Shown piece by piece: positions 1-64,000 of a DNA stretch of 64,000 bases. The DNA is from Phytophthora quininea. Its lineage: Eukaryota; Oomycota; Peronosporomycetes; Peronosporales; Peronosporaceae. Location: contig JAAVTG010000697.1 in the NCBI GenBank assembly GCA_011947345.1, forward strand, positions 124,001 through 188,000, written 5' to 3'. Below the pieces are notes generated by a model. That model was not told the origin of the DNA, searched no databases, and saw only the letters and a list, made by a program, of their open reading frames with translations. The first letter of the stretch is position 1; the number at the start of each line of letters is the position of its first letter. A program made the translations under genes and the position numbers.

Positions 1-7
1 CTCCAGC

Positions 8-700
8 ATGGTGAATGATCAGCTTCCCAACACCCATGCAATCATGAAGCAGCACTTGAGGATGGATCTACGGCAAAGAGATGTCAAGGCACGCGTTCTG
101 AACTACTTTGATCGCTTTGAAGAACTGATTGAAGAGAACGGTCTGTGCGATGCTTTAGAAAGCAACGACAAGCTGAAGTGCAAGTTGCTGACGGACAATC
201 TCCATCCACCTCTGTTGAAGAAACAAGTCCTGCTGCATCAGGAACTTGATCCCTCGATCAAAAGCAATGTACCCCGCCTATTTGATGTCATCAAGACAGA
301 AGCTCTGAAGAATCAGCAATCTTTCGACACGTACAGCGCAGGCAGGGACAGAACCTCATCAAAACCAAACCAAAAGCCAGCACCAAATGATGAGAAGCAC
401 GAATCAACAGCAAATGCACGTTCAGGAAATGAACACAAACCCGAACGAACAGTGAGGAAGACGCGAGATCCGGCTCCAGTTCAAGGATGTCTGCATTGTA
501 AAGGCCCGCACTGGGTTAGCAACTGTCCTTCAGCTACTGAAGAGCAGAAGAGAACTGCTATGCAAGCATTCATGGAACGGAGAAAGCCCAGCGAACCTTC
601 AAAAATGAAGCGTTTCCTTCACGTAGATGAAGAACTCCCGTTCAAGCACGTCGCCTTTAATGGCGTAGCCATATCATCTCGACAACGTAAGCAAGCATAA
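8..700 (+). pseudogene. Gag-like ORF of the chromovirus
   Basis: The product is a 230-residue basic, polar protein. A CCHC-type zinc knuckle lies near residues 158-170 (CLHCKGPHWVSNC). Its spacing is C-x2-C-x3-H-x4-C, one residue shorter than the usual C-x2-C-x4-H-x4-C, so either it is a variant or a codon was lost. In retrotransposons such a knuckle binds element RNA during particle assembly. Coding may begin upstream of the window. The frame closes at 698-700, and the protease-like frame resumes immediately after in another phase. Confidence 0.75.
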
Positions 701-701
701 T

Positions 702-2302
702 TTGATTCCAAGAACTGTGGTCAACGAAGTCTGCCAAGCATGCCCGGATGTGATCCCACAAAAACTCGCAAGGCCAATCGATGGCAAAGCGGTTGGTGGA
801 GCCATAATCAGATGCGAAGAATCAATTCTACTCAACCTGGAGCTGCTAACACCAGCAGGAAAGGTTAGAGTGCGCAACGTGTCATGCATTATCACAGAGA
901 TGGATGAAGATGAATTCTTACTTGGATCACTGACGCTAAAGGCATTGGGTATTGACGTCGACAAACAGTTCGACTCTCTTGCCAACAGGGAAGTTGTTGA
1001 CTTCGACCCATTTGAATCAGCTACCCCCATGAAGTTTGACCCACCTGACAAAAGCGTGATACTTGAGAAGCTACAGCACCTGGTCGATGAAGCTGTCGCA
1101 AATGGGTTTCCATGACAGGAAGCAAGAACTACTAGATGTCATCACCAGATACGATATCTGGCGAGTCTCAATAGGCAGCGACCCACCGTCAAAGATCGAG
1201 CCCTTTGTCATCCGGTTCAAGGAGGGGACCGAGCCTGTTCGCTGCAAACCACGAACTTACGCCCCACATGAACGCGAGTGGATGAAGCAGTTCAACGACA
1301 ACTTAGTGTCCTATGGATGGGTCTATCGCAATGAATCCAGCAGATGGGCTAGCCCAGCCCGACCGGTACGCAAGCCGGGAAAAGCACATGAGCTTCGTCA
1401 AACGGTTGATTTTCGCCGCGTCAATGAAAAATTCAACCGCTTGCAGGCTCAATGCCAAGCCTGAGCACACGTCTTCAGCATGCAAAGAAGAAGCCTCACA
1501 AACAGACAGTGGACTTCATAAAGAGCTTCTGGCAAATGGCTCTGGCGCAAGTGAGTCAAGAGTCTCAGTCGTACATGACGGAGGATGGCATTTTTACTCC
1601 CACACGACTTCAACAGGGATCAGTTGATTCCTCTATCCACTTCCAGCAATCAGTGGAGAAAATATTGCGTGAAGCTGAACTACTCTATAACAGTGTTCTC
1701 GCGTGGGTAGATGACTTGTTGATTTACGCCGGCACAATTGATGAATCTCTCGTGACCTTGGACAAAGTTTATCGTACTCTTGCCAAGCGCGGTCTCTTTC
1801 TTGGACTAAACAAAATCTGCTTGTACACTCTGAACACCAAGTGGTGTGGACGCATCATAACACCTGATGGCATCACTTACGATCCCAGCAAGATCAAAAC
1901 GTTGACTGACATGAAGGAGCCGACTACGATAGCTGAACTGCAGGAATTCCTTTGTGCATCTGGCTGGATGCGCAATTCTCTGGTTGACTTTGCCAGAATT
2001 GCAGCACCACTACAAAATCGACTACAAACAGCACTCTCGGGTACGCGTCGCACGAAACGCGTGGCAGCAAGGCTGCCAGTCACTCTCACAGATGCAGAAC
2101 AAGATAGTTTCTCGGCTGTGAAGCAGCTACTGGCAGATACAGCTATACTAGTAACACCCGATGAAGAAGATGAACTGTGTCTGTTCACTGAAGCTAGCGA
2201 CAGTGGTTGGAGCATCATATTAACCGTGGTTGCAAACTGGAACGCCACAATGGACATCACGGAGCAGGACCACCGCTTGGTACACTGCATGAGCGGCACT
2301 TT
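702..2302 (+). pseudogene. Protease and reverse transcriptase part of pol
   Basis: Three ORFs in different frames (702-1115, 1063-1464 and 1452-2354) together cover the protease-like region, RT fingers and palm, and the start of RNase H. The RT catalytic box is present as VDD in WVDDLLIYAG near 1706-1735. Around 680-720 the place where an aspartic protease would carry D-[ST]-G reads D-N-V in the best frame, so the active site looks lost. The block ends in the conserved GTF of RNase H, where the solo LTR begins at 2303. The shift near 1100 is not a simple one-base loss, which fits an old element. Confidence 0.8.
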
Positions 2303-3372
2303 TGTGGTAAAGCGATTTGCCTGGGAAACAGGGACGAGCCGTGAGGCATCGTGATGCGTGGCGAGGATTCGCTCACGGTCATTCCCAACGGAGTCTTCCC
2401 TGATTGGCTGGATTTTTAAGTCTGGCGAGGTCTCAATGGTCAGTCGGCGGGAATCACTTTTGTGGATTGAACCATTATGCCCAACGGAAGGCGCTGTGAT
2501 TGGCCATTCCTCAGAATGTTCGGTGACACGTCGACGTCACCTTTTCCAACGGACAAAGATCCAGGCGACCCTTCCCAAGCCCCGGCGACGGTTGGGAGCC
2601 TCAGTGCCTGTTGGGAAAGCTCGTTGGCTACAGCTGGATCCTCGATGACTCTTGGGAGGGCTCGGTAGCAACGACCCGACCTCTCCGAAACCTCGGTGGC
2701 CAGTCTGAGAGCTCGGCGACGCTTCGAGGACCTCGGCGGTGGGCTCAGCGAGGTCGCAGTTAGGAAACGGATCATATTTCACTGCATATTTGTATGGAAA
2801 GTAGGATTTACATAAGCCCGAATGGGCACTACATATACAGAACAGAATTTCCCCTCAAGCACACAAGGGCCAAGTCCGGCAGCGGAATCGTCTTCGGTAC
2901 GTTGCGTCTGGATCCGCCCGTTTGAGCGGGTTATGTCTGTCGGTGGGCACGTTTATCCGTGAGGACAGTGCTCGCCCCTCGGCCAAGCCAAGAGTTTGTG
3001 GCAAGGTTGAGTGTGTATAGCGTGACGGCTGAATTGCCAGCGCTTGTGTTCGGGGTCGAGTGTTCTCCCCGCTTCTCTAAAGGTCACCGCAGGCTGAGAC
3101 CTCGGTGGACTCGCAGTCGGCCTTAATTGGCTTTGGACCCTTCTGCTGTTGGGCCAGCGAGGTTTGGCGCGCTAGCGAGCTCGTGCTAGTGGCGTTTGTT
3201 TACTTGGGAAGTTTGCGTGGACGGATCGCAAGACCAGTCAGTCCCGGTGCTAGGGCTGAATCTGGGTCTTCAGATTTGAGCCCCAACTCTCATTGACCTT
3301 CCTGGTTGACGTATTGTTGTGGGTGGAGTCTATCCGAACTACCAACGAGTTTTCACGTGGAATCCTATACCA
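2303..3372 (+). mobile_element. Solo LTR inserted in RNase H domain, 6-bp target duplication
   Basis: A 1,070-bp segment starts TGTGGTAAAG and ends CCTATACCA, the TG...CA ends of an LTR. It is flanked by the direct repeat CACTTT at 2297-2302 and 3373-3378. Removing the segment plus one repeat joins the RNase H frame in phase, so the boundaries are well supported. It has no internal coding domains, which is what recombination between the two LTRs of a younger retrotransposon leaves. The strand of the LTR itself is unknown. Confidence 0.85.
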
Positions 3373-3378
3373 CACTTT

Positions 3379-5350
3379 CAAGGACGCAGACCTGCACTGG
3401 AGCGTGTCGGAAAAGGAAGCTTACCCAATAATCAAGGCAGCCACAGATCTAGACTACCTCTTGATCAGGTCGAAAGGGTTTCGGCTCTATTCAGACCACC
3501 GCAACCTCATATTCATCTTTGCACCTGGCGAGGAGATCAAAAAACACGTTAGAGGGAAATTACAGCGATGGAGCCTGAAATTGAACGAGTTGCGGTAAAC
3601 AATCGAGCACATTACCGGAGAAGCAAACGTTTGGGCTGACATGGCATCACGCTGGGCTTGCATGAAACCCACAGCTGATACCAGCCCGATGAAGCGCGTG
3701 CAGCAGCAAGACACCAGTCCGACATCGTTACGTCCTCTTCAACCTGACACTGAATGGCCTTCAGTTGAGGACATTCTCACTTCACAAGCAAATGCAACGC
3801 ACAGGCCACCCACAAGCTTGAGCAAATCCGCTGCAGGTGAATGGCGCGACAACGCCAACCGACTGTGGATCCCTTCCGATGCCACTGCACTGATAACACG
3901 CATCATGGTGATAGCCCACTGCGGCATCATGGGCCACCGCGGCGTTAACGTAATGATTAATCACCTGAAGGAGCATTTCCACATCGAAAAACTTAACCAG
4001 CAAGCGAGACTATTCTGCTCAAATTGCCTGCTATGCTGCCACGTCAAGGGTGGCAAGATAATACCAAGACCGTGGGGCGAGATTTACCGCTCGAGTGAAC
4101 GTAATGACGCGCTGCACATGGATTATCTATCCATTGGAGACTTCAATGGTACTAGCAACTATCTACTCGACTTGAAAGACGATTTCTCGCACTTCTGTGA
4201 ACTGATCGAGTGTTCAACACCGGATGCCTCTCCAGCAGCCAAAGCAATTCTTGAATGGAGCATGAGGTATGGAATGCCTCAACTACTTATCAGCGACTCC
4301 GCGACACACTTCAAGAACCAACTACTGGATGAGCTCTGCAACAAAACACAAATGAAGCAAACCTTCACAGTCGCTTACTGCCCGTGGATCAATGGGAGTA
4401 TTGAACGACTGAATAGGGACATTTTGCAGGTTCTCCGAGTGATGCTTCTGGAATTCAAGTTACCGCAAGACAAATGGGCGGTGCTGTTGCCCTTGATTGA
4501 GTCCAATCTCAACCATAGCCCCGTCGCATCACTTGCCAACCATGCACCAGCCGAAGTATTCCTCGGCGTTAAAGCAACAAAACCGCTGAACAAGATTGTT
4601 GCCAACGAAGGTGCCAGCAGCAGCAATGTTCTCACCACTGCACCACTCAGCATCGACATTGCCAAATCAGTGGAACTACTACGCAGCTCAATTTCCTCGA
4701 TGCATCACACCATTGCCAACGCAAAAGCCCAGCAGACCGAACGCAACAAAGCTCATCAACGTGGAGTGCAACCAGTGAATTTTCGCGTCGGTGACTACGT
4801 GCTATGGTCACGTGTCGACTCTAAGCTACCTCGCAACAAACTCTCAGTAACATGGATCGGCCCTTACAAAGTGATCGATGCTAAGGCTAATTCCTTCCTA
4901 ATCGAACACCTTATCAACGGAAAAGCACGTGAAGCACACCCATCACGTCTCAAACTCTACGCAGACAGCAGCTTTGAGGTGAGTGAAGAAATACTCGAGC
5001 ATATCGCCAACCAGGATATTTACCTGACTGTTCAAGAATTCAAAGAACACCGACGCAGCGCAACGCACACTTTCGAGCTACTCGTGAGCTGGGAAGGGCT
5101 CGAGGATATCGAGGACTCGTGGGAGCCGGTACGGACCATGCACGAAGACGTTCCCACAAAACTACTTGACTACATCAGCAAAGCGCAAGATGCCGACCTC
5201 ACTCGCTTCGTGTCGAACATCAAGACGCACCGTGACAAACCAGCCCGTAACACTGCTTCCAGCAAAGAAGCAACGCAACAAGCACAAGAACTAACTCAGC
5301 CATCGGACACACCTACGACGACGGATAAGTCTGCTTGGAGGGCGGTGTAG
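3379..5350 (+). pseudogene. RNase H, integrase and chromodomain part of pol
   Basis: After the LTR insertion the frame continues with the rest of RNase H, then a stop TAA at 3596-3598, then an open frame to 5350. The integrase shows an HHCC zinc module (about 3918-4035), then a catalytic core with Asp in LHMDYL, Asp in LLISDS and Glu in GSIERL. Exactly 35 residues separate the last two, the D,D35E signature. A chromodomain (FELLVSWEGLEDIEDSWEP, near 5070-5130) lies at the C-terminus and would target integration to modified histones. Apart from the TAA this half is well preserved. Confidence 0.88.
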
Positions 5351-5735
5351 TGATACTCCAGCAAGTACCAGCAGACATATCCAAGCAAGCAACAACAACA
5401 AGCAACGGACCGTGAGATTGTACAGATCTCACGAAGGCACACTGCATACCCAAAGAAGCGCAGCTAGGCGAAACTAACAGAAACCAACAGAAACCAACGC
5501 TTAAGCAGCAAAGGCTGCGCTCAATACAGATTTCGATTTACCAGCAAGCACCCAAGTCGACTTCTCAAGCTGCAAGGTCTAAAGCCACTACAGCTGCTCA
5601 GGGAAGTATGTGAACAAGTCGATGTTGATTGACGATTGAAACCGTCGTAGTCGTTTCGGTCATGCCTCGTTTTCATTGTTCGTATATACGATCTCGAATG
5701 GCCCAACCGTTAGTGCTCTTAGTTGTTCAGAGTGT
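5346..5735 (+). repeat. Probable 3' LTR of the chromovirus, end uncertain
   Basis: A purine-rich tract (GGAGGGCGG, 5336-5345) resembles a polypurine tract and is followed by TGTAGTGATACTCC, a plausible LTR start. The sequence to about 5735 has no ORF of note and contains a TATA-like GTATATACG near 5680. No second LTR is in the window for comparison, so the 3' limit near 5735 is a guess. Confidence 0.4.
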
Positions 5736-6126
5736 GCCGATGGTGGCGGGGTTGGGCGACTATAGCGCTCATTGATCTATCCGCGACAGTCGTGAAGTGC
5801 AATGACACGGAACTTGCGGTACAATAGCGTCGTCACAGGTTTGGCCTCCTTGGTGAACTCAAGTTAAGCTGTTGCAGACCAACCAGCTCATGGGCGCTGT
5901 GAATATTAATTTGGTAGTATAGGTAAATTACTATAGGAGTTTTTATATTACTGTAAAAATACTATGTAATTGTTAGTAGTGATAAATATCCCTCAATTCG
6001 ACCCAAATCGGATTACTAATCAAAACACACATTGTGCCCTTTTGACCAATTCGGATTATCCATCATCATTTTGCCCGGCCTGGAGAAGAGCGCCAACTCG
6101 TCCGTGTGTCTCGAGGTGCGCCCGCT
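5736..6126. other. Intergenic, AT-rich, upstream of AKR copy A
   Basis: No gene is recognisable. An AT-rich block at 5905-5990 contrasts with the GC-rich coding DNA beside it. TCATTTTG at 6066-6073, about 55 bp before the AKR start, weakly resembles the oomycete initiator. Confidence 0.5.
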
Positions 6127-6959
6127 ATGAGCGCCTCCGTCCAGCCCAAGGCCCTCCCCAGTGGCCACTTCATCCCCACCGTCGCGCTTGGCGTGTTCCA
6201 GAGTCGCCCCGGGTCCGAGACCTACGCTGCTGTGCACACCGCTCTCAAGCTTGGCTACCGCCATATCGACACTGCTACCGTCTATCGAAACGAGGAGGAC
6301 GTGGGCAGGGCCATCCGGGACTCGGGGATCCCCGCGAGCAAGTCTTCGTCACTAGCAAGTTCCTCGACGGGGCTTGGAGCTACCAAAAGGTCGTGGACGG
6401 CGTTCGTCTCAGCAACGCCAAGCTCGGTCTCAACTACATCGATCTCTACCTACTACACGCCCCGTGCTCAAGTTCTAAGCGTGCCGATGCATGGAAGGCG
6501 CTCGAGGATCTGCAGGCTGAAGGAATCGTGCGCGACATTGGCGTGTCCAACTTCGGTGAGAAGCACCTGGAGAAGCTGGCCAAGACGTGGCGTGTCAAGC
6601 CCGCCGTGAACCAGGTGGAACTGCACCCGTGGCTGCCCCGCACCGACCTCGTCAAGTACTGCGAGGCCCAGGGCATCCTGATGGAGGCGTACTCGCCGCT
6701 GGCTCGCGCCCAGAAGATGGACGACCCGGTGCTGACGGAAGTCGCGGGCGAGCTGAAGGCGACTCCGGCGCAGGTGCTGGTCGCGTGGAGTCTGGCCAAG
6801 GGCTTCGTGACGCTGCCGAAGTCGGTGAAAGAAGCACGCATTATGGAGAATTTGGATGCGGCACGGTTAGAGCTGTCAAGGGAGCAGGTAAGGCAGCTAG
6901 ACGGCTTGGACATGTACATGGTGACGGCGTGGGATCCCATCAGGGAGCATGCAGTGTAG
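6127..6959 (+). CDS. Aldo-keto reductase, copy A (apparent 1-base frameshift)
   Basis: This is an NADPH-dependent oxidoreductase of the AKR superfamily, probably cytosolic, reducing carbonyl substrates; the substrate is unknown. Family motifs are the Asp and Tyr of HIDTATVY, the Lys of VTSKF and the His of YLLHAP, the four catalytic residues. The start at 6127 (MSASVQPKALPSG) matches the start of copies B and C. At 6330-6333 a CCCC run in GGGATCCCCGCGAG shifts the frame; one more C would join both halves. Copies B and C carry the same shift. Positions 6540-6826 are identical to 12226-12512 although the rest of the gene has diverged. The gene is tail to tail with PDK-A. Confidence 0.85.
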
Positions 6960-7008
6960 TAAGATGACAACAATCCAATGCACTGGTTTGACAATAGTGT
7001 CGTCTAAG

Positions 7009-8649
7009 TTACGAGCAGAGAGGCTGAAGGTTAAATGACGCGTGGCCCGGGACGACTTCCATGTTGGTTCCTAGTCGATGCGCCTGGATGAACCCGGTAG
7101 AACCCGATCCTTCGAGTGAACTGAAAGTGATCTCGCCGCCAAAGTAGCGTGCAAAGAGCCTTGCCATCGGCAGTCCGTAGCCTCCCCGCTGAAGTGCTGC
7201 CTGTAGCTGTGATAGTTGTTGGAGTCGATGGGCGGGAATGGCGCGCTTGTTGTGTAGTCATAATGCCAGAGCTTTCCCCAACGACTACGAGGGACACCTC
7301 CGCCTTCATCGCTCACCTTGATGGTCAAGTCTTCGCTACCCACGCAAATCACAATCTCAATCGGTGGCAACTCTCCGCCTTGTCGGTATTTGCTCACGTC
7401 TGGGAATATCGTGACTCCGGAGACGTCTTCGACCTGCTTTAACGAGAACAAAGTTAATCGATAGGAAACTCGAGCCCTCAGCCTGGAAACTTTACCGTAC
7501 CGAGGGTAGGAAGAAGCCTAGCTGCGGGCTCTCCGGGCTCATCACCTGCTTGAAGTGGTTCACCACACCTGGCGTCTTGTGCGTGAGCTTCTCGTGATAC
7601 TCGACCGTCGCGCGCATGGCGTTCTTGACCAGCTCAAAGACCATGTGGTGCAGATGTGACCGCACATACATCAGCGGCGTGCTGGCACTCGCAGTTGCAT
7701 GAATCTCTACAGGAGGCGCACCGCCGCAGTATTGTACGCACAGCGTACGGGCGCGGTCGCAGGCCTCACGCACAATTTCCTCCACATTGACAAGATGCAC
7801 GCGTCCTCCGGGGTGCTCCAGCGACTCGACGTGCTGCCCAATGAGCATGCGGATGCCAATGCGCCCGAGGAAGAACTTGTCCAGCCGGTCCTTGATGTCT
7901 TCCTGTACGCTCTCGATATGCAGAGCGCTATGTCCGAGGTCCGTGGCCTTGAGCTGCTGCAGACCGTAGCAGATGAGCGGCACCAAGTTGGACCCCCTCA
8001 GCTTTGCTTGCCTCAGCGCCTCTGTAAACTGTCGGTCCTCACTCTGAAGTAAACACAGCCTCAATATAACTAGCAATGCCTCAGTGGTAAGACTGCCCCT
8101 TACAATGGAGCTAGGTGGCTTGGTGTTGCTGATCCACTGCAGCTCGTGTCGATAGACGTCCGTCGCCTGTCGGATGGATGTCGTGTCACTAAGTCCCAGC
8201 GGCAAGTCCGACAGCTCCACAATAGCTCTGCCAGCCAAGAACAGCAAAGCATAAGCCCCCACTACGTTAGCGTGCACTCTTCAATGCTGCGTCTCGTACC
8301 GAGCGAATCGCAGCTGCAGCTCCCGGTGCAGGAACTTGGCCGCTACGAGGCGCAGCTGGGCGCCGCCGTCCGAGAACGAGCGCATCTGCTGCAGCGACAG
8401 CGGCGTGGGCTCCGTGTCGGCGATCTCGCGCACCTGGTCCATGGGTAGGGGGTCTCGTGTCTGGAGGAATGCACAAACAGCAGCACCGCCGAAAACCGCG
8501 CGGTTAGTATACTAGTGGCCGGTCCTTGCTGCCGGCAGCAGCACCCACAGCTCAGGCGCGAAGCGGTGGATCTGGATGCCGCGCGCGTGGCGAAGGGCGG
8601 CGCTCAGCGACCGACGCAGGTCGCCGCCGCCACGCCGCAACGCGTCCAT
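7009..8649 (-). CDS. PDK: Mitochondrial dehydrogenase kinase, copy A (5 exons)
   Basis: Family of pyruvate dehydrogenase and branched-chain 2-oxoacid dehydrogenase kinases, which phosphorylate and inactivate E1 in the mitochondrial matrix. Exons as read: 8649-8545, 8460-8300, 8227-8104, 8043-7501 and 7433-7009. Introns are 60-84 bp with GT-AG ends, the first with a TACTAAC branch site. Motifs: IPMDQV-like start of the domain, N-box ELVKNAMRA, G1 box SDEGGGVP (Glu instead of the Asn seen in paralogues), G2 box GGYGLPMARLFARYFGG. The first exon is the least certain. A CCCC run at 7184-7187 (GGGG on the coding strand) needs one more base to keep the G2 box in frame. It converges with AKR copy A. 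Confidence 0.82.
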
Positions 8650-9075
8650 GCTGGGAGGTTTCTGAAGTGAGACGAAAAGTGTCCCCAGCGGCAAGCAGAT
8701 GGCAAAGAGCCACAAGAAAAGGCGGCCAGCTTCAACTAGCTGACTGATCGAGCTGCCACTGCGATCGCAAAGCGTCAGCCGAAGCCTGTGCAATTTCCCG
8801 TGGCTGGACTTGCATCGACGGCGATTTTCTCGATCAGCCAGCGCCGACAGAACGCGCTGAAGACGCACGCGACCAATCTGCTCGATTGGACGAGTTTGCG
8901 CGGTCGATTTGCGGTTGGGCTTCGCGCGATGACAGCGGTCCTGCCTGCCTCGACGTTGAAGGTTTCCGGCGGGCTGACGTTGCTTGCTCATGGTCAAGAC
9001 GCACTGGCATTCAAATGGACATATTGCACGCTAAATAGATTGGTACTCGACGGACTACAGGGCACTCGCCCCTCT
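8650..9075. other. Intergenic between PDK copies A and B
   Basis: A minus-strand ORF continues upstream of the chosen PDK-A start to 8997 but shows no similarity to a kinase or transit peptide in the other copies, so it is treated as non-coding. Nothing else is recognised. Confidence 0.4.
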
Positions 9076-10639
9076 TCAGGCAGCTTGGAGCTGCGGTAGC
9101 TCCACGTCCGATGACCGTCTCCGCAGCGGCACCAATTCCATGTTGGTGCCGAGTCGATGCGCGTGGACGAACCCCGTCGAGCCCACGCCTTCCTGCGAGC
9201 TGAAGACGACGTCGCCGCCAAAGTACCGAGCGAACAGCCGAGCCATCGGCAGACCGTAGCCGCCGCCGCTAAAGTGCTCGCGGAAGGTCGGGAACGTGTT
9301 CGCGTCGATCGGAGGACACAGCGGGCTCGTGGTGTAGTCGTACTGCCACAGCTTGTTCCACTTGCTGCGTGGCACGCCTCCGCCGTTGTCGCTCACTCTG
9401 ACGGTCAAATCTTCGCTGCCCTGGCAGACCACGATCTCGACCGATGGTAAGTCGCTTTCCAGGTGTTCATCCGGGTAGATCTTGACTCCGGAGACGTCCT
9501 CCGCCGACGGGATGTAGAAGGCGATCGACCTGCTGTCCGGGTTCATGACGCGCTCAAAGCGATGAGCTGGACGATGAGGCTTTATAGCACGGGCTCGGTG
9601 GCGTTCGACCGTGGCGCGCATCGCGTTCTTGGCCAACTCAAAGACCATGTGGTGCAGGTGCGACTCGACGTACATGAACGGCAGGTCGACGTTGACTGTC
9701 GCGCGGATCTCCACCGGCGGGGCCACGCCACAGTACTGGACGCACAGCCGTCGGGCTCGATCGCAAGCCTCGCGTACGACGTCTTCTGCTGACAGAAGGC
9801 GGATACGCCCCCTGGATGCTCGAGCGACTCGACGTGCTGGCCGATGAGCATCCGGATGCCGATACGACCTAGGAAGAACTTGTCCAACCTGTCGGTGATA
9901 TCGTCCTGCACGCTCTTGAGCTGCAGCGTAGGATCATCTGGGTTGGCGGCCTTGAGCTGTTGGAGGCCGTAGCAGATCAGTGGCACGAGGTTCGAGCCCT
10001 GGAGCTTCGCCTTGCGGAGTGTCTCTGTAAACACTCGGTCCTCGCTCTACAAAAGGACGAGTGAGAAAGCTGCAGCATACGCAGCAGTAACTATCTGCTT
10101 ACGAGGCAGCTCGGGGCCTTCGTCGAGCCAAGCAGGTGCAGGTCGTGGCGGTACACACTGATGGCCTGGCGAATCGGTGCCATCTCGCTAAGTCCTGCCG
10201 GCAGGTCTGACAGCTCCATGATGGCCCTAGAACGTGGCAGCGCAAGTTGGTGAGAGGAACCGAAGGTGTGGTCTTTGTCGGAGGCAACTCACCGCGCAAA
10301 CCTCAGCTGGAGCTCTTTGTGCAGGTACTGGGCAGACACGACTCGGAACTTGCTGCTCTCTGCGAACGCATGCATTTGCCGCAGGGACAGCGGGGTGGCT
10401 TCCGTACCGGCGATCTCGCGCACTTGGTCCATGGGGATCGGCTCCTCCTCGAACTCGAACGCGACCTCAGACTGCAGAGCGGGCATGTGAAGCATCGCGG
10501 TGCGATGGCGCGTGCAGCCCGACTTAATCGCGGTTGCCAACAGCAGTCGTGGACTACGCGCACTCAGCATGTTTTGCACAGGACTCTCTCTCCTCTTGGG
10601 CGCAGCTTTCAAAAGTGAGCGAAGCGGGCGGACACGCAA
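9076..10639 (-). CDS. PDK: Mitochondrial dehydrogenase kinase, copy B (3 exons)
   Basis: This is a second member of the PDK/BCKDK family. Exons are 10639-10293, 10226-10103 and 10046-9076; the two introns (66 and 56 bp, GT-AG) sit at the same codons as in copy A, but copy A's introns before the PMDQV region and inside PS|VEDVSG are absent here. Motifs: PIPMDQVREI, GRIGIRMLIGQHVESLEH, N-box ELAKNAMRA, G1 SDNGGGVP, G2 GGGYGLPMARLFARYFGG. The N-terminus is basic and could be a mitochondrial presequence; the in-frame Met at 10570 is an alternative start. A five-base C run at 9808-9812 breaks the frame after EHPGG; one extra base restores it. Confidence 0.83.
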
Positions 10640-10690
10640 GGCGAGGCCACCTTCATTGTGCTTGCGTTTCCGGTGGCGGCGGCTGTTTGA

Positions 10691-10843
10691 CGGGTCATGT
10701 TAAAATGCTTCTTCCCGGTGGCCTCGACCACCTTGGATCTGACGGTCAACGAGGGCGACAACGGCGGGGGCTTGCCGCGCAGTTAGTGGAATAAGCTGTC
10801 TACGACATAAATCCGCTGTTCTCCGATCGCCTCAGGCAACTAC
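10691..10843 (+). pseudogene. Decayed PDK fragment, opposite strand to its neighbour
   Basis: The plus strand from about 10733 aligns with the G1-box region of the intact PDK gene at 20990-21115. GATCTGACGGTCAA, GGCGACAACGGCGG and TGCCGCGCAG are shared, followed by a degraded match as far as AACTAC at 10838-10843. A stop replaces the Ser-Lys codons after PRS. The relic ends about 7 bp before the left arm of the large inverted repeat. It is too short and broken to be functional. Confidence 0.65.
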
Positions 10844-10855
10844 AAGCTCGCTCTA

Positions 10856-11646
10856 GTGAAGGCGCTGCGTGATTCAACCAATTCGCTGGAGACGCGCACC
10901 AAGCTCAGCGAAGCGCTGCTGTTCTCGGCCAAGCGTTGTGGCGAGGTGCTGCCCAAGTTTGCCAAGTTGTTCGTTTACGCCTACTTGGACTGCATTCGCC
11001 CGCCTCCCTCGACAAAGCACACTCAAGCGGAAGCAAGCAAGCGCTTCCAACTGATTCAAGAGATCGACCCCGTTTCGAACACAGCCAAAGCTGAAGAACA
11101 AGGGGCGACAGATGAACTCGACAGTGAGCAAGAGCTTCTTGCGGCTTCTACGTTGCGGGCGAGCTGTCTGTCCAACCTGGCCGAAGTTTGTACCCTGTTG
11201 CAGTGGGGGCTGCAACCGTTCTTGCTTGACGTGGTCACATGCGTCTTCGGCATCCTGCAGCTTGAGCTCGAACTGGAGGCCAAGCACAAACCGAGCTCTC
11301 ATGAGGCAACCGACCAGGAAGAAGACGACGACGAGCAGCAAAAGCTGAGGAAGCACCAAGCCGAGGAGTATCAGCAGCGCGTGGTCGCTGTGCGTCGCGG
11401 TGCAGTCTTCGTTCTGCGCTACCTTGTCGAGCTATTGGGCTGGAAGATTTTGGAGCTCATGCCGGAGCAGCTCAAGCCGCTGTACCACACGCTCAAGCAC
11501 GTTGCTCGACTTGATCGAGACCGCGTCGTGGTGTTCCACGCCAACCGAGCGCTGGCCGCGTTAGGCGACGTCATGCGCGGAGAGCTCTTCCCCGCGTCGA
11601 GGAGCAGGACGCCGCCTTCGGCGTCTCGAGCCTGCGCCTTCTGTAG
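10856..11646 (+). pseudogene. 5'-truncated copy of the TANGO6/RTP1-like gene
   Basis: The sequence is the C-terminal third of the gene at 22543-25934, carried on the left arm and cut off at the arm boundary (10850). It keeps the RTP1_C2-type HEAT segment (RRGAVFVLRYLVELLGWKI). It has no start region of its own and upstream lies a PDK relic, so it is probably not expressed as a functional protein. A CCCC run at 11590-11593 makes the frame run on to 11743; with one more C the frame ends at TAG 11644-11646, as in the full gene. Confidence 0.8.
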
Positions 11647-11777
11647 GTTAGAAGCAGAGCTGGGCGCTCGCTCAATACAAGCGAGTCGTTTGACGTTGGT
11701 GTTGAACATGATCTGCGTGATCAGGATGATGGGCACGCTTTGATTACGATGAGACCTTCCCGCCTTGGACATGTTCG

Positions 11778-11785
11778 CTCATTCC
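11778..11785 (+). promoter_or_regulatory. Oomycete initiator-like element of AKR copy B
   Basis: CTCATTCC matches the initiator core (TCAYTYY) of oomycete promoters and lies 28 bp before the ATG at 11813. The mirrored element is at 22404-22411 in front of copy C. Confidence 0.55.
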
Positions 11786-11812
11786 GGAAGATACCCCGTC
11801 GCCGACACTGCC

Positions 11813-12645
11813 ATGAGCGCCTTCGTCAAGAGCAAGACCCTCCCGAGCGGCCACAAAATCCCCGCCGTGGCGCTCGGCGTGTATCAGAGCCCGCCCGGGT
11901 CGGAGACGTACAACGCCGTGGCCAGCTCGCTCAAACTTGGCTACCGCCACATCGATACGGCCACGTTTTACCACAACGAGGAGGACGTGGGCAAGGCCAT
12001 CAAGGACTCGGGGATCCCCGCGAGGAGATCTTCGTGACCAGCAAGTTCTGGCAGCCGACGTGGAAGTACCAGGAGGTCGTGGACGCCGTGCGTCTCGGCA
12101 ACACCAAGCTCGGCCTCGAGTACATCGACCTCTACCTGCTGCACGCCCCTTTCGACGGCGCCACGCGAGCCGACGCCTGGAAGGCCCTCGAGGACATGCA
12201 GAGCGAGGGTCTGGTGAGAGACATCGGCGTGTCCAACTTCGGTGAGAAGCACCTGGAGAAGCTGGCCAAGACGTGGCGTGTCAAGCCCGCCGTGAACCAG
12301 GTGGAACTGCACCCGTGGCTGCCCCGCACCGACCTCGTCAAGTACTGCGAGGCCCAGGGCATCCTGATGGAGGCGTACTCGCCGCTGGCTCGCGCCCAGA
12401 AGATGGACGACCCGGTGCTGACGGAAGTCGCGGGCGAGCTGAAGGCGACTCCGGCGCAGGTGCTGGTCGCGTGGAGTCTGGCCAAGGGCTTCGTGACGCT
12501 GCCGAAGTCGGTTAAGGAGGCGCGCATCAAAGAGAACTTGGACGGGGCCAAGTTCACGCTGTCGGAAGTGCAGATGGCCAAGCTGGACTACCCCGACTCG
12601 TACATTGTGACGGCTTGGGATCCGGTCAAGGACCACGCCGCCTGA
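11813..12645 (+). CDS. Aldo-keto reductase, copy B (apparent 1-base frameshift)
   Basis: NADPH-dependent aldo-keto reductase, about 277 residues when read across the frame break. The start MSAFVKSKTLPSG lies just after an initiator-like element. Catalytic residues are Asp and Tyr in HIDTATFY, Lys in VTSKFW and His in YLLHAPF. A CCCC run at 12016-12019 shifts the frame exactly where copy A shifts, so a shared sequencing undercall or a shared ancestral change is needed to explain it. It is the mirror image of copy C (21544-22376) and is tail to tail with the intronless PDK. Confidence 0.87.
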
Positions 12646-12837
12646 GCTGCGACTTGGATTAAGAGTCGTGGGTAGAAGGCCAGCACGTAGAATTGCCGTG
12701 ACGAAACATGAACTGGTCTTCTACCACCAACAGGGCGCGAGCTGCAATGCGAATACAGCCTGCATTTGAGTTATTGTACATTTTTCAGGCCCTCGCCTCA
12801 GGCCAACTACTAGGTCACTAGTGCTACAGGTATATCT

Positions 12838-14259
12838 CTAAGCATACGTGAGTCGGCGCAGCTGCCAGTGCGGGGCCGGAGCCGTGGCGACAGCCTGCAT
12901 CTGCCTCCGCAGAGGCACTGACTCCATGCTCGTGCCCAGGCGGTGGGCCTGGATGAACGCAGTCGACCCGGTTCCTTCCAGCGAGGTGAAAACCACCTCG
13001 CCACCGAAGTACCGAGCGAACAGCCGAGCCATCGGCAGACCGTAGCCGCCGCCGCTAAACTGCTCGCGGTACGTTGGGTAGTTCTCCGAGTCAATGGGAG
13101 GACACAGCGGGCTCGTGCTGTAGTCGTACTGCCACAGCTTGTTCCACTTGCTGCGCGGCACGCCTCCGCCGTTGTCGCTCACCTTGACCGTTAGATCCTC
13201 GCTGCCCTGGCAGATCACGATCTCGACGGGCGGCAGCTCGCCACCGGCTCGGTACTTGCTCGAGTCCGGGAAGACCTTGACGCCCGAGACGTCCTCGACC
13301 GACGGGATGCAGAAGTTGAGCGACCGACTGTCCGGGTTCATGACCCGTTCGAAGTGGTTCACACTGCCGCGGGGCTTCAATGCGCAAGCTCGGTGGTGCT
13401 CCACCGTGGCGCGCATCGCGTTCTTGACCAATTCGAAGACCATGTGGTGCAGGTGCGACTCGACGTACATGAACGGCAGGTCGGCGTTTGCAGCCGCGCG
13501 GATCTGCACCGGTGGGGCCACGCCGCAGTACTGGACGCACAGTCGCCGGGCGCGCTCACAAGCCTTGCGTACCACCTGCTCTGCGTTCACGAGGCACACG
13601 CGACCGCCCGAGTGCTCGAGCGACTCGACGTGGTGGCCGATGAGCATCCGGATGCCGATGCGGCCCAGAAAGAACTTGTTTAGACGGTCCTTGATGTCTT
13701 CCTGCACGCTCTCGAGCTGCAGCGCGCTGTGACCGAGGTCAGTGCTCTGCAGTTCCTGCAGCCCGTAGCAGATGAGCGGCACGAGGTTGGAGCCACGCTC
13801 TTTGGCGCGGCGGATCTTGTCTGTGAACCGCAGGTCCTCGCTCACGGAGGCGGGCGACTTCATGCGGTTGATGGTCTGCAGCTCGTCGCGGTAGAAGTTG
13901 ATGGCGTGGCGCACCGACGCCGTCTGGCTGAGCCCTACGGGCAGGTCCGACAGCTCCACGATGGCGCGCGCGTACCGCGACTGCAGCTCCTTGTGCAGGA
14001 ACTTGGCCGACACGAGGTGCAGCTTGCGGTCACCGTCGGCGAAGGTGCGCATCTGCCGCAGCGACATGGGCACGGGGTCGTGCGCCGCGATCTCGCACAC
14101 CTGGTCCATCGGGATGGCGTCGGCCTCGAAGTCCGGCCGGAACGCCTTCATGTGCAGCAGGGCGGCGCCGTGGCGCGCGACGGCGGTCTTGGCGACCGCT
14201 GCTAGCGCGCTTGGCAGCAGGTGCGGACTCGTGCGACTACACCTGGCGACGATCTCCAT
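12838..14259 (-). CDS. PDK: Mitochondrial dehydrogenase kinase, intronless, left arm
   Basis: A single uninterrupted 473-codon ORF encodes a full PDK/BCKDK-family kinase of normal length. The N-terminus (MEIVARCSRTSPHLLPSALA) is Arg/Ser/Ala-rich like a mitochondrial presequence. Then follow IPMDQV, the helical domain with GRIGIRMLIGHHVESLEH, the N-box ELVKNAMRA, G1 SDNGGGVP and the G2 box GGGYGLPMARLFARYFGG, the GHKL ATP-binding set. Copies A and B have introns at positions uninterrupted here. The protein is identical to the right-arm copy as far as I can read. The AKR gene converges on it with about 190 bp between stops. Confidence 0.93.
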   Translation of the reverse strand: MEIVARCSRTSPHLLPSALAAVAKTAVARHGAALLHMKAFRPDFEADAIPMDQVCEIAAHDPVPMSLRQMRTFADGDRKLHLVSAKFLHKELQSRYARAIVELSDLPVGLSQTASVRHAINFYRDELQTINRMKSPASVSEDLRFTDKIRRAKERGSNLVPLICYGLQELQSTDLGHSALQLESVQEDIKDRLNKFFLGRIGIRMLIGHHVESLEHSGGRVCLVNAEQVVRKACERARRLCVQYCGVAPPVQIRAAANADLPFMYVESHLHHMVFELVKNAMRATVEHHRACALKPRGSVNHFERVMNPDSRSLNFCIPSVEDVSGVKVFPDSSKYRAGGELPPVEIVICQGSEDLTVKVSDNGGGVPRSKWNKLWQYDYSTSPLCPPIDSENYPTYREQFSGGGYGLPMARLFARYFGGEVVFTSLEGTGSTAFIQAHRLGTSMESVPLRRQMQAVATAPAPHWQLRRLTYA

Positions 14260-14260
14260 A

Positions 14261-14272
14261 GTGTGTGTGTGT
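14261..14272. repeat. (GT)6 microsatellite next to the PDK start
   Basis: The left arm has six GT units where the right arm (19919-19928, as AC) has five. It abuts the PDK ATG and is the only indel I noticed between the arms. Confidence 0.8.
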
Positions 14273-14734
14273 GCGGTGGTGGTGGTGGCTGCTTCTCAAG
14301 GCAATTCCAATTGTGAGCATGGCGGCCGACAGCAACGTCAAGAGCTCCTCTTTCTGCTTGGTGACGGCTTGCTCGGACGTGTCTCCGTTTGCGCCGTTTG
14401 CTTACTAAAAGTACAGCGTCCCAGATCCGCCTTACTGGAGCCAAGTCTGACGGTCGTGAAAGGCAGCATCGTTTGCCTAAAATTGATCGTTACAAATATC
14501 AATTACTTTAACCAAGTCAATCGGATCGGAAAGACGGCGCCGTATGCCGTCCGTCCAGAAACGCGCATGTGGCTCTCGTCGTTTGACAGAATTTTCACCT
14601 CGCCGCTCGCTTGCTCACGACAGCGATCATGCATCGGACGCCCTGCAGGCCGATTACTCGGGCCGCGGACGGCACGCGGCAACATCTGCGGCCAGTCTCG
14701 GATCTGGCCGCGCGCGTGTGCAAGCGTTGGGGCT

Positions 14735-14923
14735 CCGATGAACGTCGATCAGCTGCAGCCGGCCCCGTTAATCGCCAAAATTAGCGGTGCAGAGCATGCC
14801 GCTTTTTGTCAGTCGCGGGCGTATTGCCTGGTGGTGAGTGCAAGGCGGATCGGCGCGGTGCCGCTCGGATGGATTGCGACGTAGACACCTGGGGTTGGTC
14901 GCGGCTCCAGAGGCTGTGCTGCT
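14735..14923 (+). repeat. Inner inverted repeat, left copy (189 bp)
   Basis: Reverse complement of 16465-16653 (coordinates sum to 31388). It overlaps the end of the IR1 left arm by 10 bp (CCGATGAACG). It contains an open stretch with no recognised product. It could be a terminal inverted repeat of a non-autonomous element, but I see no target duplication. Confidence 0.85.
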
Positions 14924-16464
14924 AGATACTTCGTACGGCTGTTTGGCCAGAGGGCAACTCAATCAAGTCAAGTCGCAGCTGCGGAAAAGGCATTGATGGC
15001 CTCGCGCGCAAAGTTGACTTGAGTGTCGAGGTCTTGGTCTTGAACAAAGAACCAGTCGTCGTCGTAAAGTTAGCTTGTTTGTCGGGACTAGCGTTCCACG
15101 CACGGTCGATTTGCCACTCTGTGCTAGAGTTGAAGCGACAGCTGTCGCACAACTACTTACTACATGGGGCCGCCTCACCAAGTTTCTGACTTGCCAAGGC
15201 AACGGCTCCCTAACCTCCGAATGAACTGCCATTGAAGATCCGTAGAGCATTATGGTGCGCGCTACAACGCTTACAAGGAGGGTTTCCTTCATCAATAATG
15301 AATTCGTATGGTTTCCAGGCTGGTCACTTCCGACCTTGGCGCATGTTAAGATACCAGAGCTCAATCAACAATGTACGGGTCGCCGACAAACAAGACTGCA
15401 GCAACCTCACGCAGATTTTATTGTAAATACATGTTGTCGGAGCGGGCTGAAGCACTAGGGGTAGCTTGAGCAAACTGCACTAGCTACGGCAATCATTTCC
15501 AATGGTCCTGTGAACTGGACAAGTATCCCGGGTCCTACGCGGAAGTAATATCCCAGAGGACGACCCCGTTCTATTGGCTGATATGAGAGCCGTGGAGGAG
15601 GCTGATTCGTCGAACGCCTGGAACATGCGCTTGCGCCTTCGAGGGATGGCCAGATCTGGCGACGCTGGGACGGAGGTCGCCGGCGTGCTAAGGCCGCCTT
15701 GGCTTGACAAAGAGGCGAGGAGTCGCGTAAGGGATGGAGGTCGTACAAGGGCTGCCCCGGTGAGAGCTATGAGGATCAGTACCGCAGGCTGCAGTCTCAG
15801 CGTGCAGCACACGCAGCAGCAGCATCCTCGCAACCTGTCCATCCAGCGCAATCGCAGGTGAGACGCTGAAGCAGACAGCAAAAATAGGTAGAGGTTAGCA
15901 GATTATAATAGAGCAAGGGTCCCAAGGTGGCAAGAGGGAGCTGCAGCGCACTCACCTCACTTCTCATCCAGCTCCAGCGTGAGCAAGCCTCCGCCACCTT
16001 GGTCGTTCCCGTCTGTGGCATTCTGCCCAGCAACTCAACTCTTCAGCCTAAAAACATCATAAGAGCGGAGGGGTGAAAGGCCAAGGTGTCGTCAACTGCG
16101 TGCGCGCTCGGCTGCCAACTCACTTTAGAATCGATTTTGCCGACTACAGAACAGGTCGAACAAGTTCAGGACTAAGCAGGACTAACAGCTACAAAGACTG
16201 CCTTTCGTTCAACTAGCCGTGTCCCCCACCTATCCGTCTACCGTCCGACGCGCCGTTCTCCTCGACCTACACCACGCACAGCGCTCGCACTGAAGCTACC
16301 CTTCCCTAAACTACGAACTCTCGGGGCCGCGCTCCAGCCAAGCGCTCGACGTACGTCATTCCCCCCGCTGGCCCCGGGACACAAGTATCTCCACCCCCAT
16401 TCATTCATCTGATATGAAGGTGCTCTCAACCATCAGCGTCGTTCTTGAGACCATGCAACGGTTA
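14924..16464. other. Spacer of the inner inverted repeat, no recognised gene
   Basis: Several ORFs of 60-133 codons occur on both strands (for example 15480-15881 minus), but none shows a known domain or consistent codon pattern. The segment may be the body of a non-autonomous transposon. Confidence 0.4.
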
Positions 16465-16653
16465 AGCAGCACAGCCTCTGGAGCCGCGACCAACCCCAGG
16501 TGTCTACGTCGGAATCCATCCGAGCGGCACCGCGCCGATCCGCCTTGCACTCACCACCAGGCAATACGCCCGCGACTGACAAAAAGCGGCATGCTCTGCA
16601 CCGCTAATTTTGGCGATTAACGGGGCCGGCTGCAGCTGATCGACGTTCATCGG
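16465..16653 (-). repeat. Inner inverted repeat, right copy (189 bp)
   Basis: Reverse complement of 14735-14923, ending CGTTCATCGG. The flanks (…GGGGCT on the left, GACAAAATAC on the right) show no target-site duplication. Confidence 0.85.
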
Positions 16654-16949
16654 GACAAAATACTATAAACACACCAAGATGTAGCGTTGAGCACAGTAAA
16701 ACCTTCATGCACACAGTGCAAGAGACAGTTGCAATATCGCACTACAGATCCGGCCACCATCCCTCCCCTCCCCCTTTTGACGCCAGATCTCATTTGCCGA
16801 GGGCGGGGACGGACGCTGCTGGAGCCCTAGGGCGATGACGGTTGCTGCAGGTCTCTCTGCAGGAGCCCTAGGGTGTACAGGGATTTCCCGTGATGAGGTG
16901 GACGTTGTGGAGGGTGCTTGAGTGCGCCTTGCTGCTAGTTGGACTCCTG

Positions 16950-17190
16950 CGCGCTGCTGCTGGCTGGGTTTGTGCGCGCTGCTGGCTGGATTCGTGCGCG
17001 CCGCTGCTGGATGGACTCGCGCGCGCTGGTGTTGGATGGATTCGCACGCGCTGCTGGTTGCTCTCGTGCGCGCTGCCGCTCGCTCTCGTGCGCGCTGGTG
17101 TTGGGTGGACTCGTGCGCGCTGCTGCTCGCGCTGGTGCTGGATAGCCTCGTGCGCGCTGCTGGTTGGGTTGACTGGCGCGCGCTGCTGCG
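16950..17190. repeat. Degenerate minisatellite, core TCGTGCGCGCTG
   Basis: About nine imperfect units of roughly 22-34 bp share the core TCGTGCGCGCTG followed by TGCTGG-like sequence. The long open frames across it on both strands are products of the repeat and are not called as genes. Confidence 0.75.
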
Positions 17191-17291
17191 CGTTAGTGCG
17201 CACTGTTGGAAAGAATCGTGCTGCTAGGCTCAAACTAAAGGTCAGTTGAACTGCTGTCATTTTGATGGTACTTTATGAACAGCAAATTGAT

Positions 17292-19018
17292 CTATTCTGC
17301 TGATAATCCAGGCCCATTTTCTCGTGGCCTTCCTGCGCCTTGACCAGACGCGCCACCACGTTTCCGCTTGTTGCTCCCTCGATAGACTAGCGTATCCCGA
17401 CCAGCAGCGTCAACACCTCCAACTGTTCCAAGAGCGTAAAGCAAATGAACACAGGAAGCCATCTTCGACCACAGCCGACACGGACAGACGCGCGACTCGA
17501 TGTCTACGGCCCAGCCGGTTGCGGCCATCCCTAGCAGCTCCATTCGCGCGGTTTCGCTTCCAACCTTAGCGGAGACGGGCAGGTCTTCTCGAGAGCGGCG
17601 ATCGTGTACGTTAAACACGTGGATTGCTGGAGATGCTAGCACGTTAACGATGTGACTCGCAGCTTTCGAGTCCGAGCTGAGCAGGAACTCGACGGTGTTG
17701 CGTTCGGGCTTGTACTCCCGCAGCACGCCAGCTCGAGCCATGGCATTAGCCCGCCTAACCATGCGGTCATCGACACTAGGCTCCAAAGCAAAGGCTCGAG
17801 CACGTACACTTTCACCGCGACACAGAACGAGGAGCTGATCAATGAGGGCCCCGACCTTCATCTTGCGCCTGAGCGTGACGTCCCGCTTAATTGTGGCGTT
17901 GTACGTCTCGCAAGGGTTATTAGTGGTGGCGTAGCCGGCCAGAGTGTGATAGCATTGCCATCGCCACACACGATCATTCAACCACACCGTTCTGAAGTAG
18001 GTAACGAACCGGCGTAGCTGCGTGTATCCTTCCCATTTTTGAAGAACTTCTTCCTTGCGCTCTTGAAACTCCGAGTCCCATCTGGAGAAGTGCATTTCGT
18101 GAAGGTCACGCATTACCATCGCTGCGATGCCGGTGTCGAAAGCCCGCGTCTTCTCGTAGATCTTCTTCGCCACATGGAAGTAGCACATCAGAAACTTATA
18201 CGGGCTGCTATCTCCTCCAAAACTTTCACTAAGCGCATTCCATTGCGCGCTATCGGCATCTCCCATCGCGAAATGAACGCGAAGCGGCCTTCCAGTCACT
18301 TCAAAAACATCTTTGACAGCATTGACAGAACCTCAGCGTACTGAGGCTGCTGCTGCTGGGATACAATGAAAATTGCAAGAAGATGAAACTTGCGCGCACG
18401 ATCCGACATCCCAATTACTATAACCGGGTACCCAGTCTGAGTCAGCTTGTACGTGGCGTCCACGTGCAAGATGAAAGAAGCAGGATCGCGGTCAGCTTGA
18501 CGAAGCAGCTTTTTCGTGGTGACTCCGACCACAAAAGGGTGAGCATCGCTCCCATTTCCAACAACCGGTCTGCCATCGCTATCCGTTCGCCACGTGAACG
18601 TGAATGCTGCATTGTCTTCTTCGCGCCCTGTGAAGCCCGCCTCGCGTAGCTTCAGGCGAATAGCGCCCATGCGGTCACTGCCACCCAGCGTTGTCGTAAC
18701 GTGGTGGTAAACAAAACGCTGGATAGCAGAGAGCGGTGGGGCTGTTTCCTCATTGAGGCCAAAGCGCTGGATTAGCGCTCTCCAAATGCGAGCAGGGCGT
18801 AGACCCTGCGCGGCCCAGTCGCGGGCAAGTTCCTTCATGGAAGGCGTTAAGCGAGGCCTGGCGAGCGGTCGCACGTGGGTGACGTGCGAGAAGAGCTCGT
18901 CCACGGCCACCACGTCGTGTTCCTGGCACGCACGGACGCGCCCACGCCACGGGCACGGTGTCGCTGGTGCTGCCGCGGAGCACGCTTCGCACCTACAGCG
19001 TAGCAGCTGCGTCCTCAT
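17292..19018 (-). pseudogene. MULE-type transposase with SWIM zinc finger, one frameshift
   Basis: Two adjoining ORFs (19018-18296 and 18299-17292) form one transposase. The catalytic core shows Asp in FILHVDATYK and Asp in HFAMGDAD, followed by the CYFHVAKK block typical of Mutator-like transposases. Near the C-terminus CPCRLWSKMASCVHLL is a SWIM zinc finger (C-x-C...C-x-H). The ORFs overlap by four bases; one added G at about 18299 would join them. An N-terminal extension in another frame up to 19300 (with CNIC) may belong to the protein. Long terminal repeats were not identified; the enclosing IR1 arms carry host genes and are not its ends. Confidence 0.8.
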
Positions 19019-19929
19019 CGCGTGCGAGCTGCATCAGCGCAGATATTGCACTGGCCAACGTCGCTCCATGCAATGGAGAATGCTTTGAACGTGTCCAGCA
19101 GCATGTCGGCGTCCGAGCGAGGCATGCTTGGGGTGAGGGTGGTCCAGGGGAGCGGTCGAGGCATTGAGGAGGAACTATGTGGCGAGGGAGGGGGCGAGTG
19201 TACGGTAAATTGCCGAGTGAGCCAGCAGCAATTCAGCAGAACAGCACTAGATGTAATTGGATAAAATAAGGTTTTGTGAGGAACATGATTGAATAAAAAT
19301 ACGTTGTCGTGAGACCAGGTTATTAGTGGTTGTGGTGCGATGTATGTAGTGGCGGTCTCTCTTTGTACGTGGGGCAAGCGCATTTTACTGTGCTGTTGAA
19401 TGTGTATTGTGCCCGTTGTTTTTTTGTCGTGAAAAGGACACGTCGTCGTTCATCGGAGCCCCAACGCTTGCACACGCGCGCGGCCAGATCCGAGACTGGC
19501 CGCAGATGTTGCCGCGTGCCGTCCACGGCCCGAGTAATCGGCCTGCAGGGCGTCCGATGCATGATCGCTGTCGTGAGCAAGCGAGCGGCGAGGTGAAAAT
19601 TCTGTCAAACGACGAGAGCCACATGCGCGTTTCTGGACGGACGGCATACGGCGCCGTCTTTCCGATCCGATTGACTTGGTTAAAGTAATTGATATTTGTA
19701 ACGATCAATTTTAGGCAAACGATGCTGCCTTTCACGACCGTCAGACTTGGCTCCAGTAAGGCGGATCTGGGACGCTGTACTTTTAGTAAGCAAACGGCGC
19801 AAACGGAGACACGTCCGAGCAAGCCGTCACCAAGCAGAAAGAGGAGCTCTTGACGTTGCTGTCGGCCGCCATGCTCACAATTGGAATTGCCTTGAGAAGC
19901 AGCCACCACCACCACCGCACACACACACT

Positions 19930-21351
19930 ATGGAGATCGTCGCCAGGTGTAGTCGCACGAGTCCGCACCTGCTGCCAAGCGCGCTAGCAGCGGTCGCCAA
20001 GACCGCCGTCGCGCGCCACGGCGCCGCCCTGCTGCACATGAAGGCGTTCCGGCCGGACTTCGAGGCCGACGCCATCCCGATGGACCAGGTGTGCGAGATC
20101 GCGGCGCACGACCCCGTGCCCATGTCGCTGCGGCAGATGCGCACCTTCGCCGACGGTGACCGCAAGCTGCACCTCGTGTCGGCCAAGTTCCTGCACAAGG
20201 AGCTGCAGTCGCGGTACGCGCGCGCCATCGTGGAGCTGTCGGACCTGCCCGTAGGGCTCAGCCAGACGGCGTCGGTGCGCCACGCCATCAACTTCTACCG
20301 CGACGAGCTGCAGACCATCAACCGCATGAAGTCGCCCGCCTCCGTGAGCGAGGACCTGCGGTTCACAGACAAGATCCGCCGCGCCAAAGAGCGTGGCTCC
20401 AACCTCGTGCCGCTCATCTGCTACGGGCTGCAGGAACTGCAGAGCACTGACCTCGGTCACAGCGCGCTGCAGCTCGAGAGCGTGCAGGAAGACATCAAGG
20501 ACCGTCTAAACAAGTTCTTTCTGGGCCGCATCGGCATCCGGATGCTCATCGGCCACCACGTCGAGTCGCTCGAGCACTCGGGCGGTCGCGTGTGCCTCGT
20601 GAACGCAGAGCAGGTGGTACGCAAGGCTTGTGAGCGCGCCCGGCGACTGTGCGTCCAGTACTGCGGCGTGGCCCCACCGGTGCAGATCCGCGCGGCTGCA
20701 AACGCCGACCTGCCGTTCATGTACGTCGAGTCGCACCTGCACCACATGGTCTTCGAATTGGTCAAGAACGCGATGCGCGCCACGGTGGAGCACCACCGAG
20801 CTTGCGCATTGAAGCCCCGCGGCAGTGTGAACCACTTCGAACGGGTCATGAACCCGGACAGTCGGTCGCTCAACTTCTGCATCCCGTCGGTCGAGGACGT
20901 CTCGGGCGTCAAGGTCTTCCCGGACTCGAGCAAGTACCGAGCCGGTGGCGAGCTGCCGCCCGTCGAGATCGTGATCTGCCAGGGCAGCGAGGATCTAACG
21001 GTCAAGGTGAGCGACAACGGCGGAGGCGTGCCGCGCAGCAAGTGGAACAAGCTGTGGCAGTACGACTACAGCACGAGCCCGCTGTGTCCTCCCATTGACT
21101 CGGAGAACTACCCAACGTACCGCGAGCAGTTTAGCGGCGGCGGCTACGGTCTGCCGATGGCTCGGCTGTTCGCTCGGTACTTCGGTGGCGAGGTGGTTTT
21201 CACCTCGCTGGAAGGAACCGGGTCGACTGCGTTCATCCAGGCCCACCGCCTGGGCACGAGCATGGAGTCAGTGCCTCTGCGGAGGCAGATGCAGGCTGTC
21301 GCCACGGCTCCGGCCCCGCACTGGCAGCTGCGCCGACTCACGTATGCTTAG
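19930..21351 (+). CDS. PDK: Mitochondrial dehydrogenase kinase, intronless, right arm
   Basis: Mirror copy of the gene at 12838-14259, 473 codons, with all GHKL kinase boxes (ELVKNAMRA, SDNGGGVP, GGGYGLPMARL). The frame is open upstream to 19747 because this arm has one GT/AC unit fewer, but the extra residues (ending HTHT from the repeat) are absent from the left copy, so the ATG at 19930 is preferred. It converges on AKR copy C. Confidence 0.93.
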   Translation: MEIVARCSRTSPHLLPSALAAVAKTAVARHGAALLHMKAFRPDFEADAIPMDQVCEIAAHDPVPMSLRQMRTFADGDRKLHLVSAKFLHKELQSRYARAIVELSDLPVGLSQTASVRHAINFYRDELQTINRMKSPASVSEDLRFTDKIRRAKERGSNLVPLICYGLQELQSTDLGHSALQLESVQEDIKDRLNKFFLGRIGIRMLIGHHVESLEHSGGRVCLVNAEQVVRKACERARRLCVQYCGVAPPVQIRAAANADLPFMYVESHLHHMVFELVKNAMRATVEHHRACALKPRGSVNHFERVMNPDSRSLNFCIPSVEDVSGVKVFPDSSKYRAGGELPPVEIVICQGSEDLTVKVSDNGGGVPRSKWNKLWQYDYSTSPLCPPIDSENYPTYREQFSGGGYGLPMARLFARYFGGEVVFTSLEGTGSTAFIQAHRLGTSMESVPLRRQMQAVATAPAPHWQLRRLTYA

Positions 21352-21543
21352 AGATATACCTGTAGCACTAGTGACCTAGTAGTTGGCCTGAGGCGAGGGC
21401 CTGAAAAATGTACAATAACTCAAATGCAGGCTGTATTCGCATTGCAGCTCGCGCCCTGTTGGTGGTAGAAGACCAGTTCATGTTTCGTCACGGCAATTCT
21501 ACGTGCTGGCCTTCTACCCACGACTCTTAATCCAAGTCGCAGC

Positions 21544-22376
21544 TCAGGCGGCGTGGTCCTTGACCGGATCCCAAGCCGTCACAATGTACGAGTCGGGGTA
21601 GTCCAGCTTGGCCATCTGCACTTCCGACAGCGTGAACTTGGCCCCGTCCAAGTTCTCTTTGATGCGCGCCTCCTTAACCGACTTCGGCAGCGTCACGAAG
21701 CCCTTGGCCAGACTCCACGCGACCAGCACCTGCGCCGGAGTCGCCTTCAGCTCGCCCGCGACTTCCGTCAGCACCGGGTCGTCCATCTTCTGGGCGCGAG
21801 CCAGCGGCGAGTACGCCTCCATCAGGATGCCCTGGGCCTCGCAGTACTTGACGAGGTCGGTGCGGGGCAGCCACGGGTGCAGTTCCACCTGGTTCACGGC
21901 GGGCTTGACACGCCACGTCTTGGCCAGCTTCTCCAGGTGCTTCTCACCGAAGTTGGACACGCCGATGTCTCTCACCAGACCCTCGCTCTGCATGTCCTCG
22001 AGGGCCTTCCAGGCGTCGGCTCGCGTGGCGCCGTCGAAAGGGGCGTGCAGCAGGTAGAGGTCGATGTACTCGAGGCCGAGCTTGGTGTTGCCGAGACGCA
22101 CGGCGTCCACGACCTCCTGGTACTTCCACGTCGGCTGCCAGAACTTGCTGGTCACGAAGATCTCCTCGCGGGGATCCCCGAGTCCTTGATGGCCTTGCCC
22201 ACGTCCTCCTCGTTGTGGTAAAACGTGGCCGTATCGATGTGGCGGTAGCCAAGTTTGAGCGAGCTGGCCACGGCGTTGTACGTCTCCGACCCGGGCGGGC
22301 TCTGATACACGCCGAGCGCCACGGCGGGGATTTTGTGGCCGCTCGGGAGGGTCTTGCTCTTGACGAAGGCGCTCAT
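21544..22376 (-). CDS. Aldo-keto reductase, copy C (apparent 1-base frameshift)
   Basis: Reverse-complement copy of AKR copy B, with the same four catalytic residues and the same frame break, here the GGGG run at 22170-22173. The start codon is at 22376-22374, and an initiator-like element is at 22404-22411. It lies 167 bp downstream of the RTP1-like gene on the same strand. Confidence 0.87.
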
Positions 22377-22542
22377 GGCAGTGTCGGCGACGGGGTATCT
22401 TCCGGAATGAGCGAACATGTCCAAGGCGGGAAGGTCTCATCGTAATCAAAGCGTGCCCATCATTCTGATCACGCAGATCATGTTCAACACCAACGTCAAA
22501 CGACTCGCTTGTATTGAGCGAGCGTCCAGCTCTGCTTCTAAC

Positions 22543-25500
22543 CTACAGAAGGCGCAGGCTCGAGACGCCGAAGGCGGCGTCCTGCTCCTCGACGCGGGGA
22601 AGAGCTCTCCGCGCATGACGTCGCCTAACGCGGCCAGCGCTCGGTTGGCGTGGAACACCACGACGCGGTCTCGATCAAGTCGAGCAACGTGCTTGAGCGT
22701 GTGGTACAGCGGCTTGAGCTGCTCCGGCATGAGCTCCAAAATCTTCCAGCCCAATAGCTCGACAAGGTAGCGCAGAACGAAGACTGCACCGCGACGCACA
22801 GCGACCACGCGCTGCTGATACTCCTCGGCTTGGTGCTTCCTCAGCTTTTGCTGCTCGTCGTCGTCTTCTTCCTGGTCGGTTGCCTCATGAGAGCTCGGTT
22901 TGTGCTTGGCCTCCAGTTCGAGCTCAAGCTGCAGGATGCCGAAGACGCATGTGACCACGTCAAGCAAGAACGGTTGCAGCCCCCACTGCAACAGGGTACA
23001 AACTTCGGCCAGGTTGGACAGACAGCTCGCCCGCAACGTAGAAGCCGCAAGAAGCTCTTGCTCACTGTCGAGTTCATCTGTCGCCCCTTGTTCTTCAGCT
23101 TTGGCTGTGTTCGAAACGGGGTCGATCTCTTGAATCAGTTGGAAGCGCTTGCTTGCTTCCGCTTGAGTGTGCTTTGTCGAGGGAGGCGGGCGAATGCAGT
23201 CCAAGTAGGCGTAAACGAACAACTTGGCAAACTTGGGCAGCACCTCGCCACAACGCTTGGCCGAGAACAGCAGCGCTTCGCTGAGCTTGGTGCGCGTCTC
23301 CAGCGAATTGGTTGAATCACGCAGCGCCTTCACTAGAGCAGGGATCGCAACGTCGGAATGGACATCTGCCAGCGCAGCTAGCCCCTGCACGGCTGCGAGG
23401 AACACGTAGCTTTCGGAATCGTGGAGCTGAAGCAAAAGACACCAGCGAGTGTGTGCACCCTCGGCGTCCAGTCTGCATCATGGGCATGCGAGTTACTTTG
23501 GCGTACGAGCTTTGTCAGTGACACCACTCCACGCGCACGCAGTGGCACCAGCTCGCTAGAGAGATCTGTTTGGGCTTCGCGCAGCACTTTCTCGAAGCTT
23601 TGTTCACCGCTGGTACTTGTGTTACAACCATCACTTGCCCCACGACTAAGAATGTGGGCACGAGCACTACTGGCCAATTCAGCCGCTTCTGGTCTCGCGT
23701 GGCGAGATAAAGCTTCTAGCACTGGCAGCATTGTACGAAGCTGCTGCTCTTCTGGATCACTTCGGTGGGTCGATCCAGCCTCGAGGATAGTCATGACAAC
23801 GCCCAGACAAATCATCAGGATTTCATCTCCTTCTTCCTCTTGTTCAACTTCTTCAGCTACTTGGATGGAATTTCCATCCGTCTGCTCTTTATCCACGATC
23901 TTAGCTGTAGAAATGACATAGGTTTCTAGCGCAGTTCCAATGCACTGGAGAACGCTGGTAGCGCTGCGCAGCACGGAAGGCCCCAAACACTCGATGAGCG
24001 CTAGGAGCAGTGTCAGCACTATTTCGATTCCTGCTGCGCTTGTTGGGGTTTTCATCGCCTCATACAACGTCAATAGCGAAACACTATCCGTCTCTAGGCG
24101 AACATCATCTGGTGCATCTTGCTTTCGAACGTGCATGTAGGTCAATAACAGCGACGAAAAGAGATCGCCGACAACTTCCGACTTCTCAAGCTCTTCGGCA
24201 CTCAGCAGCTGCACCAATGGCATTATCAGCACTTTAAGTGATCTCGTTGCATCTCTCTCGTCGGTTTCTGTTGCTTGTAAAGAAGTTTCCACGAGCCGAA
24301 TCGTTATTCCACCGTCTCCTCCTGCACAAAACTCGCGCAATGGCCTCCAAATTCCCGTTGAACAATTCCGTTCATATCCACACGAGAGTAGCGTACGATG
24401 AAGTGGCAGTGTTACTGGGAGAACGCTCACTTGAAGCAACAAGGCTGCGCTCGAGCACGAACGGATCCATGTCGTGAGCGACTCGCGCAGCGGTGTTGCC
24501 AGGAAACTCTTGCTTGAAGTAGCAAAAGCATACATGTGAACAAAGGGTCGAACCAATGGAGCGAGAGCCTGCAGGAACCGCTGAGAGGGGAGGACCGCAA
24601 AGAAGCAGATGCGCAATTCCAACACACCGCGTCAGAGTAATTTCACTAACGTCTCCACGAAGAGTAACCGGGTCACTTCGGGTGTTCTCGTAGACGAGCA
24701 GCGGATGAAAGAGTGTCGACAGGATCTGTGTATCGAAGAGCGCTGGATGGCGCGTAGCAATCTGATCTGCTAGTAGTGCCACCATCTCACCTAAGAGCTT
24801 ACTGCTCGTGTTGCCTTTCTCGGGTGTCACTGCTGCCAGCAGCAGCTTACAAACTTGTGCGCACAAGGCGCTGGCGTACTGCTCAGGCCCCACATCACTT
24901 GGGCACTGACAGATCAGCGTCGCAACCTGCATTCTGGCTTGTGTGTTGCCGTCCTCCACGGCGCCAAGAAGCATCTCAATTGTGGCGACGATGCCACCGT
25001 CTTGCATCAGCAACCGCGACAATAAACTTCCGCATCTTGCCTTGAACCGCTTTCCTTCGGCACGTTGGGCCGCAGCGGGCCCAACTTGCCCCAGCGCCGC
25101 TCGCAAGCTGCTCATGCTCATCTTCACGGGTAATAGTCGGACCACCATCTCTCTAAGTCGAGTAAATTCCATTTCCACGGGTGTCTCAATCTTGGAGTCG
25201 CCTGCTACTTCTCCATACACCAACAGCGCCAGCAGCTCCACCACGTACTTGGGTAACAAGATCGGCTGGAACTGAGGCAGCGACAACAAATGCAGCTGAG
25301 CTTGCGCGATGCTGAGCAGCTCCGCGATCTCCTCCTCTTCCACTCTCACAGCGATCCCGCTGTACTTCCGATATCCCCACATTAAAACCTGCTTGAAACT
25401 GCAAAAACAGCAACACGAACCGCAGTTAGGCCAAAAGTCCCCCACTGACTCAGCATCGCTGCAGCTTACTGTCAAGAGTTTTCGTCGGTCTTCTCTTGTC

Positions 25501-25934
25501 GATAGACTGCAGAATCCCAGGAGCGACGCGCGGATACGCGCCCCAGCAGAAGAGCAGCTCTGTAGCTGCCTGCAGCACCGAGTAGTCGCGCAGACTGAGC
25601 AGTCCAGCAGGCGCCTTGGGCTTTACTGCTTGGCGGGCCGACACTGGCCCCATCCTCTTCTTCTCCTGCAGCTCTAGAGCGTCTATACGCGTCATGCAGA
25701 GTCCCAGGCGCTGGAACGACGGCACCAGGCCGCGGCGCCACACTTCATCGTGCGGTGCAGAACCCCGCGGCCACTGAGCGCGTGCACAGCCTTCAGCACC
25801 TCGCGGTCCACGACAGCTTCGTCGGCAGTCCCCTTGATATCTCGCAGGGCGTCCACGAACTCCCGCAGAGAGCGCATCAGCGCCTGTTGCTCCTGCACCA
25901 ACTTGTCCATCAAGTCTGTGAAAGTGTACGCCAT
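22543..25934 (-). CDS. TANGO6: TANGO6/RTP1-like HEAT-repeat protein (3 exons)
   Basis: Homologues (yeast Rtp1, animal TANGO6) act in cytoplasmic assembly and import of RNA polymerase II and in secretory traffic. Exons as read: 25934-25470, 25398-24651 and 24580-22543; the introns are 71 and 70 bp with GT-AG ends. The protein is alpha-helical throughout. C-terminal segments around LHDSESYVFLAAVQGLAAL and RRGAVFVLRYLVELLGWKI fit the RTP1_C1 and RTP1_C2 domains, and an acidic loop (QEEDDDEQQ) separates them. Four places need one extra base: AAG/GTG near 25741, AAAA 25384-25387 (weaker), AAAA 23434-23437 and GGGG 22596-22599. With the last repaired the stop is TAG at 22545-22543. The start ATG is 55 bp from that of the divergent SARNP gene. 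Confidence 0.82.
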
Positions 25935-25989
25935 CACGATTTTGACTACCCGGTCACATAGATTTTCGCGCAAAAAGCATATCGCCCGC
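25935..25989. promoter_or_regulatory. 55-bp bidirectional promoter between divergent start codons
   Basis: The start codons of the RTP1-like gene (25934) and the SARNP-like gene (25990) face away from each other with 55 bp between. Both genes must share core promoter DNA, or one initiates inside the other. No classic initiator match is obvious. Confidence 0.6.
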
Positions 25990-26998
25990 ATGACCAGCGC
26001 CAGCATGAACCCCAAGAAGATGAAGGTGAGCGAGCTGCGCGCGGCGCTGGAGCAGCGCAACCTGAGCTCCAACGGACTGAAGACGGAGCTGATCCAGCGG
26101 CTGGAGCTGGCGCTGGATGAGGAGGAGTTCGGCAGCGCGGCGCAGGAGGAGCTTAAGCCGCCGAGTCCCGAAAAGAGCAAGAAGAAGGAGCCCAAGAAGG
26201 AGAAGGCGCCGAGTCCCAAGAAGACCAAGAGCAAGAGCAAGACGCTGTCACCCTTCAAGAAAGAGGAGCCCGCTCCGGCCGTCGTGGAGAAGCCGGAGCC
26301 GAAGCCCGTTGCCGCAGAGCCTGTCACCGTTGTTGAGAAGGAGGAGGGGAAGCATATGGGGAGACGCAGAACAGCACGGCAGAAGCAGAAGCAGAGCCCC
26401 CAGCAAACCCCTGACGGAAGAGGAGAAGCGTGCGGCGCGTGCAGCCAAGTTTGGCATCCCGCCGAGCCTCGAGGACAAGAAGGTCAGTAGCAGGAGGACT
26501 GTGGAGTTGGCGAAGGGGTGGCGGCAGTTGACGCGCTTGCTTTTTGTGCGTCGTGTGTGCAGGCCCAGCGTGCCAAGCGTTTCCACCTTCCTAGTGCAGG
26601 TGCGTTTACAGGCTGGCGTCGTGCCGGATACCCAGAGAGAGATAACTGGTCTATTGCATTGTGCTGGTGGTGTTTGCCTGCAGTGGCGGAGGAGGAGCGT
26701 GCGAAGCGACTGAAGCGTGCCGAGAGATTCCAGCTGGAGACGAAAGATACGGTGCGTGGTTGGTTCACTGCGACGGCGTCGATGTCGTTGAGTGGAGGCG
26801 CTGACAGCTCGCAACTTGCTGCGTGTGCTTTGTGTGTAGCTGGAGAAGAAGAAGGAGGCCCGGGCAGAGCGCTTCGGGCTCAACGCCGAGGAGAAGCGGC
26901 GTCTGGACCGCGCCAAGCGCTTTAACCTCGAGACGTCCGAGGGGTTCGAGGAGAAGCGACGACAGCGTCTCGAGCGCTTCGCGGCGGCGTCCAAGTGA
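25990..26998 (+). CDS. SARNP: SAP-domain THO1/SARNP-like mRNA export factor (4 exons)
   Basis: Homologues (SARNP/CIP29, yeast Tho1) bind nucleic acid and help load mRNA export factors in the nucleus. Exons: 25990-26482, 26563-26599, 26684-26751 and 26840-26998. Introns of 80, 84 and 88 bp (GT-AG) keep the frame. Residues 12-43 form a SAP domain (SELRAALEQRNLSSNGLK). A Lys/Pro/Glu-rich linker follows, then repeated RAxRFxL units (RAKRFHL, RAERFQL, RAERFGL, RAKRFNL), the Tho1/MOS11 C-terminal pattern. Two runs in the linker, GGGG 26346-26349 and CCCCC 26397-26401, each appear to lack a base; with both added the linker becomes acidic and joins the conserved part. Confidence 0.83.
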
Positions 26999-27054
26999 GT
27001 GGCGACGGGCCCCCACAGACCGTAGAGCTTCGGTCCAGACGCGCCAGCTTGCAC

Positions 27055-27076
27055 AGAGAGAGAGAGAGAGAGAGAG
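27055..27076. repeat. (AG)11 microsatellite
   Basis: Perfect dinucleotide run downstream of the SARNP-like gene. Confidence 0.9.
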
Positions 27077-27355
27077 TTTCGTCGCGCGCAATGACTCGTA
27101 GCCCGACAGTTAGTACAAAATGCAACAGAATATCGTGCGCATAGTCGTCTCCTTGGTGCCATCGTCGTCTCCTTGGTCGCCGCGTTGTCGTCATTGGCCT
27201 ATTATCGCACTTACCTGGGACATACAAACGCCCGTATACACACGCGTCGCGAGCTGTCAGTCCGATCCGAGGGGGATTCTTCAGCAGTCCACTTCAAGCC
27301 TCGAAGACCCCGGAGGGCTACGAACGCTTCCTCTCCACCAAGCAGCAGCAGCAGC

Positions 27356-30300
27356 ATGGCGACGCCCCCGCCCATCCACCGCCAGGCCTCCAAGTCGGAC
27401 GCGGACGCCGAGCTCCTGCCTGTGGAGGTGGGCAACACGATCTGGGTGCCCGGCTCCGAGCGCGTGTGGGACAAGGGCACCGTCATGGCCATCGGTGGCC
27501 TTAAGGTGACGGTGCGCACGCAGGCCGGTAAGATCCAGCAGGTGGACCGCGGGCTGGCGCTGCCGCTCAACCCGCGCGAGGCCGACGACATGACGTCGCT
27601 CTACTACATCCACGAGCCGGGCGTGCTGCACAACCTGGAGGAGCGCTCCAAGCTCGACGGCGGCGACGGCACCGGCCAGAAGCCCTACACTTTTATGGCC
27701 AACGTGCTGATCGCCGTCAACCCGCTGCGGGAGCTGCCCAACCCGTCCATCAGCCAAGTGGTCAACACGGCCGGCAGCGCGCCCCACCCGTACTCGGTGG
27801 CCGAGATGGCCTACCAGCAAATGGTGTACAACTCGGGCACCGACCAGCCCACGAACCAGTCAGTCGTCATCAGCGGAGAGAGTGGCGCCGGCAAGACCGA
27901 GTCGTCCAAGATCGTGCTGCGGCACTTGACCACGCGCGGCCTTTACGGCAAGAAGGCGCGCGGCAACGACATTGAGACGCTCAGCCGCGACCGACAGGAC
28001 CACGGCACATCGCTGGACCACCGGCTCATCGAGCAGAACCCGATTCTGGAAGCCTTCGGCAACGCCAAGACGCTAAGGAACTACAACTCGTCGCGCTTCG
28101 GCAAGTTCATGAAGCTGCAGTTCACTGCGGACGGAGAGTTCAAGCTGGCCGGTGCCCTCGTGGAGACGTACTTGCTGGAGAAGTCCCGACTCGTGTACCA
28201 AGTGGACGGCGAGCGCAACTTCCACATCTTCTACCAGCTGCTGGCGGGTGCGTCGGCAACGGCGCGGAAGGAGTTCGAGCTAACGAAGGCGGAGGACTTT
28301 TGCTACCTGAACCAGAGCGGCTGCTACATCGCCGAGGAGACTGACGACCACGCGTGCTTCAACGCTGTTGTGCGCGGTCTGACCTGTGTGGGTCTGTCGG
28401 AGGATGTCCAGCACGTGATCTTCTCGGTGGTCGCAGGTCTACTGCATCTCGGTAACATTGAATTCGAGGAGGAAGACACACCTGAGGGCGAAGCTGCTGT
28501 GATCGAGAAGGACTCGGCGAAACGTGCACTTGTTGCCGCATCCAGATTGTTGGGCGTGAAGGAACAGGACTTGTCTAAGGTGATCATGACGCGTGATATT
28601 GTGACGCGCGAGGAGACCTACAACGTGCGCCGGAACGAACAGAACGCCGTGTACACGCGTGATGCTATCGCAAAGGCGTTGTACAGCCGTATGTTCGACT
28701 GGGTCATTAAGCAGGTGAACGCGTCGCTGGGCCACGACCCGGCCCCGCTTCCGTACATTGGTGTGCTGGATATCTTCGGTTTTGAATCGTTCCAGCGGAA
28801 TGACTTTGAGCAGCTGCTGATCAACTACACGAACGAAGTGCTGCAGGCGACGTTCAACAACCAAGTGTTCATTGCCGAAATGGAATTGTACAAGCGTGAG
28901 GGTATCACGGTGGGCAAGATTAAGTGGCCGGATAACCGCGAATGTGTGGACCTGATCGCATCGAAACCTAACGGCATCTTGAGTCTGCTGGACGCCGAGG
29001 CCATGAACCCGCAACCTAACGACGCGAAATTCCTGAGAACGCTGCATCAGAAGCACGCAAAACACCCGTACTTCCCGCGACCGCACCCGAAGGACATGGA
29101 GCACATGTTTATCGTTCGTCACTTTGCCGGCGCTGTGAGCTATACGATCGGATCGTTTATTGACAAGAACAATGACACGATTCCGCCCGACATGTCGGGC
29201 CTGTTTTTGGGATCCACGAACAAGCTGGTGCCCGCTTTTTCAAGCAGGAGGCGGAAGGGAGCCGACCAGGAAAGAAGAAACTGACGCGCAGTGTGGCTGC
29301 GAAGTTCTCGAACCAGATGCAGGAGCTTGTGGACACTCTTGATGCGACGCGATGCAATTTCATCCGCTGCATCAAGCCTAACGCTCTCATGCGTGTTGGG
29401 ATGTTCGATCCGCGCTACGTCGTTGGGCAGTTGCGTTGTCAGGGTATTATGCAAACGGCTCAAGTGCTCAAGGTGGGTCTGCCCACTCGTGTGAGTTACA
29501 GCGAGCTGGTGGGCGCCTACAAGAAATACATGCCACCCGACGCGCAGCGTTTGTTCGCTAACCAGAGCGACCCAACGCTCATCACAGCCATTTTGTGGGC
29601 GTTCCAGGTTCCAATGGATGAGTACAAACTCGGTATCACGAAGTTGTTCTTCAAGTCTGGCAAAATTGCTGTGCTGGACTCCATTTTGAAGATTAACTGG
29701 GCGGTGGATGGTCCGCACATCGTGGGACGTATGAAGCTGTGGCTTGCTCGTCGGCGCTGGCGCGTTGGTCTCGCGAAGATTATTGCACAGAACCGCTTTG
29801 CTAAGCTGCTACGCCGCATCCATTCCGTCGTAACTCAGTGGTGCGTATTCAACGCTGGTGGCGCGCACTGACCGTGCGCCGTGACTTCAAGAAGAAGCGC
29901 TCTGCTGTGGTTGTGGTTCAAGCTCTGTTCCGCGGCATGACGGCTCGCCGCCTTTTCAAGTCTAAGAAGCAAGAAATGCTAGCACTGGCAGCAGCGCGTG
30001 CAGCAGAGGCAAAGAGGCAGGCAGAGGAAGCTAAACGTCGTGAAGAGGAAGCTCGGATTGCTGCTGAAACGGCTCGTCGCGAAAGCATTGCTCGTGCAGC
30101 TGCGGAGGAGGACCGCCTGCTTATGGAAGCGGAGGCTCGCGCTGCTGAGGAGGAGGCTATTCGCCTTGCTAAGGAAGCGGCAGCTGCTGTTGCCGAGGCT
30201 GAGGCCGCTGCTGCAGAAGCGACGGCTGCGGTCGAGCATGAACGCCAGGCTGAGCTGCGTGCTATCGCAGAGGCGAAGGAGCTGGAGGAGCGTATGGAGC

Positions 30301-31777
30301 GCGAGCGCGAGGAGGCCGAGCGTCGCAAGGAGCAGGCCTTGCTGGAGGCTGCCAGCGTGAGTGCTAGTCTGCTCAGCGGTCTTGCGCAAGTCAACAGTGT
30401 GTCGACGCCTGCAGGCCAAGTGCACGTGGTGGAGATCCCCGACGATGTTTCGCAGGAGAACCGCGAGCAACTGCAGCAGTTGAACGACTTGTTGCTGAGC
30501 GGTGCTATCGCGCAGGCTGAATATGATGAGCTGGTGCCATTCCTGCTCGAGAAGCCCGAGGAAGTGCCGTCCGGTGCTGCTCTCACCGCCGAGCAGGAGG
30601 AATCACTGAGCCGTTTGTACACTGCGGGTGTATACGGCATCCAGATTCGCTGTCCGGCTTGTGGGGCGACTAACAACACGGCCAACGGCAACCACTGCGA
30701 CGAGTGCGGTTCGTTGCTCACAACTAGTGATGACTCGGCTGCGGCGAATGATCCTGCTTACTACGGCTACCGCGGGCAATCTCGTCAGCAGAGAAGCATG
30801 TCGACACTGACGGCACCACTTGGCTCGTTCTCAACGGAGGGCGGTCGTATTGTGATTCACGATGGTTACTTTGAGGCGCAAATGCACCGCACACAGGTGC
30901 TTCAAGACGACAATTACACCGAGTACACCGTATATGTGCTGCGTTGTCAGTGGCAGCCAAAAGATTCGAGCGAGTCGCCCTTTACCTGGCTGGTTTCTCA
31001 CCGCTTCAGCGTGTTTGAGAAGCTGCACAAGGACCTGAAGCGTAAGATTCCGACGGCTGTGGCAACGATGCCCTTATTCCCGAGAAAGCACGTGTTGGGT
31101 GGGGTGTTCAAGGGCAAGACGGGCAACTCGAGTGCTATCGTGGAGGAGCGTAAGCAGGGCCTGGAGCGATACGTTGCGCAGGTTTTGGAACTTTGCGCTC
31201 GCCTTCCTGAGACTCTGAACGTACCGGAGTTGGACCGCTTCTTGAATGTGTCTCGCCAGGTCGAGCAGTTCCGCCGCCAGGTCATTTCGGGAGGAACTGG
31301 CGGTGACGAGGAGGCTGCTCCATTTGGTCGAGCGCTCAACGTGAACGCTGGCGGAGCCGAGGGATGGCGGCACGTGAGCAGGCTCGTTTGCCTACGGAGT
31401 TGCCCACGCCTTTGGACGAGGAAGAGCTTTCTCACACTGAACAGGCGGTTGCCTTGCTGAATGCGTCTATCCGCAGCGCGCGCGGCGACTTGCGCCGTGA
31501 TCCTACCGTGCAGCACCACCTCAAGGTGTGCGTGCAGCTGCTGCCGCGTCTGCAGATTTCGGCCAATTTGGACAATCCGTTCGCGAACGTGGACCTCATT
31601 CCGCGCGCAATGCAGTGCCAGGAAGACCTGGAGACGACAATGGGGTTGTACAATGACTCGCTGCTGGCTGTAACGGAAACGTATGCGCTCTCAGCACAGG
31701 AGGGCAGTGGCGTCCAGGCCCCGCCACCGTACGTTCCGGGCCAGCAGAACTCGTATCAGCCCAGCTACGGCGTGTAA
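27356..31777 (+). CDS. Oomycete PX-domain myosin heavy chain
   Basis: Actin-based motor of about 1,470 residues, no introns. Order: SH3-like N-terminal module (VEVGNTIWVPGSERVW), motor domain with P-loop GESGAGKT, switch I NYNSSRFGKF and switch II DIFGFESF, converter, IQ-like neck (IQRWWRALTVRRDFKK), a long Ala/Glu/Arg coiled-coil (about 29990-30360), a four-Cys zinc-ribbon-like motif (CPACG...CDECG), a PX domain (about 30840-31280) and a C-terminal domain with NPF. PX domains bind phosphoinositides, so it probably moves or tethers endosomal membranes. The architecture fits the Phytophthora-restricted class with a PX tail. Three breaks (CCC 29231-29233, CAG/GTG at 29838, GGG 31361-31363) each need one base. 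The ATG at 27356 is preferred to the in-frame one at 27173. Confidence 0.9.
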
Positions 31778-32017
31778 TCGACTGCCTCACCGCAATAACG
31801 ACGTGATCGCAAGACAGTAGAGGCGGCAAGCGACGATTGTGTGTACACGATGCGAAGTTAGCACGCCAGGAATCGCAATCGACTGCCGGAACGTACACTG
31901 AGCGAAGGGAATAGCAAGAGCCGCCGGGAGCTTTCATATTGCTGCGTATGTTTTTTCAAATACATCCATTTTCCTTGCACATTTTCGCTGCGTTAATTAC
32001 ACGTGCTCGTCGTCCTG

Positions 32018-33527
32018 CTAAGCGGCGCTGGCAGGCACGACGTTGCGTACCTGGAGCGCTGGAATCTCACTATGTGCGTGAGAAAGCGGCTCTTGCTCGG
32101 AATGCTGAGCTTGCTGGTCTTGGAAGCGAACTTGGGCACGTGGGGCCACCTCCGAGACAGCCAGGAGAGCGTCGTTGTAGAGCGCGACGGCTTGTTGCAG
32201 GTCCTCTAGACATTGCATGGCGCGTGGGATCAGCTCTGTGTTTGCGAATGGGTTGTCTAGGTCGGCGGTGCGCTGCAGTGCGGGCGCAAGCTGAACGCAC
32301 ACGTCCAAATGATGTTGAACCGTGCCGTCTCCGCGCACGTCGCCTCTTGCTCGGCGAACTCCATCGGCGAGCCCTCGCACCGCACCCTCCGCCTGCGCCA
32401 ACTCTGCTGCATCCATCGGCGCAGCTTCGTGGCGCAGTGGAGGAGGGTTTGCAGGGCCTGCAAATGCTGGAAATGCTGGGAAGGGGGAAGACGTCGACGC
32501 TGTAGCTGTCGATGTTGAAGCAGTCGACTGACGCAGAGCGTCCAGGCCGACGGAAGCAGGAACAGTGGCCTCCCTTGGCGTTGAGCTCGGAACAAGTGCA
32601 CCTGGTGTGACACATCCAGGAACTCGTCGAGCTCCGGAGTCGCCTGCGCGTGCGGCAAATGTGCACACATCTCCAGCAGCCGAGGCATGTAGACTGCCAG
32701 ATCTTGTTTGCGCTTCTCGAGACGGCCGGTGAAATGATACTTGGCCGGGAATGGAGGCAGCGTCGCCAGAGATGAGCGCGACAACCTCCTCTTGAGCGCC
32801 TTGTGCAGTCTCTCAAATTGGCTGAAGCGCTGTGAGACGTACCAAGTGGCTTCGGACTGCGCCCCACCTGCTCCCGACCGCGGTTCCCAGCGACAGCACA
32901 TGACAAACACTTCGCAGGCGCCACTGGCCGACGTCGCAATCGTTTGTGTGCCCTGCATCTGGCAGGAGAAGAATCCGTCGAGGATCAGCACACGGCCGTC
33001 TTCGGACGCAGTGAACTCGCCGGTGGGTCTCACGACGGGAGCCACGGCCGCCACGATGGGCCACGTCGATCTCCGCGTCGCTGTGGCAGACAGCTCGTCT
33101 CCAATCGTGAGACGGGAATTGCAGACGTCGCAGCGAGACCGACGCAGCGGGTCGTTGCAAGTGCCGCACCCAGGACAACGCAGCTGCAGTCCCACAACAC
33201 CACCAGCAGGAGCAGGAGCAGGAGCTCGGGCCAGTATGGCTGGAGCTGAGACTGGCGTAGACTCTGGAATAGACGCTACGGCTGTGTGCTGTCCATCGGA
33301 CGGCAGCGTGCCTGCATTATTGGGGTGCTGGGCTTGGGCCAAAGCGGTGGCGAAGGTGTCGTCGTCCCGGGTGGCAGTGTCTTGGTTGGCGGGATTGGGC
33401 TGGCTGTTGTTGCTGGGGACAGCACGAAGGGCAGCAACTCGTCGTACTCCCGACGGGACAGCGAGCCGCTCAGCAGCGAGTCGTTCAGGTGGCGGCGCTG
33501 CTCGCGGCGCTCGGAGGCCTCGGTCAT
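32018..33527 (-). CDS. Motorless paralogue of the myosin tail (zinc ribbon + PX)
   Basis: About 500 residues that align in order with the myosin tail of the convergent gene. LNDSLLSGSLSRREYDELLPF matches the segment before the zinc ribbon. Next come CPGCG...CDVCN, a PX domain with SQRFSQFERLHKALKRRL, and the C-terminal domain with TVQHHLDVCVQL and LDNPFANTELIPRAMQC. There is no motor domain on either side. Two breaks are one-base losses in runs: GGGG 33414-33417 and CCC 32572-32574. The NPF tripeptide conserved in both paralogues could bind EH-domain endocytic proteins (inference). The ATG at 33527 is preceded in frame by a stop before 33590, though an upstream exon cannot be excluded. The 240 bp separating it from the myosin stop hold nothing recognisable. 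Confidence 0.78.
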
Positions 33528-33554
33528 CGTCGTCGGGCGAGAGGAATCGGCAAT

Positions 33555-33695
33555 GAGCTGCTCGCGCTTCTTGCGGCGGTTTGTTCTCTAGTGTTGGACA
33601 CCTGGACACAGAGATTTGAACTGTGACAGGTTTCATGCTACCGCAATATAGCTGCTCCACGAGCGGAGCAAGGTCGAATGGCAGCCCCTCCCCCA
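33555..33695 (+). repeat. Diverged direct repeat, copy 1 (pairs with 37416-37555)
   Basis: Segment covering the 5' end of the tail-only gene and its upstream flank. It aligns without large gaps to 37416-37555; shared words include CGCTTCTTGC, TTTGTTCTCT and GTGACAG. By eye about 80% identical. Confidence 0.7.
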
Positions 33696-34825
33696 GACGT
33701 ATTGGCATGGTGACAAGGGATATTTATCACGACAAGCCACAGACTTAGCAGCAAACTCAACAACGCTATCAATTACCGCCCAAGCAGATATTCTGGCTCC
33801 ATCGCTATTCCAGAGGAGTTAAGTTATACACGCCGACAAGGATATTGTTTGTGCTCTCGCGTTGGGCATCTTGTACATGACGCTTGTCAACCAGGAACGT
33901 CTAATTTATTGCGTTTGTCGGTGCATCACACAAATCACAACCAGTCACGTGAACGGGCTCACGACCTTGATAAAGACATTTGCAACCTCCACGAACAGTG
34001 CATGCTTGAGCCTTTTTAACCTGGTTTTGGAATCGAACACTGGCAGTAGGCGTCAGATTTTTCTTTTGCTGGTCCACTCAGAGAAAATCTTCTGCTTCTT
34101 CATCATTGTATCACTCCGCGCGAAGAGAAAGTCTCGCCGAGTCCATACTCGGTGGGCTCCATAACGGACGCCACATTCTTTATTCTACCTCAAGCGTAGC
34201 GTCTCGTACTCCTCTACTCGTTCGTGTGGGGACTCGAATAAGGGAAGAAGGACCCTGTCAAGCTCAGACACGGTTCTGGACAAGTTTGCTTGGAGCTGGG
34301 TACTCATCGAGCGCGAGATACCGCTTTCCCAGAAGGGCTGAACCGCTAGAGAACTACCCCTGTGTTGACTCAACTTTCGTCGACCTTGGACTCGGGCAGC
34401 GACTGCGTGACTTCTGGCCAGTTTGTGCTGATTGTAACACCACAGCAGCGTGACATGGACAAGTACCTGGTCGCGCACGGAGACCGGCGGATTTACGTCG
34501 AGATAGGCATCGCAAGCATTGGGCATTCAACCGGGGATCCTGGTCGAAGTGGAGGCTCGGTGAGCATTGAATGCAGCTTATCCCTGGCGGCCACAAATCG
34601 GAACGGCCCTTATGTCGGAACAATACAATATCTGCTTGAAGGTGCAATTTTAGATCCGCCCTCCTGTCAAAGGAAATACGATTGGTGGTAAGCTGCTTGC
34701 GTCGAGCGGAAGAGAAAGGAGAGACGAGTACTCTCCCTTTTACTGCGTCCGAATCAAGCAAAACCTCGCTGTGTTAGCTTGCCATTATCCAAGTCGCTCC
34801 ATTCCTGTCACCAGCTGTTACAATC
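33696..34825. other. Intergenic before the pogo transposase, no recognised gene
   Basis: Only short unsupported ORFs are seen. The left end of the pogo element probably lies here, but I could not identify its terminal inverted repeat. Confidence 0.4.
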
Positions 34826-36659
34826 ATGTCTTCCAAGCCGGCGGTTAACGACTTAGTGTCTCGGGCTGTAGCTTTCGAGAAAGCTATGGTCTACGTGAAG
34901 AAAGAAGGCGTGTCGTTGGCGAGAGCTGGAGCGGCCCATGGGGTCTCCAAAACCTCGTTGCATCGGCGCTGTACCGGTACGGTACCAGTAGATGCTCGCA
35001 AAGGCCGCAGAGCTCTACTCACCCCCGACGACGAAGCCGGTATTGTGGAAACGATATTACTCCGCGCACGACATGGAGTCTGTATGACGGACAGCGAGCT
35101 CCGTATTCTAGCTCGTCGCATAGCGATCAGGAAACATGGCGTCCTTCCTGACACATTCCCGTCCAAGAAGTGGTCACTGCGCTTCGTAACGAGACACGGC
35201 AGCCTCATTTCACGCAAGCGGTCGCAGATCCTGGACGTGAAGCGGTACGACATGTCAACTACAGATAGGATCAAGGACTACCACGAGAATCTGCAGAAGG
35301 CGATGAAGGGTATGCAGCCAGGCCAGATATGGAACTGCGATGAAACGGGATTCTGTCCGCAAGGTAGAAAGCCTCCTCGTGTGATTTGTCCTAAAGGAAT
35401 GAGAGCCAACCTCGTCCGATCCAATGAGAGGGAGAATGTGTCGGTGATGGCATGCGTGAGTGCTGCTGGCGATCGATTGCCGCCCATGTTCATATTTCCG
35501 GGGAAAAGGAGGCAACTGCACTGGATGAACGGAACCGATGATGATGCAGTATGCGCGATGACCGATTCATCAAATATTAATGGCTACTTATTCCTGCATT
35601 GGCTGAAGTTTTTCAACGAACACCTAATGCAGCGTCAAGTTTCAAAACCTGCTCTCCTTATCCTGGACGGTCACTTTTCACATGTCAATGGGCCTGTACT
35701 CGACTACGCCGATGAGAACGACATCATGATATTCGTGCTTCCCTCGCATACAAGCCACTTTACTCAGCCACTCGACGATGCTGTTTTCGCTGCCTTGAAG
35801 AGGAACTATGAGAAGCTTCTTAATGATTTCCCGCTTCGACGAGATCGATCTCCAACCAAAGAAGACGTGGCCGGCTTAGTCACGGCGGCTTGGAAACAAT
35901 CCGTCTCTGTTCTCAACTGTTTGATAGCTTTCCGAAGAACTGGAATTTTCCCGTTATGTCTTGAGACGATGCTCAAGAGAGTTATCGGTAGCCAACCTGC
36001 TACGTCAGATCTCCCGCACGTCAGCTACTTATCCAGGCTGCCCCAGCTTTCCGACAGACAAAAGCGCAAGCTCGCTAGAGATGGGATGACTGAAGACGCA
36101 GTAACCGCATTGTACATGGGCATCGAGCAGTTCAAGAGTATTGCACCGAGTACTCAGCATCAACAAAAAAAAGCGCACCTTTGTCGACGGAGGAATTTTG
36201 ATGACACACCCGGAAATGAAAGCTGCTGTGCTCAGGGCGGAAGCTGAACGAAAGCAGAAAGCAGAAGATCGTGTTACCAAAGCTCGAGAACGTCTAGAGA
36301 AGCGCGAACAAAAACAGCAAGCAGCCATCATTAAACATTTCTTGAAGGAGACAAAACTTGCAGCCAAAAACAAGCTGAGCGTAGAAGCCAAGAAACGCAG
36401 AACTTGCAGGAAGACCGTGGTGAAGACGACGTTCCCAAATGGTACAGTTCCAACTTCAAGTGGTACAAGAGCTGATTCGGCGGTTTGCACCGCTACGGAT
36501 GACTCACAGGAGAACGATAAGGTTGCCTTCACCTTGCTACTTGGGTCAGACACAAGTAGAGATCAAGTCGCAGCTAATTCGGCGCTATCTGGACACCAGG
36601 ACAGCCCCTCAAGACCCCAGTTAACCACTTGGTCAACCGATCTTACGGCTGCAGTTTGA
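34826..36659 (+). CDS. Pogo-like (DDE_1) transposase, nearly intact
   Basis: Tc1/mariner-superfamily transposase of the pogo type, acting in the nucleus to cut and paste DNA. An N-terminal helix-turn-helix (VSLARAGAAHGVSKTSLHRR) is followed by a CENP-B-like region and a DDE domain: Asp in IWNCDETGF, Asp in LLILDGHFSH, Asp in HFTQPLDDAVF. The ORF shifts at the A8 run 36165-36172; with one more A it continues to 36659 through a basic coiled-coil (EAERKQKAEDRVTKARERLE). The helix-turn-helix, catalytic triad and length look complete, so this copy may be recent. Confidence 0.87.
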
Positions 36660-38427
36660 GATGATCTTGGAATTCGTATATAATCAGATGGTATTCCGAT
36701 ATTTGACCCTGTTTGAGCGAGGTGAAGTGACTCCAAGCTACAAAGGCAATAACGAAACCTTCCTTAGCTTCGATTGTCGACAGCGATACAATACAGTCGT
36801 AGCATACTCTTTTACCTTTACGGTGATACCTTGTTTGTACAAAATGATAGCATATTACGGGAGATACATCATTTGCCGTTAGCCGTTCCGTTAAATGTCC
36901 CTTGGGGATATAGTGGACAAGCACGACATCCATGCAGAGAGAGGTGGTTTTTATATATGAGAATATTCGGAAACATATCCTGGCCGTTCTCCACGATTTA
37001 GTGCTGCGACTAAGTGCAGAGGAGCTGCAGCGACTTCTGGCTGACGATTGAGAGCTTCGCACCGATCTGACCACGCTCGGTGACTCCACAGTCCACAGTC
37101 CACGGACAATCTCCAATCTCGTCGTCGTTGTCTTCGTGGTTTACCAGGACTAGTTGGCGAAACGCCGCGTCCGTGATGAAGAACGCGTACAACAAGTGGA
37201 ACTAGCCAGAAGCCATAACCTTGTTACTACTAACACAGCCCTGGACAAGCCCGTTTAAAGCATTTGAGAGAGGATCATGCTCAGCCGCAATACGAGTTAG
37301 AGCAGATCAACGGTGCCACGACGCTCACCTGTTCCGAACGCAAGTAGTGAACGCGGCGGGGATGGAAAAACCTCGTCGCCAATGGTACAACGATCCTGAC
37401 CGGACTGACTAAACTGCTCCCGCTTCTTGCAGCAGTTTGTTCTCTCGTGTTGGGCACCTAGACATAGAGGTTTGAACAGTGACAGATTTTATACTACTCC
37501 AATATGGTTCATAGCGTGAGAGAGCAAAGTGCCGAATGACAGCCCCCAAGAATTTTGTTCCATCATGCCTGCACTAGTGATTGTGTAGGCGGGGTGTCTA
37601 CGGCGCTGTTGAAAATGTGTACTGAGGGACGGACTGTATGAGGAAGCGCCCTTTTGTCGGATAAACGAGCGCCCCTAGCAGCAAGTTGACAATGTTGAAG
37701 AACGGGCGTCTGCCGTCAGCATGCCATCGTTGGCAAGACGAACGTCTCTTGGATGGATGAGGGTCGGCTGGTGAAATGTTGCCAGTGCTGAAAGCGTGAC
37801 TACTACTGTTGGTTTGATGCATACATCAACACACTTTCGATGAAAGGCAACATCATCAGCACGATGAACGAAACTCGAATACGTGGTGCCGACGACGTAT
37901 GTTAGCTGAATGTCGTCGCAGAGAGAAATTGTGCGTTGTTCGAAGCGGTAGCCCAGTCGACCGTCGGACGGCTATACGAAAATGCCTCGTCGGTTTAGTT
38001 GATTATTGCTCGGACGTTGCCTGGATCGGTGCCCAGGCAGTCGTTTGGACAAGCAGCTAGCTCACTGTTGCCGGTACCTCGTGCCCATGGATGTGCTGGA
38101 CCGTCGAGGACTGAAAGCTGCTGAGTGGTTGGGCGAGAATTTGCGATGGTGTTGACGTCGAGACTGCTGAACTCGTTGATTTCCATCGCCTCGATTAGTG
38201 GCAAGGCTGAGGCATTGCGGCAGACGATCGTATCATACATGCATTTGTTGAAACTACTGAATATAGCGACGCCGAAGGTTCTGATGTGACTGCAACCTGA
38301 TCGCCAAGCGATGTTGGTAGCATAAAGACTGTGAAAGTGTTTCTGCTGCCGAATTGAAATGCTGGTGTGCTGAAATTATTCATTATTCGCAAGCGGATAT
38401 TACACCATTGTTGCCCCCTCGCCGTCT
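36660..38427. other. Intergenic, repeat-containing, no recognised gene
   Basis: It holds the 3' flank of the pogo element and copy 2 of the diverged direct repeat. Minus-strand ORFs at 37995-38392 are open but show no known domain. A short resemblance to the beta-mannosidase C-terminus (LIEAMEINEF versus SIEAMDIDEL) may mean a decayed copy. Confidence 0.4.
37416..37555 (+). repeat. Diverged direct repeat, copy 2
   Basis: Copy of the 5' flank of the motorless myosin-tail gene, without the coding part that would follow. About 3.9 kb from copy 1, with the pogo element between. Confidence 0.7.
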
Positions 38428-41400
38428 TTATTGCAACGCGGCCACTTGGACGAGCGAGTTATCATAGCTCTTCTGCAGCCAGTTGACTTGGACCCTGCTC
38501 GAGAACTCGTCGATCAAGAGATTGTCGGCTCCAGGTGCAGTGAAAGTGAGGGTTTTCGTCTCGTTGGCCAGCATCAGGAACGAGTTGGAGCTCCAGCGCC
38601 CGAGGACGCCTGGAATGTCCACTTCCACAAACAAGGCCACGAAATCGGTGGACACTAGCTCGACGCTGAAGACAGCTTTGTCGTCGACCCGAGTCTTCTC
38701 GATGGAGTGGACGGCCACGTCGCCCCATCTCAAGTTGAGGCGCTTGTACGGAGCGAAGAAGTGGTGCAAGTCTTCGCAGGCAGCCAGGTCGACAGACGTT
38801 GCAACGCTCTTCGCGATGCAGTGCACACACAAGAAGCACGACTTGCGGTGGCAAGATGTGGCTTCTCCGTCCAACAACTCGTCGATGTCCATCGCCTCGA
38901 TCGATCGACTCTCCTGCAAACAAATAAAACAGATTAGCTCGTGCAGGCAACCCCAAAAACTGTTGCTGGCCTACAGCTCACCAGCGCAGCTATCTCGACA
39001 GCTTGACGGTCGATTGACTTGACGAGGGTGCCGCACGCGGTTCGACGGAGCTCATACACGACGTCTACCCGGAGTTCTTGGTTGATATCGCTCACCCCAT
39101 ACACCTCCACCGCGTCGTCATGAGAGCGCTCGTGAATCGACATGATAAATGGAGCAAACTCCCGCTTCGCCACGTAGTGGAGAGCCTTCCATCGGCCAGA
39201 GAACTCGATGCTGGACCAACTGCTGCCTTGCCAGATATCGTTGAGCTGCCAGTACAAAATGCCCATCGTGTTGCCGAGCTCGGTGTTCTTCCCGCGTCGC
39301 CATGTCCGAATAGCTGTCTGATAGCACAATGACTGCTGGATCTGCGTCAGATACAGGTATGACTCAATCCGCTTCTTAATACTGAAGCCGAGGTCTGCAT
39401 CGCTCTGGATGGAGAGATTTTCGCCTAGCCATTTTCATGACGAAAGGGGAACGGAACGTGAAAGCGGCGCTTGAGTTGAGTGAGCATTTGCGTTGTGCCG
39501 TTCTCGTGGCGTTCACGGTACTTGAGAAAGCGCCAAAACGACTGAAAAGACTCCCAGTCTTCCTCCGAACTCACGTCGCGCAATGCAGCAGCCGAAGGCC
39601 AACTCTGGAAACCGAACTCGGAGATGAAGCGAGCACGAGGATACATTCTGTAGTCTTGGCAGTCGCTCTTGTAGTCGTAGAAGTGGACGTCGCTGCAGCG
39701 AAATAACAAAATTTACTAGATAATAGTTTCACGTTATACAGGAATCAACCTAACTCACCCGTAGGCAATTCCGTTCGTGGGCCCCCATCTTTTGACGTAG
39801 GGGTCGACAGAGTACACGCCATTCGATGGAGATGTGTCCACAAACGGCCGACTCGGGTCCAGCGCTGCAATAGTGGGCTGGATCAAGTCCACGAAGAGCT
39901 TGGTGAAATCGGCCACTGCGACGTCGCGATTGAAGGATTCCCCAGGGGAAATTCGGCATATCGGCAAACTGCTCCATCATGTTCTCGTTCTCGTTATTCC
40001 CGCCCCAGATTGCGATGCTCGTGAATTTCCGAAGGCGAGACTTGATAGGCCACCTCCTTCATAACATTGTCGAGGAAGACGGTGTCGCGCGGGTACATGC
40101 CACAGGCAAACATGAGCTCTTGCCAAACGAGAATGCCTAGTCGATCGCACTCGGAGTAAAAAATCTGACTCGTATCGCCCACCGCCCCAAACACGGACCT
40201 ACGACAATTGGAGAGAGTTAATTCATTTTCTCGACGAATAAAACTCTTTTGCCTCCAACGTACCATGTTCATGTTTGCTGCGTACACACTCTCCAGTAAA
40301 TGACGCACAGTTGCTGGTTTTACGCGCGTAGGGAAGGAATCGGTAGGGATCCAATTCGCTCCTTTGACGAAGATTGGAACACGGTTGATCTTAAAGAAGA
40401 AGGTCTTCCCCGTCACATTGCCGGCGTTGGTATCTTCCTGAACGAGTTCCACAAGTCGAATCCCGCTCTTGTGAGAAGTAGACGAGTTAAAGTCACTTGT
40501 CCACGCGTCGACACGCAGGTCGTACAAATAGGGCTCTCCATATCCTGCTGGCCACCACAACTTGGGGTTCTGCAGTTGGAACCTGCAGTCACGCACGTCG
40601 TTAGCACTCATAGATCACCTTAATCATGTCATGGCCTTACGAGAGTTCAATTGCCGCGTCCTCCACCCAATCCTCTGGAATCGTTGCAACAATTGCGGTC
40701 TCGTGCTCCCCTTTCACAAACAGGTCAAACGTGACGTTTTCATGCCGAGTTTCCCCCATCCAGAGTCACCCTGACGGTGACATCAACAACTGAGAAGTCT
40801 TCCTGGTCAGCAGGAAATACTTGCTCTACTTGCAGCTCCTTCAGCACTATGGCTGGCGTCTGGAACTCGAGGAAAGCGGCACCCGAAATGCCTGAAGTCA
40901 CGTACGCCGGACCCCAGTCCCAGCCGAAATCGGACCCCGCCTTCCGCACAAACGATCGATGCGATGGCTCTGTCCACGTGTTGAAATTCTCCGTGGCGGG
41001 GACGAAGTAAGGATACCGCGCTGCCTGCATTGGCACACCTTGTGTGAGTGTGTTTGGAACAGCTCAGTTTGTGGTCACAACGTACCGCGTTATCGGCGTA
41101 CTCGATCACCGGCGAGAACTCCACGACGATCCGGTTGACCCCACTCACCAGCAGGTGGCCGACGTCGAGCGTGTACGGCCGGAAGGAGTTGGTCGTGACT
41201 GCGACGAGATTCCCGTTCATCGTCACGCTGGCGATCCCATCCAAAGTCTCGAACAAAAGCTTTGCCTTGGCAGTCTCGGTACCGTCAAAAGGCAGCGCTA
41301 CCTGCGTCTCGTACGCCCACGTCGCGTGTGCAACCCACTCGTACTCGCGCTCGTTGAAGCGATAATACGGGTCCTGAATGACACCTGCCTCCAACAAGTG

Positions 41401-41556
41401 CGTGTGCGTCGTACCAGGAATCGTCACGTTGGCCACGTCAATGGAGCCGTTAGCTGTACGCAGCGACCACCGGTGCAACGAGATCCGGGTCGCTGCGGCG
41501 TTGGGGCACGCAGACAGCCCAGTTAGCAATGCGGAGACCACGCGCAGACCCCTCAT
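38428..41556 (-). CDS. MANBA: Beta-mannosidase, GH2 family (6 exons)
   Basis: Exo-acting glycosidase releasing beta-linked mannose from glycans, probably secreted or lysosomal: the N-terminus (MRGLRVVSALLTGLSACPNA) looks like a signal peptide. Exons as read: 41556-41086, 41024-40641, 40582-40264, 40198-39759, 39692-38982 and 38913-38428; introns are 58-68 bp. Motifs: sugar-binding domain with HRWSLRTANGSI and DPYYRFNEREYEW, GSDFGWDWGPAY, acid/base Glu in WGGNNENE, nucleophile Glu in ISEFGFQSWPS. Five breaks each need one base: CCCCC 40753-40757, AAAAAA 40158-40163, a site near 40045, CCCC 39940-39943 and TTTT 39432-39435. A strong initiator/FPR element lies 15 bp upstream of the ATG. Confidence 0.88.
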
Positions 41557-41570
41557 TCTGCACAGACGCC

Positions 41571-41587
41571 AAGATTGGGGAATGAGC
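41571..41587 (-). promoter_or_regulatory. Oomycete initiator + FPR core promoter of beta-mannosidase
   Basis: On the minus strand GCTCATTCCCCAATCTT matches the oomycete core promoter consensus GCTCATTYYNCAWTTT at nearly every position. It is 15 bp before the ATG, implying a very short 5' leader. Confidence 0.75.
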
Positions 41588-41690
41588 TCGGTCCACTTCA
41601 ACCACGCAGCAAAAAGCAATCGGCTTTGTATTGCGATATAAACTGTAATGCTAGCTGAGCATGACGCTCGTTATCTGTCGGACGCATCGC

Positions 41691-42793
41691 CTACGAATGT
41701 TTGAGCACCAGCAGTACGGTCATAATGAAGATCAGTACCAGGAGCAAGCCGATACACTTCATGGGGCGGCTGTTCTTCTGCGTCTCCTCGGCCTTCTCCA
41801 GCTCCTGGATGCCCTTCTCCGTCTGCTCCACTACCTGCTCCATGTTGTAGTCGATGCGGTCCAGGATGGTGCCCTGGTCGATGACGAGCACGGCCAGTTC
41901 CTTAAATATTGTCGCCAGCTCTGTGATCGAGGTGGCGATGCGCTGAATCTCCTGGTCCCGCTCGTTGATCAAGTCCTCGGCGATCTCCACCTCCGTGATC
42001 TGCGCCTGCGTGAAGCCCTGTATCCAGCACGAGAGTTAGCTCGTCAGAACACATGGCACCCACACACCAGCTCCAAGCCGTACCGTGTCTCCACGCCGCT
42101 TCTGCTTCGCTTCGTTCTCGGCCAAAAAGTCAAACTCGACGGGTCCTTCTTTCTGACTCTTGACTTTGGCCAAGTACGTCTTCTGCGACTTGCGAAAGTC
42201 CCCGGACAGCGTCTGCAACTGCGTTGCCAGCGCTCTAACAAGCAAGATACAGTCTCCATCAGCCTCTCTCTCTCTGCGATGTACATGTAGTCAACTTCAC
42301 CTCTGCACGTTCTGCCTGGTCTTGGCGTCCGCCGCCGAGAACTCTCCGTTGCGGTCGCCCTGCGCCATCCTGCGCAGCCCCTTCTCGGCGCTCCTGAACT
42401 CGTCCGTGATGTCCTGCGTGACCTGACCGATCTCCTGCTCGTACTTGGACTCGGAGCCGTCGAAGCGCACCATGAGGCGACTCGTGTGCAGCGTGTTGAG
42501 CTTCTCCACTGCAGACACAAACGCTCGTCAACTTTTGTCCACTCCAGCCCTCCTGCTCCACTATCTCTCTGCTGCCACTTACTCATCCCCTTAATGCGCG
42601 CCACGTGCTGGTTCGTGCCGTTGACCACGTCCACCCAGCCGGGGGCGATGGCCACGCTCGTGCTCTCCGTTTGCGCCGCCATGAGCGCGCTGCCTTCCTC
42701 GCGGTGGCTCACGATGTTCTTGCGCCGAAGCACCTTGGCCTTCTCGTCCGCGCGCAGCTGCAGGAACGTCCGCGTCAGGTCCCTCGTCGCCAT
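41691..42793 (-). CDS. STX16: Syntaxin-16/Tlg2-like Qa-SNARE (4 exons)
   Basis: Tail-anchored SNARE for fusion at the trans-Golgi/endosome. Exons: 42793-42583, 42508-42301, 42234-42084 and 42017-41691; introns are 74, 66 and 66 bp, GT-AG, with in-phase joins. The N-terminus MATRDLTRTFLQLR matches syntaxin-16. Helical Habc region, then the SNARE motif (IQRIATSITELATIFKELAV) with the zero-layer Gln in IDQGT, and a C-terminal membrane anchor (GLLLVLIFIMTVLLVL). No frame breaks. Confidence 0.92.
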
Positions 42794-43193
42794 CGTCCGC
42801 ACCTCGCGCTCGTAGCAGGAAGTGGTGCTTGCTTCTGAGCTTGAAATAGAAATGGATCGTTTCACTTGATGGTTGTAAAGCGCGAAGAAAACCCAAATTC
42901 AGGATCGTTTCACTTGAAGTTTGTATTGACCTACAAACGTCCCGTTGAATGCCATTTTATATCGGGGCTACGTCTTGTAAATACGCAGATCAGCGCAGAA
43001 GGGGCGCATGACCATGCGCGGCTGTAATTTATTGGAGCTTCTATTTGAATTCCTGAACCATTAATTCGAGTGTTCGGCAATGATTGCGCCCGTGCAAGTT
43101 GTTTTGTGTGGAGTTTCTATTCGGATGCCCGCCGCTCGAACAGAAGCTCCTTTGTAGCCATCAAACGGAGCCGGCGCAACGTCAACGTCAGCG
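42794..43193. promoter_or_regulatory. Divergent intergenic region, SNARE and membrane protein genes
   Basis: About 400 bp separate two divergent start codons. GGATCGTTTCACTTGA occurs twice as a direct repeat (42853 and 42902), 49 bp apart. No TATA box or clear initiator was seen. Confidence 0.4.
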
Positions 43194-43859
43194 ATGAGGC
43201 GCATGCAGACTGTCGCGGAGCGCGTGCCGCGCGCGGCGGAGGACGATCCGGACGCGGAGGAGACGGACCCGGTGGTGCCGCCGGTGAGGACCGAGTCGCG
43301 CCCGTCCAGACCCGAGACGTGGCTGCGCGTGGTGCTGGATCGCGTCTGGTCCGCGGCCTTCCTGGCCGTGGCCTCTCTGGGACTCTACGAGGCCGACTTT
43401 GTGTCGGAACTGCTGCACGCACCGCAAGCCAACCGTCCGTTCGTCCATCTGGGCGTCTCTTCGGGACGCTGCTGGGCCTCTTCGGCTGCTACATTGAGGT
43501 CTACCGCGGCCTGATCCTCGGGGAGCGCGTCGACTACGACAAGGCCAAGACAGCGACGCATGGGATGCTGCTGTCCATGTGCTTGTCGGGGATCTGGTGC
43601 GTTCATTGAGAGGAGGTTTTGATGCCAGAGCTGTTAGAAGGGATTGTTGTTGATGCTTGATGCTTGGTGCTGCAGTTTGGCGATCGGCATGTGGCCCGTG
43701 TGGCAGTGGCTGACGCTGCCGTACCTGTTCATGTGGTCATGGGGCGTCGTGGTGCAGCTCTTGGTGATCTTGCCTCCCGTGGTGCAGCGAGTGGTGTTTG
43801 CTGGAGGCTACGTCTGGTTCATGCATAACTACCTCTCCACGCTTTTGGTGAGCAGCTAG
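43194..43859 (+). CDS. Unknown multi-pass membrane protein (2 exons)
   Basis: Not recognised. Exons 43194-43596 and 43676-43859, with a 79-bp GT-AG intron. The N-terminal 45 residues are acidic and Pro-rich; then come hydrophobic segments around WSAAFLAVASLGLYE, GTLLGLFGCYIEVY, MLLSMCLSGI, WQWLTLPYLFMWSWGVVVQL and VVFAGGYVWFMHNYL, suggesting four to five membrane spans. One base appears missing near 43463 (GTCTCTTCGG). The second exon and intron lie in the left arm of the second inverted repeat and are copied at 46475-46780. Confidence 0.7.
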
Positions 43860-44200
43860 TGAAGTGGATTAAGCGGGTTTTCAATCGACGCTGCTTTATC
43901 GCGAACCCGTTTTGCGTGCCTTCTGCACTCATGTATCGTGTGCAGTCACTGCGTTGACTCTGCAGCGTTTGGTGGAGATCGCCGTAATGTTTTATTTCGC
44001 AGATGGCTAGCTTCGGGCTTGGAGAACCAAGATAGATGCGTGGAGATCAACGATCAAGTCGAGGCTGGCTGGATATTGTGCAGATGGAGGAAGGGCTCGA
44101 ATCGCTCGGTACGTTCGTTGGTTGTGTGTCATATTCATTTGCTTTACATGTACATCTACTACTGCTACAATATTAATTCGTGTTGAGCTCGACTCAGCGC

Positions 44201-44952
44201 TTATGCTTGTGCTGTCGCTACCGGTAGCTGCGCGAGCGACTGCACCGAGAACGGTCGAGGCGCGTTCAACTTGGTGAGTGCCGCTGCTCGGCGCTGTTTG
44301 GAGTCCGCCACCTGCTGCAGGTATTTGGGACTGGTGCGGAAGTCGAGGAGACGAGCCGGGGGTTTGGATGCGAGCGCGGAACTCGGTGAGCGTGCTTCGG
44401 GGTCGTTGGTCGCGGTGTGGGGCGGCCGTGGTTGACGATCGAATAACCGGGATGCGGGTCGGGCACAGTCGACCGGGAGCCGAGACTTGTGGATATCGGC
44501 TCGAAGAGAGGCCGTCGACGGAGACGCCACCGTCGTCGGCGCCGTCGCGGAGATGTCGGAGGCCTTGTCGGTGGCGTTGTTGGTGGCTTCGTCATGAGCT
44601 TGATGGCGAGGTGGCGCATTGGACGGCACAGACGAAGCCGTCGACGTCGAAGCAGCCGTGGAAGTAGCCGCCACGAGCTTGAACTCGGCCTCCAAGGTGG
44701 GAACGGCCTCGGACGGGGTCACCAGGAGCTCGGGAGCACTTGACGGGACGACGGGGGTGCGTCGGTGTGCGGTGGCCGCTGGCGGAGGAGCAGCGTCGAC
44801 GGAGCCGCTGCGAACGCCTCGAAGAAGTCGACGAGGCCGTTCACGTTGGAGTTGGCGGCGGCGTCGGTACTGGCGGCGTGGGAAGAGGAGGTAGAGCTGC
44901 TGGAAGAGCTGGCGAAGGTCTCGAAGAAGGCGATGCGGGCTTGAACGGACAT
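44201..44952 (-). CDS. Unknown small Ser/Thr/Pro-rich protein, left copy
   Basis: Not recognised. It begins MSVQARIAFFETFASSSSSS and has a second related motif in LVDFFEAFAAAP, so FFExFA occurs twice about 40 residues apart. The remainder is a low-complexity Ala/Ser/Thr/Pro tail ending with a more ordered LLDFRTSPKYLQQVADSKQR segment that is identical in the other copy. The N-terminal and C-terminal frames differ; one added base near 44788 joins them (about 250 residues). Preservation of both ends in both copies suggests a real gene. Confidence 0.55.
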
Positions 44953-45022
44953 CGTCGAGGTGGGTCTTGGGAGGAAGGTCTTGGGCTTGGGCTTGGAGGT
45001 TGGAGCTTGAGGTCGATCGCGG

Positions 45023-45039
45023 AGAATCGAGAAGTGAGC
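45023..45039 (-). promoter_or_regulatory. Initiator-like element, left small gene
   Basis: Minus strand GCTCACTTCTCGATTCT fits the oomycete initiator plus FPR pattern loosely. It lies about 70 bp before the ATG and at the inner end of the IR2 arm. Confidence 0.45.
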
Positions 45040-45118
45040 TGCTGGGCGCGAAGTTCAGGCGCGCGCGAAAAGAAATTTTCACAGGCACCGCCGGCAATTT
45101 GAAAATCCTTGCCACGCT

Positions 45119-45191
45119 GCCTTTCTCGAAACGTCTTGGAAATGATGTACCGAGCTCTCGCCTTTGAAAAAAAAATGTTTTCGAGAAAGGC
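45119..45191. repeat. 13-bp hairpin at the centre of IR2
   Basis: GCCTTTCTCGAAA (45119-45131) is inverted at 45179-45191. Each arm contains TTCnnGAA, the core of a heat-shock-factor site. It lies in the 246-bp unique spacer between two divergent promoters. Confidence 0.6.
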
Positions 45192-45291
45192 GGCGTCGAT
45201 CCCGTCAAGCACCACGTGAGTGGCTGTTTAAAAGCCAAGACTGACAGCACTTTCGCGGGATTCACGAGAACGATTTTTTCTCGCGCCTGCA

Positions 45292-45308
45292 GCTCACTTC
45301 TTGATTCT
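45292..45308 (+). promoter_or_regulatory. Initiator-like element, right small gene
   Basis: GCTCACTTCTTGATTCT is the mirror of the left element, with one substitution, about 70 bp before the ATG at 45379. Confidence 0.45.
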
Positions 45309-45378
45309 CCGCGATCGACCTCAAGCTCCAACCTCCAAGCCCAAGCCCAAGACCTTCCTCCCAAGACCCACCTCGACG

Positions 45379-46133
45379 ATGTCCGTTCAAGCCCGCATCG
45401 CCTTCTTCGAGACCTTCGCCAGCTCTTCCAGCAGCTCTACCTCCTCTTCCACGCCGCCAGTACCGACGCCGCCGCCAACTCCAACGTGAACGGCCTCGTC
45501 GACTTCTTCGAGGCGTTCGCAGCGGCTCCGTCGACGCTGCTCTTCCGTCGTCGGCCACCGCACACCGACGCACCCCGTCGTCCCGTCAAGTGCTCCCGAG
45601 CTCCTGGTGACCCCGTCCGAGGCCGTTCCCACCTTGGAGGCCGAGTTCAAGCTCGTGGCGGCTACTTCCACGGCTGCTTCGACGTCGACGGCTTCGTCTG
45701 TGCCGTCCAATGCGCCACCTCGCCAAACGAAGCAGCCGGCGAAGCCACCAACAACGCCACCGACAAGGCCTCCGACATCTCCGCGACGGCGCCGACGACG
45801 GTGGCGTCTCCGTCGACGGCCTCTCTTCGAGCCGATATCCACAAGTCTCGGCTCCCCGGTCGACTGTGCCCGACCCGCATCCCGGTTATTCGATCGTCAA
45901 CCACGGCCGCCCCACACCGCGACCAACGACCCCGAAGCACGCTCACCGAGTTCCGCGCTCGCATCCAAACCCCCGGCTCTCGTCTCCTCGACTTCCGCAC
46001 CAGTCCCAAATACCTGCAGCAGGTGGCGGACTCCAAACAGCGCCGAGCAGCGGCACTCACCAAGTTGAACGCGCCTCGACCGTTCTCGGTGCAGTCGCTC
46101 GCGCAGCTACCGGTAGCGACAGCACAAGCATAA
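45379..46133 (+). CDS. Unknown small Ser/Thr/Pro-rich protein, right copy
   Basis: Head-to-head copy of the gene at 44201-44952, with the same MSVQARIAFFETF start, second LVDFFEAF motif and C-terminal SPKYLQQVADSKQR. It needs more than one base to join its parts; a CCCC run near 45575 is CCCCC in the left copy. The two start codons are 426 bp apart. Confidence 0.5.
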
Positions 46134-46474
46134 GCGCTGAGTCGAGCTCAACACGAATTAATATTGTAGCAGTAGTAGATGTACATGTAAAGCAAATGAA
46201 TATGACACACAACCAACGAACGTACCGAGCGATTCGAGCCCTTCCTCCATCTGCACAATATCCAGCCAGCCTCGACTTGATCGTTGATCTCCACGCATCT
46301 ATCTTGGTTCTCCAAGCCCGAAGCTAGCCATCTGCGAAATAAAACATTACGGCGATCTCCACCAAACGCTGCAGAGTCAACGCAGTGACTGCACACGATA
46401 CATGAGTGCAGAAGGCACGCAAAACGGGTTCGCGATAAAGCAGCGTCGATTGAAAACCCGCTTAATCCACTTCA

Positions 46475-46780
46475 CTAGCTGCTCACCAAAAGCGTGGAGA
46501 GGTAGTTATGCATGAACCAGACGTAGCCTCCAGCAAACACCACTCGCTGCACCACGGGAGGCAAGATCACCAAGAGCTGCACCACGACGCCCCATGACCA
46601 CATGAACAGGTACGGCAGCGTCAGCCACTGCCACACGGGCCACATGCCGATCGCCAAACTGCAGCACCAAGCATCAAGCATCAACAACAATCCCTTCTAA
46701 CAGCTCTGGCATCAAAACCTCCTCTCAATGAACGCACCAGATCCCCGACAAGCACATGGACAGCAGCATCCCGTGCGTCG
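46475..46780 (-). pseudogene. 5'-truncated copy of the unknown membrane gene
   Basis: It contains exon 2, the intron and the last 43 bp of exon 1 of the gene at 43194-43859. No start codon or N-terminal part is present, so it should not make the full protein. Confidence 0.8.
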
Positions 46781-46819
46781 TCACCCCGGCCTTCGTAAAC
46801 GGTAGCAGACTTGTGCGAG

Positions 46820-48754
46820 CTAATACCGTTTGGGGCGGTGAAGTCTCTGGTCCACTGATCCATGTCAATGGGGTGCGAATCCTCGGACGCGGAGTCATCT
46901 TCCTGCCAGACCTTAACCGTTTTGTCCGCCTCACAGGTGATAAACCGACTATATCGTTGGAAACACGAAAATCAATACCGGCAGCAAGCAGGAAATTTCA
47001 AGCGCATTCACGTACAGGCCCGTCTTGTCGAATGTTGACGCAAAGATGCCGGTCTCGCTGTCCAGGGAGCCGGGCTGCGCCTTTGTCGAATCGTTTTGAA
47101 AGCAGTAGCCCGTCTGGTAGTCCCAAAAGCGCAGCGAGCCGTTGTCGCCACAAGAAGCCATCACGCCGTCCTGATTAATCGAGATCGAGTTCACGATAGC
47201 ATTGTGCGACGAGAAGTTACGCAGGAAGCGTCCCTCCTTGGCCTCCCATTTCTTCATGTTATCAGCTGCGCCTGACATGAAAGTGTGATCCTACAATATA
47301 TTACAGAAGAGATCAACACACTAGACCCGATTTTTCTTCGCATAGCCCAACGTGTCACCGCTTACCGTCGGAGACTTGGTGACAGCTCGAATGGCCTTCT
47401 TGTGGTTGGTGAGTGTCGTCATCACTTTTCCTGCGGCAAGATCCCACAACTAGAATTTACAACAGAGAAAACGTCAGAAAGCAGTCATTTCAAACCGCTG
47501 CAATCGGCTCGGCGCACCTTCACTGTGCTATCGCTAGAGCCCGTGATGATCTGTGGGTCCGTGGGCTGCGAATCGATGTCCCACACGGTGCCCTGGTGCC
47601 CAGACAACACGTGGATCTGATTCTTCGTGCGCATATCCCACACCTGTAAACGAGAAGGCATGGTGAGTAACAAACAATTCCTCTAGAACACTAGTCCACC
47701 ACAACCATAGGCGCCAACTTACTCGTGCGACAGCGTCGCGCCCGCCAGTGATGAGGATGTCTAGGGTGGGGTGGATCTTCAGCGAGAAGACGCCAGATAA
47801 GTGGCCGTGATAGCTCCGAATGACCTTGTTGTATTCCAGGTCCCAGCACAGCACCTTTTTGTCTTCACCCGCCGAGAACAAGTACGGGTGACGCGGGCTC
47901 ACCTCCAGCCCCCGGATGGCATTGATGTGGCCTGTCAGCGTGAGCTTCAGCTGGCCTGAGGCCAGGTCCCAGACCTTGATGGTGCGATCTGCAGAGCCCG
48001 TCACGAACCAGTCATTGGTCGGGTCCACCGAGATGGACCGCACCCAGCCGAGGTGCCCAGCAATTACGCGCTTGAGCTTCCACGGAGCATGCCATTTGGG
48101 CTTGGGCACTTCTGTGACGCGCCGACGGACGAGGGCGCTCGAACCAAACTGCGCCGCCGTCTCCTGCTGCTTCGAGTACGCCACGACCGCCGACGAGCTG
48201 CTGTCGCCATTGATCTTTCTTCTCTTGGAGGCCAGCTCTACTTCAGCCTCCTTGGCCACTTGTTCTACGAGTGAAGGCTTCTCGGAGACTTGTTTGCTCG
48301 CGGGGACGGGCGGCGTGGAGTCGTTGTCCGGGTCAGCATCACCCTCGGCAACAGTAGCAGCCTCTTCCGCCCGATTGCCGTCCTCAGCAGTCGGTTTGAC
48401 CGTTAACAACGCGTCCGCAATGTCCAGGAGATACGTATCTGCCAGCTTGGCGCGTACACGAATCTGTTTACTGCAGAGGGGGGTTGCGTGGTGAGAGGAG
48501 GCGTACAGAACACGACAACGGGCGTACCTGGGCGCGTACTCGTATGCAGATGAGGAGCTGCGTTTCGTCAACGCAAACACCTCGGCGGTGCGCAGCACCG
48601 ACGTCTCGATCTGTTGCTTCACGGCCATCGGCGGCGCCGCCTCCATGGATGCGATGGTCTCTGTAGCCTCCGAGTTAACCGCCACTAGAGGAAGATTTAC
48701 TAATTCGTTCCTAGTAGACATTGACTCCTTCGTTTTTGCCGAGTGGTTATCCAT
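46820..48754 (-). CDS. PLRG1: PRL1/PLRG1 spliceosomal WD40 protein (6 exons)
   Basis: A component of the Prp19/NineTeen complex needed for spliceosome activation, nuclear. Exons: 48754-48528, 48470-47723, 47643-47518, 47449-47366, 47290-47016 and 46948-46820; introns 57-79 bp. Signature [20 protein letters not shown] leads into seven WD repeats ([29 protein letters not shown] and TGSSDSTVK among them). The C-terminus contains [12 protein letters not shown] and SHPIDMDQW. At 46832-46835 a GGGG run (CCCC coding) appears one base short; with one more the protein ends APKRY at TAG 46822-46820, a natural end. Read literally it runs on into IR2. Confidence 0.92.
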
Positions 48755-48869
48755 CAAGTTTTCTGTGTTAAGGGTGTAGCCACTAAAATGGCTACAGGAA
48801 TTAGCTGGGTCAAAGCTACGATTTACTGCTCGGCATGATTGAAAACCAGATGTCACTGAGAGCAATCCG

Positions 48870-49440
48870 TGAGCAACCGCGCTAACTTTCGAAGACAGCG
48901 AATTTCATGGCGCTTCAGGAAGCGATATATCCGGTCCTTCGAGAAACCAGGTTGTTTGTCCGCTGGCAGGTGGGGGATACGCTCACCAGCAAACAGCTTC
49001 GCGTGCCTCTAATACATTAGATCGTAGTCCGTCAACGAAGTGACGCTCACTGTCATCTTGTTAAACTTAGCAATAAGAGCCCTGCCAAACGAATCAACGA
49101 GAGGATCTGCTGTTTTCTTGCGGTTGTGCAAGTCCTTGTGCATGGCTCGAGGTGACACCTCGTTCTGAAGGATGTTGTAGAGTGCTCACTGCGATGGGGA
49201 GTGCGGCAGGTCAAATATTCGAGTCGCCCACAACGCCAGCTCGACGAAGTTTCTGTTCTTGTGCATGCTAACAAATGGGTAGATCTTTAGCTTCTGGCCG
49301 AGTGTGAGGCTTATATACGCCGTTATGCGCTGGTTCTTGGTTTTGGGTTGCTAAGGCATCGTGACGATCGATGAATGCATTGCGCCGGCAGCCATCTTCA
49401 CTGCCAGACATGGTCTTCATTCCCAGCTTGTCATTTTGTA
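48870..49440 (-). pseudogene. Pogo-like transposase relic, DNA-binding region
   Basis: Minus-strand translation gives FVELALWATRIFDLPHSPSQ and [20 protein letters not shown], the tandem helix-turn-helix style of pogo/CENP-B-like transposases. In-frame stops occur after PSQ and near 49018, and no DDE domain follows. Confidence 0.6.
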
Positions 49441-52370
49441 CTCCCATCTTGCGACCAGCGCATGCCTGCATACTTCCTGAGGCGACACGTTTCCTCTGAT
49501 GTTCATTTAACTAAGTATATATGCTTGCTAGTGCACAGATCACAAACCAGCGATTTGCACAATGGATGCGAAGTATACGAGTTGCCTCAGGCGAGCATAT
49601 ATTGGGGAGATCTGTACTCCACGAACCGCTCCGGTCATCTCACACATAGCAGTTACGGTCCGACAACCCGCCGCCTTGTTACTTGCCTACCAATCGCGTA
49701 TGAAAAGAAGATCGTCAACCAACGATTCCTGCGCAGAATGGTTCCGAGTCCACCAAAACGAGCTCTGGATCCTACTGATAAGTGGGCCATATTTGCACGT
49801 CATGCGCTATCACCACACGAAAGGGGCAGCCGGGAAGCGTTCAGGAACAATTTGAAATAGCCTTTTGTGTGTTTTGACGACAATAGAAGACTCAAAGTAC
49901 CCTCCTCAGGTTGTGCGATTCTGTAAGGAGGAGGATCTCTATCGACCGCTTGCCTAAGTGTTAGAGATCCCTGTATTGATACACAAATGCTGCTAAGCAA
50001 CCAGTGGTCCTGCGGAGGTGCCAGCCGCAGGAATTACTCGAGTTGCGACCACCTGAAGTTTTACATTGCAATACAGGCTGTCCAACAAGGGGGGTATACT
50101 AAGCCGCGATATGCTTGTTCGAGAAGGCCAAACCAGGCCGCGAAACGGATATGTACTGATCGTCGGCAAGGCATCCAATAAACTTGAAAGAATGTATGAG
50201 CTGAAGAAAGATATCAGTGGCAATCCTGCATTGCTCGAGGTGAGGGCGACACTGCTGGTCCATTCCCATGCACAACAAAGACAAGAGTGAGGCACGTGAA
50301 CGGCAACTATAATAGTTCAAGAGTGGCGAGTCATGATAATTGTGAGGTACTAGACAGGTCAACGTCACTACCGAAGATGACAAAAAAACGGGATTGGTCG
50401 CGAAAATGCTGTCATATTAGCCGATAAGAAGAGTAAGATTCATGGTTTTTGCCACACAATATCGGCCTCTCAGTATGCAAGTCACTCTTAGGAAGCAAAT
50501 CCCCCCGTAATATAGCGCATCGCCTACCCCACCGGGGCCTGACAGCACGCAGGTATGAAGTAAGGCTACTAGCAGTCGAACGCCTCTTGCGCCCATCTCT
50601 TTGACCTTAGGATAACTTGACGGACGTGGAGCCGCTTCCGCCGGGCGAATCTTCCGGCTTGCCACTTAGAAGGTAAAACGAACTCTGTTTGGTTAAAGAT
50701 CTCGTACAAACTAAAGGTACTCCTGGCAGGAATCCGGTGCGCATCCTGGTGCAGTTGCCAAATCAGGGGTCGTGCTTGAACAGTCGCTTCCAAAGATACC
50801 GTGGGAAATCCCCAGATTGTGGGATTGTGGGAGCTTGTCACCATCCTGAGAGTTATGGGGCTCTATTCTGGGGGAACGCTGCAAGCGGCCGCCAGGAATA
50901 CATTTCCCAGATTAACTCGGAATTTGTATGGTTCTTAGTTGGCGGCGCTCGGTCCGGGACTTAGCTTGCTTCGCTTCGAGTCCGTTCGCATCATTACTCC
51001 ACAGCGTCCAATCCCCTGTCCCCGCTGGACAGGCGGTGAGAGTTCTCTCCACGCTCTCGGTCACCGACGCGCTACTTGTTGCGAGTCACCATCCATCCAC
51101 AATCGCCAGACTTTACGGGCACGTCGCGTCATCTCGCCCACAGGTTGGCTGGGCAACGAAGGTAGAATTGCTGGTCATGCCATGTTGTTCCGAAGCGAGA
51201 TAACGCATGCAGTTCTGCGTCGTGAGTACAGTCCTCAAGCTGACCAGCTGTGTTCTGTCGGAACGAGCTGATGAAGTCTGTCCGTGGTTCTGTCGGTAGT
51301 TTCATACAGTCCACAATGCGAGCGAGTGCGCGTAGGTAAACGCATTTTGTTATAACCGCGGTAGTTTTCCCTTAGCTCAATCAGCGCGAGCATCGAAAAT
51401 GGCTATGTTGCCACGTGCAACTTGTCATGTGCTTGGCCCTCAGACACACTGACCGAAGGTCACCAACACCCACGCCGCTGTCACAATGTCCCACAGTGTC
51501 TGGGACCGTCCTTGTTACGCCGAGCTTCAACGACGTCTTACTTGGTCACAAGGTGCGGTGTCGTCACCTTTACTCGCTCCAGCAACTGCTAGCAATTGGC
51601 GCGGTAGTCGCGCACATGCGCCTGAAATCGACTGCTTCCATCTCTTCTGACGTCAAAACGAACGCTACAGTTATCCCACAGTCTCCATGTTGTGCGCCAC
51701 TTCGAACGTTACCACCTCGTCGATCAACGAATTGTGTCCTTGGAAACCGGACGTTAAGCATTCGACCAGGAGCTTTGGTAGCTTCGCAAGTGGTCCGCTC
51801 CCAGATCAACGTAGTCGCCGTGATTCGCGCTGGAGAACACGATGGAGACGAGACCACCATGTCGCGATTCCTTCCTGACTTAGTCAAGCTCTTTGGGACC
51901 AGCGGTTTCGCTTTCTTGCTAGTCTTTATGACACGAAAGCTGAAGTAGCGAATACTGGGGCGGCAAGGATAGTATTACCACGGTCATCACGGGAGACACT
52001 TGCATGCGTCGCACTTTGTTGTGGCTGTTCAGGATCTGACTATGGAATAGCATAACATATTCCAGTTATCTATACATTTTGTCACGTTTCGTGCCCCCTC
52101 CCCAGCACTCGCGAACAGGAGACTTTGATGGAGTTCGCAGTGACGTAGAACACAACTGAATCGTGAGACCCTACTCCGCGCAGGTCAGTACAAGGTTAGT
52201 GTGCACTCTATATGTCTAGCTGTCGTGTTCAACCATCGGCCAAGCGCTATATGTGGCGGAAATCTGGTAATATTTTCCGTCCAGGGGTGGTTGTTGCACG
52301 CACGAGTCGTACGACGTGGCCAGGATCTTGGTGAACCGAGATTAGTCGTGTACTCCTTCAGCGGCGGTTC
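49441..52370. other. Gene-poor region, nothing recognised
   Basis: Several ORFs of 60-177 codons (for example 51415-51948 plus) have no recognisable domain, and none is supported by splice structure or homology I can name. Base composition is lower in GC than the gene-dense part, consistent with decayed repeats. Confidence 0.4.
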
Positions 52371-52530
52371 TTGGAACTGACGTTGTGGGATTGACGAGTG
52401 CACCTCGTGAATCCCTACAGGTTCGACCCTCGGATTTCGTGTTTAATCTACCGGATGACCTTTCACAGTCAAATACACAAACGAGTGTTAGATGGATTAG
52501 TTTGCCCACAATTCGTTCCTCTGCAGCCCA

Positions 52531-53622
52531 CATTTCTTGGGCGGCAGTTAAAGAGACGGGGTTCTTGGATTGCAAGTTCAAGAAGAACTAGCAACCACAG
52601 ATAATCAATATACAGAGAGATCCTTATGCAAATATACAGCCGACACTTATTCTTATAGACCCTTGGTCGGGGGTCTCACAGCAGATTCAATCCAACGCCC
52701 AAGACACCTGGAAAGTCTTGGACTTGGTTCACCGAACGCGCCCCACCTTCAATCGAAGGAACACACAGATCAGTCGATACAAATCTCAATACAGAACGTT
52801 GTAAGACGCAGTCTCAAAGCAAACTCAGGCGGCGACTGCTATCCAGCCGCTTGAGCGTAGTTTTAATATGAAATGGGTTGGCCTGCAAGACAGACGCCCA
52901 ACTAGTAAACAAAATGGTCGGGGCGCCTAGACTTCCTTCCCAATTGGACTTAACAAACAGATGGGGACCAGCAGGTCACCTAGCACTAACACGCAAAGAG
53001 CACCGACTGGCGCTTGTGCAGTACAGGGCAAAAAGAACTCTCTGATTGATATCTCTTATAGCTAGTAGATCTGCAGATCTTCCGCAGATCTTGGGTGCAG
53101 TCATTAGGGTACGAATTAGTCTTGATCTTAGTATGCTTGACTTGATGACGGCCACTTATCGTGGGTTCGTCGCTCTTCAAATCATCTGTGGCGCAAACAT
53201 TCTGGGTACAAACCACTGGGTTCATGATGAATGCGAATTCTCGCTAAGTGCCGGAATCCACGTCCAAGAGAAAATCTCTATCGAAGAATCTCCATCCAAG
53301 AGAATCTCCATCGAAGAAGTGGCCGCCCAAGAAATATACCCTTGGAATGTTCATCCAAGAACTTCCTGGTTCTTGGGCGGCTTGGGGATTTACAGGTCCT
53401 TCCCTCACACATCGTGAGGTTAACCAAGGCGAGACGGGTTGCACACGGGAATACCTTTCACTATGGTAATTTATACCTTGGTTCTTAGCGACCCGTTTAA
53501 AGACGAGGGGTGTTCGGGAACGTAACGTGCACTCACGCTCAAGCCAATGTACCCTTGGGCGTACATTCCAAGAGCGGAGATTCCTTCAGCGTGCATTCCT
53601 AGGACACGCCATTTCTTGGGCG
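52531..53622. repeat. Dispersed TTCTTGGGCG / CGCCCAAGAA motif
   Basis: Related words occur at 52531-52544, 53324-53335 (reverse), 53370-53380, 53552-53562 and 53610-53622, with many shorter CCAAGAA or TTCTTGG copies between. The spacing is irregular, so it is not a simple tandem array. Confidence 0.5.
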
Positions 53623-53639
53623 TGCCTTTCAAGAACACA

Positions 53640-54390
53640 TTTTCTTGCGCACTTCCTGGTCTTGAGGGCCCATCTTTGGTAGGACAACACACACCCGCCT
53701 TCTCCCAAGCGACACGTTTTATCGCACACTTCTTCATCTCTTGAACGTAATATCCAACACTAGACCCATAGTAAACTCCATATGTAAACTCTCCACAGCG
53801 CGATTCATAGAAAAACACAATTCACGTCGTCACATGTATATCTAACTTGTGGCTCTCTCACGCAGCTTACAGTGTCTTGGGATGAATTAAATCCAAGCAA
53901 ACGCTCCATGACGATCACTGTTCGAATGCTTTCTGGTGCTGAGTCACTAGTTGTAAGTGTCGTGGTGGTAGTCTTTAGCTGGTAAAAGGAAACTGACATT
54001 CTGCTCTGTGCTACCTACCTCCTGTACTAAATATGCATGATTAGCTGTGAGGCATCGAGATTGCGGACACAACAGAAGATGACTGCAGATCATTACACTA
54101 GTTGTTGACCAAGATTTGGTGGAGTATGGCGTCACAGGTCGTCTGAAACACGGCATATTCCTTGTCGCGGAATGCCATTGGCATTGGCACAGGTGCTAGC
54201 ACTTACTCCAGCTGACCACGGATTCAGGCCGCAATTGTCGAATGAGCGTTGAATATACCTATTTTTCGTGCTCTCCCTTTTCTCGCTGCATATGATGCCT
54301 CGATAGTATTGTCGAACTCCTTCCTTGAAACGGTGACTTTTCTCCAGCTACAGATGAACTGTGTCGCCCGTGAATCACGCCTTGATAGGT
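53640..54390. other. Intergenic, nothing recognised
   Basis: No supported gene. Short minus-strand ORFs only. Confidence 0.4.
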
Positions 54391-54663
54391 TCAGTGTATT
54401 TGTTGCTTTAATGCTTTGTTTATCGATACGGATGGCTGACAGATTACAGTTAATCCAGAATCGACGAATTCTATCGCGATGCGAGACCTCTCCGTCGTGT
54501 TGGTTTCACGCAGCAATTCTAAAACTTCTTCCAAAGTATGGGTGCTAGATTTGTCCCAAACTAGGTCAATAGCTTCCATGCCCTGGTACAGCATGCACAA
54601 GCTGTTCAGATACAGAATATCTGTTGTGGCGAGGCGCGATTTACCGAAACCGCTCTTGCGCAC
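54391..54663 (-). pseudogene. Transposase relic, end of DDE domain (pogo-like)
   Basis: A 90-codon ORF contains LVWDKSSTHTL and later GLTVICQPSVSINKALKQQI. This resembles the second catalytic Asp region and the GLTxxLQPxDVSxNKPFK block of pogo-like transposases. It is short and isolated. Confidence 0.5.
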
Positions 54664-55380
54664 GGTGCCCAGACTGCCGACTGCGGAGGAGGTACTCCGA
54701 TATGCCGTGCGTGTGCTGGACTCTTCCTCACCTTGTGTACCCGTCGGCGGGCGGGTAACGCTCTTCAGGTGGCTTGGAGATGAGTGGGTTGGTGGTCACT
54801 TGAACCGACTTGGGCAGTCGCGGGACCTTGGGCAGCAGCGCGGTTATGCTTCGCCTGCTGTCCGGGTCGGGGTGTCGTCCTCCGAGCGGGTCTTCGAGCT
54901 CGTGGTCGACGGGCCAGACGGTGTCTTGGGCCCTTCTTGAACTTGTCCTTTCCTTTGCTTGGGCTCTTGCGAGCGTGACCGCTTTCGATAGTGGGATCTC
55001 GGGGGTGAGTGATCACCGGCCAAAAGCTTCCGGGCCCTCTGCGACTTGACGGCGTGGGTGGGCCAATATACCTTCCCGTGCCCGATGCCTCTTGTGCGTT
55101 CCAGGGGAACATCAACTCTGTTTGTTCTTTAGCCTTCTTCTCTATACACTACTGCTGCCTGCACTCCTTTACACTATCCTTACTTTGTCCTTGCCTAACG
55201 TCTTCAAAGAGAACACCCAAGATCTCGTCACCGCTCATTGGGTATTACTCAGCTCCGCCGTCCTTCAACTTGCTTGCGCATCACTCCTTCGCCGGGATTC
55301 CTTTGCACAACATCCGCTCGATCGTAGAGTGTCACCAGAGAGTGATTGCATACCCACGTAACTGCATATGACCGATGTAC
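54664..55380. other. Intergenic, GC-rich block, nothing recognised
   Basis: 54740-55080 is GC-rich and may be part of an LTR or gag remnant, but no motif supports that. A pyrimidine-rich tract follows (55110-55200). Confidence 0.35.
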
Positions 55381-55381
55381 A

Positions 55382-55513
55382 GTGATCACCGGAAGTGATC
55401 GTGATCGCGTGTCGAAATGATCGCACCTGATCAACCGAAAGTGATCGTGTACCGAAATGATTGCTCGTGATCGACCACCAATAATCGACCAAAGTGACCC
55501 ATCCAAAATGATC
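55382..55513. repeat. TGATC-rich degenerate repeat
   Basis: TGATC occurs eight times in about 130 bp, usually within CGAAATGATCG or AAGTGATCG contexts. The period is irregular (roughly 12-25 bp). Confidence 0.65.
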
Positions 55514-55723
55514 GTGGTTGGTCGGTCGGGAGTTCTCAAGATGTTCTCTGTGTGTCTCACCCGTCCATCACCATCACCCAACAATCACGGTCTCTTCCCA
55601 TCAATCCGCAACAAGCTTCACCACACTGTGAACGACACATGCCGCGTCACTTTTTTACTCAACTAAAGTATGTGAAGTTGTATTCGTCAAAAGTGAGGGG
55701 CGCAAATGGCGAGCCACTGGATC

Positions 55724-56345
55724 TTACTTTGGTGTTGTATGCATGATGTTGAAGATATCTTCAAGCGCGCGACGCATTAGTTGGGCTGCGGGCGGCATCT
55801 GCTCGGTGCTTTTGCAAGATGTTTCTTGTTTGGCCGCGTCCTTCTTCTGCTGGGCGACTTCCTTCTTCTCGGCGGCCAGACGATTAGCTCCTTCACGGTT
55901 TAGTTGGGCCCGAATTGCTTTCGCTCTCTTGTCTTTGAGAGACATCGCTCGACGCTCCTCCAACTCGTGGGAGGCGATCGCCTTCTTCACCACGGCTTGT
56001 CGTGCTTCCGTTTCGGTGCACTTGGAACGATACTGATCCTCTTGACGCATTGCTTATACTTCACCATGCCTCGCAAGCGTCTCTCACAGCTCTGGCCCGT
56101 CAAGAGGACACCTTCTTCATCGTGGGGTGTTTGTGGTTTCATGAAATCGTGGGCTCTCTTTAGAATGAATACCGACTTGTCATGGAAGGCCACGAAACTC
56201 AAAGTATCAAAGTTGAGTCGCCACCGTAGCGTGTATAACGACCTTCCCGTGACGACAGCGACCCAACGCGTCCCTGCTCACACCAAACCACTTCACAGCT
56301 TCATGAGTTGACATCCCATGCATCACAGCATTCAGCGCCTGCTCC
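55724..56345 (-). pseudogene. Decayed transposase-like fragment with HTH and coiled coil
   Basis: From about 56345 the minus strand reads MHGMSTHEAVKWFGVSRDAL, a helix-turn-helix pattern seen at the start of pogo-type transposases. After frame changes a 108-codon basic coiled-coil ORF follows (55724-56050, with AVVKKAIASHELEERRAM), recalling the C-terminus of the intact pogo gene here. No catalytic core is present. Confidence 0.4.
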
Positions 56346-56457
56346 CATGAAGGCTCCACGGGAAGGGCTATCACCAGCAGTCTCCATACTACTACAAAGT
56401 AACCCAGCAGTTCCTGCGCAAACCCCGAAATGTGTCGACCCGAGTTGCATTTTACAA

Positions 56458-57652
56458 TTAAGTATATTGTAGCTTTTCCACTGCTGGCTTTGGCGAAAAT
56501 CTTCTGTACACTGTCACCCTGAAGTTAGCTGTAGGCGGTAATTGAGTGGTGGATTGAGTACCTGTACTCGAAGCTAATGCCTTTCGAGAGCGAGCAGCTA
56601 ATCGCCGTTTCCACAGTTCGGCAAGATCGCTGACCGCTGGATGTGACTCCACAACTTCTGCATGCACGCGTCAATACTGCTGGGGAATGCTGTTGACAAT
56701 ATCTGAGAGAGACAAACCATTCGCAAAAGCGATTCCTTTCTTCACGTAAGCTGGTCTAACTATCCACAGCATTGACCTGGACATCAAAAACGTTGCTGGT
56801 CTTCACACAGCTACCATTTCCCAGCAAGGGGCGCAGATGATAGCATATCACCAAAGCTCGTTGCCTTCATGTTCGTTGCGGTTTCACGTGACGCGCTCCA
56901 ACACCTTTGTGTCACCAACCTCAGTCTCTAATCGATTCAAATGGACTTGTCTCTTTACGGCCGCCACCAACCCATTTACGACAGCTGTTACTTTCAGCTC
57001 CGACTCGATCTCTGTGAGCAGTTCCCATTGACGGCGCATCTTATTCAACCGAGGCTTTGCTTGCTCATCAATCTCCATTGACCTTAGGAACGTCAGCAAA
57101 CTTGCAACATATTTGTTTTTTCCTCGACGCGACGTGGGTTAACTCTGGAACTTGATACTTTCTGCCCCGTGTTGACTGCCTTGGGGTAGTTTTAATCGTA
57201 CCCAACAGCGACGATTGCTTTTTACTCAGCCGCTTGCATCCACCTTGGCTCGGAATAACTGAAATCGTGTCCAGTAGCGACGACTGTGGTTTGCTCTGCA
57301 GCTTGCACCCATCTTGTCGTGGTGGTCGCTGCAAAGGCCGATACGCGTGCGAAGGATTTGCCAATAGTTGTGTAACAGTCGGCAGGTAAGCGCAGAGGAT
57401 CCAAGCGACAAAAGTGATTGAGCGCGCTGGGATGTCCAGATTCGGTTGAGAATCCATACCGGTGATGGTACGTGTACAACGTATGAGGATGTTGTTGTAG
57501 GTCTGGCATTGAAGCACCGTACTCGCAAAACGAAGAGAGTTCAAAACGACGAGCCCGCAGAAATTGTTCGAGAATGACACGACAGTAATGTCGAAGATCT
57601 TAAGGTGTAGAAGCATTTGGAAAGTACCCACCCATTTCCCGTCCAGCTTCAA
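56458..57652 (-). other. Broken minus-strand ORFs, unknown
   Basis: Three ORFs in different frames (57652-57068, 57099-56884 and 56667-56458) are open for longer than the surrounding DNA would suggest. One has a regular helix-forming stretch (LVAAVKRQVHLNRLETEVGD). No family is recognised; a decayed transposon is the likeliest source. Confidence 0.3.
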
Positions 57653-57989
57653 TACACTCTCCAGTTAAGCAGCGAATAGTAATCGCTGATTACCCACTGC
57701 TTGGTAAGCAAATTTCGAGAACTCACGGTGAACCGTTGTTGCGAAATGGTAGAGTTGACCGCAGATGGCCGAATAATCACCACAATTAGGCAATGCACCG
57801 CTCTCCTCAATACAGCGAAAAAGCAATTTCCGTCGTCTTGAACGTCAAAGCCAAGTAGAATGGTTTCATCACTACAGTAGTAACAGTAATTAGTCTGTGT
57901 TCACAATTAGCATGTGTCAGACTACTATTGGTGAAGGTATCTCTGGTAAGTTCAAAATTAATCTGTCCATTAAAGTTTATAAAATTTGT

Positions 57990-58070
57990 TGCGGGCTCAC
58001 TTAGAGAGCGGTTTGGTATCTGCCCGTCCACTCCCATGACCTGGGTTCGAATCCGCCTGCTGCGATGAAA
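57990..58070 (+). repeat. tRNA-like sequence, possible SINE head
   Basis: GGTTCGAATCC (58044-58054) is a perfect B box / T-loop. A loose A-box-like TTAGAGAGCGG lies about 40 bp upstream. I cannot fold a complete cloverleaf with paired acceptor stem, so a tRNA-derived SINE or tRNA relic is more likely than a tRNA gene. Confidence 0.4.
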
Positions 58071-59388
58071 AGTTAAGACCCAACACCTGGAGGTAAATCG
58101 CCCAAGACAATATTTTCTTTCTTCAAGTTCGTTACGGTAGAGTGAGCCCAATTTGAGTAGCGGTTTTGCCCAATTATCTTTCTTTTCATCCAAAATTTTG
58201 CCATTTTCTATCTTTTGTGTCGACATTTTGTAGCAAAAGAGATTACCGGTATTTAGAGACAGATCTTGGACTGTAGCATTGCAAATGTTTCTAAAGTCGT
58301 TTCTAACAACACCGCAAACCTAAGATAATGTTCTCCTAGCCTATTTGTATGCTGCCAACACTTTATCAAGCCGCAAACGCGAAAGCCAGCAGCCTCGTAC
58401 AGAGCCCAATATCGGGAGAGTCAATCGTCCAGTAGTAGAATATGACACACATCACACCTCGTGGTTCTACAGTCCACCTGCAACACACTTGGTGAATCAC
58501 CTTCGTTCTTTCGTTTCAAACTATCCCTTTCGCGAACGAAGTCATTGTCTATATCATACTAACTGTCAGTCATTCTCAACGAAAGGGCCCATTTTGGGCC
58601 GTTTTGGTTCCAACTTGATCTGCTGCAAGCGCGGTCAAAGCCAGCTTTTATGCAAAAGGTGCTGTTTTGGGTCCTTTTGTTTGTAGCGTTCTATTGGCTG
58701 AAACTATGCCAATTTTCGGCTACTTCGCAGCGATTGGTCTGTAAATGCGGCCATGCATGTAAATTGCAGAAGTTGTCGCACTGCTGTCAACTGGGACGCG
58801 CGGCGAGCGCTGGCGATTTCGCGCCATTATCATCTTACATCATTGAGATAATGGCGCAAAATCACCAGCGCTCTCGGAATTGCCAACGCTCGCAGACATC
58901 CACAGCAGACAGCGACGCACCACAAGGCATCACGAGTAGATAGAAGTTGTTCTGGAGTAGCGTGTGTAAAGTTCAAGTCGTGGGAGCTGTCAATTTGTGA
59001 TGACACGAGCCGGCAACGCAGATTCGAGCCCGCTGTGAGTCACTAGTACATGCAAAGTAACTCGCGAAAATCTACGCAGGAGCTACATGCATGTGATAAG
59101 CTTTAAGAAGCATATCAACAACGCTTAGAGCTTGAGAAGGCTTGCTACAGCCTGCTGGCATGGATGCACAAGCTGATCCAGCCAGTTTTGCCTCGACATG
59201 GAAACTTATCTTGTTTTCACTATGGTATTTGACCTTCAACAATCAAACTACATTTCCTGTAAGATCTGATGTATAAGTTTATGTAAACGGAGCATATTGC
59301 GTGTGATGCAGCACTGCAATATTTGATCGTCGTCGTCCGCACACGTGATGAGGCGCACTTCTGGATCTGCTCAACGCAGATAGCATCG

Positions 59389-62277
59389 ATGGCGGGGCAG
59401 CAAGACTCTCGGGAGAAGGGACTGGACCAAGACGGCCTTCATGTGGATTCATTTGTCGAGCTTCTTACGGGCGGCCCTGACGTCATCTCGACCAGTCTGA
59501 CCGCAGATCAGCCTACGAACGACGGCGCCGGGGCCGAGCATAGACAAGAGAGAGATGCTGGGCAGCAACTCGACCCAACAAGAATTGAGCAGCAGCGCTT
59601 AGCGGCTGGGGCGGGCAAGCGGAAGCAGCAGAAGCGCTCGGCCAGTGGTAAGGCGCCTCGCAAACGCCAGCGCAATCTGACACCTCTCATGGACGTGGCC
59701 GCGCCGCCCTCCGACTCGGCAGCGAATGTCCCGACATCGCAGAAAGCGCCAGGAAAGCGGCCAGCCCGTGCACGAGCCCCCGCCAAACGTCGTGCAGCAA
59801 CAGGGAAGCAGAAGAAATCCCCTGCAGAGCGCCCAAAGACAGCTCGCCAACAATGTGCATTGTTGTCGGCTCTGTATGTGGAGAAACTCGTGGCATTCTC
59901 GCCCGCGAAAGAAAGCTCGTGGCTGAAGGACAAAGTATACGTAGATGCTGGCAGCGCTTACATCGTCCGTCAAATCACTAGATTCCACAAGAAGAAAGGA
60001 TTACTACAGCTGCAGTGGCTTGATACACAATTTCAGAAGAGTGATGAATACTGCAACATCAGCATTGCGCAGCGTGGAGTCGATAACTACACTAACGTGA
60101 TGGCTTCTCCTTCAAAGCCTGCATGGCAAAATCTCTGTCGCGCTGATCCCAGTGAGATTGAAGTACAAGAGGATGCCGGTGATATTGAAACCGTGGAGGA
60201 GACTAACGACTACAGACGATTTGATCCTTTGATGGTATTTCCCAGCTCCATCCCTGAAGTAGAGAGCATTGTCAACATGCGCTTCGACCCCAATGCGCAG
60301 ATGGATGGGCCTTCCGACCTTTATGAGCATCCTACCGGCGGGACAAATACAAGAGTCAGGCCACAGTATCGACATCTCTTCGAGCATTCGGCGTCGTCGA
60401 GCTTTTTCGCCTATATCCCGGTTTACTTTTGGACCGAGGTCATACATCAAACCAACAAAGCGATGCGCACATATGAGCGGGAGAATAACATCACACCAAG
60501 AGCTCTGGTGACTCTGCAGGAGTTGATGACTTTCTTGGGGATATTGTTTTACATGGAGTTAGTGGATAAAGGTGAATATGCTAATTATTGGGGCGAGCAA
60601 GTTGAAGACAGCCTTCTTTGCGGTTGCAATGCTGGTCTTGATAATGTGATGCCACTAGCTAGATTCAAGTTACTGAGGCAAGCGTTTTGCTTCAGAGTAG
60701 TACCTAGACGGAATACGCAGCAACAGCAAACACCTGCGAGCTCATCGCCTCCGGCTCAAGGAGCTGTCGCCTCTGCAAAGTCCAACGAAGCACATCGTGA
60801 TGAGCCTGACGATCGTCCGAGAACTACAGATGACGTCAATCAGCAGCAAAGCGATGTGCCCAACGATTCCGATGCTCGTATCAGAACCCTTTTGAACTTG
60901 ATGAAGATAACGGGCGGGAAATACGTCGAAATTGGCCGGGATGTGGCACTTGACGAGGCTAGTGTGGCATGTCGATCAAAATTCGGACGGAAGCTCATCA
61001 TGTACAACCCCATGAAGCCTGGGGGAAAGTATCATTTTAGGATCTACATGCTCTGCTGCTCGACGTCATGGATTGCTATCAATTTTCGCGTCCATTGTGA
61101 TAGTGATGTGTCGGACAGACTTCAAGATGTTGCTTCTGAGGCAGAAATTTAGGAGCTGCGTCGTGATCTGGATGCACTTGCGGTGGTTCGTGGACAAGTG
61201 TTGGAGGTTGTCCGACCTATCTACAACTCAAGCCGAATAATAAATGCAGACAATTATTACATGTCTGTGCAACTACTAGCTGCATTACGGTTGAAGGGGC
61301 TTTACGGACGAGGAACAGTGCGGAAGAACAGCATGCATTTTCCAAAGCACGTTGTACTGAAGAAAGAGGATTGCGTGAGAGGACAGTATCGCCAAGCAGT
61401 GTCTGTGACGCACGAAGTAGTTGCAGTTTCTTGGTTTGATAGTGCCGTTGTCAAAATGGTCTCGAACGCTGACAGCTCAAAACAGACAACTCTTACTCGC
61501 CGAGTTGGCAGTACAATGCAGCCGTTCTTAGCACCAGGATGTGTTGCCGAGTACAACGCGAATATGCAAGGGGTTGATCGGTTGGACCAGCTTCGAGGGC
61601 GGTTTTCGCTCGCTGACAGACACTCATTCAAGAAATGGTATAAAAAGCTTGGCATGGCTCTGGTCGACGTTGCGCGGATCAACGCGTACATGACTAAAAG
61701 AATGGTAGTTGACATGAGCAAGGATAGAGATCCACACCGCGATTTTGTCACGCAGTTAGCGCGAGAGCTCCTCACTGGTAAATGGATGAAAGCACCTAGT
61801 GACCACAGGATGTTGTATACTGGCGTCGCTTCTGGACGTGACGACGTTGGTGACGAGAGCACAGCAAGGTGGAGCTGCTCCACGGACACCAGTGACGTTA
61901 CCGAGAGCCCACAAAAGCGCTGTGTAGCTGTGTCATCGAAGCAACTTTTCCCGGAGAGCAAGAAGCGGCGCCAGTGCGTGGTTTGCCGCTGGGAAAACCG
62001 GGTTGTCACTGTCGTTACGGATCATTGCACGCTGTATAATGTGAGTCTGTGCCGACTTGCCAATAAGACGATAGCCAAGACGTACTATTGTGACACCGAG
62101 AGGTGGACATGCTGGGAGAAATTCCACAATTTCTACCTCCCACGACAGCTCTTCTCAGTCAAAGGGAATTTGATGAAAGCATCGGAGCCCTTCAAAGCAA
62201 AGGTGGCAGACCCGCCACCACCACGGCCACAGCAGCAACGAAACGAGAGCAGAGCCGCTCGCCGTATCTTCGAATGA
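59389..62277 (+). pseudogene. piggyBac-like transposase with one in-frame TAG
   Basis: 963 codons in a single frame, interrupted only by TAG at 61150-61152. An N-terminal basic Lys/Ala-rich region (59600-59840) probably holds nuclear localisation signals. The DDE_Tnp_1_7 core follows: Asp in VALDEASVACRS, Asp in NADNYYMSVQL, then GVDRLDQLRGRFSLADR. The C-terminus has a Cys-rich zinc-finger-like domain (CVVCRWENR...CTLYNVSLC...CWEKFH) as in piggyBac. The ATG at 59389 is preferred; the frame is open to 59323. No frameshift is present. Confidence 0.85.
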
Positions 62278-62307
62278 GGGACCCGCAACTGAAGTAATTG
62301 TAGTTTG

Positions 62308-62952
62308 TCAATACCGCTCAGTATAAATGTAAATCTTCACCTCACTTGCCCAACTCGCAGGACCACACACCACTTCTTTCAATGACCACCGACAGCAGAA
62401 ACTATTTGTGCACGCGCCGCTATGCCGAGGGCACACTTCGCTCGTAAATGCAATAACCCAAGCCTCCATCATGAAAAACAGTTCGTCGTAGATGTGATTA
62501 TTTGTTGTTGGCTCAAAACGAAAGTTGTTAGCAAACACGATACCTGGCAATGAGGCCTTAGTCATTCTCCCACCTTCCGACACAGGAGTTGTGGACTCCC
62601 CACGTGAGCAACTGCAGCGATTTGAGTGATGAATGCGGTGGAAAAGCGACGACCGACGTCCACGGCTTGCTTGGACCGTCGTAAAGAAGGATGGAGGAAA
62701 CGCTGCAAGGTTTGTACCGAAAGTCCTCTTCAGCGCGTTTAGTCGCTGGGCCAGCTGCGCCGGTGTTCGCTTCCAACGCCGCATTTTGAGTGCCACCGTT
62801 CTCCAGGCTATTCTTTTGCCTCGTTCAGTGTATGGGCGTGCGTGCTGCACCAGCAGCTTGTCTTCTTGCTCCAGGAATGTTGTCGATGGCATTGGGGGTC
62901 TTACTGGATACTGAGGATCGACTGGCATGCCTCCTGCAGCACACATGTACAC
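62308..62952 (-). CDS. SANT/Myb-like ORF inside the piggyBac element
   Basis: A 214-codon open frame convergent with the transposase, with 30 bp between stops. The N-terminal half (FLEQEDKLLVQHARPYTERG, then WRTVALKMRRWKRTPAQLAQ) has the spaced Trp and basic helices of a SANT/Myb or trihelix DNA-binding domain. The C-terminal half is not recognised. Its position within the element's inverted ends suggests it is a second element gene rather than a host gene. Confidence 0.5.
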   Translation of the reverse strand: MYMCAAGGMPVDPQYPVRPPMPSTTFLEQEDKLLVQHARPYTERGKRIAWRTVALKMRRWKRTPAQLAQRLNALKRTFGTNLAAFPPSFFTTVQASRGRRSSLFHRIHHSNRCSCSRGESTTPVSEGGRMTKASLPGIVFANNFRFEPTTNNHIYDELFFMMEAWVIAFTSEVCPRHSGACTNSFCCRWSLKEVVCGPASWASEVKIYIYTERY

Positions 62953-63202
62953 ATCTTGTTTTCAGTATGTAAATTGAGCTGATACGATCGCCACTTCAAC
63001 GATGGGTATGCTGTCAATTTGAAAGTTTTGTGGTCATATCAAGTAAATATTTTAGTGAACCACTGTCCTAGTGGAGAACGATTGGTAGTTACAAAACAGG
63101 GTGCGGCCACCGTGGGACCTCAGCAAAAGGACCCAGAACAGCTCCTTTTGATGCGACTTTTCTAGCTGCTTCTGGCTTCGCTTCAAAAGGTGCCAGAATG
63201 GG

Positions 63203-63449
63203 ACGCTCTGTCGCGAAAGGGCTATCCTATTTAGGCGTGCCTGCAGAAGTGTAAGGCATCCCTACACTATTCACAGCATTTAGAGTTAGTGGCTAAATAG
63301 CGTTAGTTTTTATATAGCGTTAATAACACTAATAGTGGTGTAGCGGCAGAGATGGCAAAAACTAACACTAATTCATGGCAAAACCAGAGACGCTCTTTCA
63401 TGTTCTGGCCGCTCAAGTCGCCATTAACTGAACCTTCAAAAGCTGCAAC
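63203..63449. other. Flank between piggyBac end and next transposase
   Basis: AT-rich; TAGCGTTA occurs twice (63299 and 63317) in TTTTTATATAGCG context. No gene. Confidence 0.35.
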
Positions 63450-64000
63450 GATGTCGTCGCCTAAATCGTCTTCAGTCCGTCCCTCTCTCATTGTAGCTGC
63501 CATGCAGCGTGCTCAAGCTCTTGCTGACAAACAACAAGCTGCCCGAGAGCGGTCTGATACCGTTATGGCCCTCGAAGACGAAAATACCGTGTCAACTGCT
63601 TCATCCGAGGCCATCACAGCCCCACCGGAGCCTCTCGCACCTGTAACGCTGAGTACCGGGAAGCGAAAACGCCAGCCACAACATGTGGCAACTAAGAGCG
63701 AGAAAAGACTGTGATCAAATGGATGATTGAAGCCGGAAAGCAGGACAAGCGTCGACTGTGCAAGCGTACCATCGACCAGTTTCCTTCCGTTTTTCGGTCT
63801 TCTGATTGCGCCAATTTCATGAAAGCCTCTCTATGGTGGAAAGACCGCGGCACGTTTCTTGAAGCATGTGCGAATCCGACAAACCGATTTTCTGTTCAAG
63901 CGTCTCAACCTGGCATTCGCAAGCATGTGCTTTTAAAGGCGATGCCAGGTAGAGGTAGAAAACACAGTCCGTGGACGTCGTGGCTGCATGATGAGTTGCT
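63450..64000 (+). CDS. Partial transposase-like gene, cut by window end
   Basis: The frame MSSPKSSSVRPSLIVAAMQR continues through a basic segment (KRKRQPQHVATKSEKRL) to a TGA at 63712. One added base there joins it to an open frame with IKWMIEAGKQDKRRLCKR and GRKHSPWTSWLHDEL. This resembles the DNA-binding front half of the Tc5/pogo-like transposases common in Phytophthora. The catalytic part would be outside the window. Confidence 0.5.

What the first reader, a model, noticed from the sequence alone, without database searches (positions are those of the whole stretch)
27356..33527. Myosin and a motorless copy of its own tail, placed tail to tail
The gene at 32018-33527 aligns with the myosin tail from just before the zinc ribbon through PX to the C-terminal NPF domain and has no motor. 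It could compete with the myosin for phosphoinositide membranes or cargo, acting as a natural dominant-negative or adaptor. Two breaks are simple one-base losses, and conservation of the Cys pairs, PX and NPF suggests it is under selection. I know of no described oomycete system of this kind.
Basis: partly seen in the sequence, partly recalled or inferred. Interest (0 to 1): 0.78.

Follow-up and report, generated by a model that had tools for sequence, protein, structure and literature searches.

The report
Conserved motorless twin of oomycete myosin
Next to the gene for a membrane-binding motor protein, this Phytophthora-like water mould carries a separate gene for the motor's tail alone, and its relatives keep the same tail-only gene, so it is a real gene that probably works as a membrane adaptor beside the motor.

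Summary
Window 27356-31777 (+) encodes a PX-tailed myosin with the published architecture of class XXX. Window 33527-32018 (-) encodes a separate, motorless copy of its tail (N-terminal helix pair, CxxC zinc ribbon, PX, C-terminal three-helix domain), tail to tail with 240 bases between the stop codons.

The tail gene is not a relic. Two searches gave 26 tail-type proteins, 21 with a species name (Phytophthora, Nothophytophthora, downy mildews); 22 are 402-534 aa long. In a tree the tails form one clade nested among oomycete myosins, beside those of Peronosporaceae; an earlier split is rejected (AU p = 0.0006). Folded parts are conserved, linkers much less.

The frame breaks are probably sequence errors: the myosin is broken too, and the allelic contig breaks partly elsewhere.

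Function is inferred. I favour a PX-guided endosomal adaptor over a plain dominant-negative: the tail lost motor, IQ, coiled coil and 11 residues of a PX loop, and has conserved parts of its own, an ASAA end and, in 21 of 23 proteins scanned, an RVxF-like motif, which the window's copy lacks. Nearest known analogue: headless Myo10.

The parts
27356..31777 (+). PX-tailed myosin heavy chain, class XXX architecture; in this sequence split into four frame segments
   Evidence: class architecture from a passage of PMC2375034
27356..29820 (+). motor domain, with a weak N-terminal SH3-like match ahead of it
   Evidence: Pfam Myosin_head 574.7 and 96.2 bits on two frame segments, Myosin_N 17.6 bits (below cut-off)
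29829..29970 (+). IQ motifs (two stretches; best one 29829-29891; outer bound approximate)
   Evidence: Pfam IQ, 2 stretches
29980..30400 (+). Ala/Glu/Arg-rich stretch read as the coiled coil (recognised by eye, no coiled-coil program run)
   Evidence: translation; class description in PMC2375034
30642..30710 (+). CxxC...CxxC zinc ribbon of the myosin tail
   Evidence: Pfam DZR and Zn_ribbon_3 below cut-off; motif in 22 of 22 myosin rows scanned
30975..31250 (+). PX domain of the myosin
   Evidence: Pfam PX 50.5 bits
31364..31774 (+). C-terminal domain of the myosin: predicted three-helix bundle, GAT-like, with NPF in the loop between helices 2 and 3
31778..32017 (.). 240 bases between the two stop codons of the convergent genes
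32018..33527 (-). motorless tail paralogue gene, ATG at 33527 to stop at 32018; two frame changes in this sequence
   Evidence: homologues
33420..33527 (-). N-terminal helix pair (SHOCT-like) of the tail protein
   Evidence: tblastn; model helices 3-20 and 25-36 of the P. ramorum protein; Pfam DUF1707 (SHOCT-like) in 5 of 24 members at E up to 1, best 0.011
33121..33176 (-). CxxC...CxxC zinc ribbon of the tail protein
   Evidence: read from the sequence; motif in 21 of 24 tail rows
32614..32985 (-). PX domain of the tail protein (Pfam core 32614-32859; outer bound approximate)
   Evidence: Pfam PX 40.3 bits; fold match of the P. ramorum orthologue's PX to PDB PX domains
32150..32425 (-). C-terminal three-helix domain of the tail protein with NPF
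   Evidence: tblastn 62% to P. ramorum myosin; model helices 348-432 of P. ramorum
32021..32041 (-). conserved C-terminal end VVPASAA of the tail protein
   Evidence: ASAA end in 22 of 23 other proteins scanned

Best explanation
Shown: the gene at 33527-32018 is a motorless paralogue of the tail of the neighbouring PX-tailed myosin, with intact relatives across Peronosporaceae whose domains are conserved while linkers drift (read as purifying selection; dN/dS was not computed). Inferred origin: a partial duplication of the myosin's 3' end before Phytophthora, Nothophytophthora and the downy mildews diverged. Inferred mechanism: the PX domain, which keeps the basic residues of lipid-binding PX domains, places the protein on the phosphoinositide-bearing (probably PI3P, endosomal) membranes that the myosin uses. 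The GAT-like domain and its NPF loop hold cargo or an adaptor there. Having no motor, IQ or coiled coil, it works as a static endosomal adaptor that shares the myosin's address but not its movement, and so tunes how much membrane or cargo is coupled to actin.
Against: No lipid binding, localisation, expression or interaction data. GAT assignment is weak: Pfam below cut-off, Foldseek ranks unrelated bundles first at E 0.2, and a profile of the domain found no GAT chain in the PDB. The window copy shares one frame break with its allelic contig, so decay in this one species is not fully excluded. Fast evolution could partly be relaxed constraint. The clade test was chosen after the tree had been seen.
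Confidence: 0.5

Rival explanations
1. Natural dominant-negative: the tail protein competes with the myosin for the same phosphoinositide and cargo and so limits motor recruitment, as proposed for headless Myo10.
For: Same PX and C-terminal domains, genes apparently kept together. [quoted passage not shown]
Against: Only 39-42% identity to the myosin's PX, 11 residues of a PX loop missing, 18 fixed differences, own conserved end and, in most, an extra motif: more divergence than a mere decoy needs.
Confidence: 0.25
2. Phosphatase-targeting subunit: in most species the tail protein recruits protein phosphatase 1 through an RVxF-type motif in its N-terminal linker to the myosin's membrane, a MYPT1-like role evolved from the myosin's own tail.
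For: R-x-V-[HRT]-F in 21 of 23 tail proteins scanned, in a linker otherwise hard to align; mean shuffle chance 0.005 per linker. The general pattern is absent from residues 40-110 of 22 myosin-tail rows. It fits the consensus [K/R]-X0-1-[V/I/L]-X-[F/W] as given in a passage of PMC10731240.
Against: Short motifs are cheap; the sequences are related, so 21 is not 21 independent events; the window's own protein, P0001 and P0025 lack it. No binding data.
Confidence: 0.12
3. In this one species the gene is a decaying pseudogene, although relatives keep it.
For: Two frame changes in each haplotype sequence, one shared.
Against: The myosin next door has three and four changes; non-shared breaks between haplotypes; 0 stops inside the tail-gene segments; start, Cys pairs, PX, NPF and VPASAA end all present.
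Confidence: 0.06
4. The tail gene is the 3' end of a second, longer myosin whose motor exon was missed, or an assembly duplication.
For: None found beyond the homology itself.
Against: No motor match in the window outside the known myosin. Homologues start close to the same Met with no motor. Present on two contigs of this genome and in 21 named species; only about 40-42% identical to the myosin over zinc ribbon and PX.
Confidence: 0.02

Closest known systems
Class XXX myosins (Odronitz and Kollmar 2007)
   Same: The + strand gene: motor, two IQ stretches, PX; published class XXX is N-terminal SH3-like, two IQ, coiled coil, PX, in Phytophthora and Hyaloperonospora (passage of PMC2375034). The tail gene derives from this tail.
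   Different: The minus-strand gene has no motor, IQ or coiled coil. The passages read in PMC2375034, PMC3942036 and PMC5583752 do not mention a motorless paralogue. Relatives of the window's myosin also occur in Pythium, Globisporangium, Lagenidium and Saprolegniales.
Headless myosin-X (Myo10)
   Same: A motorless form of a phosphoinositide-binding myosin, proposed as natural dominant negative or scaffold (passages of PMC5725431 and PMC6345916).
   Different: Headless Myo10 is a transcript of the same gene, identical to residues 644-2062 of full-length Myo10; here it is a separate, diverged gene on the other strand.
PX-domain sorting nexins and kinases (SNX3, SNX10/11, SNX24, SGK3/CISK, p40phox)
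   Different: PX domain descends from a myosin tail; zinc ribbon and C-terminal bundle instead of BAR, FERM or kinase.
TOM1 / GGA GAT-domain adaptors
   Different: No VHS domain among the families listed and sequence match to GAT below cut-off, no profile hit in the PDB.
MYPT1-type PP1 targeting subunits
   Same: RVxF-like motif beside a myosin-related targeting module in most orthologues.
   Different: No ankyrin repeats among the families listed; motif missing in the window's species; no interaction data.

Membership tests
Class XXX myosin (gene at 27356-31777) | myosin motor domain | tested here: met
   Pfam Myosin_head, two frame segments
Class XXX myosin (gene at 27356-31777) | N-terminal SH3-like domain | tested here: inconclusive
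   Myosin_N 17.6 bits, cut-off 27
Class XXX myosin (gene at 27356-31777) | two IQ motifs | tested here: met
   Pfam IQ, 2 stretches
Class XXX myosin (gene at 27356-31777) | coiled coil | not tested
   Ala/Glu/Arg-rich stretch seen by eye only
Class XXX myosin (gene at 27356-31777) | PX domain | tested here: met
   50.5 bits
Class XXX myosin (gene at 27356-31777) | motor-domain phylogeny in class XXX | not tested
   no motor tree with reference classes was built
Myosin (tail gene at 33527-32018) | motor domain | tested here: not met
   24 of 24 members of A2 match PX; no Myosin_head among the 20 families listed; no motor match near the gene in the window
PX-domain protein (tail gene) | PX domain over the curated cut-off | tested here: met
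   40.3 bits, cut-off 21.6; 24 of 24 A2 members match at E up to 1
PX-domain protein (tail gene) | basic residues of the phosphoinositide site (Arg of RF/Y, Lys of PPxxxK, later Arg) | tested here: met
   patterns in 23, 24 and 23 of 24 rows, the window's C79 copy included; aligned with CISK-PX; which residues matter is recalled
PX-domain protein (tail gene) | binds phosphoinositide | not testable with these tools
   needs a lipid-binding assay
GAT domain (C-terminal bundle) | sequence match to GAT | tested here: inconclusive
   10 of 24 tail members at E up to 1, best 0.003, P. ramorum's 12.8 bits against a cut-off of 31; 1 of 4 myosins (0.0042) and not the window's piece; no PDB profile hit
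GAT domain (C-terminal bundle) | three-helix GAT fold | tested here: inconclusive
Headless-Myo10-type isoform | motorless product of the same gene | tested here: not met
   separate gene on the opposite strand, 40-42% identical over zinc ribbon and PX
PP1-targeting protein | RVxF-type motif | tested here: inconclusive
   21 of 23 relatives; absent in the window's copy
PP1-targeting protein | binds PP1 | not testable with these tools
   needs a pull-down

The most novel reading that the evidence does not exclude
The myosin's own tail gave rise, by partial duplication, to a stand-alone phosphatase-targeting subunit of that myosin's membrane: PX puts it beside the motor and the RVxF-like linker brings PP1, an oomycete counterpart of MYPT1 of wholly different origin, secondarily lost or altered in the window's lineage.
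Probability: 0.1. Interest if true: 0.8.

Novelty: new variant of a known kind. Interest (0 to 1): 0.52.

Why it matters
The motorless myosin tail that I found described, headless Myo10, is an isoform of one gene. Here a family that includes many plant pathogens appears to keep a separate, fast-diverging tail gene beside its PX-myosin. It makes two questions directly testable in Phytophthora: whether the tail has work of its own on endosomes once freed from the motor, and whether class XXX myosins are regulated through their membrane address. In the names shown the proteins are hypothetical, unnamed or PX-domain proteins, with one 'myosin-like' (Plasmopara) and one 'Phox homologous domain' (P. 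cactorum); one search adds a second 'myosin-like' (P. cinnamomi). So the link to the myosin seems largely unnoted.

Tried and rejected
Rejected: relic or pseudogene as a general account (intact relatives in many species); an early duplication before Pythium and Phytophthora split (AU p 0.0006; the group was chosen after the tree had been seen); origin from the second PX myosin at C558/C77, which is 33% identical to the window myosin's PX region and was not hit by the tail-protein search; NPF as a separate domain (it is a loop of a helical bundle).

Led nowhere or limited: dN/dS between species, because no DNA of other oomycetes was at hand (I did not scan the viral or prokaryote contig collections for it); the two haplotypes differ by too few substitutions in the tail gene (of 66, one falls in the 32-kb bin and none in the 33-kb bin). 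Both tail-protein searches scored only the roughly 8000 candidates sharing most words, and P0025, though part of the query alignment, was not returned, so absence outside Peronosporaceae is not shown. A profile of the C-terminal domain found no GAT chain in the PDB. Inverted-repeat search around the neighbouring transposase: 0 pairs. A genome-wide search for the myosin motor family did not complete in four tries. Literature: (oomycete, myosin, class XXX) 0 papers; searches listed no paper that, by title and start of abstract, describes a motorless tail gene in oomycetes (one search listed 8 of 277, one search listed 10 of 2,922); I read only passages of the papers cited. Raines 2012 and Sousa 2006 were seen only as reference entries.
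Full report
What is there. The window lies in an 87.2-Mb, 993-contig assembly that seems to hold both haplotypes for this region: contig C79 matches window 21907-36897 at 99.1%, with 66 substitutions and 21 indels. On the plus strand, 27356-31777, is a myosin heavy chain whose motor, IQ and PX matches pass Pfam's cut-offs, with a sub-threshold zinc ribbon. On the minus strand, 33527-32018, is a gene that aligns with the tail of that myosin from just before the zinc ribbon to near the end and has no motor. The stop codons are 240 bases apart, so the genes converge. Within the 64-kb window, at E up to 1e-3, the P. ramorum and P. kernoviae myosins match only this myosin and the tail gene, plus one reverse-strand match inside the Ala/Glu-rich stretch.

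The frame breaks. In the window the tail gene changes frame twice and the myosin three times; in C79 the counts are two and four. One of the tail gene's breaks is shared by both haplotypes; another is in the window only and another in C79 only. No stop codon lies inside the tail-gene segments, and both genes keep start, stop and domains. The myosin's segments are 90-98% identical to intact P. ramorum and P. kernoviae myosins (one over-extended P. ramorum segment 86%), so breaks in it are most simply errors of the assembly, and the same probably holds for the tail gene. Decay in this species is not excluded, because the break after PX is in both contigs.

It is a conserved gene. A search with the open C79 piece gave 25 proteins; a profile search gave 26, two of them new. 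One of the 27, P0048, contains the end of a motor and is a myosin fragment, so it was dropped. Of the 26 left, 21 carry a species name: twelve Phytophthora species, Nothophytophthora, Plasmopara, four Peronospora, Bremia, Hyaloperonospora and Peronosclerospora; five have none. Twenty-two are 402-534 aa long; four are shorter models (252-354 aa). Many start close to the ATG at 33527. In P. ramorum (PRNP1_003535 and _003536) and B. lactucae (CCR75_007928 and _007927) myosin and tail protein carry consecutive locus tags and equal contig lengths; in P. cinnamomi the contig lengths are equal. Orientation there could not be read, and a shared contig is inferred from the lengths.

When it arose. I aligned 24 tail rows and 22 myosin tails, cut from the proteins and the window's genome (46 rows; three tail-type proteins, P0020, P0024 and P0049, and two P. 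ramorum myosins, P0029 and P0030, were left out). The root was put on P0047, an unnamed and most distant myosin. The tails form one clade (100/99), nested among oomycete myosins: with the Peronosporaceae myosins and one unnamed myosin they make a set with 100/99 support, and they are sister to the Peronosporaceae myosins with only 87/71. Holding Pythium-type and Peronosporaceae myosins together without the tails is rejected, p-AU 0.000587; I chose that group after seeing the tree. Long branches usually pull outward, so a nested place is not what that artefact would give; the tool's own warning about long branches still applies. P0025, of unknown source, is the deepest tail, with a very long branch and odd composition. 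It shares the tails' short PX loop and seems to keep a little more of the myosin's upstream sequence (my reading), as expected after a partial duplication. The search could have missed distant relatives, so loss or absence in Pythium is not shown.

What is constrained. Between P. ramorum and Pe. effusa or Bremia, tail identity is 69% in the N-terminal helices, 79-82% in the zinc ribbon, 69% in PX and 73-83% in the C-terminal domain, but 22-44% in the internal linkers and 41-56% in the stretch before the end; the last six residues are identical in the three pairs compared. The myosin tails of the same pairs are 92-100% identical in the domains. So the tail gene evolves faster, yet in a domain-shaped pattern. 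Twenty-two of 23 other tail proteins scanned end in ASAA; the exception is P0025. The window's gene ends VVPASAA. The P. ramorum tail model is confident for PX and the C-terminal bundle and low in the linkers (mean pLDDT 68.9).

New parts of the tail protein. In the linker between the N-terminal helices and the zinc ribbon, 21 of 23 tail proteins scanned hold R-x-V-[HRT]-F; P0001 and P0025 do not, nor does the window's protein. Three truncated models (P0022-P0024) were not scanned. Shuffled linkers give it with a mean chance of 0.005, but the species are related. The general pattern was not found in residues 40-110 of 22 myosin-tail rows. It fits the RVxF consensus as given in PMC10731240 (passages). 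It is a lead, not a demonstration.

How it most likely works. Shown: a conserved, motorless PX protein beside its parent myosin. Inferred: its PX sends it to the membranes the myosin uses, and its C-terminal domain holds something there. It cannot pair through the myosin's coiled coil, which it lacks. Whether it acts as adaptor (preferred), competitor or phosphatase targeter is open. In animals TOM1, a GAT protein, connects endosomes to Myosin VI (passages of PMC13386808); in the oomycete myosin PX and a GAT-like bundle are in the motor chain itself, and the tail gene is that module set free.

Comparison with what is known. The myosin has the architecture of class XXX (passage of PMC2375034); PMC3942036 (passage) notes PX in P. 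infestans class XXX. The nearest analogue of the tail gene is headless Myo10, proposed as natural dominant negative or scaffold (passage of PMC5725431) and as a mask of membrane phosphoinositides (passage of PMC6345916); it is an isoform, not a gene. I found no account of the oomycete tail gene in the listings, which cover open-licence papers only and were capped.

Verdict. The dominant-negative idea is possible but not favoured. New variant of a known kind; interest moderate.

Noticed in passing
window 21907-23340, 10850-12282, 6127-6596: The stretch 21907-23340 recurs inverted at 10850-12282 at 99.4% identity, and part of it at 6127-6596 at 79% (compared through the C79 copy); the 10.8-12.3 kb copy overlaps long ORFs, one of which looks like an aldo-keto reductase by eye.
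   Followed up: partly
window 34826-36247 (+): Open DDE_1 transposase ORF with HTH_psq (over cut-off) and Tc5-type (below cut-off) DNA-binding matches, pogo-like by recall, just upstream of the tail gene; the C79 alignment covers the same stretch.
   Followed up: partly
window 33832-33900: About 68 bases upstream of the tail gene match eight other places in the genome at 81-87%; probably a dispersed element.
   Followed up: no
G000:C558:852138-856008 and C77:10656-14522 (L003-L005, L030, L031): What looks like a second PX-tailed myosin: 67-70% identical in motor DNA and 33% in the PX region.
   Followed up: no
window about 26000-27000 (+): SAP-domain gene upstream of the myosin (recognised by eye from P0026's start); models of P. 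kernoviae (P0026) and Lagenidium (P0036) carry PF02037 and PF18592 fused to the myosin, which suggests that this adjacency is older than the tail gene.
   Followed up: partly
window 31700-31774: A PPxY motif near the myosin's C-terminus (PPPYVPG here) is found in 14 of 23 myosin proteins and in none of the three named Saprolegniales ones; a possible WW-domain ligand.
   Followed up: no
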